Assembly (NCBI RefSeq): GCF_900100605.1
Contig: NZ_FNCN01000004.1
Span: 1 to 64,000, forward strand
Length of the DNA stretch: 64,000 nucleotides
Direction: 5' to 3'
From: Sinosporangium album
GTDB lineage: Bacteria > Actinomycetota > Actinomycetes > Streptosporangiales > Streptosporangiaceae
The notes beneath the pieces were generated by a model. It saw only the letters and a list, made by a program, of their open reading frames with translations, did no database searches and was not told the DNA's origin. The translations under genes were made by a program, and so were the position numbers. Shown one piece after another: positions 1 to 64,000 of this stretch. The first letter of the stretch is position 1, and every line of letters begins with the position of its first letter.

Positions 1-18
1 CACCCACCGAGAAGCCGC

Positions 19-1368
19 TCAGCGGCTGCCGAGCTTTTCGATGATCAGCCGGTACAGCTGACGCGGCCGACCCGGCTGCGGAGTCCGGTTCGGCGGAAGC
101 GGCCACGCGAGTCCCTCGTCAACCAGCGTGCGCAGCAACCGCCGAGCGGTGCGGGGTGTGACGCCGAGCATGCGCCCGGCCCCTTCCGCGTCGACCACCG
201 TGTCCCCGCCCGACAGCTTGGCCGCCAGACGGGCCAGCACCTCGACCCCTTTGGGTTTCAGCGGGGTCGAGCCGGCCGGAGGCATCCGCGGCGGGGGGAC
301 GAGCGCCCGGCCTTCGCGGTCCACCGCGAAGCCCTGCGCCTGCTTGCCCGCCTGAGTGCGTGCCAGCGCGGCCCGTGCGTGGCTCTCCGCGTCGTGCGTG
401 GTGCGACCCATGCCCACACCCACCTCGACCGCCAGACCGAGCTCATCGCGGATTCTGGCCGCGAACGGAAGCACGCGGAAACCGTCCGTGGCCACCGCCA
501 CCGAGCCCCTGGTCGCGGTGATCAGGTAGCTGTGGTCGTCGATGGGCCAGACCGTGGCGTTGATCCGGTTGGACTCCTGCACGAGCAGCCGGTGCAGCGA
601 AAGCCGGAGCTCGTCGCGCCAATAGCGCGGCGCGGCCCGCCGTACGGGCTCGCGCAGGGTCGGCACCTCGACCAGCACCACCGTCAGTTGCGACTCCTCC
701 AAGCGGTGATGGGCGCCCAGGAGGGCCGCGGTGTGCAGCGCGGTGCGCACCGCACCTGAGGTCGGGCGGATACGGATGACCGGAACCCCGGCCGTCTGTA
801 GCCGCTCGGCCACCATCGGCAGGCATGTCAGTGCTCCTGACGTGCTGCCCTGGCGGTGCAGCCGTTCGTGATAGGCGGCGATGGTGCCTGTAGCTCCGGG
901 GTCCTCCCGGGTGTGCACCTCCGCCGCGGATAATCCAAGGTCGGAATAGGCCTCCTCCACATCTGGGCGGGCGACCACGTCGACGCTGACGCGCCTCGGG
1001 TCGAACCGCTCGTCCATTGCCGCCTTCGCCAGCGTGGCCACCAGCGCGGCCCCGCCGAGTTGCACGAAGGTGGCGGGCATCGTCAGCACGCCCGAACGCC
1101 GAGCCAGGTCGTAGGGGACCGGGCTGGCGAACAGGCAGGCGTCCACACCTGGCCCGAGCCGTGTCACCTTGTCGGCTGCCTCCTGCTCATCGCGGTAGGC
1201 GGCCGCCACAAGGCGACACGGCAATGGAGCCGCGGCGTGGCCCATGAGCATGACTCTCTCCACGAGATCATGCGGCCCCACCACGCCGATCGTGAGATCC
1301 GGCGTCAGAGTGCCCGGGCGTGACACTCGGGGCGTTTCTTCGGCCCGTTCGACCAATGTTCGTCCCAT
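19..1368 (-). CDS. Winged-helix regulator with degenerate N-terminal sensor domain
   Basis: A 449-residue protein. The C-terminal ~75 residues (about 370-445) read as a winged helix-turn-helix, with a GMLGVTPRTARRLLRTL-like recognition region followed by a Pro/Arg-rich wing. The middle (about 230-350) resembles a degenerate nucleotide-cyclase/GGDEF-like fold without catalytic signatures, and the N-terminus looks like a substrate-binding or sensor region. No membrane segments are seen. It lies 148 bp downstream of murA on the same strand, so co-transcription is possible. Function as a transcription regulator is inferred from the HTH; the ligand and targets cannot be told from sequence. Confidence 0.7.
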   Translation of the reverse strand: MGRTLVERAEETPRVSRPGTLTPDLTIGVVGPHDLVERVMLMGHAAAPLPCRLVAAAYRDEQEAADKVTRLGPGVDACLFASPVPYDLARRSGVLTMPATFVQLGGAALVATLAKAAMDERFDPRRVSVDVVARPDVEEAYSDLGLSAAEVHTREDPGATGTIAAYHERLHRQGSTSGALTCLPMVAERLQTAGVPVIRIRPTSGAVRTALHTAALLGAHHRLEESQLTVVLVEVPTLREPVRRAAPRYWRDELRLSLHRLLVQESNRINATVWPIDDHSYLITATRGSVAVATDGFRVLPFAARIRDELGLAVEVGVGMGRTTHDAESHARAALARTQAGKQAQGFAVDREGRALVPPPRMPPAGSTPLKPKGVEVLARLAAKLSGGDTVVDAEGAGRMLGVTPRTARRLLRTLVDEGLAWPLPPNRTPQPGRPRQLYRLIIEKLGSR

Positions 1369-1516
1369 CCTGCCGTCCGTATGCAGTGCTCTCTTTTGGA
1401 ACGATCGCTCGTGACGGCCGTAATGTCACGCCCGGATTTCCGGAAAAAGATTCGGGGCAAGGGTGAATGTCAGACCAAATTGTTCATTCACGCAGCTCAG
1501 AGGGCATTGTGCACGT

Positions 1517-2800
1517 TCAGGCGACTGTGCCGGTTGAGGTCAAAATCTCTCTCGTGATGTCGGCGCCCAGAGCCCGCATCCGCTCGGCGAGATACGAGTG
1601 CCCCCGGTCGATGAGATAGCCGGAGGCGATCCGGGTCTCGCCCTCGGCCGCCAGACCCGCGAGCACCAGCGCGATACCCGAGCGCAGATCGTGCGCCGTC
1701 ACGTCGGTGCCGCGCAGCGGCGTCATGCCCTTGACGACGGCACGGCTGCCGTCGACCTCGACGTCGGCGCCCATCTTGTTGAGCTCGGCCGCCAGAGCGA
1801 AACGGCCGTCGAAAATGCGCTCGTGGATATAGCTCGCGCCGTCGGCCAGGCACGCCACCGTCATGATCGGCGACTGCAGGTCCGTGGCGAACCCCGGGTA
1901 GGTGTCGGTGATGATGTTGATCGGGCGGAGCGGACGCTCCCTGCGGACATGCAGGACCGCGCCGTGCGTGGAGAACTCCACGCCCATCTGCTCAAGCTTC
2001 CACCGCACCACGCCCAGGTGCTCAAGCGAGGCGCCCACCAGGTTGACCTCGCCGCCCGTGATCGCCGCCGCCATCGCGAACACCCCGGCGTCGAGGCGGT
2101 CGGGCATGACGGTGTGTTCCACCGCCCGGAGCTCGCTCACGCCCTCCACCGTGATGAACCCCGTCCCGCCGCCGCTGATCCGCGCGCCCATGCGGGTCAG
2201 CATCTCGATCACGTCGAGCACCTCGGGCTCCAGCGCGGCGTTCTCGATCACCGTCGTGCCCTTGGCCAGCGCCGCGGCCATGATCAGATTCTCGGTGCCG
2301 GTGTGCGACGGCGTGTCCAGGTAGAGCTTCGCGCCGGTCAGGCCCGCGGCCTTGACGTGGATGACGGTCTCCTGCTCCTCGACCGTCGCCCCGAGCCGCT
2401 TGTAGCCCAGGTAGTGGAAATCGAGGTTCCTGCTGCCCAGGTTGCAGCCGCCGACCCCCTCCACCACGGCCTCCCCGAGGCGGTGCAGCAGCGCCGGCGT
2501 GAACAGGACCGAGCCGCGGAACCGCCGCGCGATGTCGGCGGGCAGCACCGGGCTGGTCAGCTCGGAAGCGTCGATCACCAGGGTGCGCTCGGCCTCGTGT
2601 AGTTCGCACTTCGCCCCGATGGTGTGGGCGAGTTCGACGGCGCGCCGTACGTCCTCGATGATCGGTACGTTGCGCAACACCGTGCGGCCCTTGGCCGCCA
2701 GCAGGGCCGCTCCGATCATCGGGAGCACGGCGTTCTTCGCGCCCTGGATGAAGGCGGTTCCACGCAGTGCGTTGCCACCGCGCACGCGGTAACTGACCAT
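1517..2800 (-). CDS. murA: UDP-N-acetylglucosamine 1-carboxyvinyltransferase (MurA family)
   Basis: Transfers enolpyruvate from PEP to UDP-GlcNAc, the first committed cytoplasmic step of peptidoglycan synthesis. The 427-residue reading from ATG 2800 matches the usual family length. The open frame extends 65 codons upstream, but ATG 2800 has an AAGGAG box 10 bases before it, and the protein starts with the canonical beta-strand and FIQGAKNAVLP motif. Lys22 and Asn23 fall at the positions used in the well-studied enzymes. The catalytic cysteine that fosfomycin modifies is present as Cys119 in VGGCNLGSRN. That loop differs from the common GGCxIGARPVDLH form, so this may be the second actinobacterial MurA paralogue rather than the only copy. 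Confidence 0.9.
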   Translation of the reverse strand: MVSYRVRGGNALRGTAFIQGAKNAVLPMIGAALLAAKGRTVLRNVPIIEDVRRAVELAHTIGAKCELHEAERTLVIDASELTSPVLPADIARRFRGSVLFTPALLHRLGEAVVEGVGGCNLGSRNLDFHYLGYKRLGATVEEQETVIHVKAAGLTGAKLYLDTPSHTGTENLIMAAALAKGTTVIENAALEPEVLDVIEMLTRMGARISGGGTGFITVEGVSELRAVEHTVMPDRLDAGVFAMAAAITGGEVNLVGASLEHLGVVRWKLEQMGVEFSTHGAVLHVRRERPLRPINIITDTYPGFATDLQSPIMTVACLADGASYIHERIFDGRFALAAELNKMGADVEVDGSRAVVKGMTPLRGTDVTAHDLRSGIALVLAGLAAEGETRIASGYLIDRGHSYLAERMRALGADITREILTSTGTVA

Positions 2801-3224
2801 TTGCGTCAGGCTCCTTGGAAGTCGCGAGAGATGACAAAATTGGGCGGCAGCCGGGTTGTCGGGCCCCACAGTAGCCGCTAGAGGGTCTTGGCCCTGCCGT
2901 TTCCCCTTGGCCCGGCGACCTTCCCCTACGGCCCGGGTTCGTACGGCGAGACCTCGGGGCCGTCCCGCCCGCTGATCGATGTCTTCATCCCTCACCGACC
3001 CGCGCCCAGGATGAAAAACACTTCATTGAGTATTCTTCACCCGTCTGGGGTGACACATCAGGCATACCCGATTGTCCGGGTCCAGGATGACCCGAAGAAC
3101 ACTCACTGGCCCCCCGGACCCTGAAGAGGTGAGCCAGTTTTGGTGGATTTGTTCACTCCTATGCGGAATGCCAGGTTGGCTAACCTGACCCAATTTCGGG
3201 GTTCACTGCTCTAATTGTGCCAGC

Positions 3225-3585
3225 TCTCTTCAAGCCCCTTTGACAAGGGGCAGCCCCCGCAGTCGCTCCCCGACATGCCCCCGCACAAACGCAGGCACAG
3301 GACAGGAGTCCACCACCTCAGGCCAGCGATCCGCCAAGCACCCGACCACCTCGCGCACAACGCCCGCGATCTCCTCCGGATCGCCCCCCGCCTCCACCGC
3401 GAACCTCCGGAAATGATCAATGGTGACATAGCGCGGATCGGCCTCTCGCCCGGCGCGATCAAACCGTCGGGGATGCCGGTCGGCTTCTCTCCGGGGACGA
3501 GCCTGCGTTGAGGCACCTCGATCCCCGCGAGCGAGATCCACGCCATCATGGCGTGCTCGTTCTCCGGGAGGAGCGCGTGGCGCTC
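3225..3585 (-). pseudogene. Remnant of a HipA-family kinase toxin (internal deletion, frameshift)
   Basis: Read on the minus strand, bases 3585 to about 3450 encode LPENEHAMMAWISLAGIEVP followed by a GIPDGLIAPGE stretch, the middle-of-protein signature of HipA-type Ser/Thr kinase toxins. A different frame from about 3450 to 3230 encodes a typical HipA C-terminus (RYVTIDHFRRFA...VPAFVRGHVGERLRGLPL, then a stop at 3230-3232). The N-terminal domain, the catalytic core between these parts and any hipB antitoxin are absent. The scar abuts and slightly overlaps the stop codon of the DUF262 gene at 3584. It is therefore a deletion relic, not a functional toxin. The two-frame reading is direct; the family assignment rests on motif recognition. 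Confidence 0.7.
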
Positions 3586-4747
3586 ACTGGGGGAACTTCA
3601 CAGTCCAGTCGAGCTCTCCGCGGACGTCGACGGTCGGTCTCACGCCGCTGAGCAACCGAGTCGCGCTCGTCAGGGGAGCAGCGCCGATCGAACTGATCAC
3701 GGGGAGTGCCGACTCCTGGCGACTGAAGATCCCGTCGACGAAGCCGCGCCATGTCCAACGGCGGAGGAGCTCCGCCACGCGCCCCGTGGGGGCGCCGAAC
3801 AGTGCGACGAACCTGGCCAAGGGCACCAGAACCCACTGGCCGGGCAGCACGCGATCATGAGGAATGTCCGCGTCGGAACGGAGGAAGTCGACAGCGATGC
3901 CGAGCGCGTGCTCGGTGCGGCGGAACGCCGCGTTCCATTCGTCGCCGGTCAACGTGTCCAGGGCGGCGTCGTACGGCCTGCCGAATCGGACCGCCGCCAC
4001 CGAATGCTTGAGCACGTCAGCGGGGATCTCTCCGAACCCGAACGCATCGACATCTGATTCGAGCGCCGCGAGCCCTGTCCCGGCGCCGGCGCCGGGTGCG
4101 GCACCGCCCACATCGAGTCGTGTCGTGCGCCACCGATCCGGGTGCCCGCCGAAGGTCAGCCGGTCGAAGATCTGATGCGCTCGCCGTTCGTCGGGCCCCT
4201 CGATGACCGTCATCGGAATGGGAGCGGTGTGCAGTTCCGCGATCAGGGCGTTCACACGCATCAACTCCGCCTTGGTGAGCCAAAAGCGCGCCTCGGTCCA
4301 CGACGACACACCCGCGGGATCCAGCGTGAGTGTGAGAGGTAGGCACTCATCGGGAACCTCTTCGCGTCGGCCGATCGAGACGAAGGTGTCCTCTTTGAGG
4401 TTGTAGAAGATACGAAACCGCGGGTCGACGGTCTCTTCGGAGGCGGACAGGGCGCCGACCAGGCTGATGACCCGCTGCCTGCCGTCGAGGACCCACAATG
4501 CATCAGGAGTTTCCGGAGCCTCTACGGCGAACGGCCCCAAGCGCACAGTCGCCGCAGGTGCGGGGCGCTTCCACACGACAAGTGCGCCGATGGGGTAGCC
4601 GCGGAGGAGGCTATCGAAAAGCCGCGCGACATCGTCGCGTTCCCAGCGATGAGAGTCCGCGAACGCGGGAAAGCGGAGCCGACCGGCTCATGCCAGCTCG
4701 ACCAGTCCGACCGGAGTGATCTCTTCTGTCTTGGGCCGTTGAGCCAT
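3584..4747 (-). pseudogene. DUF262 (GmrS/ParB-like nuclease) protein gene with in-frame stop
   Basis: From ATG 4747 the frame reads MAQRPKTEEITPVGLVELA and then hits TGA at 4690-4688. The same frame continues without interruption through HRWERDDVARLFDSLLRGYP and VVWKRP, the normal N-terminus of DUF262 proteins, and then VLDGRQRVISL, the ParB-like DGQQR nucleotide/DNA-handling motif. The only start after the stop is GTG 4576, which would drop the N-terminal helices. DUF262 domains occur in GmrSD-type modification-dependent restriction and related defence proteins. Here the C-terminus also ends directly on the HipA scar. Most likely a nonfunctional gene; readthrough or a sequencing error at one base are the alternatives. 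Confidence 0.75.
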
Positions 4748-4845
4748 GTCAACCCCCTCTCGCGCTACCCAATGCTACGTCTGTGGATCTCTGCCCCAAG
4801 TCTGACCTGCCCGACCTGCCGTACGGCGTGGGCCCGGGAACGCGG

Positions 4846-4874
4846 CGAGCCGGGCCGCCTCGCGGCCCGGCTCG
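4846..4874 (-). terminator. Hairpin terminator after purD
   Basis: A perfect 13-bp stem (CGAGCCGGGCCGC / GCGGCCCGGCTCG) with a 3-base loop lies 15 bases beyond the purD stop codon. It has no T-run, as is common in actinobacterial terminators. Confidence 0.75.
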
Positions 4875-4888
4875 TCTTACGGGTGTCG

Positions 4889-6136
4889 TCAGATGGAGGT
4901 GTCGGAGGCCGCGGCGGCGATGTCGGTGCGGTGGTGGGAGCCGCGCAGGGAGATCCGCCCGAGGAGGGCGTAGGCGGCTTCGCGGGCGGCGGCGAGGTCG
5001 GGGCCGGTGCCGACGGCGTTGAGGACGCGGCCTCCGGCCGACACGACGCGGCCTTCGGCGTCGCGGGCGGTGCCCGCGTGCAGCACGTAGGCGTGCGGCA
5101 CTTCGGCGGCGAGCCCGTCGATGGCGTCGCCCTTGACGGGGTCGCCGGGGTAGTTCTCGGCGGCGAGCACGACGGTGACGGCGGCGCCCTCGCGGTAGGC
5201 CAGCGGGCCGTGGGTGGAGAGGGCGCCGGTGGCGCAGGCGGTCAGGAGCCCGGCGAGGGGGGTGGCGAGGCGGTCGAGGACGACCTGGGTCTCGGGGTCG
5301 CCGAAGCGGGCGTTGAACTCGATGACCTTGGGCCCCTTGGAGGTGAGGGCGAGCCCGGCGTAGAGCACGCCCGTGTAGGGCGTGCCGCGGCGGGCGAGCT
5401 CGGCCATGGTGGGGAGGACGACCTCGGCCATGATCTGCTCGGTGAGGCCTTCGGGGGCCCAGGGGAGCGGCGTGTAGGCGCCCATGCCTCCGGTGTTCGG
5501 GCCGGCGTCGCCGTCGCGGGCGCGTTTGAAGTCCTGGGCGGGCTGGAGCGGGACGGCGGTCGTGCCGTCGCACAGGGCGAACAGCGACACTTCGGGCCCG
5601 TCGAGGAACTCCTCGACGACGACCCGCTCGCACCCTGCGGCGTGCTTCAGCGCCTCGTCGCGGTCGCGGGTCACGACGACGCCCTTGCCGGCGGCCAGCC
5701 CGTCGTCCTTCACGACGTACGGCGCGCCGAATTCGTCGAGGGCGGCGGCGACCTCGTCGGCCGTCGCGCAGGTGCGCGCTCGCGCGGTGGGGACGCCGGC
5801 GGCGACCATGATCTCCTTGGCGAACGCCTTGGAGCCTTCGATCATGGCGGCCCGGGCCGACGGGCCGAAGCAGGGGATGCCCGCCTGCCGTACGGCGTCG
5901 GCCACCCCGGCCACGAGCGGGGCTTCGGGGCCGACGACCACGAGGTCGGCCTGAAGCCGCCGCGCCAGGTCGGTGACCTGGTCGGGGTCGGTCGGGGTGA
6001 GGCCGTGGAGGGTCGCGATCTCGGCGATCCCGGCGTTGCCGGGGGCGCAGTGGAGGTCGGTGACCGCGGGGTCGAGGCTGAGGGATCGGCAGAGCGCGTG
6101 CTCGCGCCCGCCGGAACCAATCACAAGTACGCGCAC
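4889..6136 (-). CDS. purD: Phosphoribosylamine--glycine ligase (GARS)
   Basis: Cytosolic ATP-grasp enzyme joining 5-phosphoribosylamine and glycine, the second step of de novo purine synthesis. The 415-residue length is standard. The N-terminus [15 protein letters not shown] is the conserved family opening. [14 protein letters not shown] is the ATP-grasp loop, [11 protein letters not shown] is the substrate-contact signature, and [14 protein letters not shown] carries the metal-binding acidic residues. All key motifs are intact. It stands alone on its strand, bounded downstream by a strong hairpin. A pair of DnaA-box-like sites lies in its upstream region. Confidence 0.97.
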
Positions 6137-6161
6137 GGGCTATAAGCCTAGCGGAGCATCG

Positions 6162-6182
6162 TTGTCCACAGGTTGTGGATAA
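6162..6182. promoter_or_regulatory. Two inverted DnaA-box-like nonamers upstream of purD
   Basis: TTGTCCACA (6162-6170, the high-GC actinobacterial DnaA-box form) is followed after 3 bases by TGTGGATAA (6174-6182, reverse of TTATCCACA). Only two boxes are seen, so this is not an origin. It could be a DnaA-regulated promoter site or chance. The rest of 6183-6510 shows no gene that I can support. Confidence 0.4.
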
Positions 6183-6510
6183 CCCGGTGTGCGGAGGCGG
6201 CGCATGACGGTGCGCCACGCCAGGCTTCCGGGTCAATGACGATCAGAGTTGCGTTAGGGGCTAGGATGAGCCCTGCCTTTTGCCTTGTGCTAGGTTTTGG
6301 CGGTCCCATGGCGTCTCGTGGTGATTGGAGGTGGTCCGGGATGAGCTCTGGTGATCCCAGCAGTACTCGATGGCGCACGTTCGTCGTGCGCGCCCTAGGC
6401 CACTCCACATCGGCGGCCCGGCCGTAGCCCACGTGCGTCTCCTTACGGACTGAGGTGACTTCTTCTTCTGGCGCGCGTGGTTTGACCAGGCTGGGCGGGA
6501 AGGCACTGCC

Positions 6511-7656
6511 ATGCGTTCGTCTACGCTTTTCGCCCGTATGACTCGTCACCCTCGCACCACCACCTCCACACGCACTCCCAAGATTCCCGTGCAGTCCGTC
6601 AATGGCGCCGCTCCACCCAGCCGCTCGCTCGTCGAGTTCGCCGCCTACGTCGACGGCACCCGGGTGGAGGCCGAGAGCATCGTGGAGGCCCTCGCGCTCG
6701 TCCGCGACCACCACGAGATCCACGCCCCCGACGCGGGCGCGCGGGCCTTCGTGTGGGTCGGGCTGCACGAGCCGAAGGCCCACGAGGTCGAGTGGCTCGC
6801 CAAGGTCTTCGACCTGCATCCCCTCGCCGTCGAAGACGCCGTCAACGCCCACCAGCGGCCGAAGGTCGAGCGTTACGGCGACTCGCTGTTCGTCGTGTTG
6901 AAGACGCTCGCGTTCCTCGACAACGCCGACGAGGGCGCCTCCAGCGACATCATCGCGGCCGGCGAGATCATGGCGTTCGTCGGCCGCGACTTCGTGGTGA
7001 CCGTACGGCACGGCGAGCAGTGCCCCCTCAGCGAGGTCCGCGCGCGGCTGGAGAGCAAGCCCGAGCTGCTCGGCAGGGGAGCGACCGGGGTGCTCTACGC
7101 GGTCGCCGACCACGTCGTGGACCGCTACCTCCATGTGGCCGACCTCATGCAGCAGGAGCTGGAGGAGGTCGAGGCGACCGTCTTCGCCTCGGTCAGCTCG
7201 CGCGACATCGGCCGGATCTACCAGCTCAAGCGTGAAATGATCGACATGAAGCGGGCGGTCACCCCGCTGGTGGCGCCGCTCGCCACGTTGGCGCAGCGGC
7301 GCCAGATCCCCTCGGACATGCGCGACTACTTCCGCGACGTGGTCGACCACCTGACGCGGGTCTGCGAGCAGGTCGAGCTCTCCAACGAGCTGTGCAACTC
7401 GGTCCTGCAGGCCGCGCTCGCCCGCTCCAACGCCCTGGTCAACGAGGACATGCGCCGCATCACCTCATGGGTCGCGATCATGGCGGTGCCCACCATGATC
7501 GCCGGGATCTACGGCATGAACTTCGACCACATGCCCCTGCTCAGGTCGCCCTACGGCTACCCGGTGGTGCTCGCCGTCATCGTCGTCGTCTGCGCGCTGC
7601 TCTATCGCGGGTTCCGCCGCAACGGGTGGCTCGGCGTCAAGCCCCCACGGGCTTGA
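6511..7656 (+). CDS. corA: CorA-family magnesium/divalent cation transporter
   Basis: A 381-residue inner-membrane channel-type transporter for Mg2+ and related ions. Residues about 40-310 form the cytoplasmic alpha/beta and long-helix domain. The C-terminal ~65 residues hold two membrane helices, the first followed by the defining YGMNFDHMP (GMN) motif at the pore mouth. The short basic tail after the second helix is normal. The first 38 residues are low in conservation, so translation may begin at ATG 6538 instead of 6511; GGGAAGG lies before 6511. It converges with the phosphodiesterase gene, the two 3' ends overlapping by 20 bases. Confidence 0.92.
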   Translation: MRSSTLFARMTRHPRTTTSTRTPKIPVQSVNGAAPPSRSLVEFAAYVDGTRVEAESIVEALALVRDHHEIHAPDAGARAFVWVGLHEPKAHEVEWLAKVFDLHPLAVEDAVNAHQRPKVERYGDSLFVVLKTLAFLDNADEGASSDIIAAGEIMAFVGRDFVVTVRHGEQCPLSEVRARLESKPELLGRGATGVLYAVADHVVDRYLHVADLMQQELEEVEATVFASVSSRDIGRIYQLKREMIDMKRAVTPLVAPLATLAQRRQIPSDMRDYFRDVVDHLTRVCEQVELSNELCNSVLQAALARSNALVNEDMRRITSWVAIMAVPTMIAGIYGMNFDHMPLLRSPYGYPVVLAVIVVVCALLYRGFRRNGWLGVKPPRA

Positions 7657-8563
7657 GCAGGCTCACCTGCCGGGGCAGCGGCATGCCGCGCGAGGCCCAC
7701 AGCTCCCGCATGCGGTCGGGGTAGTCCGTCACGACCGCGCTCACCCCGAGGTCGAGCAGCTCGCCGGCCCGCCCGGCGTTGTTGACCGTCCACGCCGCCA
7801 CCGGAAGCCCCGCTCGCATGGCCGACGCCATGAAGACCTCGTCGATCAGCACGTGGTCGGGCGACAGGACCGTCGCCCCCACGGCCGCCGCGGCCGAGGG
7901 GATGTCGCAGCAGAAGTCGTCGAGGTCGAGCCCCGCGAGCCACGGGGATCCCATCGTCGCCTTCTCGATCAGCGCGAACCTGCCCGTCTCCGGGGACAGC
8001 TCCCGCGTGTGCCCGAGGATGCGCCAGTCGAAGCTGAGGATCGCCGCGTTGTCCAACCGGCCGTGGCGGGCCAGCTCGGCCACCACCATCTCCGTGAACT
8101 CGCGCGGGTCCGCCGACAGGTCCGGGCGGTCCGGGTTGGACTTCAGCTCGACGTGCAGCCGCACGTCGTCGGCGTCGTAGGCCGCCACCAGGCCCAGCAC
8201 CATGCCGAGCGTCGGCATGCGCGTGTCGGGGACCGGCACCTGCGTCAGCGCGAACCGGTCGTTCGGATGCTTCGGCAGGCGCACCCCCACGTCGAGCGTG
8301 CGGAGCTGCGCCAGCGTCAGTTTCTTAATGGGTTTGCCCACGTAAGGGTAGAGCGGGTCGCCGGGGATGGCGGCGCCGGTGTCCGCGCTCGTCACCTTCG
8401 ACACCGTCAGATCGTGCGTGAGCACGAGCTGGCGGTCCGCGCTCACCGCGACGTCGAACTCCAGCGCGTGGACCCCCACCTCCAGCGCGTGGCTCAGCCC
8501 GGGCAGCGTGTTCTCGGGGCGGAGCCCTCGCGCCCCGCGATGACCGTGGATCTCGACATGCAC
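7637..8563 (-). CDS. Glycerophosphodiester phosphodiesterase
   Basis: A 308-residue GDPD/TIM-barrel enzyme that splits glycerophosphodiesters into glycerol-3-phosphate and an alcohol. Catalytic and metal motifs are visible: HGHRGARGLRPENT near the N-terminus (His plus Arg-Gly-x-x-PENT), EFDVAVSADRQLVLTHD with the acidic pair and the second histidine, and HVELKSNP further on. The C-terminal WTVNNAGRAGELLDLGVSAVVTD pattern is family-typical. No signal peptide is seen, so a cytoplasmic role in phospholipid head-group recycling is likely. It starts at ATG 8563 and its end overlaps the corA 3' end. Confidence 0.93.
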   Translation of the reverse strand: MHVEIHGHRGARGLRPENTLPGLSHALEVGVHALEFDVAVSADRQLVLTHDLTVSKVTSADTGAAIPGDPLYPYVGKPIKKLTLAQLRTLDVGVRLPKHPNDRFALTQVPVPDTRMPTLGMVLGLVAAYDADDVRLHVELKSNPDRPDLSADPREFTEMVVAELARHGRLDNAAILSFDWRILGHTRELSPETGRFALIEKATMGSPWLAGLDLDDFCCDIPSAAAAVGATVLSPDHVLIDEVFMASAMRAGLPVAAWTVNNAGRAGELLDLGVSAVVTDYPDRMRELWASRGMPLPRQVSLLKPVGA

Positions 8564-8657
8564 ACTGGGACCCTACCGCCCCCCTGTACGTATCCCCGGC
8601 AAGCCCGCAGGTCAGGGCCAGCGATTCGCACCGCTTGTACGGCACCGCCCCATTGCG

Positions 8658-8692
8658 CGTACGGCCCCGGCCATGCGGGCCGGGGCCGTACG
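8658..8692 (-). terminator. Hairpin terminator after purA
   Basis: A 15-bp perfect stem (CGTACGGCCCCGGCC / GGCCGGGGCCGTACG) with a 5-base loop ends 14 bases beyond the purA stop. It may also shield the upstream side of the phosphodiesterase gene. Confidence 0.8.
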
Positions 8693-8705
8693 GACGGAAG
8701 CGGCG

Positions 8706-10049
<1,344 letters not shown>

Positions 10050-10135
10050 TCAGAGACTACCCGACGCGCCCACGCGGAGGCATTATCGTGCCTCCTGACA
10101 GGTCGCATGCCGGGCGAAGCGCCTGAAGTCGCTGA

Positions 10136-10558
10136 TCAGGCGGGGAACAGCTCGTCGTACGCGGTCGCGCTGGAGTCCTTGAGGAACTGCAGGCAGCGCT
10201 CGGCCTCCTCCTTCTCACCGATCGCCTGGGCGGCCCGCGCGAGGGCGGCGAGGCATCTGAGGAAGCCCCGGTTCGGCTCGTGCTCCCACGGGACCGGTCC
10301 GTGCCCCTTCCAGCCGGCGCGGCGCAGCTGATCCAGGCCGCGGTGGTAGCCCGTACGTGAGAAGGCGTAGGACGTCACCGCGTGCCCCGCCGTGAACGCC
10401 TCGTCGGCGAGTGCCGCCCACGCCGCCGGGTAGGTGGGGAAGCGGGCCGCGACATCCGAGACCTTCGCGCCCGAGGTGAGGGCGTTCTTGGCCTCGGGCA
10501 GGTCCGGCAGATAGGTCGGCGGCGGCCCGGCGAGTAGGTTCTGGGTTTCCATGGACAT
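10136..10558 (-). CDS. DUF3151 family protein
   Basis: A 140-residue soluble protein of a family largely restricted to actinobacteria. The recognisable core is LPEAKNALTSGAKVSDVAARFP, then a WAALADEAF helix, YAFSRTGYHRGLDQLRRAGWKG and PWEHEPNRGFLRCL. Its function is unknown. It resembles a small helical repeat protein and has no membrane or signal segment. A GAGGAGAGGT box precedes ATG 10558. It sits between fba and purA, an arrangement I believe is common in actinomycetes, so it may share expression with central metabolism genes. Confidence 0.88.
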   Translation of the reverse strand: MSMETQNLLAGPPPTYLPDLPEAKNALTSGAKVSDVAARFPTYPAAWAALADEAFTAGHAVTSYAFSRTGYHRGLDQLRRAGWKGHGPVPWEHEPNRGFLRCLAALARAAQAIGEKEEAERCLQFLKDSSATAYDELFPA

Positions 10559-10616
10559 AAGTCTTACCTCTCCTCACCGGGCCGAGCACAGAGGGTATAC
10601 AGGGACATTCTCGAAT

Positions 10617-10645
10617 GGCCGTCCCGGGAGAGTCGCGGGACGGCC
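10617..10645 (-). terminator. Hairpin just after fba
   Basis: A 10-bp stem (GGCCGTCCCG / CGGGACGGCC) with a 9-base loop begins 9 bases beyond the fba stop, suggesting at least partial termination before the DUF3151 gene. Confidence 0.65.
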
Positions 10646-10653
10646 GCGAGTGG

Positions 10654-11676
10654 CTAGCGCAGCTTGGTGCCGGCGGACTTGAGGTGCTGGGCGGCCTCCA
10701 CCACGCGGGCGGCCATGGACGCCTCGGCGGCCTTGCCGTACGAGCGCGGGTCGTAGACCTTCTTGTTGCCGACCTCGCCGTCCACCTTGAGAACGCCGTC
10801 ATAGTTGGTGAACATGTGAGCGGCGATCGGGCGGGTGAAGGCGTACTGCGTGTCGGTGTCGATGTTCATCTTGACGACACCGTAGGAGATGGCCTCGTGG
10901 ATCTCGTGCAGCTCCGAGCCGGAGCCGCCGTGGAAGACGAGGTCGAACGGCCTGTCCTTGCCGAACTTCGCGCCGACGGCCTCCTGGATCTCCTTCAGGA
11001 CGGTCGGGCGCAGCTTGACGTGGCCCGGCTTGTAGACGCCGTGCACGTTGCCGAACGTCGCCGCGAGCATGTAGCGCCCGTGGTCGCCCACGCCGACGGC
11101 CTCAGCGGTCGCGATCGCGTCCTCGGCCGTGGTGTAGAGCTTCTCGTTCATCTCGCCGACGACGCCGTCCTCCTCGCCGCCGACGACGCCGATCTCCATC
11201 TCCATGATGATCTTCGCCGCCGCGCACTTTTCGAGGAGCTCGGCCGCGATCTGGAGGTTCTCCTCCAGCGGTACGGCGGAGCCGTCCCACATGTGGGACT
11301 GGAACAGCGGGTCCTGGCCCCTGGCCACCCGCTCCCGCGAGATCTCGATCAGCGGGCGCATGAAGCCGTCGAGCTTGTTCTTCGGGCAGTGGTCGGTGTG
11401 CAGAGCGATCGTGACCGGGTATTTCTCAGCCACGACCCGGGCGTATTCCGCCAGCGCCACAGAGCCGGTCACCATGTCCTTGACCGTGGTGCCGGAAAGA
11501 AACTCCGCACCGCCCGTCGAGACCTGGATGATTCCGTCGCTCTCAGCTTCGGCGAAACCGCGCAGGGCGGCATTCAACGTCTGTGACGACGTCACATTGA
11601 TCGCCGGGTAGGCGAATCCGCCCGCCTTGGCCCGGTCGAGCATCTCCGCATAGACCTCTGGCGTCGCTATAGGCAT
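10654..11676 (-). CDS. fba: Fructose-bisphosphate aldolase, class II
   Basis: Zinc-dependent aldolase that interconverts fructose-1,6-bisphosphate with dihydroxyacetone phosphate and glyceraldehyde-3-phosphate. The 340-residue reading begins at ATG 11676 (MPIATPEVYAEML), with AGGGAG a few bases upstream. The open frame extends much further, but without conservation. IALHTDHCPKNK holds the catalytic Asp and a Zn histidine, EMEIGVVGGEEDG is the active-site loop, and LVFHGGSGS with the downstream VKMNIDTDTQ binds phosphate and the substrate. All metal ligands seem present. Cytosolic; first gene of the fba - DUF3151 gene - purA run. Confidence 0.96.
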   Translation of the reverse strand: MPIATPEVYAEMLDRAKAGGFAYPAINVTSSQTLNAALRGFAEAESDGIIQVSTGGAEFLSGTTVKDMVTGSVALAEYARVVAEKYPVTIALHTDHCPKNKLDGFMRPLIEISRERVARGQDPLFQSHMWDGSAVPLEENLQIAAELLEKCAAAKIIMEMEIGVVGGEEDGVVGEMNEKLYTTAEDAIATAEAVGVGDHGRYMLAATFGNVHGVYKPGHVKLRPTVLKEIQEAVGAKFGKDRPFDLVFHGGSGSELHEIHEAISYGVVKMNIDTDTQYAFTRPIAAHMFTNYDGVLKVDGEVGNKKVYDPRSYGKAAEASMAARVVEAAQHLKSAGTKLR

Positions 11677-11830
11677 CGTTATCTCCCTGGAGACGGCGGT
11701 ATACGACTTACCGTTGGCCAGTATCCCGCGTCGGGGTGGCCGAGTGTGCAGGGGCATGCCGCCTACGGAGGTGTCCGCCCGTCTGTCGCTACCGGTGGTG
11801 TAGTGATTACGGAGAGTAAGATCCCGGAGG

Positions 11831-12541
11831 GTGGACACTCTCGGGAACCTTCTTGATCCGAAGTGGTGGCTGAGCCTTCTCGGGCCGTTCGCCACGGTCG
11901 GTGTGCTCGGCATCGTCTTCGCGGAAACCGGCTTGCTGATCGGGTTTTTCCTGCCTGGAGACTCCCTGCTGGTCGCCGCGGGGGTGTTCAGCACCGCGCA
12001 GGCCGCCAAGGCCATCCCCGGTCTCTCGCCGCTCTCCTTTCCCGTGCTGCTCGTGTTCACCCCGCTGTGCGCCATCGCGGGCGCGCAGCTCGGCCACCAT
12101 CTGGGGGCGAAATACGGCCGAAGGCTCTTCGATCGGCCCGGATCACGCGTGTTCCGCCAGGAATACGTGGACAAGGCGGAGCACTATTTCGAGAAGTTCG
12201 GCCCGGCCAGGGCGGTCGTTCTTGCGAGGTTCATTCCGATTGTCCGCACCTTCCTCAACCCCGTCGCCGGCATGCTCGGCATGGACTCCAAACGCTTCTT
12301 CCTGTGGAACTGCGTGGGAGCCGTCGTCTGGACCGATGGGCTGCTGATATTCGGACGGTTCGTCGGCATGGCCGTGCCCGATATCGATAGATACATTCTT
12401 CCCGGCGCGGCGGTCGTCATCGCGCTGTCGCTCATTCCCATCGTCCGCGAGATCGTGAAAGCACGCCGCGACCGGCGCAGGGCTCGGCGCGAGCGCGGGG
12501 ATCAGCGCCGAGCGCGCTCTAGGACGAACGCTCAGCCCTGA
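11831..12541 (+). CDS. DedA-family (SNARE-associated/VTT) membrane protein
   Basis: A 236-residue integral membrane protein with about five hydrophobic segments and a very basic tail (residues ~205-236). Family hallmarks are visible: FAETGLLIGFFLPGDSLL near the N-terminus, GHHLGAKYGRRLF, and FEKFGPARAVVLARFIPIVRTFLNPVAGMLGM, which contains the essential arginines. DedA proteins act in lipid and undecaprenyl-phosphate transport and membrane homeostasis. The start is a GTG with GGAGG almost touching it, an unusually short spacing, but no better start exists in frame. Confidence 0.9.
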   Translation: MDTLGNLLDPKWWLSLLGPFATVGVLGIVFAETGLLIGFFLPGDSLLVAAGVFSTAQAAKAIPGLSPLSFPVLLVFTPLCAIAGAQLGHHLGAKYGRRLFDRPGSRVFRQEYVDKAEHYFEKFGPARAVVLARFIPIVRTFLNPVAGMLGMDSKRFFLWNCVGAVVWTDGLLIFGRFVGMAVPDIDRYILPGAAVVIALSLIPIVREIVKARRDRRRARRERGDQRRARSRTNAQP

Positions 12542-12731
12542 AGACCTGGCGTTCACCCGCGGTCGCGGCCGAACGCGGCACACCGTTCACCTCGACCCTG
12601 ACGGCGCCCGCGTCGGCGAGCACCGCGGCCCCGCCGGCGAGCGCCTCCTGCCCGGGCCGCCCCTCCACGGGAGGCTTTTGGCCCGCCCCTCGCGGCCGGT
12701 TCGACCGCTCCGCCTACCATGATCCCGATTG

Positions 12732-12770
12732 GTGTCGTTGAGACCTGTCGTTGAGACGTGTCGTTGAGAC
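12732..12770 (+). repeat. Three tandem 13-bp repeats before the channel gene
   Basis: Consecutive copies of (G/C)TGTCGTTGAGAC occupy 12732-12744, 12745-12757 and 12758-12770, ending only 20 bases before the channel start codon and just ahead of its ribosome-binding site. They could be operator copies or slippage products. Confidence 0.85.
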
Positions 12771-12789
12771 TACGAGGGAGTCATGCTCG

Positions 12790-13671
12790 ATGCCGAGTAG
12801 GCAGCAACTCCGGCAGCTTCTTGAACATAGGTTCACCCAGCGGGCCGTCGTCACGGTCATCGTCATCAACGCCGTCACCATCGGCTGCGAGACCAGCGCC
12901 TACCTGATGGAGCACGTCGGCACGCTGCTCCACGCCATCGACCGGATCGCACTGGCGATCTTCACCGTCGAGCTCGCCGTCCGCCTGTACGCCTACGGGC
13001 GCGCGTTCTGGTCCGACCCCTGGAACTGGTTCGACGCGATCATCGTGCTGGTCGCGCTGGTGCCCGCCTCGGGACCGACCTCGATACTGCGGTCGCTGCG
13101 CATCCTGCGAGCGCTGCGGCTGGTCTCCGCCGTGCCCAGCATGCGCCGCGTGGTCGGCGCGCTGCTGACCGCCATGCCGGGCATGGCGTCCATTATCGGT
13201 CTGCTGACACTTCTGATCTACATCGCCGCGGTGGTCGCCACCAAGCTGTTCGGCGAGATCGTTCCCGACCGTTTCGACGAGTTGCCCCGCTCGCTGTTCA
13301 CGTTGTTCCAGATCATGACCGGCGACGACTGGGGGAGCGTCGCCCAAGAGGTCATGCGGCACAAGCCGTGGGCGTGGATCTTCTTCATCGCCTACATCCT
13401 GATGTCGACCTTCGTCGCCCTGAACCTGTTCATCGCGGTGGTGGTCAACGCGATGGACGACGCCGAGTCCTCCCCGGCCGAGGCGCGCGCCGAGGCCGAC
13501 ATCCACGAACTGAGGGAGGAGCTGGCGGCGGTCAACGCCAAGCTCGACAAGTTGCTGGCCCGGCAGGCGGGCGACACGGCCTCGGCCCAGACCGTGCCCC
13601 ACGGCCCTGTTCCGCGCGGCCCAGTGCCGCACGGCCCTGTTCCGCACGGCCGTCAGGGCTCCACGCACTGA
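12790..13671 (+). CDS. Voltage-gated cation channel (single-domain, BacNav-like)
   Basis: A 293-residue, six-helix channel subunit expected to form tetramers in the plasma membrane. S1-S3 lie at about 18-92. S4 carries Arg at every third residue (101, 104, 107, 110). The pore loop has FTLFQIMTGDDWGS at about 170-183, and S6 with the conserved asparagine (LNLFIAVVVNAM) at 197-222. A C-terminal coiled coil (about 230-262) is typical of bacterial sodium channels, followed by PHGPVP repeats. The filter TGDDW replaces the usual TLESW and resembles the domain-II filter of animal calcium channels, so Ca2+ selectivity is plausible. ATG 12790 has GAGGGAG 9 bases upstream. Confidence 0.9.
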   Translation: MPSRQQLRQLLEHRFTQRAVVTVIVINAVTIGCETSAYLMEHVGTLLHAIDRIALAIFTVELAVRLYAYGRAFWSDPWNWFDAIIVLVALVPASGPTSILRSLRILRALRLVSAVPSMRRVVGALLTAMPGMASIIGLLTLLIYIAAVVATKLFGEIVPDRFDELPRSLFTLFQIMTGDDWGSVAQEVMRHKPWAWIFFIAYILMSTFVALNLFIAVVVNAMDDAESSPAEARAEADIHELREELAAVNAKLDKLLARQAGDTASAQTVPHGPVPRGPVPHGPVPHGRQGSTH

Positions 13672-13758
13672 GCGCCAGGCCCGGTGAAGCCCACGGGTGA
13701 ACCCCACCGGTGGGACGCACGGTCAGAGGCGGGCTAGAGGTCGGCTGGAGGGGGTCGG

Positions 13759-14292
13759 CTAGAGGCCGAGGTCGGCGAGGGTGAACGCCGTGCGGTACGG
13801 CAGGCCGGTGGAGGCCAGGCGCTCGCCCGCGCCGCGGTCGACGATCGTGGCGATGCCCACGACCACCGCGCCGGCCTCCTGGAGGGCTTCGACGGCGGTG
13901 AGGACCGAGCCGCCCGTGGTGGAGGTGTCCTCGACGGCGAGCACCCGGCGGCCCGCCACATCGGGCCCTTCGACCCGGCGCTGGAGGCCGTGGGCCTTCT
14001 CGCTCTTGCGGACGACGAAGGCGTCGAGCGACCGGCCTCGCGAGGCCGCCGCGTGCAGCATGGCCGTCGCCACGGGGTCGGCGCCGAGGGTGAGGCCGCC
14101 CACGGCGTCGTAGCCGAGGTCTTCGGTCAGGTCGAGCATCACCTGGCCGACGAGCGGGGCCGCGGTTCCGTCGAGAGTGACCCGGCGCAGGTCGACGTAG
14201 AAGTCGGCCTCCTTGCCCGAGGACAGCGTGACGCGGCCGTGCACGACGCCCTTGGACTTGATCTCGGCCAGCAGGTTCTCTCGATTGCTCAT
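13759..14292 (-). CDS. pyrE: Orotate phosphoribosyltransferase
   Basis: Couples orotate to PRPP, giving OMP in pyrimidine synthesis. The 177-residue length is right. HGRVTLSSGKEADFYVDLRR is the N-terminal orotate/PRPP region, and RRVLAVEDTSTTGGSVLTAV is the acidic PRPP-binding signature; both are complete. I chose ATG 14292 (MSNRENLLAEI); a GTG two codons earlier is possible. No strong ribosome-binding site is seen for either. It is a single gene here, convergent with the channel gene and separated from the rest of the pyr pathway. Confidence 0.95.
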   Translation of the reverse strand: MSNRENLLAEIKSKGVVHGRVTLSSGKEADFYVDLRRVTLDGTAAPLVGQVMLDLTEDLGYDAVGGLTLGADPVATAMLHAAASRGRSLDAFVVRKSEKAHGLQRRVEGPDVAGRRVLAVEDTSTTGGSVLTAVEALQEAGAVVVGIATIVDRGAGERLASTGLPYRTAFTLADLGL

Positions 14293-14329
14293 GAGCACAG
14301 CCTAGGGGGCCGCCGAGAGGCGTCGGCAT

Positions 14330-14432
14330 GGGGCTGCAGGCAGGGTCGCGGGCGGGGTCGCAGGGGTGTTGGGCAGGGTCGCAGGCGGGGTCGCGGGCAG
14401 AGGTGTGGACAGGGGTGTGGACAGGTTGCGGG
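14330..14432. repeat. Degenerate GC-rich short repeats
   Basis: Imperfect copies of GGGTCGCRGGCGG and of GGTGTGGACAGG fill most of the pyrE-to-sigma-gene interval. No coding or terminator structure is evident. Confidence 0.5.
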
Positions 14433-14581
14433 TCCGGTGTCGGGCCCTGATTGTCCGCCTCCGCGCAGCAGTGCGACTTTCGAGTTTCGGCTTGTCGGGG
14501 GCAAAGACTTGACTTCGGTTTAGCTGGGACAAGGCATGCGGAATGATTTGCCGGGCAACCCCGCGTAATCGTGAGGTCACT

Positions 14582-17368
14582 ATGAGTGTTGAATCCCGGC
14601 AAAGCGATGCTGACCTACTCCAAGCCGTGCGATCCGGCAGTGCCTCGGCATATGGAGAGCTCTACGAGCGGCACGTCATGACCGCACGTGCGCTCGCCCG
14701 GCAACTGGTCCGGGGCGAGAGCGAGGTCGAGGACGTCGTGGCGGAGGCGTTCACGAGGATTCTCGACCTCCTCCGCAGGGGAGGGGGGCCGGAGTCGGCC
14801 TTCCGGCCGTACCTGCTGACGGCGGTGCGCCACACGGTCTACGACCGTACGCGGGTGGAGGCCCGCCAGGTGCCGACCGGGGAGATCGAGGACTTCGACT
14901 CCGGCCGACCGTTCGTCGACCCCGCCCTGGCCGGGCTCGAACGCACCATGGTGGCGCGTGCCTTCCTGTCGCTGCCGGAGCGCTGGCGCATGGTGCTGTG
15001 GCACACCGAGGTCGAGAGCGAACGCCCCGCCGACATCGCGCCTCTGCTGGGGCTGTCGGCCAACGGCGTGGCGGCGCTGGCCTACCGCGCGCGTGAGGGG
15101 TTGCGGCAGGCTTACCTGCGGATGCACCTGGCGGCCGAGCCGCATCAGGACTGCGTGCCCACGCTGGACAGGCTGGGCGCCTACGTGCGGGGCGGGCTCG
15201 CCAAGCGCGACACCAAGCTGGTGGACGACCACTTGGCCGACTGCGCCGAGTGCCGTGCGGCCTTCCTCGACCTCGCCGACGTCAACCAGCGCATCCACGA
15301 GTTCATCGGGCCGCTCATCGTCGGACCGGTGCTCGCCGGCTACCTCGGGGGTCTCGCCAAGGGCGGCGTCGTGGCGGGCGGTGCAGGGGCGGGCGGTGCC
15401 ATCGGCGGCCGGCTCGCCTGGTGGCACCGCGCGCCCAAGCAGCAGGCCGCCGTGGTCGGTACGGCTGCCGCCGCCGCAGCCGCGGTGGTCATCGCGGCCA
15501 TGCTCGTCTCCGGCGAGGACCGCGTACGGCCGACGCCCCCGTCCGTCGCCGCGCCGGTCGTGTCGGCCCAGCCGCCGCCTCCCGTCGAACCGGACCCGAA
15601 GCCCGAGCCGAAACCTGAGCCGAAGCCCGAGCCGAAACCCGAGCCGCGGCCCACCTCCGAGCCGGGGCCGCGGGTGGTCGCGCCCGCTCTGCGGCCGGTG
15701 AAGCCGTGGACTGCGCCGCGTACGCGCATGGCCGCGCCGCGCGTCGTGGCGTCGATCGCACCGTTGGGCGCGCTCGTACGCTCGCAGCCCGGCATCGTGG
15801 GCGTCCGCCTGCGCAACCTCGGCAAGGGCCCGAGCAAGCAGATCGTGGCGATCGTCGTGCTTCCTGCGAAGGTCAGCCTTGTGCCCAGCGCGCGGGGCGA
15901 CAGGGGAGTCGGGCTGGTCGAGCTCGCCGGGCCGGCGGGCACGGCTGACACAGAGGGCACGGCGGGCACGGCGGGCACAGTGGGCACAGTGGGCACAGTG
16001 GGCACGGCGGGCACGGTGGACGGCTGGTCGTGCCGTCCCGACGACGATGGCGCCCGATGTGCGCGGGGGCCGCTCGCGCCGGGGCAGTCGACCGCCGTCT
16101 TCCTGCGCGTCCTGGTGGCCGCCGATGCTCCGGAGGGGAGCGGCCCCTCCGTCCGGATCATCGGTGCGGGGAAGGAGATCGAGGCGTCGGCGGGGTCCGG
16201 GGTGCGCGCCCTCGGCGCGTCGGCGCGGTTCGCCGTCGACGGCAGAGTGCTGACCCGCACGGTGGGCAACACGCTGATGGGATGCCCGGTGGGCAGCCGC
16301 GCCTGTGACCGCGCCGTGCGCTCCCGGTCGGGCGACGCCCGTGACAACGACCTGTGGCGGTTGAAGCCGCTGGACCTCGACGATGACCCGGACACGGCCA
16401 ACTCCAGCGCCGCCCGGCTCGACCTTCCGGCCGAAGGACGGATCGTGTGGGCCGGGCTCTACTGGTCGGCGTCCACCCGGCCGGGGGAGGCCACGATCAA
16501 GTTCCGGCCTCCGGGCCGCAAACGTTATGTGACCCTCAAGGCCACCGATGTGGTCACCCGTGACATGCCCGCGGGGCCTGCCTACCAGGCTTTCGCGGAT
16601 GTGACCCGGCTGGTGGATGAGGCGCGCATGGGGGACCGTGCCGAGTCGGTGCACGAGAACCGCTCCGGCGCAGGGAAGGAGAGGGAGGCGGCCAACGCGA
16701 AGGACGGCGGCAGGGGCGGCAAGGCGGAGCGGGCGGCCCTCTCGTACGGCGCGGCGGTCGAGCGGAGGGCGGCGGACAACCAGCCGTCGGACCGGGACAA
16801 GGGCCGAGATGGGGACCGGGACAAGGACAGGGACGGGGAGGCGGACAAGGACAAGGACAAGGACAAGGACAAGGAGCGTGAGCCGGACGCGGAGGACGGC
16901 CTGTGGTGGGTCGCGGACGCCAAGCTCCGGCCGGGGGTGTCCACGTACGCGGGGTGGAGCCTGGTGGTGATCGCCACCGATCCGCGCCGGCCGTACAGCC
17001 AGGCGGTGGTGATGGACACGGCGAGTGTCATCGAGCCGGGCAAGGCGTTGGAGCTGCCGGTGGGCGGGCTCGCGCCGACGGCGGTGCCGGCGCGCGTGGG
17101 GCTGGTGACGTGGGAGGGCGATCCGGGGCTGGGCGGGGATCGGGTGTCGCTCGGCGGTGCCGTACTGAAGCCCGCGGGAGGCGACCGCGTGCCGGAGAAC
17201 GTCTTCGACGGGTCGGCGGAGGGCGCGGTCGACCGCCGGTTGACGTTCGGCGTGGATGTGGATGTGTTCCGGCCTGTTCTGGGTCAGGAGCCCGTGTTGC
17301 GGGTGTCCACTCGGGAAGATGTGGTGCTGTTCGGCGTGGCGGTGGTGGGTGTGCGTGCACGATCCTGA
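14582..17368 (+). CDS. ECF-type sigma factor fused to zinc-finger, membrane and extracytoplasmic domains
   Basis: A 928-residue single protein. Residues 1-185 are an ECF sigma factor: region 2 with GSASAYGELYERHV and EDVVAEAFTRIL, and region 4 with FLSLPERWRMVLWHTEVE and LLGLSANGVAALAYRAREGL. About 200-235 is a zf-HC2 finger (HLADCAECRAA) of the anti-sigma type. A single membrane helix at about 290-310 is followed by a Pro-Glu-Pro-Lys spacer (340-360). The long outer part has an Ig-like region, a GTAGTVGTV low-complexity stretch (~450-480), a surface-protein-like module (GLYWSA, YQAFADVTRLV) and a DKDKDK insert (~735-765). It thus resembles sigma, anti-sigma and sensor in one chain. Start ATG 14582; no separate anti-sigma gene is adjacent. 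Confidence 0.85.
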   Translation: MSVESRQSDADLLQAVRSGSASAYGELYERHVMTARALARQLVRGESEVEDVVAEAFTRILDLLRRGGGPESAFRPYLLTAVRHTVYDRTRVEARQVPTGEIEDFDSGRPFVDPALAGLERTMVARAFLSLPERWRMVLWHTEVESERPADIAPLLGLSANGVAALAYRAREGLRQAYLRMHLAAEPHQDCVPTLDRLGAYVRGGLAKRDTKLVDDHLADCAECRAAFLDLADVNQRIHEFIGPLIVGPVLAGYLGGLAKGGVVAGGAGAGGAIGGRLAWWHRAPKQQAAVVGTAAAAAAAVVIAAMLVSGEDRVRPTPPSVAAPVVSAQPPPPVEPDPKPEPKPEPKPEPKPEPRPTSEPGPRVVAPALRPVKPWTAPRTRMAAPRVVASIAPLGALVRSQPGIVGVRLRNLGKGPSKQIVAIVVLPAKVSLVPSARGDRGVGLVELAGPAGTADTEGTAGTAGTVGTVGTVGTAGTVDGWSCRPDDDGARCARGPLAPGQSTAVFLRVLVAADAPEGSGPSVRIIGAGKEIEASAGSGVRALGASARFAVDGRVLTRTVGNTLMGCPVGSRACDRAVRSRSGDARDNDLWRLKPLDLDDDPDTANSSAARLDLPAEGRIVWAGLYWSASTRPGEATIKFRPPGRKRYVTLKATDVVTRDMPAGPAYQAFADVTRLVDEARMGDRAESVHENRSGAGKEREAANAKDGGRGGKAERAALSYGAAVERRAADNQPSDRDKGRDGDRDKDRDGEADKDKDKDKDKEREPDAEDGLWWVADAKLRPGVSTYAGWSLVVIATDPRRPYSQAVVMDTASVIEPGKALELPVGGLAPTAVPARVGLVTWEGDPGLGGDRVSLGGAVLKPAGGDRVPENVFDGSAEGAVDRRLTFGVDVDVFRPVLGQEPVLRVSTREDVVLFGVAVVGVRARS
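15597..15650 (+). repeat. 12-bp coding repeats (Pro-Lys-Pro-Glu)
   Basis: Near-perfect repeats of CCGAGCCGAAAC/G encode the PEPKPEPK spacer directly after the membrane helix of the sigma fusion, probably a wall-spanning linker. Confidence 0.8.
16835..16880 (+). repeat. 6-bp GACAAG microsatellite in coding sequence
   Basis: Tandem GACAAG/GACCGG hexamers encode DKDKDK within the extracytoplasmic part of the sigma fusion. Their in-frame length means slippage would change only linker length. Confidence 0.8.
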
Positions 17369-17842
17369 CCGCCGGAACGATCCCCACTTTTTCGGGCGCG
17401 ATAACAGGACAAAATGGTACGGTCTCCGTGAACGCTCGACTGAGGGACGTTCCGGCGACCATCCGTTGACTTCGGTAGGGCTGTGTCGTCGGACCTGCTT
17501 TACGTCGGGCGCGACAGAATCAACCGTGATTCACCCCGAGCACGACCTGTCAAGGTTCTTCGTTCCGCCGCGTGCCGCGGACGATCGCGGTCGACCGGCA
17601 GGAGCCGGCTCGGTCGTACTGTCGGGCGCGTGAAGCGGATGAACAATGCTCAGTGAACCTTTTCATTTGTTTGTGGGATCCGGATAGCGCACGCCGTCCA
17701 CGGCGGGCCTCAGTTCCGCCTCTAGACCACGAAGCGGATGAAAAAAGGCCACCGGCATGACTACCCTGGGAAACGGCCGCGCGTCCTGCTCTGAGGGAGA
17801 TGGAGCCGACGGGTCGTGCCACTCCAGGAAGGACGGTGTCGC
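17369..17842. other. 474-bp intergenic region, no gene recognised
   Basis: I see no supported gene. It contains TTGACTTCGGT at 17466-17476, identical to 14509-14519 upstream of the sigma fusion, and two GAAGCGGATGAA copies near 17632 and 17731. It presumably holds the promoter of the NYN gene. Confidence 0.4.
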
Positions 17843-19051
17843 GTGGACCGCTGCGCGCTGTTCGTGGACGCAGGCTATCTCGTGGCCGACGGGGCGATGG
17901 CCGTACACGGCACCCGCCACCGGGAGGCCACCTCGTGGGACTTCCCCGGCCTGCTCCAGCTCGTGAGCGACCTCGCCCGTGAACGCACGGGGCTGCCGCT
18001 GCTGCGCTGCTACTGGTATGAGGCGACCGTCGAGGGCCGCAACACCGCGGAGCACGACGCGCTCGCCGAACTTCCCGGACTCAAGCTCAGACTGTCCCGC
18101 ATCCGCCCGGGGCGGCGCGAGGGCGTCGACGCGCAGGTGCACCGCGATCTGATGACGCTGGCGCGCAACAACGCCATCTGCGACGCGGTCGTGGTGAGCG
18201 GCGACGAGGATCTCACCCAGGCCATCTGCGACGCCCAGGATCTCGGCATCCGCGTCACCGTAATACAGATCGCCGCGGAGTCCTCGTTCGCGGCCTCCCG
18301 GACGCTGCGCAACGAGTGCGATGACATTGTCGAGATCGGCAGCGGCCAACTGCGGCCCTACGTGACCTTGGCGACCGGGGCCGACAGCGTGGTGGGCAAC
18401 GGCCACCAGCCGGGCGTGTCCACCGTGACGCAGCCGACCCACGGCCCGGGGGGCCACCTCGCCTCGCCGAACCGTTCGGCCGCGGGGCAGGCGCACCCGG
18501 CCTCGTCGGCGGGCGCGAGGGAGATCGGCGCGGGCGGCCATGCGAACGGGTCCACACCGGCCCCGGCCGCGCGCTCCCACGTGTCGCCCCCGGCTCCGCC
18601 CGCGTTGCCGGCTCTGCCGTCCTATCCGGCCTATTTGCACGACACCGCCTCGTCGCCGACCGCTTCGCAGAACACGACCGGCTCCCTCCCCGTCGTGCAC
18701 CCGCCCGCCGCGCCCACCTCGCCCGGCGTCTACCAGCCCCAGCCCGTCGGCGCCTACGGCGGCCCGCAGGCCGTGCCCGTGCCCGCGGCGACCGGTGGCG
18801 CCACCACGACGCTCGCGGAAGCCGTCAAGTCCGCCCATAAGGAGGGGCACGACTTCGGCGAGTCCGTCGCCCGCGACGCCCCCGCCCTGTGGCTGGAGGC
18901 GGTGCTCGCGCGCAAGCCTCGCATGCCCTCCGACCTGGAGGCCCGCCTGTTGCAGGGATCGGCGCTTCCCATCGACTTCCTGCTGCACGACGAAGTCCGC
19001 CACGCGCTGCGCCGCGGCTTCTGGGACGCCCTCGAACGCGCCCGCCGCTGA
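17843..19051 (+). CDS. NYN-domain (PIN-like) putative ribonuclease
   Basis: A 402-residue cytoplasmic protein. Residues 1-165 are a NYN/PIN-like nuclease domain: CALFVDAGYL with the first catalytic Asp, EGVDAQVHRDLMTLA with the second, and VVVSGDEDLTQAI with the third acidic cluster. Residues ~190-320 are a Pro/Ala/Ser/His-rich disordered linker. The last ~90 residues form a conserved-looking helical tail. GTG 17843 has AGGAAGGA nine bases upstream and begins exactly at the domain start. NYN proteins act in RNA processing or decay; the actual substrate is unknown. Confidence 0.85.
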   Translation: MDRCALFVDAGYLVADGAMAVHGTRHREATSWDFPGLLQLVSDLARERTGLPLLRCYWYEATVEGRNTAEHDALAELPGLKLRLSRIRPGRREGVDAQVHRDLMTLARNNAICDAVVVSGDEDLTQAICDAQDLGIRVTVIQIAAESSFAASRTLRNECDDIVEIGSGQLRPYVTLATGADSVVGNGHQPGVSTVTQPTHGPGGHLASPNRSAAGQAHPASSAGAREIGAGGHANGSTPAPAARSHVSPPAPPALPALPSYPAYLHDTASSPTASQNTTGSLPVVHPPAAPTSPGVYQPQPVGAYGGPQAVPVPAATGGATTTLAEAVKSAHKEGHDFGESVARDAPALWLEAVLARKPRMPSDLEARLLQGSALPIDFLLHDEVRHALRRGFWDALERARR

Positions 19052-19143
19052 TCGCCCACGCCCCCTCCGCCCGCCGTACGGCCCGCTCCCGCCTCACAGG
19101 AAGTTCACAGCGATCATTCGGCTGACGGGGAGATGATGGGGGG

Positions 19144-20028
19144 ATGCTGGAACACGTTATCGGTCACCTCCTGTGCCCCGTCTGCGGGGAGAGGTTGGCT
19201 CTCGGGGGCGGTACGGTCACGTGTGGGAAGGGACACGGGTTCGACGTGGCGCGTCAGGGATACGTCAGCCTGCTCACCGGGTCACGTGCTCCCGGCACCG
19301 CTGACACCCCTGCGATGGTGGCGGCGCGGGATCGGTTCCTCGGAGCAGGGCATTACGCGGCGCTTTCGGCTGCCGTGGCCGAGGTGTCGGCCGGTCCGCT
19401 GACGGTCGGCGCCGGCGTGGTGCTGGACGCGGGAGCGGGGACGGGCCACTACCTGGCGGCCGTCCTCGACGCCGCGCTCGCGACCGCGAGCGACTCCGGG
19501 CCCTTGGCCGTGGGCATCGCGATGGACGTCTCGAAGCATGCCGTACGGCGGGCCGCCAAGGCCCATCCGCGCATCGGTGCCTTTGTCGGCGACGTGTGGC
19601 GTCCGCTGCCGGTGCGGAGCGCGTCGGTGGACGTGCTGCTGAACGTGTTCGCGCCGCGCAACGGTCCCGAGTTCGCCCGGGTGCTCCGCCCGGAGGGCGC
19701 CCTGGTCGTGGTGACCCCCACGCCGCGCCACCTGGACCCGCTCGTGGGGATGCTGGGGCTGCTGTCGGTCGATGAGGACAAGGACCGGCGGATCGAAGAG
19801 GCGCTCGGCGCGGATTTCGAGGAAACGGAGAGACGCGAGGTGGAGTTCGACCTGTCGTTGTCGCCGGAGGATGTCGCGGCCGTTGTTTCCATGGGGCCGA
19901 GCGCGTGGCACACCGATCCTGAGGCTCTTCTCACAAGAACGAGCGCACTCGCGAATCCTTTTCGCGTTTCCGCGTCGTTTCGCATGTCTATCTTCAAGAA
20001 ACCAACGCGATCAAGGATGTCACCTTGA
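19144..20028 (+). CDS. 23S rRNA (guanine-N1)-methyltransferase, RlmA family
   Basis: A 294-residue SAM-dependent methyltransferase. The N-terminal zinc site is Cys11, Cys14, Cys27 and His31 (CPVCG...CGKGHGFD), characteristic of RlmA/TlrB enzymes. VVLDAGAGTGHYLAAVL is the SAM-binding motif I, and VLLNVFAPRN occupies the motif IV position. Family members methylate N1 of G745 or G748 in helix 35 of 23S rRNA. In Gram-positive producers, the TlrB branch gives tylosin or mycinamicin resistance. No macrolide genes are nearby, so a housekeeping or intrinsic role is likelier. Which guanine is modified cannot be told here. Confidence 0.87.
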   Translation: MLEHVIGHLLCPVCGERLALGGGTVTCGKGHGFDVARQGYVSLLTGSRAPGTADTPAMVAARDRFLGAGHYAALSAAVAEVSAGPLTVGAGVVLDAGAGTGHYLAAVLDAALATASDSGPLAVGIAMDVSKHAVRRAAKAHPRIGAFVGDVWRPLPVRSASVDVLLNVFAPRNGPEFARVLRPEGALVVVTPTPRHLDPLVGMLGLLSVDEDKDRRIEEALGADFEETERREVEFDLSLSPEDVAAVVSMGPSAWHTDPEALLTRTSALANPFRVSASFRMSIFKKPTRSRMSP

Positions 20029-20215
20029 CCTTTCAGTGGGATTGGTGTTACCGATGGGGTATTTAGCCCGGAATTACCCCACATTCCCTAAGCAATTGCC
20101 ATCTGGAGGCGACATACTGGACGGCGACCCGCCGGATAGCGTCGGGGCCGCGCACTACGCGCCCTGGGTGAGCACGAGAACCAATGCGAAGGCCCACAAG
20201 GAGGGGACGCGCTAT

Positions 20216-21985
20216 ATGAAGGCGGAGGAACGCTGGCAGGCCAGGTTCCGGGCGCCGCGCATGACGCTGCCGGCCTGGGCGCGGCAGGCACCGAGCCGCT
20301 CCGTCTACCGCAGCAACGCCTCGGGAGCGTGGGAGATCTACGCCTGGGACCGCGCCACCGGTGGCACCCGCCAGGTCACCGCCCGCAGCCAGGGCACCGC
20401 TCACGGCCTGATCGACCCGACCGGCAGGTGGATCTGGTGGTTCGCCGACGAATCCGGCGACGAGCACGGCGTGTGGATGCGCCAGCGGTACGGCGGAGGC
20501 CCCGACGAGTCCGTCGCCCCGGACATCCCGCCCGGCCACCCCATGGGCATCGCCCTGTCGGCCTCCGGCGCCGCGGCCGTCGGTGTCGCCCAGCCCGGCA
20601 TTTTTCAGATCTACCTCGTGCGTCCCGGCGAACCCAGCGAACTGCTCTACGAGCACACCGAAGCCGCGTCCGTCGCCGACATATCCCTCGACGGCTCCCT
20701 TATCGCGATCTCCCACAGCGAGCACGGCGACGCCCGGCACCCCTCGCTGCGTGTGGTGCGTCCCGGCGGCCAGGTCGTGGGTGAACTCCACTGCGGCGAT
20801 GGCCGAGGGGTGATCGGCCTGCGGTTCGCCCCCGCCGTCGGCGACCGGCGCCTGCTCGTGCTGCACGAACGCCGGGGGAGACGCGAACCCCTGGTGTGGG
20901 ACCCGGTCAGCGACGAACAGCGGGAGATCTGGCTGCGCGACGCCGGCGAGATCAACGCCGACTGGTATGACGACGGCCGTGCCGTATTGATCACCAGCGA
21001 TAACCGGGGGCGGACCACCCTGTCGAGGTACGACCTCGGCGGGGGCAAGATCATCCCTATCGAGACGCCGCGGGGCGTCATCGAGGCGGCTGCCGCGCGG
21101 CCGGACGGCACGGTGGAGTTCGCGTGGTCGAGCGCGGCGCACCCTCCCGTGATGAAGTCCAGCAACGGTCACATCGTGCTCAACACCGCAGGTCCCACCT
21201 CACCTCGATCGGTTCCGGTGGAGGATCTCGACGTCGACGGCCCCGGCGGGCGCGTCCACGCGCTGGTGTCGAGGCCGTCGACGGGCACGTCGCCCCATCC
21301 CGCGATCTTCCTGCTGCACGGCGGGCCCCACGCGCACGACGCCGACGCCTTCAGCCCTGAGGTATCCGCATGGGTGGAATGCGGTTTCGTAGTCGTAAGG
21401 GTGAACTACCGGGGTTCGACCGGTTATGGCGTGGCATGGCGTGACGCACTCCAGGGCGAGGTCGGCCACATCGAGCTCGCCGACGTCATGGCGGTCCGCG
21501 ACGCGGTCGTCGCCCGCGGCCTTGTCGACCCCGACCGGCTCGTCCTCGCCGGATCATCGTGGGGCGGCTTCCTCACGCTGCTCGGACTCGGCACCCAACC
21601 CAAGGCGTGGGCCGCCGGCATCGCCGCGGTGCCGATCACCGACCACCGGACCGCCTACGAGGACGAGGCCGAACGGCTGCGCGCCTACCATCGCGTCCTC
21701 CTCGGAGGCCCGCCCGACGAACTGCCCGACCTCTACGCCTCCTGCTCGCCGTCGGCCTACATCGACCAGATCGAGGCACCTGTGCTCATCCTCGCCGGGG
21801 AGAACGACCCTCGCTGTCCGATCCGCCAGATCGACGATTACGTCGCCCGGCTGGCCGACATCGGCCACGCGCACGAGATCTACCGCTACGAGGCGGGCCA
21901 CGGCACCCTGGTCGTGGCCGAACGCATCGCTCAGATGTCCGTCCAACTCGACTTCGTCAGACGCCACCTCGGACTCGACGGCTGA
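20216..21985 (+). CDS. S9-family prolyl oligopeptidase-like serine peptidase
   Basis: A 589-residue cytoplasmic enzyme. Residues ~30-330 form a beta-propeller, and ~340-589 the alpha/beta-hydrolase domain. The nucleophile elbow GSSWGG is near residue 446, the acid GENDPRCP near 527, and the histidine AGHGTLV near 560; the triad is complete. HGGPHAHD is the oxyanion region, and VRVNYRGSTGYG is the usual S9C motif. It is an acylaminoacyl- or dipeptidyl-type peptidase; the substrate is unknown. The frame is open far upstream, but ATG 20216 has AAGGAGGGG ten bases before it. It converges with the SpoIIE phosphatase gene, 35 bp apart. Confidence 0.92.
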   Translation: MKAEERWQARFRAPRMTLPAWARQAPSRSVYRSNASGAWEIYAWDRATGGTRQVTARSQGTAHGLIDPTGRWIWWFADESGDEHGVWMRQRYGGGPDESVAPDIPPGHPMGIALSASGAAAVGVAQPGIFQIYLVRPGEPSELLYEHTEAASVADISLDGSLIAISHSEHGDARHPSLRVVRPGGQVVGELHCGDGRGVIGLRFAPAVGDRRLLVLHERRGRREPLVWDPVSDEQREIWLRDAGEINADWYDDGRAVLITSDNRGRTTLSRYDLGGGKIIPIETPRGVIEAAAARPDGTVEFAWSSAAHPPVMKSSNGHIVLNTAGPTSPRSVPVEDLDVDGPGGRVHALVSRPSTGTSPHPAIFLLHGGPHAHDADAFSPEVSAWVECGFVVVRVNYRGSTGYGVAWRDALQGEVGHIELADVMAVRDAVVARGLVDPDRLVLAGSSWGGFLTLLGLGTQPKAWAAGIAAVPITDHRTAYEDEAERLRAYHRVLLGGPPDELPDLYASCSPSAYIDQIEAPVLILAGENDPRCPIRQIDDYVARLADIGHAHEIYRYEAGHGTLVVAERIAQMSVQLDFVRRHLGLDG

Positions 21986-22020
21986 TCATCTTCACCGCCG
22001 CACACGTGTCATCTCATGCG

Positions 22021-23574
22021 TCATCTCGCGCGCAGCACGAGGATCGCGAGATCGTCGGTGGCGGGTTCCGGAGCGAACTCCTGTACGGCACGGCGCACCC
22101 TTTCCGCGACCGCTTGTGCGGAAAGCCCTACGCACTCGGCCAGAAGCTTGGCCAAACCGCCGTCGTCGTCCAGCAGTCGCCCCCCGCGGCGGCGCTCGGT
22201 CACCCCGTCGGTGACCGCGAGCAGCAGATCCCCGGGGTCGAGCCGTATCACGTCGGCTTCGAAGGCGGCCTCGGGGAACACCCCGAGCAAGGACTGAGGC
22301 GTCGTCACCGCCTCGACCTCGCCGCCGCTTCGCAGACACAGGGCCTCCGGATGCCCCGCGGACACGAGTTTGACGTCGAGTCCGCCGGAGCTCGGGCTGA
22401 TCTCACCGTGGAGCAGGGTCAGGAACCTGGCCCTCTCCCCCTCCTCCAGGATCGCCTGGTTGAGGCGGCCGAGCACCGCGGCCACGCCGTACCCCTCACG
22501 GGCCAGCAGACGCAGCGTGTGGCGGGCCAGGCCCGTCACCGCCGCCGCCTCGGGCCCAGTGCCGCACACGTCGCCGATGGCGAACCGCCACGATTCGCCG
22601 ACGCCGGCGAACAAGTCGTAGAAGTCGCCCCCGACCTCGTTCGTCTCCCCGGCGGGCTCGTAGACCACGCCGTAGTCCACGAGCGGCACGTCCGGGTCGG
22701 CGGGGGGAAGCAGGCTCCGCTGCAACGCGCGGTTCGCCGCCGCCTGCTGGTCGTAGAGTCGGGCGTTGTCCATGGACAGGGCCGCCCTGCGGCCGATGTC
22801 CTGCGCGACATGCACCACGTCGTCGGGGAACCGCTCGGCGCGGCCCAGGCACATCATCCCGAGTGTGCGCCCCCGGGCGATCAGCGGTACCACAAGCATC
22901 TGCAGGTCTCCGACCTGCGCCGACGTCACCATCTGCGCGGCCTCGACCGGCAGCTCGAACCCCGAGAGCTCGTCGCGCAGGGCGTCGAGCCTGCTCTCGT
23001 CGGCATGCCAGAGGTAGACCGGATGACTGTATCTGGTCGTTTTTCCGGCCGAAGTGTAAACGGCACACCACGTCGACAGCCGCGGCACCACGATCTGCGC
23101 GATGATCGCGGGAACCATGTCCGGGTCCAGCGTGCCCGCCAGGAGATCGCTGGCGTCGGCCAGGAAACCCAGCCACGGGGGCTCGTGCGCGCTCTCCTCC
23201 GACCACTCGGCCGCGATCTGCCCGGCCATGCCGGGCAGGGGGAGCGTGGCCCACCGGACACGTGTCTGTCCGGAAAAGGTCACCCCCCACTCCTCTACCG
23301 GCACCTGCGGTGCTGCGCCCAACCCGATGGAGGGGACGTCCTTCTGTCTCAGCTCCAGCCGTACGGCATCACCGTGGTGATTCCATATAACCTCGAACGG
23401 GGCCTCGGCGGCTTCCTTCGCAAGAGCGCTGACCAGGGAATCGGCGTCGGCGAGCGCGGCCGCGCCCGTCGCCCACGCGGTCATGACCTCATGGGTGAAA
23501 CGCCGGGCGGCGGGGATGGCCTCCTCGCCTGGGGCAAACGTGGCCGCAAGGAGTGCGCGGCTAGGACCTGTCAC
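22021..23574 (-). CDS. GAF-SpoIIE (PP2C-type) serine phosphatase
   Basis: A 517-residue cytoplasmic regulator. The N-terminal ~85 residues look like a degenerate HATPase fold of the RsbW class. A GAF-type sensor spans about 130-280, with an intervening helical linker. The C-terminal SpoIIE phosphatase spans about 300-515 (EVGGDFYDLF, AIGDVCGTGPEAAAVTGLARH, TDGVTERR, TDDLAILVLR), with the metal-binding aspartates present. Such enzymes dephosphorylate anti-sigma-factor antagonists in partner-switch pathways. GTG 23574 is preceded by GGGAGGGA; the longer frame upstream is not conserved. It is divergent from the hybrid kinase gene, 120 bp away, so shared regulation and a common pathway are likely. 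Confidence 0.88.
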   Translation of the reverse strand: MTGPSRALLAATFAPGEEAIPAARRFTHEVMTAWATGAAALADADSLVSALAKEAAEAPFEVIWNHHGDAVRLELRQKDVPSIGLGAAPQVPVEEWGVTFSGQTRVRWATLPLPGMAGQIAAEWSEESAHEPPWLGFLADASDLLAGTLDPDMVPAIIAQIVVPRLSTWCAVYTSAGKTTRYSHPVYLWHADESRLDALRDELSGFELPVEAAQMVTSAQVGDLQMLVVPLIARGRTLGMMCLGRAERFPDDVVHVAQDIGRRAALSMDNARLYDQQAAANRALQRSLLPPADPDVPLVDYGVVYEPAGETNEVGGDFYDLFAGVGESWRFAIGDVCGTGPEAAAVTGLARHTLRLLAREGYGVAAVLGRLNQAILEEGERARFLTLLHGEISPSSGGLDVKLVSAGHPEALCLRSGGEVEAVTTPQSLLGVFPEAAFEADVIRLDPGDLLLAVTDGVTERRRGGRLLDDDGGLAKLLAECVGLSAQAVAERVRRAVQEFAPEPATDDLAILVLRAR

Positions 23575-23694
23575 CGTTCCCTCCCTACCACACTTATGAC
23601 TGACATGGGGTAAACCGGAGAGCGGGCCTCCCCGGTCCCCATCGTGACAAACTTGCAGGACCCCCGAGCGGTCGCAGGGGGCGAAGGAGGTGCC

Positions 23695-26600
23695 ATGAAT
23701 ACGGCCAAGAGCCTGTCGCCTGCCGAGGAAAGGACTTATCGGGAGTCCGAGCTGCGCCCCATCCTGGAGACGCTCATCACGTGGCGTGACGGTGATTTCC
23801 GCCACCGTGTCCCCCACGCTCCACCAGGCATTCTCAGTGAGATACGCCTCCTGATGAACGAGGTGGGCGACCGGCGTGAGCACCTCGCCAGCGAACTTCT
23901 GCGTGTGCGCCGCGAGGTCGTCAAGGAGGGCCGGTTCGGCGAGCGGCTCGCCCGAGGTCCGGGCGTGGGTTCATGGGCCGAGAGCGTGGAGACGGTCAAC
24001 TCGCTGATCGACGCCCTCACCAGCCCGTTGAGAGGCGCCGCCGACGTGATCGACGCGGTCGCCAAGGGCGACCTCTCCCGCCGGATCGACATCGACCGCT
24101 CGGCTCGGGGTGAGGTGCGCAGGCTGGGGCGCGCGATCAACGGGATGGTCGACCAGCTCGCCCTGTTCAACTCGGAGGTGACCAGAGTCGCCCGGGAGGC
24201 CGGCACCGAGGGCCGCCTCGGCGGCCGGGCCAATGTGCGCGGCATGTCCGGCAGTTGGCGCGACCTCACCGAGGCGGTCAACACCATGTCCAGTCGGGTC
24301 TCCGCTCAGGTGCGCGACATCGCGCACGTCACCACGGCGGTGGCGCGGGGCGACCTCAGCCGCAAGGTGACCGTGGACGCCGTCGGCGAGATGTTCGAGC
24401 TGAAGAACACCGTCAACACGATGGTGGACCAGCTTTCCGCCTTCGCCGAGGAGGTCACCCGGGTCGCCCGCGAGGTGGGCACCGAGGGCCAGCTCGGCGG
24501 TCAGGCGCAGGTGCGCGGTGTGTCGGGCGTGTGGAAGGACCTCACCGACAACGTCAACTTCATGGCGGGCAACCTCACGACCCAGGTGCGCGCCATCGCG
24601 ACCGTCGCCACCGCCGTGGCTGAGGGGGATTTGTCCAAGAAGATCACTGCTGATGCGCAAGGGGAGATCCTTCAGCTCAAGGACACGTTGAACACGATGG
24701 TGGACCAGCTTTCGCTGTTCGCCGACGAGGTGACGCGTGTGGCCCGCGAGGTGGGCACTGAAGGACAATTGGGTGGTCAGGCGCGTGTCCGCGGTGTGTC
24801 GGGTGTGTGGAAGGACCTCACCGACAACGTCAACTCGATGGCGAACAACCTCACCTACCAGGTGCGCAACATCGCGGAGGTGACGACGGCGGTCGCCAAC
24901 GGCGACCTGACGCGCAAGATCGACGTGGACGCCCAAGGCGAGATCCTGGCGTTGAAGACGACCATCAACACGATGGTGGACCAGCTGTCCTCCTTCGCCT
25001 CCGAGGTGAGCCGCGTCGCCCGCGAGGTGGGCACCGAGGGCGAACTCGGCGGTCAGGCGCAGGTGCGCGGTGTGTCGGGTGTGTGGAAGGACCTCACCGA
25101 CAACGTCAACTTCATGGCGGGCAACCTCACCACGCAGGTACGGCAGATCGCCGCCGTGTCCACCGCCGTCGCCCAGGGCAACCTCTCCAAGAAGATCACC
25201 GCTGACGCGCAGGGCGAGGTCCTCCAGCTCAAGGACACGTTGAACACGATGGTGGACCAGCTTTCGCTGTTCGCCGACGAGGTGACGCGTGTGGCCCGCG
25301 AGGTGGGCACTGAAGGACAATTGGGTGGTCAGGCGCGTGTCCGCGGTGTGTCGGGTGTGTGGAAGGACCTCACCGACAACGTCAACTCGATGGCGAACAA
25401 CCTCACCTACCAGGTGCGCAACATCGCGGAGGTGACGACGGCGGTCGCCAACGGCGACCTGACGCGCAAGATCGACGTCAATGCGCAGGGCGAGATCCTG
25501 GCGTTGAAGACCACCATCAACACGATGGTGGACCAGCTGTCCTCCTTCGCCTCCGAGGTCACCCGCGTCGCCCGCGAAGTCGGCTCCGAAGGCCGCCTCG
25601 GCGCCCAGGCCCGAGTCGAAGGCGTCGAGGGCACCTGGAAGCGCCTCACCGAAAGCGTCAACGAACTCGCCGGCAACCTCACCACGCAGGTGCGTGCCAT
25701 CGCCGAGGTCACCAGCGCCGTCGCCCGAGGAGACCTCACCAGGTCCATCACCGTCGACGCGCCCGGCGAGATCAACGTCCTCAAGGACAACATCAACACC
25801 ATGGTGGGAAACCTCCGCAACACCACCAAGGCCAACCAGGAACAGGACTGGCTGAAGTCCAACCTCGCCCGGATCTCCAGGCTCATGCAGGGCCACCGCG
25901 ACCTCATCGCGGTCGCCAGGCTCATCATGAGCGAGCTCACGCCGCTCGTCTCCGCCAGCTACGGCGCCTTCTACAGTGTGGGCACCCCAGGCGACCACGA
26001 CCTGATCCTCATCGCGGGATACGGCGCCCCCGTCGGCCACGGACCCCGACAGCGCTTCGCCCTCGGGGAAGGCGTCGTCGGCCAGGCCGCGCAGGACGGC
26101 AAGTCCATCACCCTGGACAACGTGCCCTCGGCGTACCTCACCATCGAATCGGGGCTGACCAGCGCCATCCCCGCCCAGGTCGTCGTCATGCCGGTCCTGT
26201 TCGAAAGCCACGTGCTCGGAGTGCTCGAACTCGCCACCCTCGGCGGCTTCGGCCCCGTCCACATGGACCTGCTCACCCAGCTCGTCGAGACCATCGGCGT
26301 CACGATGAACACCATCATCGCCAACTCCCGCACCGAAGACCTGCTGAAGGAGTCGCAGCGGCTCACCACCGAACTGCAGGAGCGCTCCGACGAACTCCAG
26401 CGCCAGCAGGAGGAACTGCGCAGATCCAACGCCGAACTGGAGGACAAGGCAGCCCTGCTCGCCAAGCAGAACCGCGCCATCGAAATCCAGAACTTCCAGA
26501 TCGAGCAGGCCCGGCGCACCCTTGAAGAGCGGGCCGAACAGCTCGCGGTGTCCTCACGCTACAAATCCGAGTTCCTCGCGAACATGTCGCACGAGCTGCG

Positions 26601-28035
26601 CACCCCGCTCAACAGCCTGCTCGTGCTCGCCAAACTCCTCACCGAGAACGCCGAAGGCAACCTCACCCCGCAGCAGGTCGAATTCGCCCGCACCATCCAC
26701 GGCGCGGGCTCGGCCCTGCTGCAACTCATCAACGACATCCTCGACCTGTCCAAAGTCGAGGCCGGGCGCATGGACATCCACCCGCAGCAGCTGTCCCTGC
26801 CCAAACTCATGGACTACGTCGAGGCCACCTTCGGCCCGCTCGCCCAGGACAAAGGTCTCACCTTCGAAGTCCAGGTCGACAGCGGAGTGCCGCGCGAAAT
26901 GCGCACCGACGAACAGCGCCTTCAGCAGGTGCTGCGCAACCTTCTCTCCAACGCCGTCAAGTTCACCCCGCGCGGCAGCGTGAAACTTCGTGTCAGCCCG
27001 GTCACGCGCTCCGTCGACTACGACGACGACAACCTGCGGGAGGCCCGCGGCATGCTGGCCTTCGAGGTCATCGACACCGGCATCGGCATCGCGCCCGACA
27101 AACTCGAGGTCATCTTCGAGGCGTTCCGCCAGGCCGACGGCACCACCAGCCGCAAATACGGCGGCACCGGGCTCGGCCTGTCCATCTGCCGAGAGATCAC
27201 CCGCCTGCTCGGCGGTGAGATCCACGTCGACAGCGAGCCGGCCAAGGGAAGCACCTTCACGCTCTACATCCCCACGACCTACACCGGCGCCCTGGCCTCA
27301 CGGGACGGCGGCGCGTCCGCCCGCCCGCGCCCGCAGGCCGAACCCGAGCCCAGGATCGAACCCGCCGACATCCACATGCCGGAACTGCCGGCGATCGTGC
27401 CGCAGGACACGCCCGATTTCGACGCCGACGACGACATCGGGACGTGGCAGGGCGACGACCCCCTCACCGGGGCCAAAATCCTCATCGTGGACGACGACAT
27501 CCGCAACGTCTTCGCCTTGACCAGCGTTCTGGAACGCCATGGATCCACCGTGGTCTACGCCGAGAACGGCCGCGAGGGCATCGAACAGCTCGAACGCAAC
27601 GAAGACGTGGCGCTCGTGCTGATGGACATCATGATGCCGGAGATGGACGGCTGGGCCACCACCTCCGCCATCCGCCGCATGCCGCAGTTCGCCGACCTGC
27701 CCGTCATCGCCCTCACCGCCAAGGTGATGCGAGGCGACAGGGAGAAGAGCATCGCCTCCGGCGCCTCGGACTACGTGCCGAAGCCCGTGGACGTCGACAA
27801 GCTCATCGCCCGCCTGCGCGGGTGGCTGAGGCGGGGCCGTACGGCGAAAGCCCGGGAGGCCGGAAACGGCGTCCGAGGCTCGTTGAACGGCAACGCCGCG
27901 TCTGGTTCGGTGGCATCGGGCCCAACGGCGCCCACACGCGGACAGGGGACATCCGCACACCCCGCCGCGTCGCCGGGAAGTCCGCCCGCGCAAGATCCAC
28001 CGGACCCGTCCACAGATTCGCTGGGAGGACCGTGA
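23695..28035 (+). CDS. Hybrid histidine kinase with seven-unit HAMP array
   Basis: A 1446-residue soluble kinase. Residues ~115-715 are six full HAMP-pair units of 92 residues plus a partial seventh, each with a (V)xTAVAxGDLSxKI start, LNTMVDQLS and [20 protein letters not shown]. A GAF domain (~725-875), a coiled coil, HisKA ([16 protein letters not shown], ~960), HATPase_c ([26 protein letters not shown]) and a receiver domain (~1261-1377, [12 protein letters not shown]) follow. No membrane helices are seen. The layout matches the group-III (Nik1-like) kinases that sense osmotic stress in fungi and their actinobacterial relatives. ATG 23695 has GAAGGAGG upstream. The adjacent receiver gene is the likely phosphotransfer partner. 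Confidence 0.93.
24674..24926 (+). repeat. HAMP-unit DNA repeat, copy 1 (253 bp)
   Basis: This stretch is identical base for base to 25226-25478, exactly 552 bp (two 276-bp HAMP units) away, showing recent duplication or gene conversion inside the kinase gene. Confidence 0.92.
25226..25478 (+). repeat. HAMP-unit DNA repeat, copy 2 (253 bp)
   Basis: Second copy of the identical segment at 24674-24926; recombination between the copies would remove two HAMP units in frame. Confidence 0.92.
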
Positions 28036-28038
28036 CCG

Positions 28039-28668
28039 ATGTCAGACCGTACAAGGGTCTTGCTAGTCGACGATCGGGAAGAGAACCTCATCGCCCTTGA
28101 GGCGATCCTCAGTTCGCTCGACGTCGTCCCCATGCGTGCCCGCTCGGGAGAAGAAGCCCTCAAAGCGCTGCTCAGCACGGAGTTCGCGCTGATCCTCCTC
28201 GACGTCCGCATGCCGGGGATGGACGGCTTCGAAACGGCCGCCCACATCAAACGCCGTGAACGCACCCGCAACATCCCCATCATCTTCCTCACCGTGGTCG
28301 ACGACGTCGCCGACTACGCCTTCCGCGGCTATGCCGCCGGCGCCGTCGACTACCTCACCAAACCCTTCGACCCCTGGGTGCTGCGCGCCAAGGTCGCCGT
28401 GTTCGTCGAACTCCACCGCATGAACCGGCGCCTCGCCGAACAGGCCGCCCTGCTGCGCGAGCGCCTTACCGGCGAACTCCCCGAATCCGCCGGAAATCGC
28501 TCCGCCGTACTCCCTGAACTCTCCCGCCGGCTCACCGCCGTCGAAACCGAGCTGTCGCGCCTGCGCGACTTCGCCCGCAACGGCAGCCCTCCCGGTTTCG
28601 CAGGCCCCCTCGCCGACCTCACCGACCGCATAGCCCACCTCCGCGCCGCCCTCGACGCCCTGGGCTGA
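28039..28668 (+). CDS. Receiver-domain response regulator with coiled-coil tail
   Basis: A 209-residue protein. Residues 4-120 form a CheY-like receiver: DD at 11-12, phosphoacceptor Asp55 in [13 protein letters not shown], and the T/S and Lys of the switch ([14 protein letters not shown]). The remaining ~85 residues are helical and carry no DNA-binding or enzymatic domain. It starts 3 bases after the hybrid-kinase stop, so the two are co-translated and probably form a pair. Output likely goes through protein-protein contacts, perhaps toward the divergent SpoIIE phosphatase, but that is inference. Confidence 0.92.
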
Positions 28669-28678
28669 CCCCCACCAC

Positions 28679-28716
28679 AGGCGGGGCCGTACGGCTGACG
28701 CCGTACGGCCCCGCCT
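28679..28716 (+). terminator. Strong terminator after the kinase/receiver operon
   Basis: A perfect 17-bp stem (AGGCGGGGCCGTACGGC and its complement) with a TGAC loop lies 10 bases beyond the receiver-gene stop. Confidence 0.9.
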
Positions 28717-29038
28717 GCCGCGTCACGGGTATATATGTATTCACCGTAATAACCGGTTTCTGCAGGTTTAGCTTGAATCTCTATCGGATTTGCTTCACGT
28801 TGCCGATGGGATTCCCTGGTTGTTGCACAGCTCCGTGATTGCGCTAGTCAGATACTGGGGCCTGCGGATGTATTCCTTGTCGTGTGATAAGGGTTTCCGT
28901 GTGTGGGCCGAAGGGCACCGTTTCTGGTGGCTGTTGCGGGTTTGATACATCCGTTATTAAGAACGGGAGTGACATTCTTTCCGGCGGCGGCTAACGTATC
29001 GAGGGCTTGGAACAACTACGACCTCGTCGAGGTGCCTT
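28717..29038. other. AT-richer 322-bp region upstream of the ABC-3C operon
   Basis: No supported gene. Composition drops clearly below the surroundings (for example GTATATATGTATTCACCG near 28730), as expected for the border and promoter region of an acquired defence cassette. Confidence 0.45.
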
Positions 29039-29983
29039 TTGCTTCCGCACCAGAGACAGTATGCGCAGGCAAGATTCCGCTCATTGGTGGAAGAGAGCAG
29101 TGGGAACGAGTTCGAGAAGTTGTTCCACCGGGCTATGGAGCTCAGTCATGCCGGATTTATGCCGATTCGGGCCAGTGGGAACATTGGTGACCTGAGTGCT
29201 GATGGTTGGTGTAGCTGTCACCGCACCCTCTATGCCTGCTATGCGCCAGAGATCTTTAACGCGTCCGCAACGCAGCGGAAGTTTCGGTCAGACCTGCGTG
29301 GAGCATTGGACAAACGGCGAGAGCAATTCGACATCTTCACTTTCGTTCACAACGATCAGCGGGGCATTCACCCCGTGATCTCCAACCTCATCGCTCAGGG
29401 CGCGCAAGACCACCCCGGCATCCGCCTCCAGCAGATGGGGCCTCAAAAGCTCTGGTACGAAGTGATGGGCTTGGGCCGGGACAGGATGGAGGTCCTGCTG
29501 GGAGAGTCGATCCCGGTTCATGAGGTCGCCTACGACGTCGGCATGGCCGACGTCGAGGAACTCCTCACTCACCTGGCCGATGCGCGCTCCTCGGCGGCGC
29601 CTTTGGAGGAGATTCCGATCCCGAGCCCGCACAAAGCCGATTTCAACAAGCTCGGGCAGGACTCCAAACGGGATCTTCAAGAGGCTCGCCCATTCGTCCA
29701 TCTGGTGGAACGGTATTACCATGACGTGATCGATGTCACGGAGCGTGACGAGGTGGCCGACGGCTTCGCGGCATACTATCGGCAGATGCGTCAGGAGTAC
29801 GGCGACAATCCTGATGAGATCTTTTGGCAGATGCAGGGTTACGTCCTGGGACAGGGCCGTCCGCGCCCTTCACGGCTGCGTGCCGGCAATGTCGTAGTCG
29901 CCTACTTTTTTGAACAATGCGATATTTTCGAGGTCCCGCCGGCGGGTTGGACCCCGGGTGCTCCGACGGGAGTGCTGTCGTGA
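29039..29983 (+). CDS. ABC-3C system effector (nuclease-like N-terminus)
   Basis: A 314-residue protein, first of three overlapping genes. The N-terminal ~130 residues fit a restriction-endonuclease-like fold: Glu24/Glu26 in NEFEKLFHRAM, Asp51 in GNIGDLSADGW, then LYACYAPE, the order seen in the effectors of ABC-three-component conflict systems. The C-terminal half is the system-specific tail (LTHLADARSS..., FVHLVERYYHDVI). The start is TTG 29039, with GAGGTG five bases upstream and no ATG/GTG upstream in frame; a short N-terminal truncation is possible. The predicted role is cutting nucleic acid when the ATPase senses invasion. Catalytic assignment is inferred. Confidence 0.72.
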   Translation: MLPHQRQYAQARFRSLVEESSGNEFEKLFHRAMELSHAGFMPIRASGNIGDLSADGWCSCHRTLYACYAPEIFNASATQRKFRSDLRGALDKRREQFDIFTFVHNDQRGIHPVISNLIAQGAQDHPGIRLQQMGPQKLWYEVMGLGRDRMEVLLGESIPVHEVAYDVGMADVEELLTHLADARSSAAPLEEIPIPSPHKADFNKLGQDSKRDLQEARPFVHLVERYYHDVIDVTERDEVADGFAAYYRQMRQEYGDNPDEIFWQMQGYVLGQGRPRPSRLRAGNVVVAYFFEQCDIFEVPPAGWTPGAPTGVLS

Positions 29984-30246
29984 TCACACCTACGAAGGGG
30001 ATCTCCCCTGACCGGGCCCTCATTGCCGTCGGCGCTCAGATCGTGATGCAGCTCGACCGGCCTCTCACCGTCAGCCAAACCTGGTCGAGACTCCGGGAGT
30101 GGCGTGTCCGGAATGACCATACGGCACCGCTGTCCTTCGGTTGGTTCGTCCTCGCTCTTGACCTTCTCTACACGTTGGGCAAGATCGAGCTACGCGACGA
30201 TCTCCTGGTGGTGAGGAGGGGGCATGCTAAGGACGCTCTCAGCTGA
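29980..30246 (+). CDS. ABC-3C middle component (MC6-like)
   Basis: An 88-residue protein starting at GTG 29980, overlapping the effector stop (GTGA). The sequence ITPTKGISPDRALIAVGAQI, then LTVSQTWSRLREWR and SFGWFVLALDLLYTLGKIEL, is the small winged-helix-like middle component that couples effector and ATPase in ABC-3C systems. It overlaps the next gene by 23 bases. Translational coupling and the strict order effector - middle component - ATPase support a single functional complex. Confidence 0.8.
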   Translation: MITPTKGISPDRALIAVGAQIVMQLDRPLTVSQTWSRLREWRVRNDHTAPLSFGWFVLALDLLYTLGKIELRDDLLVVRRGHAKDALS

Positions 30247-31969
30247 CGACCTGCGGTTCAAAACGGTCAGATTCCAGGAGGGTCTGAATCTCCTGGTAGC
30301 CAGGAGAGACGTCGGGGCGGCGCAAACCGACAGTCGGAACGGTGCGGGTAAGTCCAGTGTGATTGAGCTTCTGCACTTTCTCCTTGGTGCTCGGGCGGAC
30401 AGAAACCATCTCGTCAACCACAAGGAGCTCCGCCAGACCGTATTCACGCTTGCGCTGGACTGGCCTGGGCAGACGACGCCTCTCGACATCAGCCGTCAAG
30501 GATCGAGCGCGTCCACGGTCTTGCTGGAGCCATGTCCAATCGTCGGCGATGGCCTGTTCCAGGATCGGTTCTGTCGGACGCCGCTCGCGGAGTGGCAGGC
30601 ATTGATCGAATCAAACCTGTTCGGACTCTCCAGCGAAATACCGGGAGTGAGTGGGCGGGCGATTCTCTCGTTCCTCATGCGTAAGGTGGGCGATCACGGC
30701 TTCAACGAGGCGACGCGGAGTTTCGCGCGTCAATCGGAAACTCAAGCGACGCCGAATTTGGCCTACTTGCTGGGGCTCGATGCGAGCTTGGCGGCGCGTT
30801 ATCAGGAGTTGGCCACACGAAAAGCTGCACGAAGTCAGTTGAAGAAGGCCGTGAATGATCCCGCATGGGGCAAGGTCGTTGGGAGAAGTGGAGACCTGAG
30901 GGGCGAGATCGCAATCCGCGAATCCCGAATCGCTGATCTGAACCGGCAGATAAAGAATTTTCAGGTGATCCCGCAGTTTGAAATACTCAAAGCGCGCGCC
31001 GACGAGTTGGCCGCACTCATCCGTGAGCTCGGCGATAAAGACGTTCTGGACCGGCGCAACCTTGATCACCTCATGAAGTCTGTAGTCGATGCCGTAGACC
31101 CAGAAGTGCGATATTTGGAGCGGGTCTACGAAGATCTTGAGATCGCGCTGCCAACGCATATCAGCAAGCGGTTCGACGAGGTGCGAGCGTTTCATGCCGC
31201 AGTGGTCGCAAATCGTCGCACCTATCTGGAGCAAGAGATCAAGGATGCTCGTGCACGTTTGGCGGCAAGAGAGCGTGAACGTGCTCGCCTCGGCGATGAG
31301 CAGAGCGCCATCCTCAAACAACTGAGCGAAGGTGGTGCCCTGGCGGCGTTGACCACCCTGCAGAAGGCGTTGGGGCAAGAGGAGGCCGCCCTTGGTGCGC
31401 TCAGGCATCGCCTGGACGCCGCGCTCGCGGTCGAATCAAGCGGCCGAGAGCTTGAAAGTGACCTGTTGAGGCTCAGCCAGGAGGTCGAGACCGATCTAGA
31501 GGAACGTCAGGCGATTGTCAGCCAGGCGACGGTGTTCTTCAACGAGTGCGTTCAAAGGCTGTATGGAACCAACCGCCACTCCTACCTCAAGATCGAACCG
31601 AGTCGCAGCAGTCTGAAGATCACGCCGAAGATCGACAGTGATCTCAGTTCTGGAATCAACCGTATGGCCATTTTCTGCTTTGACCTCACCGTTGCGGTCA
31701 TCGCTCACCGGGCGGGCCGGGCCCCTGACTTCCTCGTGCACGATAGCCACATGTTCGACGGGGTGGACGATCGGCAGTTGACCAATGCCTTGGAGCTGGC
31801 AGCCGAAACCGTCGATGCCGAAGGTATGCAATATATCGTCACCATCAATGAGGACGAGTTGGCCAAGGCGGAACGGCTTGGATTTTCCTCCGATCCGCAC
31901 GTTATTGAGCCTCGCCTCAGCGACGCATACGACGAAGGCGGATTGTTCGGCTTTCGGTTTGATAGGTGA
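30224..31969 (+). CDS. ABC-3C system ATPase, DUF2326 (SMC/Rad50-like)
   Basis: A 581-residue SMC-like ABC ATPase. Walker A is SRNGAGKSS (37-45). A long coiled coil spans about 195-450, interrupted by a hinge-like region near 275-330. The C-terminal DUF2326 head contains SGINRMAIFCFDLT (signature region) and DFLVHDSHMFDGVDD (Walker B and beyond, ~502-515). Such ATPases are thought to sense foreign DNA or replication structures and license the effector. GAGGAGGGGG precedes ATG 30224. Codon use is less G/C-biased than in the flanking chromosomal genes, fitting horizontal acquisition. Confidence 0.87.
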   Translation: MLRTLSADDLRFKTVRFQEGLNLLVARRDVGAAQTDSRNGAGKSSVIELLHFLLGARADRNHLVNHKELRQTVFTLALDWPGQTTPLDISRQGSSASTVLLEPCPIVGDGLFQDRFCRTPLAEWQALIESNLFGLSSEIPGVSGRAILSFLMRKVGDHGFNEATRSFARQSETQATPNLAYLLGLDASLAARYQELATRKAARSQLKKAVNDPAWGKVVGRSGDLRGEIAIRESRIADLNRQIKNFQVIPQFEILKARADELAALIRELGDKDVLDRRNLDHLMKSVVDAVDPEVRYLERVYEDLEIALPTHISKRFDEVRAFHAAVVANRRTYLEQEIKDARARLAARERERARLGDEQSAILKQLSEGGALAALTTLQKALGQEEAALGALRHRLDAALAVESSGRELESDLLRLSQEVETDLEERQAIVSQATVFFNECVQRLYGTNRHSYLKIEPSRSSLKITPKIDSDLSSGINRMAIFCFDLTVAVIAHRAGRAPDFLVHDSHMFDGVDDRQLTNALELAAETVDAEGMQYIVTINEDELAKAERLGFSSDPHVIEPRLSDAYDEGGLFGFRFDR

Positions 31970-32000
31970 ACATACGTGTCTACTGACGAAATCTGAGCAT

Positions 32001-32025
32001 TTCGCCGGAGGCAAGCTCCGGCGAA
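32001..32025 (+). terminator. Terminator closing the ABC-3C operon
   Basis: A 10-bp perfect stem (TTCGCCGGAG / CTCCGGCGAA) with a GCAAG loop begins 32 bases beyond the ATPase stop. Confidence 0.8.
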
Positions 32026-32058
32026 GGCGGGACGGGCAGGGGTGAGGCCCGCGCCCCC

Positions 32059-32470
32059 ATGCTGCCCTTCGATGCCTCGGTCGCGGTCCGCGACGCCGAA
32101 CGGCTCGCTCAACTCAGAGCCGACCTGGCCTTCCTCGGCTACAGGCGGGAGCCCGCGATGCCGCCGTCGACCGCGGCGCCGGGAGGGCCGGTAGAGCAGG
32201 GAAATCAGCTGGCAGGTCAGGCTCTGGAGCACGCTCGTTCCCAGGGCGTCCACCCCTACCGGACGCGCGACCTGGCCGATGCCATGGAGAAGGTCTTCGG
32301 GGTTGACGTGGCGATCGTTCGCCTACCCGACGGTTTTGACGGGCTGACCTATGTGGATGAGCACGCGAACCTGGTGGTCGTCGGCACTTCGCGGGTTCCG
32401 GCCCGGCAGCGATTCACCATCGCCCATGAACTCGGTCATCTGCGAGAGGGCAGGGCATTTCTGCGCGGGA
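32059..32470 (+). pseudogene. Truncated ImmA/IrrE-type metallopeptidase gene
   Basis: From ATG 32059 the protein shows a normal ImmA/IrrE N-terminal half: a helical lead-in, YRTRDLADAMEKVFGVDVAIVRLPDGFDGLTY, and the zinc motif RFTIAHELGHL. Family similarity stops directly after HELGHL (about base 32447). The expected third zinc ligand and the E-x-x-AN-x-FA segment are missing; instead the frame runs on through unrelated Arg/Gly-rich sequence. The intact family cleaves repressors of mobile elements or stress regulons. Here the enzyme is almost certainly inactive. Confidence 0.72.
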
Positions 32471-32474
32471 CACC

Positions 32475-32600
32475 ATGGACCTCGTCGCGGAGGGGGTCAT
32501 GGAAGGGTGCTGCACTCGGGACGAGGGGTTCCGGTTGCTCCACGGCATGCGGAGGGCGGGATGTTACGTGCGCGTGCCGCGTCACCCGTCTCAGCTCTAG
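32475..32600 (+). CDS. Possible 41-residue protein or C-terminal scrap
   Basis: ATG 32475 to TAG 32600 encodes 41 residues (MDLVAEGVMEGCCTRDEGF, then GMRRAGCYVRVPRHPSQL) with protein-like composition, unlike the other frames here. It has three cysteines and no obvious ribosome-binding site. It may be the surviving 3' end of a gene removed by the deletion that truncated the peptidase. I do not recognise the family. Confidence 0.3.
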   Translation: MDLVAEGVMEGCCTRDEGFRLLHGMRRAGCYVRVPRHPSQL

Positions 32601-32765
32601 CGTCGGTGGGGAGGGGAGGAGGGGAGGAGAGGCTGAGGGCCGGGCGTGTGGCGTGAGCTGGACGCCCGGGGGTTCGCGGGGGCGGGGTGGGGTGGGCCGC
32701 GGTCCGGGTCGAGCCGCTGATGTGCTGGTTGGCCGGTTGTCGCGTCCCTCGGGAGGGGGAGGAGG

Positions 32766-34718
32766 TCAGTCCTTCGCGGAGGTGAGGGCGGGGACGGCGG
32801 TGGGCGGGTGGACGATGAGGTCGGCCGGGATGTGGACGGTGGCGTTGATGCCGCCGAAGGGGCTGGCGTTGAGGGCTACGCGGATGTTGTGGCGGGCGGC
32901 GAGGCGGGCCACGACGAACAGGCCGAGTTTGTCGCTTTCGGCGAGGTCGAATTCGGGGACGTCGGTGAGCCGGGTGTTGATCTCGTAGAGTTCCACCGGC
33001 CCGATGCCGAGTCCGCGGTCTTCGATCTCGACGAGGAGCCCGGTGTCGTCGACGCTGCTGCGCAGGTCGACTTTGGTCTGGGACGGGGAGAACAGCGTGG
33101 CGTTCTCGGCGAGTTCGGCGATGAGGTGGATGGTGTCGGCGACGGCGGAGCCGGCCAGGGACACCCTCGGGGTGTGCATGACCTGCACGCGGGCGTATTC
33201 CTCGATTTCGGCGAGGGCGGCGCGCACGACGTCGACGACGGGGATGGGGTTGCGCCAGCCTCGGCCGGGGGAGGCGCCGGAGAGGATGATGAGGCTTTCC
33301 GCGTGGCGGCGCATGCGGGTGGTGAGATGGTCGATGCTGAACAGGTCCTGCAGGGCGTCGGGGTCGTCGGTGGCCTTCTCCATGGCGTCGAGCTGGGAAA
33401 GCTGGCGGTGCAGTAGTGATTGGTTGCGCCGGGCGAGGTTGACGAAGACCTTGCTGACGCCGTTGCGCAGGCGGGCCTGGTCGACGGCGGCGTCGACGGC
33501 GGTTTTCTGCACGGAGTCGAAGGCGTGGAGAATGCCGCGGATTTCAAGGGTGTCGGTTTTGACGTCGAGGGGCACGGCGATGTCGGCTCCCGCGTCCGGG
33601 GCGGCGTTCGGGCCCGGGGTCGCGTTCTTGCTGTTGCGTAGCCGTTCGACGAGGGCTGTGAGTTTGACGTCGGCGAGTTCGCGTGCGGCGTCGCGCAGGC
33701 CGGCGAGTTCGCCAACGAGACGCTTGCGGAAACGCAGGGTGACGACGACGGACAGGACGACGGCGATGAGGCCGACACCGCCGGCGATGCCGATCTGGAC
33801 GAGGATGGTGACGGCCGCGGGTGTGACGCGGACGACGATGTGCTGTACGGCTTCCGCCTGGTTGCGTTCGACGGCCGTCCACAGGCCGGTGACCTCGGCG
33901 GGCCACAGTATGGATTGGGGCGGCAGGCTTTCGCCGGGGCCGGTGTTGCGCAGCCGGTTCTCGATGACGGCGAATCGGTTGTAGAGCGAGGAGGCGTAGA
34001 GCTTCTCGTAGGGGCCTCGGATTTCGGCGTCGAGCGCGGAGATGGCTTGGCCGTACAGGAAGCGGCGGGTGGCGGACATCCGGGTGAAGGCGTCGCGTTC
34101 GCTGGGCGTGACGCGGCCGGCGGCGACGGCGCCGGTGATGAGGGCGCGTTCCCGGCTGAGGATCTCCTTGGCCTCGCCGAGGGTGGTGACGGCTTTGGCC
34201 TGCCGGTAGAGGTGCAGGTCGGGGACGAGAATCATCTTGTCGTACATGCGGAAACCGCTGTCGACGATTCCGCTGTAGAAGTCGATGACTTCGAGGCTGT
34301 CGACGTTTCTGCCGTCGACCTGGCGGCGGATCTCGGGGAGTCGTTGGAGTTCGCGCAGCAGCGTGGTGAGCTGGGTGCGGGTTTCCGGTGAGACGGCTTC
34401 CCGGGCGTCGTCGCCGGAGGCGAGCCGAGTGAACTCGGCGACGGCCTTATCGGTTTTGGCGCGCTGGACGTGGAGTTCGTCGGGGCTTTGGCCGGGGCGC
34501 AGGAATCGCACGGAGGTGAGGCGCTCGTGCTGGATCTGTATGACCGCCTGCTCTGAGGGCATCGAGACCGTGTTGACCACGGTGTTGATTTCGAGGAGCC
34601 GGAGCCCGTCGCTTCCGGTCAGTCCCGCCGCGAAGATCCACAGTGCGATAAGAGAGGTGATCGGCACTGCCAGCAGCAGGATGATCTTGACGTGAATCGG
34701 TCGGCCGCCTGTGAGCAT
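32766..34718 (-). CDS. Nitrate/nitrite-sensing-domain histidine kinase (CvnA-like)
   Basis: A 650-residue membrane sensor. The first membrane helix lies at about 10-30, an extracytoplasmic NIT-type helical domain at ~35-310, and the second helix at ~315-340. Then comes a cytoplasmic linker, a dimerisation-like segment with NLARRNQSLLHRQL, and an ATPase domain (ELAENATLFSP, EDRGLGIGP). This is the CvnA/NarX-like kinase class that normally heads actinobacterial conservons (kinase, roadblock protein, DUF742 protein, GTPase). None of those partners follows. The protein also ends right after the ATPase domain, without the usual long Pro/Ala tail. Kinase activity is plausible, but the output is unknown. 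Confidence 0.87.
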   Translation of the reverse strand: MLTGGRPIHVKIILLLAVPITSLIALWIFAAGLTGSDGLRLLEINTVVNTVSMPSEQAVIQIQHERLTSVRFLRPGQSPDELHVQRAKTDKAVAEFTRLASGDDAREAVSPETRTQLTTLLRELQRLPEIRRQVDGRNVDSLEVIDFYSGIVDSGFRMYDKMILVPDLHLYRQAKAVTTLGEAKEILSRERALITGAVAAGRVTPSERDAFTRMSATRRFLYGQAISALDAEIRGPYEKLYASSLYNRFAVIENRLRNTGPGESLPPQSILWPAEVTGLWTAVERNQAEAVQHIVVRVTPAAVTILVQIGIAGGVGLIAVVLSVVVTLRFRKRLVGELAGLRDAARELADVKLTALVERLRNSKNATPGPNAAPDAGADIAVPLDVKTDTLEIRGILHAFDSVQKTAVDAAVDQARLRNGVSKVFVNLARRNQSLLHRQLSQLDAMEKATDDPDALQDLFSIDHLTTRMRRHAESLIILSGASPGRGWRNPIPVVDVVRAALAEIEEYARVQVMHTPRVSLAGSAVADTIHLIAELAENATLFSPSQTKVDLRSSVDDTGLLVEIEDRGLGIGPVELYEINTRLTDVPEFDLAESDKLGLFVVARLAARHNIRVALNASPFGGINATVHIPADLIVHPPTAVPALTSAKD

Positions 34719-34941
34719 GTGTCATCCGGGTTGGGAAGTGGGGGGCACGAATCCGGCTCCCACCGGCGCGGCGATGCCGTCATCGGGAACCCGACACGGT
34801 GCGGCTGGGGAAGGAAGTTCACGACGACCCTCTCTGGCCGGTGGATGTTCCGGTGGATTCGTGATGAAATGCGCGATCAGAGATCGCTGAGAGGTTACAC
34901 CCTGGGCGCTCTGACTTGACTCCTAAGTATGGAGGAACGCC

Positions 34942-35376
34942 GTGCGCTTTCCGCGCTCCTTAGCGGGCTGGACCATCGCCGTCTTTGGTTTCCTCGCCTT
35001 CGCGCTGGGGGTGCTCGGCCTCGTATCACCGGACTCTCTGCTGGTCATACTGGGTTTCGAAACCGTTCCCACGGGTGAGAGGGCACCGGGCGACTACACC
35101 CTCGTCTATATGGCGGCATCATCGATGGCCGCGGTGAACATGGGTGCCTACTACATGCTGGCGTCGGCTGTCGAGTTCCGGCCGTTCTACGTCTGGACTG
35201 TGCCATTCCGCCTTGTCACCTTCACCGTATTCACCATCCTGGTCGTCATCGGAAACGCTCCGGACCGCTTCCTCGGCGTGGCGATCTGGGAGGGCGTGGG
35301 AGCCGTCGTCACCGGCGCCGCCCTCTGGTGGGAGTCCCGCCGCGCCCGCGCCACCTCCGTGACCTCCTCCACCTGA
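34942..35376 (+). CDS. Small four-helix membrane protein, unknown function
   Basis: A 144-residue protein with four evident hydrophobic segments (about 9-31, 52-72, 82-103, 108-128) and a short basic tail. GTG 34942 follows TGGAGGAAC at good distance. I do not recognise a domain; the pattern (an SPDSLLVILGFE loop, MAASSMAAVNMGAYYM) resembles small DoxX-like or uncharacterised integral membrane proteins. It stands alone between the CvnA-like kinase, which is divergent, and the ABC importer. Confidence 0.75.
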   Translation: MRFPRSLAGWTIAVFGFLAFALGVLGLVSPDSLLVILGFETVPTGERAPGDYTLVYMAASSMAAVNMGAYYMLASAVEFRPFYVWTVPFRLVTFTVFTILVVIGNAPDRFLGVAIWEGVGAVVTGAALWWESRRARATSVTSST

Positions 35377-35400
35377 GCCCCGCCTCTCCCCCTCCCACCT

Positions 35401-35448
35401 CTTCACGATCGGGAGGATCTTCACGATTGGGAGGACACGATCGTGAAG
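35401..35448. promoter_or_regulatory. Direct and inverted repeats upstream of the BMP importer operon
   Basis: CTTCACGATYGGGAGGAY occurs twice in tandem (35401-35418, 35419-35436). CTTCACGATCG (35401-35411) recurs inverted as CGATCGTGAAG (35438-35448), an 11-bp perfect dyad. It could be an operator for the importer operon, which starts at 35643. Confidence 0.5.
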
Positions 35449-36678
35449 ACGCCCGTGCCGCCGGGAAGCGGTGGGCTCCGGCCCGTCGAGGGGTCCATGG
35501 GAAGATTGGGAAGATAAGGCCACGCAGCCGGTGTTCTCGCTTCCTGGTCGAGTCATCCCGCGTCTCAGGTGAAGGGCCCGCTGCCCCGCGCCGAGGTCAA
35601 GGTTCATCGACCTACCCCAACGGGTCCTTTGGAGGCAACGCCATGAAGTTTCCGGCACGAGCCGCTCTCGTGTTTCTCGCCGCCCCGGCCCTCCTCCTCA
35701 CCGCCTGCGGAGGCGGAAACGGCGGAGCGGGCGGCTCCGGAAGCGGATCCGCGGCCCCCAAGGCCACAGGGCAGCCAGATGTCAACGGCGACGGGAAGGT
35801 CGTCATCGGGATCATGAGCCCCGGCGACACCCGGGACAACGGCTACTACCAGAGCTTCGTCGACGACGCGAACAAGGTCGCGCAGGCCAACGGGTGGGAG
35901 GTCCGCCCCATCGACAAGCTCAACCCCGCCGACGCGGTCAACCAGGCGCGCAACCTCTGCCGGCAGCGCGTCGACCTCATCGCGGTGGGCGCGAGCGTCC
36001 TTGCGGACGCGCTCACCGCCGCGCCCGAACCCCAGTGCAAAGGCGTGAACTGGTACGTCAACGGCGGCGGCGGCGTCGAGCAGACCGAATACTTCACCCA
36101 GTCCAAGGACACCGTCAACCAGTCGTTGTACGCCGCGGGCTACGCGGCCGGCCAGCTGCTCAAGCAGGCGGGAGCCTCCAAAGCCGGCTACATCACCGGC
36201 CCCGAGCTCGACTTCGCCAAGCAGGCCGCCAAGGCGTTCCAGGCCGGCATGCGGGCCGTCGTCCCGAACGCGGAACTCATCACCACCTACACCGGCGACT
36301 TCGACGACTCCGCCAAGGCCAAGGAGGCGTTCGAAGCGCAGAAGGCCCAAGGCATCAAGGTCGTCTACCCCTACCTGGGAGGGGCGACCGACGCCGTCAC
36401 CCAGCAGGCCAACGCCGCGGGCATCTCCGCCCTCACCCCGGGCACGGACCGCTGTGCCGACACCACGACTAAATACGCCGTGTCGGTGATCTTCAGCCCC
36501 GGCGCGTACTTCGCCGCCGCCCTGGAAGACTTCGGCAAGGGCACCCTCAAGATGGGCACCGCCCGCATCTGGACCATGGGTGTCGACCCGGTACCCACCG
36601 TCAAGTTCTGCTCACCCGAAGGCGATCAGCAGGACCGGATCGACCAGGTCATGAAGGACATGGGCACAGGGAAGCTCG

Positions 36679-38267
<1,589 letters not shown>

Positions 38268-38271
<4 letters not shown>

Positions 38272-39371
38272 CGCTCACCAGGCCCGGCGCACGGCACGCC
38301 GACCGTGCGCCGGTCCGGTCGAGGCTGCGCACGCCTCTGCTGTACGCCGTGTCGTTCGCCGTCGCACTCGCCCTGGCCGCCGCGCTCGTGACCGTCGGCG
38401 GACACTCCATGGCAGACGCGCTGCTCGCGCTCTACCAGGGCAGTCTCGACGGCGGGGCGTCGATCGGCCAGACGATCGACGAGACCACCCCGCTGTTGAT
38501 CGTCGCCATCGGCGCGATCGTCTCCGCGCGGGCCGGGATCTTCAACATCGGACAGGAAGGGCAGCTCATCGTCGGCGCCGCGGCCGGCGCGGCGATCGGA
38601 CTGTTCGTGCCGGGCCCCGGGTGGCTCGTCGGCGCGCTCGCGCTGCTCGGCGCGGCCCTCGCCGGCGCGCTGTGGGCGGGCATCCCCGCCGTGCTGTACT
38701 ACTGGCGCGGGGTGGACGTCGTCGTCGCCACCCTGCTCATGGTGTTCGTGGCCATGCAACTCGTGTCGTTCGCGGTCAACCGCGACTATCTGCTCCAGGA
38801 GACCGCGGTCGAAGGCCAGATCCTCTCGCCGCAGTCCGACCTGCTGCCCGAAGGCGTACGGCTGCCGCGCCTCGGCGAATACCCCGACTTCAACCTCGGC
38901 ACCGGCTTCGTCATCGCGCTCGCCGTCACCGGCGTGGTCGCGTACCTGCTGCGCCACGGAAAATGGGGGTTCCGGCTGCGCATGCTCGGCCTCAACCCGG
39001 TCGCCGCCCGCAGGGCCGGCGTGCGGGCCGCCGCCCTCGGCGGCGGTGCGCTCCTGCTGTCCGGCGGGGCCGCCGGCCTGGCGGGGGGCGTCATGCTGAC
39101 CGGCGGCGTCTACCGCATCCAGGCGGGCTTCGCCGACAACGTCGGCTGGGAGGGCCTGCTCGTCGCGCTCGTGGCGCGCAACCACCCCCTGGTGGCGATC
39201 CCCGTCGCCCTGTTCTTCGGCGTCCTGCGCGCCGGCGGCGGTTTCCTGGCCTCCACCGGCGTGCCGCGCTACCTCGTCTCCGTCGTCACCGCGCTGCTCG
39301 TGCTCGCCGCGGCCTTCCCGGCCGCCTACGCCGAGCTTCGCAAACGCCGCAGACCAGCCGTGGAGGCGTGA
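38268..39371 (+). CDS. ABC importer permease 1 (BMP/nucleoside type)
   Basis: A 367-residue integral membrane protein with about eight to ten helices. IVSARAGIFNIGQEGQLIVGAAAGA is the family's core motif (first helix pair), and LRMLGLNPVAARRAGV is the cytoplasmic coupling segment. ATG 38268 overlaps the ATPase stop (ATGA), and the GTG of permease 2 overlaps its end. With permease 2 it forms the heterodimeric channel. Confidence 0.93.
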
Positions 39372-40276
39372 GCGCCGTGGACAGCGTCGAACTCATCCTG
39401 GCCAGCGCCGTACGGCTCGCCGTCCCGCTGGCGTTCGCCGCCCTCGGCGAGTGGATCGCCGAGCGGGCGGGGACGCTGAACATCTCCGTCGAAGGCATGA
39501 TGCTGGGCGGCGCCTTCACCGCGGTCGCGGGCGCCGGTCTGACCGGTTCGGCGAGCGCCGGCCTGCTTTTCGGCGTGGCCGCGGGACTGCTCGTCGCCTT
39601 CGTCCACGCGTGCTTCAGCCACCGGCTCAGCGTCAACACCTATGTCGTCGGGCTGACCCTCAACGTGCTCGTGCTCGGCCTGACCAGCTTCCTGCTCCTC
39701 AAAACCGAGTCCAGGCAGGTCGACAAGCTCACCATCCCCCTGCTGTCGGACATCCCCGTCATCGGACCCGCGCTGTTCGACCAGCGATGGCCCGCCTACC
39801 TGCTCGCCGCCCTCGTCCCCGCCGCGTGGTGGCTCGTCCGCCGCAGCAGATGGGGACTCGAAGCCCGCGCCGCCGGAGAAAACCCGCAATCCGCCGACGT
39901 CACCGGCATCGACGTCAACAAACGGCGCAGACAGGCGCTCATGCTGTGCGGTGCGCTCGCCGGACTCGGCGGGGCCTACCTCGCCGTGGCCGAAGTCGGC
40001 ACCTTCAACCAGAACATGACCGCCGGACGCGGCTATATGGTCATCGCCGCCGTCATCTTCGGCGGATGGACGCTGCGCGGCACGCTTGCCGGGGTGCTCG
40101 TCTTCGGCGCGGCCGACGCCATGCGCCTCGCCCTCCCCGCCCTCGGCTACACGCTCAACCCGCAGTTCCTCGTCGCTTCGCCGTACATCCTCGCCCTCAT
40201 CGCGATGACCTTCTTCGCCACAACCCGCCGCGGGCCCGCCGCCCTCGGACGGCCCTTCGTCAGGGGCATCACGTGA
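39368..40276 (+). CDS. ABC importer permease 2 (BMP/nucleoside type)
   Basis: A 302-residue permease. GEWIAERAGTLNISVEGMMLGGAF is the hallmark of the second BMP-system permease, and LEARAAGENPQSADVTGIDV is the coupling region. GTG 39368 overlaps the preceding stop (GTGA). It ends the operon. The nucleoside catabolic genes that often follow (cytidine deaminase, thymidine phosphorylase) are absent here. Confidence 0.93.
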   Translation: MSAVDSVELILASAVRLAVPLAFAALGEWIAERAGTLNISVEGMMLGGAFTAVAGAGLTGSASAGLLFGVAAGLLVAFVHACFSHRLSVNTYVVGLTLNVLVLGLTSFLLLKTESRQVDKLTIPLLSDIPVIGPALFDQRWPAYLLAALVPAAWWLVRRSRWGLEARAAGENPQSADVTGIDVNKRRRQALMLCGALAGLGGAYLAVAEVGTFNQNMTAGRGYMVIAAVIFGGWTLRGTLAGVLVFGAADAMRLALPALGYTLNPQFLVASPYILALIAMTFFATTRRGPAALGRPFVRGIT

Positions 40277-40410
40277 CCTCTCATCGGCATGTCACCGAAT
40301 TGAGGTAGCGGCCGTGCATCGGCAGGCTTTGCCGGCCGGAATTCCCTTGCCTTGAGACTGGTGTCCAGGCATTCCCTCCCGCCATGATGATTCCGGGAGG
40401 TGGGGAGGAA

Positions 40411-42513
40411 ATGGGGAATCCGCCGGAGGTGCCGCCGGGAAGCGGGCCGAGAATTCCCTCGGAGTTCAGTGGGATGGATCCGGCGTTGATGAAGAGGTTC
40501 ATTGAGGAGCTTGAGCGGGCCGCGAGGGTGGTGGCCGAGGAGACCGAGGGGATTCGGCGCGAGCTCAGCGCGGCCGGCCTGCCTGCGGACAGGCTCGCCG
40601 CGGCCAGGGAGGTCAGCGGCTGGCTGGAGGACGAGATTCCCAAACTCCGCCAACGCCTGCAGACTATTACGTCCCCGGTTGCGCTGTTACACGGTGGATT
40701 GACGCCTTTTGAGGAAACCATTCTGCTCCCGCCCGGCGAGGCGCAGCGTCAAGGCGCGGAACTCGCCAAACGGTTTACCGCCATCGACCTCAAGACCTTC
40801 CACCTGGACCCCAACGCCGGCCAGAAGATGCGAGACGTCATCGAAGAACTGGGCCGCCACCGCCACGACGCCGACTTCACCGCCGCATTCTTCGCCGCCG
40901 TCGGCCCCGACGGGCTGAAGCCCCTCGCCGACCAGATCAACCGTTTCCGCGGCGAAGACACCATGGTGCCCATCCTCGGTACGGCGCTCGCCGGCGCGAT
41001 CTCCGGCGGCGGCAGCGTCCCCGGCTTCTCCGCGATCAGGAAAAGGATCGAACAGGCCAAAGGGGCAGAACTGGTATCCATCGCGCCCCTGCTCACCTCC
41101 GGTACCTACCCCGCCGAATGGCTGGCCCGTGTCGCCGTGCCCATGCTGGACCTCGACAAGGGACCCGCCGCCGGCGAAACCCTGCGGTCCATCCTCACGG
41201 CGCTCGGCAACAACCCCGCCGCCGCCCGCCTCGCCCTCGGCGCGGTCACCGGCCTCAGCCCCCGCAAACTCCCCGGACACGCGGACAAACCCGCGCTCGC
41301 CCTCGGAACATTCAACGTTAAGACCCCATTCGGGAACCTGCCCGGCTCCCCGCAGAAGTGGCGCCACCTGCCCGACCTGGCAAACTACCTCAAGCAGTTG
41401 AACGCCTGGGTGAAGGAAAACGAGGGCGTCCCCGGCAAACCACTCGGCACCCCCGGCGTGGCGAACGCCTTCGGCCAGATGCTCGCCGCCGCAGCCGGAG
41501 CCTACGACGAACGGCAGGGCGAGCACAGCAAGAACGCCGCCTTCTTCGCCTTCACGGTGATGACCACGTTCGACGAGCTCAAACCGGCGGACGGGACCCG
41601 GACACACCTCTCGGAGATCGCCGGTTCATACGCCCCCGAGCTCACCCTAGGGGCCGACATGGGGGACTCCGACCTCACCCAGCCGAGCGCCTTCGTGGGC
41701 TCACCGGAGCGCGCCGACCTGGTGAAAGTGCCGGGGCTGGTCGGGTCATTCCGCATCAGCCCGGAGGAGACGTTCCTCTTCATGAAGACCTTTGCGGGGC
41801 GTGAGGAGTGGCGCCTCCCCTTCGAGGCCGGCATGGGACAACTGGCGGAACGACTCCTCCCCGAGACAGCCAGATTGGCTAAGGCACAAGGAGATGCCCG
41901 TGTGATGAGCAGTCTCTTTATTGCTCTTGGAAACGTCAGGGGTTTCGAGTTGGCCGCAATTCAACATGAGCTGAATCCGGATATAGATGCTGATGAGGCG
42001 ATATTTAAGGCTGAGAGTATTGGTATAGGGGCGGCCATGGGCTTGGCAGGCCTGCTCCTACCGGCTTCGCTGGCCTCTGCAGCGACCTGGACAGTTTTGA
42101 GCACTGGAGTGTCCGCTGTCGACGCCTACGGGAGAGCTGAACATGATGATGCGATCAAGGAGGTCAGGAAATTGGAGGACATACAGGTCCTAGGGCGACA
42201 GCATTGGACTGCTGATCGTCTCATGGCTCTTGGATTTATGCCGAGAGTCGGACCTGGGCAGGCATCCAATGATGCAGAGGCGTTGATAGCCGATAAGGAC
42301 GGCCGACTCCTGCCCTTTAATGAGATCGTGAAGAAGCATGGCAGGGCCGGCTTGAAGGCCCTCGATCAATGGCATGTTGACAACGGGCTGGGCACGAACG
42401 ACGCGTTGGCCCTCGGAAGGCTTTCGCGAGACATGGCAGACGCGTTCGAAGCGCGCAGAGATCCTGGAATGCGTCGAGCTCTTGGCTATGTCAGAGATCC
42501 GGAGCTGGAGTGA
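40411..42513 (+). CDS. Large DUF6571-like protein with foreign 3' segment
   Basis: A 700-residue protein without signal peptide. The N-terminal ~90 residues are a WXG100-like helical hairpin (MDPALMKRFIEELERAARVV). A long helical body of the DUF6571 type follows (FTAAFFAAVGPDGLKPLADQI). Near residues 545-580 is a Gly/Ala-rich hydrophobic stretch (IGIGAAMGLAGLLLPASLA). The last ~210 codons (from about 41880) are markedly less GC-rich, with ATA, TTT and ATT codons rare upstream. ATG 40411 has GGTGGGGAGGAA directly upstream; an ATG nine codons earlier is less likely. The function is unknown; type-VII-secreted or polymorphic-toxin-like proteins have this layout. Confidence 0.7.
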   Translation: MGNPPEVPPGSGPRIPSEFSGMDPALMKRFIEELERAARVVAEETEGIRRELSAAGLPADRLAAAREVSGWLEDEIPKLRQRLQTITSPVALLHGGLTPFEETILLPPGEAQRQGAELAKRFTAIDLKTFHLDPNAGQKMRDVIEELGRHRHDADFTAAFFAAVGPDGLKPLADQINRFRGEDTMVPILGTALAGAISGGGSVPGFSAIRKRIEQAKGAELVSIAPLLTSGTYPAEWLARVAVPMLDLDKGPAAGETLRSILTALGNNPAAARLALGAVTGLSPRKLPGHADKPALALGTFNVKTPFGNLPGSPQKWRHLPDLANYLKQLNAWVKENEGVPGKPLGTPGVANAFGQMLAAAAGAYDERQGEHSKNAAFFAFTVMTTFDELKPADGTRTHLSEIAGSYAPELTLGADMGDSDLTQPSAFVGSPERADLVKVPGLVGSFRISPEETFLFMKTFAGREEWRLPFEAGMGQLAERLLPETARLAKAQGDARVMSSLFIALGNVRGFELAAIQHELNPDIDADEAIFKAESIGIGAAMGLAGLLLPASLASAATWTVLSTGVSAVDAYGRAEHDDAIKEVRKLEDIQVLGRQHWTADRLMALGFMPRVGPGQASNDAEALIADKDGRLLPFNEIVKKHGRAGLKALDQWHVDNGLGTNDALALGRLSRDMADAFEARRDPGMRRALGYVRDPELE

Positions 42514-42958
42514 GGCATTCGGTCTCCCCGTTCACCACGTAGCGTCCTGGTGTTGAGGAATCGAATTTGAGGGTCGTTTTCGTCGGGTCGATGGCCACGG
42601 AGATATAGATCAGGTCCGAGCTCACCCGATTCCATTTTGTTGTGCGGTGTGGTGCCACGCGGCTCATAGAACCAAGAAGCAGTTCGTTGAGCATTCCGGG
42701 CGACTGCCTGCTACTTGCGTCCTCGCCGGTGGCGCTGAAGGTTTGTTTGGCGCGGTCGTCGCCGCAGGGGATGTCCTTGCCGCCGGGGTCGGTGACCTTG
42801 ACGTTGAGTGCGCCGCGTTCTTTCAGGAGGGTCATGACCTGGTCTTTGAGGGCGGTGCCGGCTGTGGCGGAGGTGGGGTCGTCCGCGCCGCAGGCGGTGA
42901 GGGTGAGGCCGCCGGCCAGAAGAATTGCGCCGAGCCGTACGGGAATGCTGCGGGGCAT
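42491..42958 (-). CDS. Small lipoprotein, unknown function
   Basis: A 155-residue protein with a signal peptide and lipobox LTLTAC (Cys 23). The exported part has two further cysteines (in DIPCGDDRA and GETECLTP) that may form a disulfide. No family recognised. Its 3' end overlaps that of the DUF6571-like gene by 23 bases, in convergent orientation. An immunity-type role toward that protein is conceivable, but there is no direct support. Confidence 0.75.
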   Translation of the reverse strand: MPRSIPVRLGAILLAGGLTLTACGADDPTSATAGTALKDQVMTLLKERGALNVKVTDPGGKDIPCGDDRAKQTFSATGEDASSRQSPGMLNELLLGSMSRVAPHRTTKWNRVSSDLIYISVAIDPTKTTLKFDSSTPGRYVVNGETECLTPAPDL

Positions 42959-43058
42959 CGTGGGTCCTCGGAAGGTCGGGACGGCGGACGATCTCTATCG
43001 TCCATGAGAACGTCTCCGGTCTTCAAGGTGCGGGGCGGCCCGGGTGGCCGATGGCGTG

Positions 43059-44084
43059 TCAGCGGCGGCGGAGGGCGGGGTCGGCCAGGGCGGGGTGGGT
43101 GCGGCCGATGTCGTCGGGGCTGACGACGGTGCCGGGTGGGACGACGGCGTCGATGGCGTCGAGGACGTCGGGCGGGAGCCGTACGGCATGGGCCTGCAGT
43201 TGGCCGACGAGCTGGGCGTGGGTGCGGGGGCCGATGACGGCGGAGGTGACGGCGCGGTGGGAGAGCACGAAGCCGAGGGCGAGCTGGATGAGGGGGAGGC
43301 CGGCCTGGTCGGCGATGGCGGTGAGCCGGTCGACGAGGTCGAGTTTGCGGGCACGGACGGGGTCGTCGGCGTAGTCGAAGTGGTCGGCGTTACGTGTGGC
43401 GCGGGAGTCGGCGGGCGGGGGTGTGTCGCGGTGGTATTTGCCGGTGAGCCAGCCGCCGTTGAGGGGGCTCCACGCCATGATGCCGAGGTTGTGGCGTTCG
43501 GCGAGGGGGAGGACGTTGCCTTCGGCGTGCCGGGCGAGGATGGAGTAGGAGAGCTGTTCCGTGGCGGGGCGTTCGAGGTTGCGGCGTTCGGCGGCCCACT
43601 GGGCTTCAACGACGTCTTCGGAGGGGAAGGACGAGGTGCCGAAGGCCCGGATCTTGCCCTGCCGCACGAGGTCGGTGAGTGCGCTCAGGGTTTCTTCGAT
43701 GGGGGTGTGCGGGTCGGGCCGGTGCAGCTGGTAGAGGTCGATCCAGTCGGTGTCGAGGCGGCGGAGGCTGTCTTCGACGGCGCGTGTGATCCAGCGGCGT
43801 GAGTTGCCCCGCCGGTTGGGGGAGTCGCCCATGGCACCGTTGACCTTGGTGGCGATGACGAGGTCGTCGCGGCGGCCTTTGATGGCGCGGCCGAGGATCT
43901 CCTCGCTCTCGCCGAAGGCGTATACGTCGGCGGTGTCGATGAAGTTGACGCCGGCGTCGACGGCGGTGTGAACGATGCGTTCGCATTCGTCGTGGTCGGT
44001 GTTGCCCCACGCTCCGAACATCATCGTGCCGAGGCAGAGGGGGCTGACTCGGATTCCGGTGCGGCCAAGGGTTCGGTATTCCAT
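43059..44084 (-). CDS. Aldo/keto reductase
   Basis: A 341-residue NADPH-dependent TIM-barrel oxidoreductase. The catalytic tetrad is visible: Asp and Tyr in NFIDTADVYAFGESE, Lys in VIATKVNG, and His in IDLYQLHRPDP. The cofactor segment is VTSAVIGPRTHAQL. The YDR/YghZ-like class (AKR11/12-type, with MEYRTLGRTGIRVSPLCLGTM start) usually reduces aldehydes or sugars. Divergent from the VOC gene. Confidence 0.93.
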   Translation of the reverse strand: MEYRTLGRTGIRVSPLCLGTMMFGAWGNTDHDECERIVHTAVDAGVNFIDTADVYAFGESEEILGRAIKGRRDDLVIATKVNGAMGDSPNRRGNSRRWITRAVEDSLRRLDTDWIDLYQLHRPDPHTPIEETLSALTDLVRQGKIRAFGTSSFPSEDVVEAQWAAERRNLERPATEQLSYSILARHAEGNVLPLAERHNLGIMAWSPLNGGWLTGKYHRDTPPPADSRATRNADHFDYADDPVRARKLDLVDRLTAIADQAGLPLIQLALGFVLSHRAVTSAVIGPRTHAQLVGQLQAHAVRLPPDVLDAIDAVVPPGTVVSPDDIGRTHPALADPALRRR

Positions 44085-44196
44085 GTGCCTGATCCTGTCA
44101 GCGCCGGAGCGGTCTGCCGCATCCGCGTGGGAGGAAGGGCGCCGGGGAGGGAAAGGTCAGGACGGAGGTAGTCACCGGGAGGTTGGAGGAGCGGGA

Positions 44197-44652
44197 ATGG
44201 GGTTGGAGAAGAAGTTGACCGAGGCGCGCTGGACGCACGTCGCGCTGCCCAGTTGCGACCTCGACGAGGCGATCGAGTTCTACACCACGATGACGCCGCT
44301 GGTCGTCGTGTCTACGCATGAGGACAAGGACGGGCGCAACGTCTGGCTGTCCAACGACAAGCAGGTGGAGACGCCTTTCGTGCTGGTGCTGGTGGAGTTC
44401 GCCAAGGACAAGGGCAAGAAGCAGCCGCAGCTCACTCCTTTCGCCCATCTCGGGATGGAGGTGCCGAACCGCGAGGACGTGGACCGGATCGCGGCGGAGG
44501 CGCGTGAGATGGGCTGCCTGCACTGGGAGCCGATGGAGCTGCCGCCGCCGGTCGGCTACATCTGTGCTTTGAAGGACCCCGACGGCAATGTCGTGGAAAT
44601 CTCACACAACCAGCAGGTCTTCGAAGAGGTCCGCACCCTCTGGGCCGACTGA
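44197..44652 (+). CDS. VOC-superfamily (glyoxalase-like) protein
   Basis: A 151-residue protein with the two beta-alpha-beta-beta-beta modules of vicinal-oxygen-chelate proteins. A His in THVALPSCDLDEAIEFY, His in FAHLGMEVPN and Glu in DPDGNVVEISHN are likely metal ligands. ATG 44197 has TTGGAGGAGCGGG upstream. Substrate unknown. Confidence 0.9.
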   Translation: MGLEKKLTEARWTHVALPSCDLDEAIEFYTTMTPLVVVSTHEDKDGRNVWLSNDKQVETPFVLVLVEFAKDKGKKQPQLTPFAHLGMEVPNREDVDRIAAEAREMGCLHWEPMELPPPVGYICALKDPDGNVVEISHNQQVFEEVRTLWAD

Positions 44653-44729
44653 TCCGGTGGGGTGGTCGGCCGTGAGCTGATCGCTGCCTGCGTTCACCGC
44701 GTTTTTGGCCAGCCGATTCCCGGTGGACC

Positions 44730-44774
44730 GGCTGTGCCGCATGTGCCTGTGGGCGGGCTGTGCCGCATGTGCCT
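44730..44774 (+). repeat. Two 19-bp direct repeats
   Basis: GGCTGTGCCGCATGTGCCT occurs at 44730-44748 and 44756-44774. Its core TGCCGCATGTGCC also occurs inverted inside the zinc-finger gene (about 44851-44864), where it encodes the CRMC motif. Confidence 0.85.
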
Positions 44775-44787
44775 ATGGACGTAGGTG

Positions 44788-44991
44788 TCAGGTGGGGGCT
44801 TCGAGGGGGTCTCCGGGGTGGGCGTGCATGCACTCGCCGGTGCCGAGGCACATGCGGCATTCTTCGGTGACGCGGATGAAGACGACCTCGCCGGATTCGC
44901 GCACGTGCGGTTTCTCTGGCGTCCACACCGTGCTGCCGCCGCACCATCGGCAGGGGAGCTCGCAGTGGTGTGCGCCATCGGCTATTTGCAC
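44788..44991 (-). CDS. Small cysteine-rich zinc-finger protein
   Basis: A 67-residue protein from GTG 44991 (an in-frame ATG at 45009 is an alternative). It has two zinc knuckles: CELPCRWCGGS and, ~30 residues on, CRMCLGTGEC. This is DnaJ-central-domain-like CxxCxGxG spacing, with paired beta strands between. The GTG start overlaps the stop of the upstream 49-codon gene (GTGCAAATAG), so the two are translationally coupled. No enzyme domain; a zinc-binding RNA or protein adaptor is the most that can be said. Confidence 0.65.
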   Translation of the reverse strand: MQIADGAHHCELPCRWCGGSTVWTPEKPHVRESGEVVFIRVTEECRMCLGTGECMHAHPGDPLEAPT

Positions 44992-45131
44992 TTCCCGCTC
45001 CCGCCGCACACGTGGCAGTTCTCCACGGACTTCACCCAGGTCACCGAGCCGTCTTCCTGGCGCTTTGGACGTTCATAGGTGATCTTGCCGCTTCCGGCGC
45101 AGTGCCCGCAGTCCGGTGGGGGCTTGTCCAT
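44982..45131 (-). CDS. 49-residue DnaJ-type zinc-finger protein
   Basis: From ATG 45131 (GGAGGAATCC just upstream) to TAG 44984-44982. It carries CGHCAGSGKITY near the start and CHVCGGSGKCK at the very end: two CxxCxGSGK knuckles that would bind one zinc, as in the DnaJ/HSP40 cysteine-rich domain, but with no J domain. The strong ribosome-binding site and coupled downstream paralogue argue that it is real despite its size. Function unknown. Confidence 0.75.
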   Translation of the reverse strand: MDKPPPDCGHCAGSGKITYERPKRQEDGSVTWVKSVENCHVCGGSGKCK

Positions 45132-45280
45132 GGATTCCTCCACATCCGTGGTGCCATGCTTCGAGGCGTGGCGACCGGTTTGCGGTTAGGCGGGTCGGGT
45201 CCTCGTGCGGTCGTCCACGGCGGGGAGGACCTTGTTGGGCGTTGGGCACGGTGCATGGTTGGGCATGGTGTGTGCTCAGT

Positions 45281-45320
45281 GCGGTCCAACACGGTCCAAC
45301 ACGGTCCAACACGGTCCAAT
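45281..45320 (+). repeat. Four tandem 10-bp repeats
   Basis: (A/G)CGGTCCAA(C/T) with a 10-bp period repeats four times, upstream of the zinc-finger gene pair (which reads leftward). Confidence 0.9.
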
Positions 45321-46111
45321 GGGAGTGAACTGGGCGGCTTGTAGCCGGGACGTTGTGTCAACCGTACGCCCGGCGCAGCAAGATCGGAATCCAGGCAGCG
45401 GCATACCAGCCCAGGTCCATCCATGTCCGGTAAGTGTCAGGTAAGTCCTGTCCGACTGCGCGACGTCCCCTCACACAGCGCAAAGATCATCTGGACCGAA
45501 CGAATCGCAATATGTCACCAAAGGTGGATGGTTCTGGTCATCCGAAACGGTAGGGTCTAGAGTCAATTGTCCCTACAAATGAGACAACTTGTCCGCGCCC
45601 AAGGGGGAGGCATTCGCAACCGATCCGGCGGATGTCGCCCAGTCTCGTTGCGGCATGTAGGGGCAATGCGGCCGGTCCGGCACCGTGGGATCGCACCCAC
45701 GCCGGACCGGCCTCTGTCTGTCGGGGCACATATGGTTCGCGCCCCCGCAAATCTGACCAGGTCCGGATATGTATGAGACCGGGCCGATAGTGGGGCGTTA
45801 TTTCATGGTTACGGTTACTGGCCGGTAGGTCCCGATGATCCCGGTAGGGTTTACCTGAGCAGTCTTCAACCGGTCAGTGAGTTCGGGCTGAGATGCCCGC
45901 TTCAGCACAGGTGGGCAATGGGCCTGGACCCACCGTGTAGGACGGAACTGCTCGTCTCCCGTGGGAAGGTCCTTCCCCCTCTGACCTGCCGTATCAGCCC
46001 AACCCAACCTTCCCTTGATGCGGCCGAAGCGGGAGAACCGCTCCGCGCCCCGACACGTGGGGGCGCGAGGACAGAGCGGACCGTGCCCATCTTTCTATGG
46101 GCACGATTGCG
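45321..46111. other. About 790 bp without recognisable genes, several hairpins
   Basis: No open frame here looks protein-like. Structures seen: GGCCGGTCCGGC (45670-45681) pairs with GCCGGACCGGCC (45701-45712), with an inner GTGGG/CCCAC stem. CGTGCCCAT (46082-46090) pairs with ATGGGCACG (46097-46105). GACAACTTGTC near 45580 is an 11-base palindrome. A TAGGGT -10-like box lies near 45551. It could hold a small RNA; I do not recognise a known RNA family. Confidence 0.4.
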
Positions 46112-46140
46112 GAGCCCCGGCCCACTCGCGGCCGGGGCTC
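46112..46140 (-). terminator. Terminator after the DJ-1/PfpI gene
   Basis: An 11-bp perfect stem (GAGCCCCGGCC / GGCCGGGGCTC) with a 7-base loop lies 32 bases beyond the stop codon at 46173. Confidence 0.8.
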
Positions 46141-46172
46141 TCCCCATTGTCGGCCTGGTCGGCGGTGCCGCT

Positions 46173-46799
46173 TCAGGAGCTGAGCAGCTCGCGCGCTCGC
46201 TCCACCAGCTCCGGAGGGGCGGTCTTTGTGGAACCGGCCCGGAACGGCGGCTCGGGATCGTATTCGATCACCAACTGCACAAGCTGCGCGGTATCCTCGC
46301 CCCGTATCCTTGCCAGGAGCGTGAGCGCCATGTCGAGGCCGGCCGACACGCCCGCCGCCGTCGCCACCTTGCCCTCGATGACCACGCGCTCCTCACACGG
46401 TCGGGCCCCGTAGTGCTCCAACTGCTCCAGCAGGCTCCAGTGCGTGGTCGCCCGCAGGCCCCGGAGTGCCCCGGCGGCCCCGAGGAGAAGCGAGCCCGTG
46501 CACACTGATGTGGTCCACGCCGTGTGCTCGTGCGCGCGCTTGATCCAATTGAGCAACCCGTCGTCGGACAGCGCGTCCGTCGTGCCCGGCCCGCCGGGCA
46601 CGATGATGATGTCGGGCCGGGGCACCTCGTCGTAGGACGCCGTGGCCGTCAGGGTGAGCGCGCCCTGGTCGTCGGTCACCGGGCCGGGGCGGTCTGACAC
46701 GAACGTGGTGGTGAATCCCGGTGCGAAGGCCAGCCCCGTGTAGGGGCCGACCACGTCGAGCGCCGTGAAAGCTGGAAATAGCGGAATGGCGATGTGCAC
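46173..46799 (-). CDS. DJ-1/PfpI-family protein (class I glutamine amidotransferase-like)
   Basis: A 208-residue protein with the flavodoxin-like DJ-1/PfpI fold: VHIAIPLFPAFTALDVVGPY start, IIIVPGGPGT with the acidic-residue region, and the nucleophile elbow TTSVCTGSLLLGAAG with the reactive cysteine. It resembles isonitrile-hydratase-like and GlxA N-terminal domains. GTG 46799 lies two bases after the regulator's stop codon, with AAAGGA upstream, so both are in one operon. Substrate unknown. Confidence 0.88.
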   Translation of the reverse strand: MHIAIPLFPAFTALDVVGPYTGLAFAPGFTTTFVSDRPGPVTDDQGALTLTATASYDEVPRPDIIIVPGGPGTTDALSDDGLLNWIKRAHEHTAWTTSVCTGSLLLGAAGALRGLRATTHWSLLEQLEHYGARPCEERVVIEGKVATAAGVSAGLDMALTLLARIRGEDTAQLVQLVIEYDPEPPFRAGSTKTAPPELVERARELLSS

Positions 46800-46800
46800 G

Positions 46801-47766
46801 TCATATGTCCTTTGTTCGAAACCGGCGACGGTAGTCACTCGGGCTGACATGTAGGTGGCGGACGAAGACCCGGTGGAGTGTCTGAGGCAGGCCGAGGCCG
46901 ACCTGTCTGGCCACGCTCGCCAGGGAGTCATCCGTACGCTCCAGCAGCCGCTGCGCCGCGTCGGTACGGCTCAGCTCGACATACCTTCCCGGCGGCACCC
47001 CGACCTGGTCGGTGAACACGCGTGAGAAGTGCCGTTCGCTCATGTTGGCCCGCCTGGCGAGGGCAGGGACGCTGAGGTCGTCGTCGGGATGGCTGTCGAT
47101 CCACACCTGGAGCTCCCGCAGCGCTGCGCTCTGCGGGGTTCTGACGCTCAGCACCCGGCTGAACTGGCTCTGGCCGCCCGGCCGGTGCAGATAGACCACG
47201 AGGCCGCGCGCGATGTCGCCGGCCAGGCTGTGGCCGTGGTCCTCGGCGACGAGCGCCAGCGCGAGGTCCACACCGGCGGTCACGCCCGCCGAGGACCACA
47301 TCCCACCATCGTTGACGTAGAGCGCGTCGCGTTCCACCGTGACGGACGGGAAGCGCCGCCGCAGCTCGTCGAGCAGCAGCCAGTGCGTCGTCGCCCGCTT
47401 GCCGTCGAGCAGCCCCGCCTCCGCCAGCACGAACGCCCCCGAACACACCGACGCGGTGCGCCGGGCCATGCGCGAGAGCCTCGCCACACCGTCCAGTAGG
47501 GCGGCGTCCGCCAAATGTTCCGCCACGTCGAAGCCCCCCGCCACGACCAGCGTGTCGATCGGCCCTTCGATGTCGTCCAACGCTGTCTCCACCACGACCG
47601 AGATCCCGTCACCCGTGCGTACGGTTCCCGCCCGCAGAGCCGTCGGCACCACCTCGTAGCACGGCGGCCGCACAAGGTGGCGCGCCGCGTTGAACACGTC
47701 CACCGGACCGGCCATGTCGAGAAGCTGGAAGCCGTCGAAGACCACGATGACAACCCGCTGACTCAT
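46801..47766 (-). CDS. GlxA-family transcriptional regulator (PfpI + AraC domains)
   Basis: A 321-residue regulator. Residues 1-190 form a DJ-1/PfpI-like sensor domain (VFDGFQLLDMAGPVDVF, ASVCSGAFVLAEAGLL). Residues ~215-321 are an AraC/XylS double helix-turn-helix (PALARRANMSERHFSRVF, SDYRRRF). I took ATG 47766 (MSQRVVI); ATGs at 47775/47778 are also possible. It shares an operon with a stand-alone PfpI protein whose fold matches its own sensor domain, suggesting a common ligand or regulation. Confidence 0.92.
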   Translation of the reverse strand: MSQRVVIVVFDGFQLLDMAGPVDVFNAARHLVRPPCYEVVPTALRAGTVRTGDGISVVVETALDDIEGPIDTLVVAGGFDVAEHLADAALLDGVARLSRMARRTASVCSGAFVLAEAGLLDGKRATTHWLLLDELRRRFPSVTVERDALYVNDGGMWSSAGVTAGVDLALALVAEDHGHSLAGDIARGLVVYLHRPGGQSQFSRVLSVRTPQSAALRELQVWIDSHPDDDLSVPALARRANMSERHFSRVFTDQVGVPPGRYVELSRTDAAQRLLERTDDSLASVARQVGLGLPQTLHRVFVRHLHVSPSDYRRRFRTKDI

Positions 47767-47858
47767 GGTTCCCATCATCGTGACCGGTCGCTCATGGCGT
47801 CCAGGACACGGTCATCGCAAATCCTGCCAAGATCGCATCGGCCGGAGTTTTCAAGATC

Positions 47859-48433
47859 GTGGCATATGTGCACGTCAGGGGGCGTGTAGTCGGCGTGTGG
47901 GTCTTCGTGCTCGGCGTCACCGCCCTCGTCGCCCTCGAAGTGCTCGTGCCCACCGGCACGCTGCCGCGCCCCGCAACGTGGGTCACCGGATGGAAGGCGC
48001 GCCGCAGGCGCTCCAAGCGCTACAGCCGGATCGTGGCCATCGCCGTCAAACACGGCCTCGGCGGCTACATACGCGGACGGCGACGGCTCAACACCCACGA
48101 GAACGCGTCCAAGACCGCGCGTTCGCTGCGCGACGCCCTGAACGAGGGCGGAGTCACGTTCGTCAAACTCGGCCAGATGCTCTCCACCCGCCCCGACCTG
48201 ATCCCCGCCGCCTTCATCGAGCAGCTCTCCACCCTCCAGACCAAGGCCGACCCCGAGCCGTGGGAGCGCATCCAGCCCGCCATCGAGCGCTCACTCGGAC
48301 GCCCCCTCGGCCAGGTCTTCGCCACCATCGACAAGCAGCCCTGTACGCCTTCGTCGACTGGACCCTGCTGCTCGTCGGCTTCATCCTCGGCCTGCGCTCC
48401 CTGGCCTTGGCCTTCAGAAATCCGCCCGACTAG
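47859..48433 (+). pseudogene. AarF/UbiB (ABC1) kinase gene with large internal deletion
   Basis: The frame from GTG 47859 encodes the N-terminus of an actinobacterial ABC1-kinase protein: a membrane helix, a basic segment, GGVTFVKLGQMLSTRPDLIP (the KxGQ motif region) and RPLGQVFATID. Just where EPLAAASIAQVH should follow, the sequence jumps, out of frame, to ALYAFVDWTLLLVGFILGLRSLALAF plus a short tail and stop. That is the C-terminal membrane segment of such proteins. The kinase core is missing. The junction lies near 48335-48345. Confidence 0.78.
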
Positions 48434-48455
48434 GGCGGCGACGTGCACCGGGAGT

Positions 48456-50612
48456 TCAGGCGCCGCACCGGGGAGTCAGGCAGGTCAGGAGATGGTGGGC
48501 GAAGTCATCGGCTGACCGGTTCGCGCCATACCAGATGAGCCGCGACCTGTCGTCGGGGCCGATGGCGAACTCCACGGTGTTCACACCCTCGGTGTCCTGC
48601 AGAAGCCGCATCCGGCGGCGCGCACAGTGGTCGTCTTCACAGCGCAGTACGGCGAGACGCCCGCTCACCCGGTCGTAACCGGCCAGCATGGGCCTCCCCC
48701 GCGCGTCCATCGCCATGCCGGGCACCCCGAGGGCGACCAGCTCGCGTATCTCCTCGAACCGCGGCGGCCCCTCGCACGTGCGCGAGGTGCAGGAGATCAT
48801 CCGTGTCACGACCTGGTCGTCGTCGGAGGTGTCGCTGTGCACGACCACCGGGCGGCCGTCCGGGCGCACCATGAGATGCGTGCGCATCGAGCTCTGCCGC
48901 CACGGTGTCACCCGACTCGACGGCAACCGCCGGTCGAAGGTGCGTACGGCGGGCGCCGTACACTCGGCCGACTCGCACAGCACCAGGGTCACCACGTCCG
49001 ACTCCCGGCTCGCGAACGCCATCACCGGGCTCCCATCGGGCGACACGGCGATGTCCAGCATGCGGTTGTCGAGGGTGACGCGGTAGGTGTCCGACTCGGC
49101 CGTCGCGACGGCCGTAGTGGTGCTCGCCGAACACCGGGGATCGCCGCAGAGCGTGAGCTGCAGCAGGCCCTTGCCCCGCGAGGAGGGGTCCTCCGCGAGC
49201 GACGCCACGGCCAGCCCGTGCGGGGTCCGGGCGATCGCCGTGTGCACCGCGTAGGCCGCGTCCTTGGAGGCCACGCGCAAGGCGGCCCCTGAGACCCGCC
49301 GGCAGCCTTCCGGCCGGCAGGAGAACAACGTCAGCCGCAGCGCCTCCTGGTCGAGCACCCACCCCGCCACGGTGACCGAACCATCGGGCATGGCCACATA
49401 TCCCGAGTTGACCTCGATGAAGTCCTTCACCGTCACCACGGCGGTGTCCGAGCACGCGGCGTCCGCGCAAAAGGCCAGTTCGGGGCGGAAACTATCCCTC
49501 ACGACGATGGGATGGCCGTCCGGCCCGAACAGCAGATGGGTCTTCTCCGGCATCTCACCGTCCTGGCTGGACATGTGAGGCAATTCCACATCGGCGACCT
49601 CGACCAGGTGGGTCGGGTTGGCGATCAGGGCAGTGCCGTACGTCGCCCCGGGGAGGGCGACCAGCGCCGCGAGTACGGCGACCGCCGGCCCGCAGGCCGA
49701 CGCCGGCGGCACGGGGGCGGGGCGGGAGGTGCGGCGCGCCTGGTAGAAAACGGCGAGCGTGGCAGCCTGGAACGGGACGGCCATCACGGTGGCGGCCAGG
49801 CACAACCCGTCGATCGCGGGCAGCGCGGATCCGACGGGCAGCACCCTCCCCAGGCCCCACAGTGCGAGCGGGATCGCGGAGGGAAGCACCATGACTCCGA
49901 GCCCGAGGTTCACCAGCGTGTCGCCGTATGCGATCCGCGCCAGCGCGCGGGCCGTCCGGACCGGCGGCCTGCGGTCAGCGAGCGCGGGAAGGGCCAGAAT
50001 CAGGGGGAACATCATGAATACCAGGCCGACCAGGATGATCAGCACCGGCACCATCGTGCCGATTCCCGACAGAATCCATAGGCCGACCCCCGTCGCCACT
50101 GCGGCGCACACCGCGACCCCCTGAAGGACCAGCAACACCAGTGGCCCCGGCTGCCGCAGCACCTCCGCCACCGCCTGGCCGCCGCACAGCGAGCGCCCCC
50201 GAAACGCCTCAAGCACCACCCGGCAGCACGCGACCAGCCCCACCAGCACGCCCAGAACCGTGATCAGCCCCGTCCCCGCGAACGCCGCGCCGACCCAGAA
50301 CGAGCCGGGGGCGACGCTCGGGGCCCCGTTCACGATGACGGCCCGGTCGCCGATCGCGAGGATGACGCCCAGCGTGGCCAGCGGGCCGGGGGCCAGGGTG
50401 ATCACCGCGGCCTCCAGGAGCGGCCGGTAGAGGCGCAGGGCCGTGCCGTACGCGGCGGTGATGTAGGCGCGGTCACCGTCGGGCGCGTGGAACGCCCGGT
50501 TTTTCTCGGGGCTGTCAGGCGGCACGGAGGTGAGGGCCAATCGAGTTTTTGTCGGTGAGCGAGTACGGCGGACCGGGAATATCATGCGGCATTGGCGGAA
50601 GATTTGCCACAA
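48456..50612 (-). CDS. Polytopic membrane protein with seven-repeat C-x4-C propeller-like domain
   Basis: A 718-residue protein. The N-terminal ~60 residues are cytoplasmic and basic. Roughly seven hydrophobic helices span about 65-345. The remainder is exported and contains seven units, each with a PDG-type turn, a central strand and a terminal C-x4-C: CADAAC, CRPEGC, CGDPRC, CESAEC, CTSRTC, CEDDHC and CLTPRC (the last at the C-terminus). Seven equal units suggest a seven-bladed beta-propeller with a disulfide per blade. The function is not recognised. The start may be 50612 or ATG 50585; neither has a clear ribosome-binding site. Confidence 0.8.
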   Translation of the reverse strand: MWQIFRQCRMIFPVRRTRSPTKTRLALTSVPPDSPEKNRAFHAPDGDRAYITAAYGTALRLYRPLLEAAVITLAPGPLATLGVILAIGDRAVIVNGAPSVAPGSFWVGAAFAGTGLITVLGVLVGLVACCRVVLEAFRGRSLCGGQAVAEVLRQPGPLVLLVLQGVAVCAAVATGVGLWILSGIGTMVPVLIILVGLVFMMFPLILALPALADRRPPVRTARALARIAYGDTLVNLGLGVMVLPSAIPLALWGLGRVLPVGSALPAIDGLCLAATVMAVPFQAATLAVFYQARRTSRPAPVPPASACGPAVAVLAALVALPGATYGTALIANPTHLVEVADVELPHMSSQDGEMPEKTHLLFGPDGHPIVVRDSFRPELAFCADAACSDTAVVTVKDFIEVNSGYVAMPDGSVTVAGWVLDQEALRLTLFSCRPEGCRRVSGAALRVASKDAAYAVHTAIARTPHGLAVASLAEDPSSRGKGLLQLTLCGDPRCSASTTTAVATAESDTYRVTLDNRMLDIAVSPDGSPVMAFASRESDVVTLVLCESAECTAPAVRTFDRRLPSSRVTPWRQSSMRTHLMVRPDGRPVVVHSDTSDDDQVVTRMISCTSRTCEGPPRFEEIRELVALGVPGMAMDARGRPMLAGYDRVSGRLAVLRCEDDHCARRRMRLLQDTEGVNTVEFAIGPDDRSRLIWYGANRSADDFAHHLLTCLTPRCGA

Positions 50613-50791
50613 AACAGAAGGATATCGCCCATCGTGCTGCCCGATTGACCGGCTATGGGTAGGTGGTAGAGATTTAAACTAGTGGCACCTCTTAGCGGAT
50701 TGATGCCCGAAAGCATGATGAATGCGTAATTCGCGGGTTTTTGGCGGCCGTGAGGGAAACGCGTTCTTGAGGACGAGCGCGAACGCCCGCC

Positions 50792-51478
50792 CTACTGCGC
50801 GTCCGCCATGTCGAAGAAACGAAGCTCCAATCGGGTCGCCCGCTGGAAGAAATCGAGCACCCGGCCCTGCTCCTCCACGCCCAGACCAGGACCGACCCGG
50901 TCCAGCTCTCCCCGCAGGAAACCCACCCAGGCCCGGAAATCCTCACCGTCGTGCAACTCGATCCACTCCCGGTAGAGGAAGTTCTCGGGGAGCGGCTGCT
51001 TCGCCCGGCTCGCCCACCCGAGATACACCCACTCCGCCACACACAGCACGGCGACGATCAGAGCGTAGTTCTGACTCGTCCTCGCCTCGTCCATCAACGC
51101 CCGGAAATCCAGCGTCACCGGCTCAAGCACCGTCGGCGACAGCTCCCCGCCGAGCTCCGCGAGCGCCCGGTGGAAATAGCTGCGCTCGGTGTCCGTCGCG
51201 ATCTGCCCCACAAACCTGCTGAACGGCACGCGGGCCTCGAACGAGTCCGCGCTCGCGACGGCGGCCCCGAGAAGCGCGGTGAAACTGTCGACGAACTGGA
51301 AATCCTGCTCCAGATACCTGCGCATCTTGTCGTCGGAGACCTCGCCCCGGTTGATCTCCTCCGCGAACCGGTGCTCCACCACCGCCGTCCACTCCGGCTC
51401 GCACGCCGAACGCAGCCACTCACTGAATGCGGGGTCGGCCACCGAAGCGCTCCACACCGCATACGAAATACCGCTCAC
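50792..51478 (-). CDS. TenA-family protein (thiaminase II-like, TenA_E type)
   Basis: A 228-residue all-helical protein. RRYLEQDFQFVDSFTALL, then SYFHRALAELG and LCVAEWVYLGWA, mark the TenA fold used in thiamine-pyrimidine salvage. The catalytic cysteine region of classical TenA appears to be replaced by the glutamate-type (TenA_E) arrangement. No thiamine genes are adjacent, so the substrate is uncertain. Start ATG/GTG at 51478. Confidence 0.8.
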   Translation of the reverse strand: MSGISYAVWSASVADPAFSEWLRSACEPEWTAVVEHRFAEEINRGEVSDDKMRRYLEQDFQFVDSFTALLGAAVASADSFEARVPFSRFVGQIATDTERSYFHRALAELGGELSPTVLEPVTLDFRALMDEARTSQNYALIVAVLCVAEWVYLGWASRAKQPLPENFLYREWIELHDGEDFRAWVGFLRGELDRVGPGLGVEEQGRVLDFFQRATRLELRFFDMADAQ

Positions 51479-51604
51479 ACGCCCTCCCCAAAATCACACG
51501 GATCCCGCCCGGCCAACCGGCCGAACCGCGCCGTACCCGCCCGGCGGACCGCTCTCCCGATCACAGCGAGCATAATCACGGCGCCTTCCCGGACACACCG
51601 CGGC

Positions 51605-51706
51605 CTAACCGATGAGCGCTGCCGCCACCCAGGCCGCGACCGAGGCGGACAGCAGCCGGATGCCGCACTGGATCAAGCGGTATTTCCTAGAGACGATCCT
51701 GCTCAT
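51605..51706 (-). CDS. Possible 33-residue membrane peptide
   Basis: ATG 51706 to TAG 51605 encodes a basic N-terminus (MSRIVSRKYRLIQ) and a hydrophobic tail (SASVAAWVAAALIG). It looks like a micro-membrane protein, but there is no convincing ribosome-binding site, and chance is possible. Confidence 0.25.
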   Translation of the reverse strand: MSRIVSRKYRLIQCGIRLLSASVAAWVAAALIG

Positions 51707-51747
51707 GACAAGGATGTGATCCGCCGCCAGCTCCAGCTCTGCCGACT

Positions 51748-52959
51748 TCACTGGTGATATGCGGTGAGGAAAGAGCCCATGCGCCCGATGGCCTCCTCCA
51801 GGTCGTCGGCGTTCTGCAGTGTGACGACACGGAAATGATCGGGCGTCGGCCAGTTGAATCCGGTGCCCTGCACCACGAGGATGTGCTCCTTCTCCAGAAG
51901 GTCGAGCACGAACTTGACGTCGTTGTTGATCCGGTAGACCTCGGGGTCCAGACGGGGGAAGACATACAGCGCGCCGGCGGGTTTGACGCAGCTCACGCCC
52001 GGGATCTCGTTGAGCAGTTTCCACGCGCGGTTGCGCTGCTCCCACAGCCGGCCTCCGGGGCGGACCAGAGCATCGATGCTCTGCCCGCCGGTGAGCGCCG
52101 CCTGAATCGCGTACTGCCCGGGCATATTGGCGCACAGCCGCATGTTGGCCAGGATCTCCAGGCCCTCGATGTAGGACTGCGCCCGTTCCCTGGGGCCGGT
52201 GATGGCCATCCACCCCGAGCGGTAGCCGCACACCCGGTAGGTCTTCGACAGGCCGGAGAACGTCAGACAGAGGACATCGGAGGCCAGCGAGGCGATCGAG
52301 GTGTGCACCGCGCCGTCGTAGAGGATCCGGTCGTAGATTTCATCGGCGAACACCACCAGGCGGTGACGCCGGGCGACATCGAGAAGCCCGCGCAGAAGGT
52401 CGACCGGGTAGACCGCCCCGGTCGGATTGTTGGGATTGATGATCACCAGGGCCTTGGTCCTGCTCGTGATCCTGGACTCGATGTCGTCGAGATCGGGAAG
52501 CCAGTCGGCCGACTCATCGCACACGTAGTGCACCGGGGTGCCGCCGCTCAGCGACACCGCCGCCGACCACAGCGGATAATCCGGCGCGGGGATCAGCACC
52601 TCGTCCCCGTTGTCCAGCAGCGCCTGCGCGGCCATCACGATGAGCTCGGAAACGCCGTTGCCGAGGTAGACGTCCTCGACCTCCACACCCGCCAGCCCGT
52701 TCCTGGCGTAGTGCTCCACAATGGCCTGGCGGGAGGAGATAAGCCCCTTGGAATCACCATAACCGTGAGCGAAAGGCAGATTCCTCACCATGTTCTGCAC
52801 GATCTCCTCGGGCGCTTCGAACCCGAAAGGTGCGGGGTTGCCCACGTGCAGCTTAAGGATTTTTCTTCCCTGCGCCTCAAGCTCCATGGCCCGTTTCAGC
52901 ACGGGGCCACGGATATCGTAGCAGACGTTTGCGAGCTTTTCAGACTGGCCTATTTCCAT
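51748..52959 (-). CDS. PLP-dependent aminotransferase (AlaA-like)
   Basis: A 403-residue class I aminotransferase, close in pattern to AlaA glutamate-pyruvate transaminases: YDIRGPVLKRAMELEAQG and KLHVGNPAPFGF at the N-terminus, VIINPNNPTGAVYP, FADEIYDRILYDG, and the PLP lysine in SGLSKTYRVCGYRSGW (about residue 240). The length is normal. Probably makes alanine from pyruvate. Confidence 0.93.
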   Translation of the reverse strand: MEIGQSEKLANVCYDIRGPVLKRAMELEAQGRKILKLHVGNPAPFGFEAPEEIVQNMVRNLPFAHGYGDSKGLISSRQAIVEHYARNGLAGVEVEDVYLGNGVSELIVMAAQALLDNGDEVLIPAPDYPLWSAAVSLSGGTPVHYVCDESADWLPDLDDIESRITSRTKALVIINPNNPTGAVYPVDLLRGLLDVARRHRLVVFADEIYDRILYDGAVHTSIASLASDVLCLTFSGLSKTYRVCGYRSGWMAITGPRERAQSYIEGLEILANMRLCANMPGQYAIQAALTGGQSIDALVRPGGRLWEQRNRAWKLLNEIPGVSCVKPAGALYVFPRLDPEVYRINNDVKFVLDLLEKEHILVVQGTGFNWPTPDHFRVVTLQNADDLEEAIGRMGSFLTAYHQ

Positions 52960-53161
52960 GTCGAGTATCTTAACTCGTCGCAGTATTTAGCAGGGATTAG
53001 CGACGAAGATATCAGGGAAAGGCTGTTGCTAGAAAAAATTTCCTGGAAATGCGCCGGCCCCTCGCCGCCCCCTGTAAACGCCGGGCGTCGCGGGGCCGTG
53101 CGCCAGGCGGGCGCGGCGCAATGGCCAGGGCGGGTCACCGGCCGCCGATGCCCTTCGAATC

Positions 53162-53201
53162 GGCGGACCGGCGGACCGGCGGGTCGGCGGGTCGGTGGGT
53201 C
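53162..53201. repeat. Five 8-bp GGCGGACC/GGCGGGTC repeats
   Basis: Five consecutive octamers lie just beyond the SDR stop codon, within the 246-bp gap to the aminotransferase gene. No gene is seen in that gap. Confidence 0.7.
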
Positions 53202-53205
53202 CCGG

Positions 53206-53919
53206 TCAATCCGCCAAAGCCTGGGCGTAGAACTGCGCGGGGTCCGCCGCGAGCGACGCCTTAACGTAACGGCTCGCGTCATCGACCAGCACCTCGATCG
53301 CGCCGGACTCCACACCGTCGAGGCTGGCTCGCGCGACCTCCGCGGGGTCGATCTTCGGCACGTCGTAGTCGGCCATCATGTCGGTGTCGGCCGACCCCAG
53401 ATGCACGCCCTGCACCAGCGTCTTCTGCCCGGCGAGCTCGAGGCGCAGGCCGTTCGTCATGTTCCACTCGGCGGCCTTGGCCACGGCGTAGGCGTTCGCC
53501 CCGTCGTAGGCGGACCACGACAGCACCGACAGGATGTTCACAATCGCCCCGCCGCCGTTCGACGCGAGAATCGGAGCGAACGCGCGGATCACGCCAAGCG
53601 TTCCGAACACATGCGTGTCCAGCTCAAGCCGCATCATGTCGAGGTCGTCGGCCAGGAGGTTCGTCCCCGTCGCGATCCCGGCGTTGTTGACGAGCAGGGT
53701 GACATCGGTCGCCGCGGCAGCCGCATCCGCCACCGACCGCGAGTCGAGAAGGTCGAGGCGCAGCGCCACCACCCGCGGATCGGAGATCTCGACCTGCTCG
53801 GGGCGGCGCGACGTGGCGTAGACCTTCGCGGCCCCGCGCGCGAGCAGTTCATCGACAAAACGGCGGCCGATACCGCGATTAGCTCCAGTGACGAGCGCGA
53901 TCGAGCCGGTCACATCCAT
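53206..53919 (-). CDS. Short-chain dehydrogenase/reductase
   Basis: A 237-residue classical SDR. The cofactor motif TGANRGIGRRF is near the N-terminus, and an LVNNAGIATG segment follows. The catalytic Ser and Tyr-x-x-x-Lys are in NILSVLSWSAY and ANAYAVAKAAEW. The Arg in ATSRRPEQ after beta-2 suggests NADP(H). It is transcribed divergently from a MerR regulator across a palindromic operator, so its expression is probably controlled by that protein. Substrate unknown. Confidence 0.93.
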   Translation of the reverse strand: MDVTGSIALVTGANRGIGRRFVDELLARGAAKVYATSRRPEQVEISDPRVVALRLDLLDSRSVADAAAAATDVTLLVNNAGIATGTNLLADDLDMMRLELDTHVFGTLGVIRAFAPILASNGGGAIVNILSVLSWSAYDGANAYAVAKAAEWNMTNGLRLELAGQKTLVQGVHLGSADTDMMADYDVPKIDPAEVARASLDGVESGAIEVLVDDASRYVKASLAADPAQFYAQALAD

Positions 53920-53980
53920 GGTGCTTCCCCTCGCTCCGGTCGCGGACGCCTTCGCATCCGCCTGCTGGCAGCTACGCTAA

Positions 53981-54008
53981 GACTTCACGTTGACGTCAAA
54001 GGCAAGTC
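53981..54008. promoter_or_regulatory. MerR-type palindromic operator between SDR and MerR genes
   Basis: GACTT...TTGACGTCAA...AAGTC forms a 28-bp near-perfect dyad. On the minus strand, TTGCCT and TTAGCG boxes flank it with a 19-bp spacer, the lengthened spacing typical of MerR-activated promoters; this one would drive the SDR gene. Confidence 0.7.
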
Positions 54009-54059
54009 TGGCGCCGCGACGAATACCGGCCGTTGAGACCAGTCAGGAGGACGCACAGC

Positions 54060-54461
54060 ATGCGAATCGGGGAACTGGCCGCCAAGTCCAACGTGAGCAC
54101 CCGCGCGCTCCGCTACTACGAAGAGCAGGGCATCCTCAGCTCCGAGCGCACAGCGAGCGGCCAGCGGACCTACGCGGATTCCGCGGTCGACCGCGTGCGG
54201 CTCATCCAGCAGTTCTACGCCGCCGGGCTCAGCAGCCGCATGATCGCGACCATCCTGCCCTGCGTCGACGCCGGTCACGCGGAGCCCGATCTGATCGAGA
54301 GCCTGCGTGCCGAACGCGCCCGCATCGCCGCGAGCATCACCGAGCTTGAGGAAGCCGCACGCAACCTCGACCACGTCATCGACCTCGCCATACACCCAGA
54401 TCCGGAACACTGCCCGGCTCTGCGCCTGCATCCCGCCGCCGAGGCCACACCACCCCTCTAA
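54060..54461 (+). CDS. MerR-family transcriptional regulator
   Basis: A 133-residue regulator. The N-terminal winged helix (MRIGELAAKSNVSTRALRYYEEQGIL) and the YADSAVDRVRLIQQFYAAG helices are classical, followed by a dimerisation coiled coil. The C-terminus has two cysteines (ILPCVDAGH and HCPALRL) but not the metal-loop pattern of CueR or ZntR, so a small-molecule or redox cue is more likely. CAGGAGGA precedes ATG 54060. Confidence 0.93.
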   Translation: MRIGELAAKSNVSTRALRYYEEQGILSSERTASGQRTYADSAVDRVRLIQQFYAAGLSSRMIATILPCVDAGHAEPDLIESLRAERARIAASITELEEAARNLDHVIDLAIHPDPEHCPALRLHPAAEATPPL

Positions 54462-54537
54462 CCCCTCTAACGGACCGTGAAAGTGGTGGGCACTGTCGGC
54501 TGCGGACTCACACTATTTCGGGCGTTCGCGACGTTCA

Positions 54538-55464
54538 TCACACGGTCACCTCCAGTCGGTCCATCACGGTGGTGAGGACGTCTTCGACGCCGATCCGCAG
54601 GAGCCCCGCGTCGGGCTCCTCCCCGTGCGGATCGCCGGTCCGGCCCGCCCAGAGCGCGACATGCGGCCCGTCGGGGGCGGGCCCCCACAGTTGCGGGGAG
54701 ACCGGGCCGAACAGCACCACCGACGGCGTACGGCAGGCGGTGGCCAGGTGGGCGATCCCGGTGTCGCCGCAGAGCACCAGCGAGGCGTCCTCGACCAGCG
54801 CGGCCAGGTCGCCGAGTCCGGTGTGTCCGGCGAGGACGCGGTCGGCGGGCAGATGGGCGAGCCGCGCCACGCGTTCGGCGGTGCCGACCTCGTCTTGGTC
54901 ACCCGTGATGACGACGTCGTGGCCCGCCATGCGCAGCTCGCGCACCACCCAGGCGAACCGGGCGGGCGGCCACCGCCGCGCCGGGTCCTTGGCTCCCGGG
55001 TGCACGATGACCGGCCCGGCGCGTTTCGGGGTGCGTACGGCGAGCAGCAGGTCGGCCGGGTCGGCGGCGATCCCGTACCACTGCAGCATGAGGCACCAGC
55101 GGTGCACCTCGTGCGCCTCGGGATTCCACGCCGGCCCCCGTACCTCGGGCAGGTGGGGGTGGGCGTGGGTGAGCAGGCGGCCCGGCCGGAGGGCGCGCAG
55201 GGCACGGGTGCTCCGCGGTCCCCGCCCGTGCAGGTTGACGGCCACCTCGGGGGAGCGGACGGGCACCGGGCCGGGGCCGGACACGTCCACCAGCTCGTCT
55301 ACCGCGCCGATCAGCGGCAGCAGCTCCGTCAGCCAGGCCGGTGCGGCGAGGACGAGCCGGTGGCGGGGGTAGGCGCGCCGCAGCGCCCGCAGGGCGGGCA
55401 CCGCGGTGAGCAGGTCACCCAGTCCGAGCCCCCGGAGCACCAGCACGACGGGGGCGTCCGTCAC
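54538..55464 (-). CDS. GT9 (heptosyltransferase-like) glycosyltransferase
   Basis: A 308-residue GT-B enzyme. LRGLGLGDLLTAVPALRAL is the N-terminal acceptor-side motif. VIVHPGAKDPARRWP and LCGDTGIAHLATACRTPSVVLFGP form the C-terminal donor pocket of GT9 enzymes, which transfer ADP-heptose in Gram-negatives. In actinomycetes the family decorates antibiotics or surface glycans. It follows the carbamoyltransferase gene by 37 bp on the same strand. The nearby GmhB-like phosphatase makes a heptose-type donor plausible. Confidence 0.9.
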   Translation of the reverse strand: MTDAPVVLVLRGLGLGDLLTAVPALRALRRAYPRHRLVLAAPAWLTELLPLIGAVDELVDVSGPGPVPVRSPEVAVNLHGRGPRSTRALRALRPGRLLTHAHPHLPEVRGPAWNPEAHEVHRWCLMLQWYGIAADPADLLLAVRTPKRAGPVIVHPGAKDPARRWPPARFAWVVRELRMAGHDVVITGDQDEVGTAERVARLAHLPADRVLAGHTGLGDLAALVEDASLVLCGDTGIAHLATACRTPSVVLFGPVSPQLWGPAPDGPHVALWAGRTGDPHGEEPDAGLLRIGVEDVLTTVMDRLEVTV

Positions 55465-55501
55465 GGCCGCGACATCTCGGTGGACGGGACGACAACGGTG
55501 A

Positions 55502-57145
55502 TCACGAGGCGAACACCTGCCCCCGCCGTACGAGGAACGGGCCGATGGCGAGTGCGTCCACCGGGGCGGAGCCGAAGTACTCCAGCGCGTCCCGCGGATC
55601 GTCGACCGTAGGGCGTCCCGCCGTGTTGAGACTGGTGTTGATCACCACCGGCAGGCCGGTGCGCGCCTCGAACTCCGCGAGCATCCGGGCGAGCGGCGGG
55701 TCGTCGGCCGGATCGACCGTCTGGACCCTGGCGGTGCCGTCCACATGCACGGCCGCCGGGATACGTTCACGCCATCGGGGCCGCACGTCGTGCACGAACA
55801 GCATGTAGGGGCTGGGGAGCGGCCCCCGGCTGAAGACCTCGGCGGCGCGGCCGGCCAGGACCATGGGCGCGACGGGCCGGAACTGCTCTCGGCCTTTGAC
55901 GTCGTTCAGCCGCTTGGTGTTGCCCGGGTTGCCGGGATGCGCGAGCAGGGAGCGTCCGCCGAGGGCTCGGGGCCCGAACTCGCCGCGCCCCTGGAACCAC
56001 GCGACGATCCCGTCGCGGGCGAGTTCCTCGGCGACCGCCGCCGCCAGATCGGCAGGCCGCTCGTACGGCACCCGCGCCAGGTTGAGCAGGGCCCGCAGCT
56101 CTTCGTCGTCCCAGCCGCGCCCGAGAGCCACCGAGGTCATGGGCGCGGTGGGCTCGCCGTACATCTGCGCCAGATGCAGGGCGCCGCCGAGGGCGGTGCC
56201 GGCGTCGCCGGAGGCGGGCTGGACCCAGATGTCGTCGAACGGCCCATCGTGCAGGAGGCGGGTGTTGGCGACGCAGTTCAGCGCCACGCCCCCGGCCATC
56301 GTCAGGCGGCGCTCCCCGGTCTTCCGGTGCAGCCACCGGGCGAGGTCCAGCAGGACCTCCTCCAGCCTGAGCTGCACGCTTGCGGCCAGGTCCGTGTGGT
56401 CGGCCGTCCAGGGCTCGCCCTGGCGGAGAGGCTTGGTGTAGTCGGTCCAGGTAATGGGGGCGACGCGGAAACCGCCGTCTGCGGTGGGGCGGATGAGCTC
56501 CCGCAGTTCCTCAAGAAAGCGGGGCTCGCCATAGGAGGCCATGGCCATGACTTTGTATTCGTCGCTTGACCTGTGGAATCCGAGGTGTTCTGTCACCTCT
56601 TCGTACATGAGGCCGAGGGAATGCGGCAGGTCCTGCTCGGCGAGCACCGTGAGTTCGCCGTTCCGGTAGCGTCCGGCGAGATAGGAGGTCGCCTCGCCGC
56701 GTCCGTCGCACACCATCACCGCCGAGTCGCCGTACGGCGCCGCCAGGCCGGCCGAGGCGGCGTGGGCGATGTGATGGCTGACGAAGTGGACGCGGGCCGG
56801 GTCCAGGCCGGGAAGGGCCGCGGCCAGGAAGGCGGGGGCGCGGTAGGCGTAGGTCGTGCGCAGGTCCTCCCAGTTCGGGTCCCGGTCGGCGCCGCCGCCA
56901 TGCCGTACGAGGCTGGGATCGTAGGAGTAGGCGACGGCGTCGAGGTCGGCGGGGTGGACGCCGGCCTGGCGCAGGCACCACGCCGCCGCCTGTTCAGGCA
57001 GTTCCCACGCGGAGAGCGGCACCGGCTCCTTGCCGTGCTTCCTGCGCGTGAATCGCTCCTCCTCGGCGGCTGCGGCTATCTCTCCGTCGATCACCAATGC
57101 CGCCGAGGGGTCATGGAATATCGCGTTAATTCCTAGAAATTTCAC
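55502..57145 (-). CDS. O-carbamoyltransferase (NodU/TobZ/CmcH family)
   Basis: A 547-residue enzyme. The N-terminal Kae1-like domain starts VKFLGINAIFHDPSAAL and contains SHHIAHAASAGLAAPYGDSA (metal histidines) and VMVCDGRGEATSY. The C-terminal part has MAGGVALNCVANTRL, FQGRGEFGPRALGGRSLL and VVINTSLNTAGRP, all characteristic. It moves a carbamoyl group from carbamoyl phosphate, through carbamoyl-adenylate, to a hydroxyl on a sugar. GTG 57145 has GGGAGGAA upstream. It heads the operon with the GT9 gene and is divergent from the phosphatase gene. Confidence 0.93.
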   Translation of the reverse strand: MKFLGINAIFHDPSAALVIDGEIAAAAEEERFTRRKHGKEPVPLSAWELPEQAAAWCLRQAGVHPADLDAVAYSYDPSLVRHGGGADRDPNWEDLRTTYAYRAPAFLAAALPGLDPARVHFVSHHIAHAASAGLAAPYGDSAVMVCDGRGEATSYLAGRYRNGELTVLAEQDLPHSLGLMYEEVTEHLGFHRSSDEYKVMAMASYGEPRFLEELRELIRPTADGGFRVAPITWTDYTKPLRQGEPWTADHTDLAASVQLRLEEVLLDLARWLHRKTGERRLTMAGGVALNCVANTRLLHDGPFDDIWVQPASGDAGTALGGALHLAQMYGEPTAPMTSVALGRGWDDEELRALLNLARVPYERPADLAAAVAEELARDGIVAWFQGRGEFGPRALGGRSLLAHPGNPGNTKRLNDVKGREQFRPVAPMVLAGRAAEVFSRGPLPSPYMLFVHDVRPRWRERIPAAVHVDGTARVQTVDPADDPPLARMLAEFEARTGLPVVINTSLNTAGRPTVDDPRDALEYFGSAPVDALAIGPFLVRRGQVFAS

Positions 57146-57340
57146 GCTAATTCCTCCCGTTGGCAGTACTCCCTCCTCTACCAGGAGCCGCCAGGGATGA
57201 AACACTCCATTTGCAAATAAAGAACTATAATCTTCGTGGACCTAAACATTCTTACCAGAAGGCATGGGATCAGGCATGTCGCCATGGTTGACCGGGTAGC
57301 AGATCCGGACACAGGCTCCTCGGCCACTACTGGAGGGCTC

Positions 57341-57898
57341 ATGCCCGTCTCACCCCGCGCCCGGCTTCCCGCGGCGGTCCTCTTCGACCGGGACGGCACA
57401 CTGATCGAGGACGTCCCGTACAACAGCCGCCCCGACCTCGTCAGACCCCTCCCAGGAAGCCGCGAGGCGGTCGAGCGGGTCCGCCGCGCGGGCGTGGCCA
57501 CCGGTGTGATCACCAACCGGTCCGGCGCGGCCCCAGGGCTGATCGAGCCGGAGCGGCTGTCGGCCGTCAACGCCCGGGTCGACGAACTCCTCGGCCCCTT
57601 CGACGTATGGGCGGTGTGCCCCCACGACGACGCGGCGCGGTGCACATGCGGCAAACCCGCCCCCGGCCTCGTCCTGCACGCCGCCACCAGCCTGGGCGTG
57701 GACGCCCGGGACTGCGTCGTGATCGGCGACATCGGCCGAGACGTCGAGGCGGCGCGGGCCGCGGGCGCCCGCGCGATCATGGTGCCGACGCGCTACACGC
57801 TCCGCCACGAGATCGAAGCTGCCGAGGAGACCGCCGACAGCCTGCACACCGCAGTGCTCAAAGCGATCGGCGAGGTCCCCGCGGAACCGGCCCCATGA
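57341..57898 (+). CDS. HAD-IIIA phosphatase, GmhB-like
   Basis: A 185-residue enzyme. LFDRDGTLIEDVPYN holds the DxD nucleophile motif, VITNRSGAAPG motif II, and CVVIGDIGRDVEAARAAG motif IV. CPHDDAARCTCGKPAPG is the zinc-binding loop that distinguishes GmhB (heptose-1,7-bisphosphate 7-phosphatase) and histidinol-phosphatase-like enzymes. TGGAGGG precedes ATG 57341, the first residue before the domain. A TATAAT box at 57226-57231 lies in the AT-rich divergent promoter region. Confidence 0.87.
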   Translation: MPVSPRARLPAAVLFDRDGTLIEDVPYNSRPDLVRPLPGSREAVERVRRAGVATGVITNRSGAAPGLIEPERLSAVNARVDELLGPFDVWAVCPHDDAARCTCGKPAPGLVLHAATSLGVDARDCVVIGDIGRDVEAARAAGARAIMVPTRYTLRHEIEAAEETADSLHTAVLKAIGEVPAEPAP

Positions 57899-57976
57899 CG
57901 GGGATCCCGTTGTGGAGAGACGGCACGGCGACCAAGGTCATCTCCCAATTTTCTCCCACACACAGAAAAAGGGCCC

Positions 57977-58005
57977 GGTCCGCTTAGCGGATCAGGACCC
58001 TGATC
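57977..58005. terminator. Nested hairpin beside the tRNA fragment
   Basis: GGTCC/GGACC encloses TCCGC-TTA-GCGGA, and GATCAG/CTGATC overlaps it. It may terminate the phosphatase transcript or belong to the native flank of the tRNA gene. Confidence 0.4.
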
Positions 58006-58018
58006 TGGTCAAACTGGG

Positions 58019-58066
58019 TCGGGGTGGCGGGATTTGAACCCACGGCCTCTTCGTCCCGAAATCTCG
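58019..58066 (-). tRNA. 3' half of tRNA-Pro(CGG); probable attachment-site remnant
   Basis: On the minus strand, the sequence from about 58065 to 58019 reads as an anticodon loop TTCGGGA, stem CGAAG, variable AGGCC, T arm GTGGG-TTCAAAT-CCCGC, acceptor CACCCCG and discriminator A, all matching the 3' half of actinobacterial tRNA-Pro(CGG). The upstream bases do not form the matching anticodon stem, D arm or CGGGGTG acceptor strand, so no functional tRNA is encoded. A lone 3' half is what site-specific integration into a tRNA gene leaves at the far junction. Confidence 0.72.
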
Positions 58067-58069
58067 GCT

Positions 58070-58498
58070 ACCCCACTGGTGCACTCCTGTCCCACCCGCT
58101 GACGAGGGTGAGTCCGTCTCTCAAGATCTCTGGATATGCCCCTCACTCCGATGCGGTTGCTGTACTTCGTGGCTGTACAGACTGCCGTGACTGCCCAGGT
58201 CAGGAAGGGGGTTGTGGGGCGACCGTGCCAGCCGGCTGAAGCGGCACAGGAGGACGGTCCGAGCCTGATGTGCCGCCATCATGATCGCCAAGGCTGCGGC
58301 TGGGGTGCCAGCGGCGGCCGGGATGCCGTCGGTGAAGTGGACAAGTGGCCGCTCAGGAGCGATGTCCACTTCAGCGCGTGGACGGCTTCGGGCGCGGAGC
58401 ATTTCAATCGGTCACGATGACGCCCGATGGTTCCTGGTGCCTGGTGAAGGCACCGGCTGAAGGCGGCAGACAGGGTCCCCGGCATTGGGAGCAGAGGA
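58070..58498. other. Leader region of the lanthipeptide cluster, no gene seen
   Basis: About 430 bp between the tRNA fragment and the precursor gene. No protein-like frame is supported; it presumably contains the promoter of the precursor operon. Confidence 0.45.
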
Positions 58499-58684
58499 AT
58501 GAGCGCGCCAACGATTGAGACACAGACCCAGGTGGCCAGCGTCGAGGGCCAGGGCGGCGGGTTCGACCCGTTCGACCTCGACATCGCCTTCATCGAGGGC
58601 ACGCCGGCGGCGGACACGGTGCTGATGTGCGGTACCGGCGACACGTGCGGGAGCTCGTGCCCCAGCGCCTGCACGACGTCGTAG
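58499..58684 (+). CDS. FxLD-class lanthipeptide precursor
   Basis: A 61-residue peptide. The leader contains GFDPFDLDIAFIEG, with the F25-x-L27-D28 motif that names the FxLD class. The presumed core, from about residue 38, has Cys44, Cys50, Cys54 and Cys58, together with Thr40, Thr46, Thr49, Ser52, Ser53, Ser56, Thr59, Thr60 and Ser61. These are enough Ser/Thr for up to four (methyl)lanthionine rings. Asp48 (in CGTGDTCGSS) is a candidate for the isoaspartate-type methyltransferase. GAGCAGAGGA precedes ATG 58499. The cleavage site is not determined by sequence alone. Confidence 0.85.
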   Translation: MSAPTIETQTQVASVEGQGGGFDPFDLDIAFIEGTPAADTVLMCGTGDTCGSSCPSACTTS

Positions 58685-58736
58685 AGGGCGAAGTCCTTGT
58701 TCGGTCTCGGGCACGTGATCAGGAACGGAGCGTGAG

Positions 58737-60758
58737 ATGACCCGAGTCAGGCGCAGGATCTACATGCGCAGCGGTGCGGCGATGCTTCGCGCCTCGGTGA
58801 ACCTCACGGGACCGAATCTGCCTGCGTGGCCGGGGCCGGACGGCACGGGGGAAGACTGGCGGACGTGGATCGACCGGGCGTGGGCCGACAGATCGTTCCG
58901 GCGGGCGGTCAGCTCTGCCAGTCCGGAGCTCGCCCGACAGGTTGGCGTGATCGTCAGTGGGCGGCCGTTGAAGTTGCGTCGAATGCAGCGAGCCGCCTTG
59001 TCCGTCGCGCGTTACGCCAACCGGTACGTACATCGGTCTACGCCGTTTGGGTGGTTCGCGGGTGTCGGGCTCGTCGAGTTCGGTGCTGGGGCGTTCGTGC
59101 GATTCGGAGAGGGGCACGAGGTCTGCGCTCGGGTCGATCCGGCGGAGCTGGACGGCTGGCTCAGCGAGCGGGAGTCCGACGCCGTCGTGATGTCCGACGT
59201 CGATGTGTGTGTGAACAACCTGGCGCGGGTGGAGGGGAACCGCGTCTTCGTTCCGTCGGAGGGCGATTCACGCTTCTCGCTGGCGCTGACTTCGGCGGTG
59301 GCCCTGGTCCTCAAGACGGCCGTCGCGCCGATCGGTTGTTCGGTGCTGGTCGACAAGCTCTCGGCAGAGTTTCCGGGCGTCAGTGAGGAGCGGTCGGGCG
59401 CGCTCGTGAGGGAGCTGCTTCGGGTTCGCCTGCTCAGGTCGGCGATGCGCGCCGCCGCCACCGTCACCGATCCCAGCGCGGGAGTTCCGGCGCTCACGCA
59501 AACCACGGCCGGTACGGTCGATGTGCGCCTGGACGCTCGGGTGCGGCTGCCGGAGACCGTCTCCATCGAGATCGAGACGGCTGCGACCGCGCTGGCGAGG
59601 CTTGCCACCTATCCGGCTGGAACCGCGGCATGGCGCCGCTACATCGAGCGCTTCGAGGAGCGGTACGGCGAAGGTGCCGAGGTCGAGTTGGACCGGCTGG
59701 TCGACCCAGTCTCGGGGTTGGGGCTGCCGGACGGCTTCGGCCAGGTCGAGGAGCCCCCACGGCCGATGTCGCGCCGTGACCGCCTGCTGCTGGAGCTCGC
59801 TGGCACTGCTGCGGTCGAGGGCCGACGGTCCATGATCCTCACCGAGGAAATGATCGAGGAACTGGAAGCGGCTGCCGGAGGCCCTGCGCTCGTGCCAGCG
59901 CCTCACCTTGAGCTGTGTGCTCAGGTGCAGTCGCGCTCGCTTGCCGCTCTTGATGCTGGCGACTTCCGCGTCCGGGTGCTGACCGTCTCCCGCGCGGCGG
60001 GGACGATGACCGGGCGGTTCTGGCACCTGTTTCCCGAGGCCGCTTCCGAGTACGCCACCCTCCCAACGGTGGACCCTCAGGCCAGCCTGGCGCAGTTGTC
60101 GTTTCATCCCGCACGCGTCGGGGCCGATCTCTTGGCCCGCGCGCCGCAGGTACTTCCGAAGATCGTGAGCGTCGGCGAATTTCGACATGTGGGGCCGGAC
60201 GTCCACTTCGCCTCCGACTTGTCGGTCGGACTGCGAGCAGGGCACCTCTATCTGACCGTGACGGAGACGGGTGACCGTCTGGAGCTCCTGACGCCGACGG
60301 CTATCAACTTCGTCTGGAACAGCTTCACGCCTCCTCTGGTCAGGTTCCTGGCCGAGATCAGCAGGGCCGCGACGCCCCAGGTGACCTGGTTCGACTGGGG
60401 CGCGGCATGGACGCTGCCTTTCACACCGGCGCTCCACTACCGGCGCAGCGTTCTGGCCGCCGCCCGGTGGCAGCTTCGTGCCCGGGTGCTGCCCGATCGA
60501 ACGGCTCCCCTTGAGCGCTGGGTAGAGCGGCTACATACCTGGCGGCTGGGAGTCGGCGCTCCCGAGCGTGTACTCCTCGCTCTGGACGACCAACACCTGC
60601 ATCTGAACCTCACGCTGAATCTTGATCTTGACCTCCTCCGCTCTCACCTCAGCGCTTCCCGCACCGCGATCCTCCACGAGGCACCACCGCTCGACGCGAA
60701 CGGGTGGATCGGCGGGAGAGCCCATAGTGTCGTTCTGCCGATGAGGTCGAGCCGATGA
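58737..60758 (+). CDS. Lantibiotic dehydratase, glutamylation domain (split LanB)
   Basis: A 673-residue protein covering only the N-terminal glutamylation part of class I dehydratases. RRIYMRSGAAMLRASVNLTG-like opening, RYVHRSTPFGWFAGVGL, and FAEISRAATPQVTWFDWG near the C-terminus are recognisable. It uses glutamyl-tRNA to activate Ser/Thr side chains in the precursor. The elimination domain is absent and is found instead in the fusion protein two genes on. It starts 52 bases after the precursor stop and shares ATGA with lanC. Confidence 0.88.
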   Translation: MTRVRRRIYMRSGAAMLRASVNLTGPNLPAWPGPDGTGEDWRTWIDRAWADRSFRRAVSSASPELARQVGVIVSGRPLKLRRMQRAALSVARYANRYVHRSTPFGWFAGVGLVEFGAGAFVRFGEGHEVCARVDPAELDGWLSERESDAVVMSDVDVCVNNLARVEGNRVFVPSEGDSRFSLALTSAVALVLKTAVAPIGCSVLVDKLSAEFPGVSEERSGALVRELLRVRLLRSAMRAAATVTDPSAGVPALTQTTAGTVDVRLDARVRLPETVSIEIETAATALARLATYPAGTAAWRRYIERFEERYGEGAEVELDRLVDPVSGLGLPDGFGQVEEPPRPMSRRDRLLLELAGTAAVEGRRSMILTEEMIEELEAAAGGPALVPAPHLELCAQVQSRSLAALDAGDFRVRVLTVSRAAGTMTGRFWHLFPEAASEYATLPTVDPQASLAQLSFHPARVGADLLARAPQVLPKIVSVGEFRHVGPDVHFASDLSVGLRAGHLYLTVTETGDRLELLTPTAINFVWNSFTPPLVRFLAEISRAATPQVTWFDWGAAWTLPFTPALHYRRSVLAAARWQLRARVLPDRTAPLERWVERLHTWRLGVGAPERVLLALDDQHLHLNLTLNLDLDLLRSHLSASRTAILHEAPPLDANGWIGGRAHSVVLPMRSSR

Positions 60759-61804
60759 GCGCACCCCACATGCAGGCGCTGGCCGAGGGAACGCTCGGGC
60801 TGGCGCTTCTGCACCTTGAACGCGGCGATCTCGCCTCCGCGCGACCGCTCCTGGCGGACGCGGTCGCCGATGGCGTCAGCGTCGGAGCGAACGCCTCCTT
60901 GTTCCACGGCGCTCCCGCGCTGGAGTTCGTCCTCGGGTGTGCTGGCCGACGAGATCCAGCCGTAGAGGACGCTGTCGATCGAGTGGTCAGTGCTCGCTTG
61001 TCAGCTGCGGACGAGCGCCGAGGCTCAGAACGGCGCCCCAGTCTCAAGGAATTCGATTTGATCTCCGGGCTCACCGGGATGGCGGCGCTGCTCCTGTCGC
61101 GTCCCCGACCTTCATCGGGTCTCGACGATGTCCTGACCTACCTGATCGGACTCGCGACCCCGTCGGAGGGAGTACCAGGTTGGTGGTCGGACGACAGCCC
61201 TGGCCACGAGGAGACCGTCGGCGGGCACAGCAATCACGGGATCGCGCACGGGATCGCCGGTCCGCTCGCGATGCTCGCGATCGCGGCGCGTCGTGGTGCC
61301 CGCATTGAGGGCCAGGTGGAGGCGATGGAGGTCTTCTCCCGCTGGTTGGAGCGCTTTGGGGCGTTCTACTGGGTCACGCGCGATCAACTCGCGGCCAACG
61401 ACCCACCGCGGACACATCCGGGGAGGCCGTCGTGGTGCTACGGAGATCTCGGCATCGCTCGCGCGCTCCAGCTGGCGGCGATCGCAACGGGAGACCTGAC
61501 CAAACAGCAGGCAGCCGAGGACCGCGCGTACGACGCCCTCACTGATCCGGTTCGTCTTGGTCTGGTCATTGACGCGTCGCTGTGTCACGGCTGGGCTGGC
61601 TTGCTCGCGGTCACACGGGCGATAGCTGCCGATAGCCGCAGCCCGCAGCGGTTCAGCGCCCTGGCCGAAGCGCTTTCCGCCCGTCTCGCCGAGACCATCG
61701 CGGCTTTGCCCAAGACGGGGTTTTTGGAAGGTCGAACCGGAGCCCGGTTGGCGCTGGAGGGATCGACCACCACCGGCTGGACTCGCGCGCTGCTGATCGA
61801 CTAA
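60755..61804 (+). CDS. LanC-like lanthionine cyclase
   Basis: A 349-residue alpha/alpha-toroid enzyme that adds Cys thiols to dehydrated Ser/Thr. The catalytic His lies in GGHSNHGIAHGIAGPLAM. The zinc ligands are the Cys of PSWCYGDLGIARAL and Cys-His of SLCHGWAGLL; all are present. It overlaps the dehydratase stop by four bases. The N-terminus is a little divergent, but the fold repeats are complete. Confidence 0.92.
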   Translation: MSAPHMQALAEGTLGLALLHLERGDLASARPLLADAVADGVSVGANASLFHGAPALEFVLGCAGRRDPAVEDAVDRVVSARLSAADERRGSERRPSLKEFDLISGLTGMAALLLSRPRPSSGLDDVLTYLIGLATPSEGVPGWWSDDSPGHEETVGGHSNHGIAHGIAGPLAMLAIAARRGARIEGQVEAMEVFSRWLERFGAFYWVTRDQLAANDPPRTHPGRPSWCYGDLGIARALQLAAIATGDLTKQQAAEDRAYDALTDPVRLGLVIDASLCHGWAGLLAVTRAIAADSRSPQRFSALAEALSARLAETIAALPKTGFLEGRTGARLALEGSTTTGWTRALLID

Positions 61805-61840
61805 CGCGAACTTCGACCTGAGCAGGAGAGAGCACGACCA

Positions 61841-63889
61841 ATGGACTGGAACGACGAGAACCTCCCGGTCATGACGCCCGAGCAGGGCTGGTGCCAGGTG
61901 ACGGTCACGTTCAAGGGCGGTGCCGGAATCAGCAGGGAAGCCGCGATCGCCCTGACGGCCGCCCTGTCCGATCAGCGGTTCCATTTTCTCCGCAAGGAGG
62001 GGAAGCTTCGCTTGCGCACCGAGCGTCCTGCGGACAGGGTGTTGAACGATTTCGTCACCGCTGGCCTGGCGACTAGCTGGGCTGCTGGAGTGTATGAGCC
62101 CGAGACCAACGCGTTCGGCGGGCCTCAGGGAATGAGCGTCGCGCACCACATCTTTTGCGCCGACAGCCGGGCGGCTCTGGCCGAGACGGGAGACGCGCGC
62201 ACCAGGGAGCGGGCCATCCTGCTCGTCTCGACCATGAACCGAGCCGCCGGGCTCGATCCGTTCGAGATCGGAGATGTCTGGGCGAAGGTCGCGGATCTCC
62301 GGCCGAAGATCGAGCCTCCCGCGAGCGGGCGACGCCAGGCATCCCTCTCCGCGATGCGCCGCCTGATGAACGCCGACGCGGGACAACGAGAGGACGCGGA
62401 GCATGGCTGGCTCGCACGAGTCGAGGCTTTCGAAGAAGCCGGTCGCAGCCTCAGGCAACTCAACGCCGACGGCCTGCTGACGCGCGGGCTGCGCGCCGTC
62501 CTCGCACATCATGTGGTCTTCACCTTCAACCGAGCCGCCGTGCCCGTCGCCGAGCAATCGGCAGCGGCATGGCTGGCCCGACACGCTGCTTTCACCGATG
62601 ACGAACCCGCTGCCGCGCCCAGCGGATCAGCAGGTCCGACCGCCCATAACCTCACGAACATGGAGACGACCATCACCACGACCATCGATCCCGCCGAGCT
62701 CCGCGCTGACCTGGTGACCAGACTCACCGCGTCCGGCCACCTGCGCACCCCGGCGATCATCGAGGCGTTCTCGACCTCAGAACGCCACGCGTTCGTCCCG
62801 GATGCGGAGCCGGAGGCCGCCTACAAGGACGACGCCGTCTCGATCAAGCTCGACGACGACGGCGAGATGATCTCCTGCATTTCCGCACCGTCGATCGTCG
62901 CCACGCAGTTGGAGCAGCTCGACCCGCGCCCTGGACACAAGATCCTCGAAGCCGGGGCCGCTACCGGGTACAACGCAGATCTCCTCGGCCGCCTGGTCCA
63001 CCCCGGCGGGCACGTGTGGACCGTGGACGTAGACCAGGATCTCGTCGACAACGCCAAGGCCAACCTCTCCACCGCCGGTGCTTCGAACGTCACCGTGCTC
63101 CTGGCCGACGGCGCGGCGGGGCTCCCCGAGCACGGCCCCTACGACCGGATCCAGTTCAGCGTAGGTGCCGGCGACGTTCCGAACGCCGTCCTGGAGCAGC
63201 TCGCGCCCAACGGACGCCTGGTGATCCCGATGAGGATTCGCGGCAGCATCTCCCGCTCTTTCGCCTTCGAGCGAGACGGCGATACCTGGAAGACCGTCTC
63301 CTGCGAGATGGCGACGTTCGTTCCGCTCCGCAAGGGAGTCTGCGACGACGTCTACACCCTCGTCCACCATCAGGGACCCGGGAATGTCCGGCTGGAGACC
63401 TTCAGCGAACAGCAGGTCGACCGCGAGGCGATGACCACCATCCTCGACACACCAGCCACTAGGAAGTACACCGGGGTCAAGTTCCGGCAGGGTGATCCGT
63501 GGCAGTGGGTCTACCTGTGGCTGGCGTGCGTCCTCCCGAACGGCCTGTCCCGGATGCCTGGCCAGCGGCCCGGATTCACGCCCCACTTCGGATGGGGCTC
63601 GATGGCGGCTCTCGACGCGGGGGCGCTGGCCTACCTGACCGTCCGGGAGGGCGAGGATGACGCTGGCCGGTTCTGGGAGATCGGAGTCCTCGGCCACGGC
63701 ACCGGTTCGGCGGAGCTCACTGACCAGATCGTGACCGCGATCGCCGATTGGAGCCGCGACTACGGCAACAGTGCGCCCGAGCCCGGGTTCCGAATGGCCA
63801 CCGCCGCCCACCGCGATCAGCTCAAGGCCGCTGAGCCGCGCTTCGTGATCGACAAGAAGTTCAGCCGCCTCGTCGTCGACTGGCCATGA
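61841..63889 (+). CDS. Fusion: LanB elimination domain + FxLD-system methyltransferase
   Basis: A 682-residue protein. Residues ~1-260 match the thiopeptide-type/SpaB C-terminal domain (GWCQVTVTFKGG, HFLRKEGKLRLRT, YEPETNAFGG, DSRAAL), which removes the glutamyl group to give dehydroamino acids. After a linker, ~285-682 is a PIMT-like SAM methyltransferase of the FxLD type (ILEAGAATGYNADLLGRL is SAM motif I near 368; GGHVWTVDVDQDLV; PNGRLVIPMRI). The latter would methylate a core Asp and lead to aspartimide or isoaspartate. It starts 36 bases after lanC, last complete gene of the operon. Confidence 0.9.
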   Translation: MDWNDENLPVMTPEQGWCQVTVTFKGGAGISREAAIALTAALSDQRFHFLRKEGKLRLRTERPADRVLNDFVTAGLATSWAAGVYEPETNAFGGPQGMSVAHHIFCADSRAALAETGDARTRERAILLVSTMNRAAGLDPFEIGDVWAKVADLRPKIEPPASGRRQASLSAMRRLMNADAGQREDAEHGWLARVEAFEEAGRSLRQLNADGLLTRGLRAVLAHHVVFTFNRAAVPVAEQSAAAWLARHAAFTDDEPAAAPSGSAGPTAHNLTNMETTITTTIDPAELRADLVTRLTASGHLRTPAIIEAFSTSERHAFVPDAEPEAAYKDDAVSIKLDDDGEMISCISAPSIVATQLEQLDPRPGHKILEAGAATGYNADLLGRLVHPGGHVWTVDVDQDLVDNAKANLSTAGASNVTVLLADGAAGLPEHGPYDRIQFSVGAGDVPNAVLEQLAPNGRLVIPMRIRGSISRSFAFERDGDTWKTVSCEMATFVPLRKGVCDDVYTLVHHQGPGNVRLETFSEQQVDREAMTTILDTPATRKYTGVKFRQGDPWQWVYLWLACVLPNGLSRMPGQRPGFTPHFGWGSMAALDAGALAYLTVREGEDDAGRFWEIGVLGHGTGSAELTDQIVTAIADWSRDYGNSAPEPGFRMATAAHRDQLKAAEPRFVIDKKFSRLVVDWP

Positions 63890-63904
63890 CGAGGGGCTAG
63901 AGCA

Positions 63905-64000
63905 GTGATAGAGCTCGCGATCGCCGCACGCATCCCGCTGGTTCGCCGTAACAAACCCCCTGGGCTCTCGCTGGAAGCACGCATCGCGGAGCTCACCGCG
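63905..64000 (+). CDS. 5' end of a further gene (cut by window edge)
   Basis: GTG 63905 with GAGGGG upstream opens a frame (VIELAIAARIPLVRR...) that stays open for 32 codons to the last base. It is probably part of the lanthipeptide operon, 15 bases after the fusion gene. Too short to assign a family. Confidence 0.5.
   Translation, partial: MIELAIAARIPLVRRNKPPGLSLEARIAELTA

Follow-up and report, generated by a model that had tools for sequence, protein, structure and literature searches.

Near the right-hand end of the window, a stretch of 64,000 nucleotides from Sinosporangium album, lie four open reading frames (58499-63889) encoding an FxLD precursor peptide, a LanB, a LanC cyclase and a protein of 682 aa in which a SpaB_C domain (PF14028/TIGR03891) is joined to a PCMT/TIGR04364 methyltransferase (Table 1). 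An earlier reading made without database searches (the sequence-only reading) had placed the four ORFs at these positions and recognised a split dehydratase, a cyclase and an isoaspartate-type methyltransferase fusion. The positions were confirmed from the sequence, and the domain calls hold against Pfam and TIGRFAM profiles; the domain and precursor scores lie far above the curated cut-offs, so that chance matches can be discounted. Its description of the genes as following one another without gaps is nearly right, in that LanB and LanC overlap by 4 bp (the LanC start overlaps the LanB stop codon), but spacers of 52 bp and 36 bp separate the precursor from LanB and LanC from the fusion. The cyclase call is borne out by a PF05147 match and by Cys and Cys-His motifs that align with those of NisC (2G02), which we take to be the zinc ligands. 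A LanB glutamylation domain and a LanC cyclase are both present, placing the cluster in class I at gene level, and the precursor, LanB, LanC and methyltransferase profile matches support a compact class I FxLD lanthipeptide operon, as had been proposed. The small cluster probably makes a ring-shaped modified peptide. A promoter and terminator scan gave nothing useful. The fusion gene is named fxlM in the NCBI annotation of plasmid relatives. The family is already known: these are class I FxLD/LanSA lanthipeptides with a conserved aspartimide-forming Asp, for which a 2026 review uses the name "lanthimiditides" (PMC13001092).

Table 1. Features of the FxLD lanthipeptide locus and its flanks.
Feature	Coordinates	Strand	Match or remark
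61-bp direct repeat: 3′ half of tRNA-Pro(CGG) and flank	58000..58060	.	58/61 positions identical
FxLD precursor peptide, 61 aa	58499..58684	+	TIGR04363 54.7 bits, cut-off 30
LanB, glutamylation domain only, 673 aa, without C-terminal elimination domain	58737..60758	+	PF04738 484.8 bits
LanC cyclase, 349 aa	60755..61804	+	PF05147 92.9 bits
Predicted non-canonical syn-type glutamyl lyase domain, fusion residues ~1-252	61841..62596	+	TIGR03891 111 bits
LanSA-type protein-L-aspartyl methyltransferase domain, fusion residues ~281-682	62681..63889	+	TIGR04364 400.7 bits, cut-off 320
Start of 376-aa protein, function not assigned by profiles	63905..64000, to C64:65035	+	recurrent in these clusters

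The TIGR04363 match spans precursor residues 23 to 60. The leader motif F25-D26-L27-D28 and the four cysteines (C44, C50, C54 and C58) had been read correctly; the nine Ser/Thr residues counted earlier are reached only with T40, the last 20 residues holding eight. We compared the precursor with 108 FxLD matches and with 59 precursors of the same core type, which are those that fit the core pattern after 84 loci had been examined (the window's is included, as are five from genomes met twice). These 59 precursors hold 18 distinct cores. The exact core string of the window occurs once in the set, yet it is one residue from VLMCSTGDTCGSSCPSACTTS, the commonest core (19 of 59), and likewise one residue from VLMCGTGDNCGSSCPSACTTS (two of 59). 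Single-residue neighbours are common, and neither a unique core nor the "new core sequence" that had been put forward as the point of interest is supported. The pN/pS ratio is 0.14 in the core vs 0.49 in the adjoining leader stretch, as uncorrected proportions that lean low for 54 loci picked by a pattern fixing several core positions. The aspartate D48 sits in a TxD[GNT]C context (T46-G-D48-T-C50), and Asp occupies this position in 81 of the 84 pattern-fitting precursors, a further 22 of 106 falling outside the pattern. Ser is the second-ring residue in 10 of 11 split-cluster precursors vs nine of 70 others, a count that leaves out the 22 without the pattern and three of unclear type; being shared by descent, it was rejected as independent evidence.

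What is new appears to be neither the core nor the family; the sequences suggest a branch variant that lacks the usual dehydration lyase. The LanB ORF stops two residues past the N-terminal profile, most LanB of the set being ~290 residues longer, and of the 1115 residues in the MibB chain (5EHK) its match covers those up to 773. It retains the motif Y-x-x-R-x-x-x-R-x-T, which in NisB comprises Y80/R83/R87/T89 (PMC4341554). When LanB ORFs were compared across 100 FxLD loci (95 fetched and five of the window genome), 11 of 92 LanB rows, the window's among them, were found to end at the glutamylation domain. Nine of these 11 loci carry the fusion, and none was recognised in the other two (L072 and L115).

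The isoaspartate-type methyltransferase fusion proposed earlier is borne out by a TIGR04364 match that covers profile positions 2-394 of 394. A structure model of the fusion, made from a 9-sequence alignment (mean pLDDT 73.5, pTM 0.51), has a loose linker at residues ~253-281. Its fold matches are PIMTs, the best being 1DL5, the structure named for the LanSA methyltransferase clade (PMC10787088); class I dehydratases (MadB, MibB and NisB) rank below them.

In the N-terminal domain, K52, R57 and R59 are present with the same spacing as CoiSA K46/R51/R53; where canonical lyases have Arg and His, it has A91 and V226. We aligned 77 elimination domains that belong to a LanB, 66 extra domains of other FxLD clusters and nine fused domains from the split clusters. 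Arg occupies the NisB R826 position in 77/77 LanB-own domains and in 0/75 extra or fused domains, and His the NisB H961 position in 76/77 and 0/75, respectively; conversely, Lys stands at the CoiSA K46 position in 74/75 extra or fused domains and in 0/77 LanB-own domains. The same pattern was seen among 56 fused proteins from a genome scan (see below), with Lys kept in 53/53 aligned (three were gapped), Ala (55) or Thr (one) at the R826 position and Ile (51) or Val (five) at the H961 position. The syn-glutamyl lyase signature of Sarksian and van der Donk, as given in the available text, consists of Lys instead of Tyr, a hydrophobic residue at the NisB R826 site, no catalytic His and two retained substrate Arg (PMC9486935, PMC9011353); the fused domain of the window has all of these, as do lyases of the SptBb/CoiSA type. 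The residues thus argue for a non-canonical syn-glutamyl lyase of the CoiSA/SptBb type. The replacement of the catalytic Arg and His could also mean that the domain is cyclase-like or a pseudo-enzyme, with no lyase activity and a peptide left partly glutamylated or undehydrated, and its homologues include the [4+2] enzymes of thiopeptide pathways (PMC7268733). We regard this as very improbable, given that the domain retains the Lys, the two Arg and the Glu of the CoiSA lyase and that the CoiSA domain is an experimentally proven lyase (PMC9486935); its K46A variant accumulated glutamylated peptide (PMC9011353). As a separate observation, 11 of the 77 LanB-own domains have, by reading of the alignment, Ala at the position aligned with NisB R784.

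The term "split dehydratase" in the sequence-only reading is true of the outcome but misleading in that the fused lyase domain is not the missing elimination half of LanB; a plain split of this kind was rejected on the active-site residues. In a quick tree of 92 LanB N-terminal domains, drawn with a midpoint root (the root is not established), the 11 split rows lie on one side of a branch with a support of 70 and form two groups with supports of 100 each. One group (support 92) unites them with 13 of the 17 clusters in which a full LanB accompanies the fusion. A single origin of the split is not upheld by a branch support of only 70 and two groups of support 100. The simplest reading of the tree would be that the canonical domain was lost, once or twice, from a coi-type ancestor.

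Parallels are found in three known systems, described here from the available text of the cited papers. The coi cluster of Streptomyces coelicolor A3(2) consists of CoiA1/B/C/SA (PMC9486935). Its full-length CoiB includes a canonical anti-lyase, so that coi has two lyases, whereas the window cluster has the syn type only, with no full-length LanB carrying a canonical lyase beside its fused domain. The second-ring residue is Thr50 in CoiA1 and Ser53 here, and the likeness to coi perhaps extends to the 376-aa protein. The SapT (spt) pathway shares a glutamylation-only LanB (SptBa) and a syn-lyase (SptBb) as sole lyase (PMC9011353, PMC9890492); it differs in that SptBb stands alone, the precursor is different and no aspartyl methyltransferase is described in the text available. 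The olv system is similar in its LanSA methyltransferase, which converts a conserved Asp within a MeLan ring of OlvA to isoAsp (PMC13001092, PMC7268733, PMC9486935), but its LanB (OlvB) is canonical and OlvSA has no syn-lyase domain. In the openly readable listings and passages searched, no cluster was found described that lacks a full-length LanB and carries a syn-lyase fused to a methyltransferase. One paper states that "almost all" of its group carry two elimination domains (PMC9011353), and others may therefore have seen exceptions.

The cluster had been read as a singleton, but its layout is common. A scan of one genome per species, queried with an alignment of six fused proteins of the branch, returned 76 loci, 51 of which combine the fusion with a truncated LanB (46 if five repeats of genomes already met are set aside). 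The others comprise four with a truncated LanB and no fusion ORF recognised on the stretch, 13 with a full LanB and no fusion, and eight without a LanB on the stretch. A full LanB and a fusion together were seen in none of the 76, in a scan aimed at the split and fused branch. By record title, the genera with this layout are Streptomyces, Streptacidiphilus, Microbispora, Nonomuraea, Planomonospora, Rhizohabitans, Microtetraspora, Actinomadura, Actinocorallia, Frankia, Streptoalloteichus, Saccharopolyspora and Catenulispora. The operon is also found, already annotated, on an Embleya plasmid, where LanB has ~678 aa. Altogether, 513 plasmid records match the fusion, four of them at 60-80% identity. 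A phage association was rejected, as 12 of 50,697 records matched and none over 80% of the fusion. The precursor family itself was matched (TIGR04363) in 57 of 393 genomes of a class-wide sample, including the window genome, which has five matches, four of them over the cut-off.

A canonical anti-lyase might nevertheless be supplied in trans by another LanB of the same cell and do most of the eliminations, which would give ordinary (Z)-Dhb-derived rings. We searched 11 genomes with split clusters for the canonical elimination domain and LanB. The window genome (G000) has four other strong canonical-lyase matches (at C40, C60, C50 and C52), and full-length canonical domains were found in G285, G015 and G368. 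Other canonical LanB could act in trans in these four genomes, which counts against a branch without the anti-lyase, as do partial matches in G313 and a second Lant_dehydr_C match in G134. In G074, G033, G194, G159, G134 and G390, the canonical-lyase search gave weak matches or none. The broader PF14028 (Lant_dehydr_C) profile, run on G000, G074, G194 and G134, gave ten matches in all in the window genome; the fused domain is the sole match in G074 and G194, two drafts of 99% completeness that carry the same intact cluster, and the canonical-lyase profile likewise picks up no further domain there. The fusion is therefore the lyase in these two genomes, or there is no class I dehydration, and supply in trans is excluded for these two only. 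A canonical lyase was also seen in none of the 51 split and fused loci, on the stretch read. We consider supply in trans improbable.

Gene order, domain content, active-site residues, the lack of a canonical lyase in the cluster and recurrence across species were all observed directly. With every chemical step modelled on characterised relatives, we judge it likely that the operon makes a class I FxLD/LanSA lanthipeptide of a branch without the canonical anti-glutamyl lyase, by the following route. The truncated LanB would transfer glutamate from Glu-tRNA to Ser/Thr of the core, and the N-terminal domain of the fusion would eliminate it with syn stereochemistry, so that Thr becomes (E)-Dhb and Ser becomes Dha. 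LanC would close up to four rings (T40-C44, T46-C50, S53-C58 and C54-T60), of which those at T40, T46 and T60 would be D-allo-L-MeLan and that at S53 Lan. The C-terminal methyltransferase domain would methylate D48 in the T46-C50 ring, leading through an aspartimide to isoAsp; the order and coupling of the last two steps in one polypeptide are what we infer. Up to four rings and one Asp-derived modification, as foreseen in the sequence-only reading, are supported as a prediction.

Three ring pairs (T46-C50, S53-C58 and C54-T60) were placed by matching their spacing to the CoiA1 numbering in PMC9486935, in which Cys47 is joined to residue 43, Cys55 to 50 and Cys51 to 57; spacing and the fourth Cys suggest the T40-C44 ring. 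When the lyase of CoiB was inactivated, the CoiSA lyase domain produced three dehydrations of CoiA1 (PMC9486935). SptBb yields (E)-Dhb (PMC9890492), and OlvSA makes isoAsp in OlvA, where it lies in the N-terminal MeLan loop (review PMC13001092). All-syn-eliminated CoiA1 was not fully cyclised by CoiC (PMC9486935), which speaks against the proposed route unless the LanC of this branch differs functionally or in its tolerance. CoiA1-T57S was poorly processed (PMC9486935), which hints that some syn-lyases prefer Thr and also counts against the proposed route, as the second ring here would arise from S53. A further caution is that stereochemistry in the coi system was studied on the lyase domain with the methyltransferase left off (PMC9486935).

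More broadly, it is conceivable, if somewhat short of probable, that a widespread and strongly conserved branch has discarded the anti-lyase, with one bifunctional protein performing all syn eliminations and then forming the aspartimide, a LanC that has come to accept (E)-Dhb in each of the Thr rings, and a nearly invariant core whose product would serve as a signal or morphogen and not as an antibiotic. The constraint on the core, with pN/pS biased low, and the wide spread would fit a conserved target or signal. As the only lyase of its cluster, the fused syn-lyase would be a natural counterpart of the CoiB-lyase-inactivated experiment, and the way in which a cyclase becomes suited to (E)-Dhb would emerge from comparing CoiC with the LanC of this branch. 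The same comparison would also probe whether the stereochemistry of all rings in one product can be foretold from the lyase residues. As the core is kept in dozens of species, a common role other than that of an antibiotic deserves a search.

Two copies of the 61-bp direct repeat bracket the cluster. The first copy lies 440 bp before the precursor and the second 18.2 kb away, at an intact tRNA-Pro(CGG) gene (L010; C64:76166-76226, wider range 76166-76258). Between the cluster and the tRNA gene are an APH-like kinase, an NsdA-family regulator, broken ORFs, an M20 peptidase, an IS3 fragment and a group II intron maturase, with a GC content of 63.3% vs 67-70% around. No phage-type integrase was found among nine ORFs scanned with Pfam, the one rve match being the IS3 transposase. 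No empty site was shown; the left-flank gene and the tRNA-Pro-side gene of relatives are on different contigs or >1.9 Mb apart. By eye, the genes 3′ of tRNA-Pro differ in each of four relatives. The setting looks like a worn tRNA island. The window copy could be a decaying passenger of an old tRNA island that makes nothing, a possibility favoured by the state of the neighbouring 12 kb (group II intron, IS3 fragment, interrupted ORFs and 63.3% GC) and by L072 and L115, the relatives without a recognised fusion after a split LanB. We think this unlikely, however, as all four ORFs are intact and overlapping or closely spaced, and active-site residues are kept. Near the tRNA gene, the maturase ORF overlaps the IS3-type transposase fragment (L010:16639-18866).

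The 376-aa protein has a homologue in 44 of 46 split and fused loci, with only weak TPR matches below the cut-off in Pfam and no match in NCBIfam. No protease or transporter was noticed before the window edge, as stated previously. The extension past 64 kb that had been recommended for finding such genes (ORFs listed over 12.3 kb, nine of them scanned with Pfam) revealed no transporter, but did contain the M20 peptidase, 7.4 kb beyond the fusion. Two overlapping frames at L010:11838-13635, one of them with a trypsin-like GDSGGP motif, look like one interrupted secreted protease; they have no Pfam match. Our first search for a recurrent protease or transporter family found none in 18 query loci, and was misleading because most of these end ~7 kb from the precursor, too short a range. 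Of the 45 split and fused loci with at least 3.5 kb downstream, 16 (L161, L162, L167, L170-L175, L177, L178, L180, L183, L189, L197 and L205) encode an ABC-transporter protein at a distance of 1.4-2.1 kb past the fusion gene; among all loci scanned it was found in 21 of 87, and none was seen at the corresponding place in the window genome. In L236, it is found ~2.4 kb after the fusion with a NUDIX gene between. With a Pfam match to the ATPase domain only, this protein is a candidate exporter in part of the branch.

Four further FxLD precursors occur in the window genome (L012, L013, L014 and L015). Three adjoin a LanB with a canonical elimination domain, and one (C11) has no recognised enzymes nearby. 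The Lant_dehydr_C matches of this genome are partly on contigs without a TIGR04363 match (C26, C52 and C62). L015, together with L133, L137 and L138, contains a precursor with a TDNGC core and a C-terminal DC, thus having Asn-Gly where others have Asp-Gly, and an FxLD methyltransferase is found nearby in three of these four loci.
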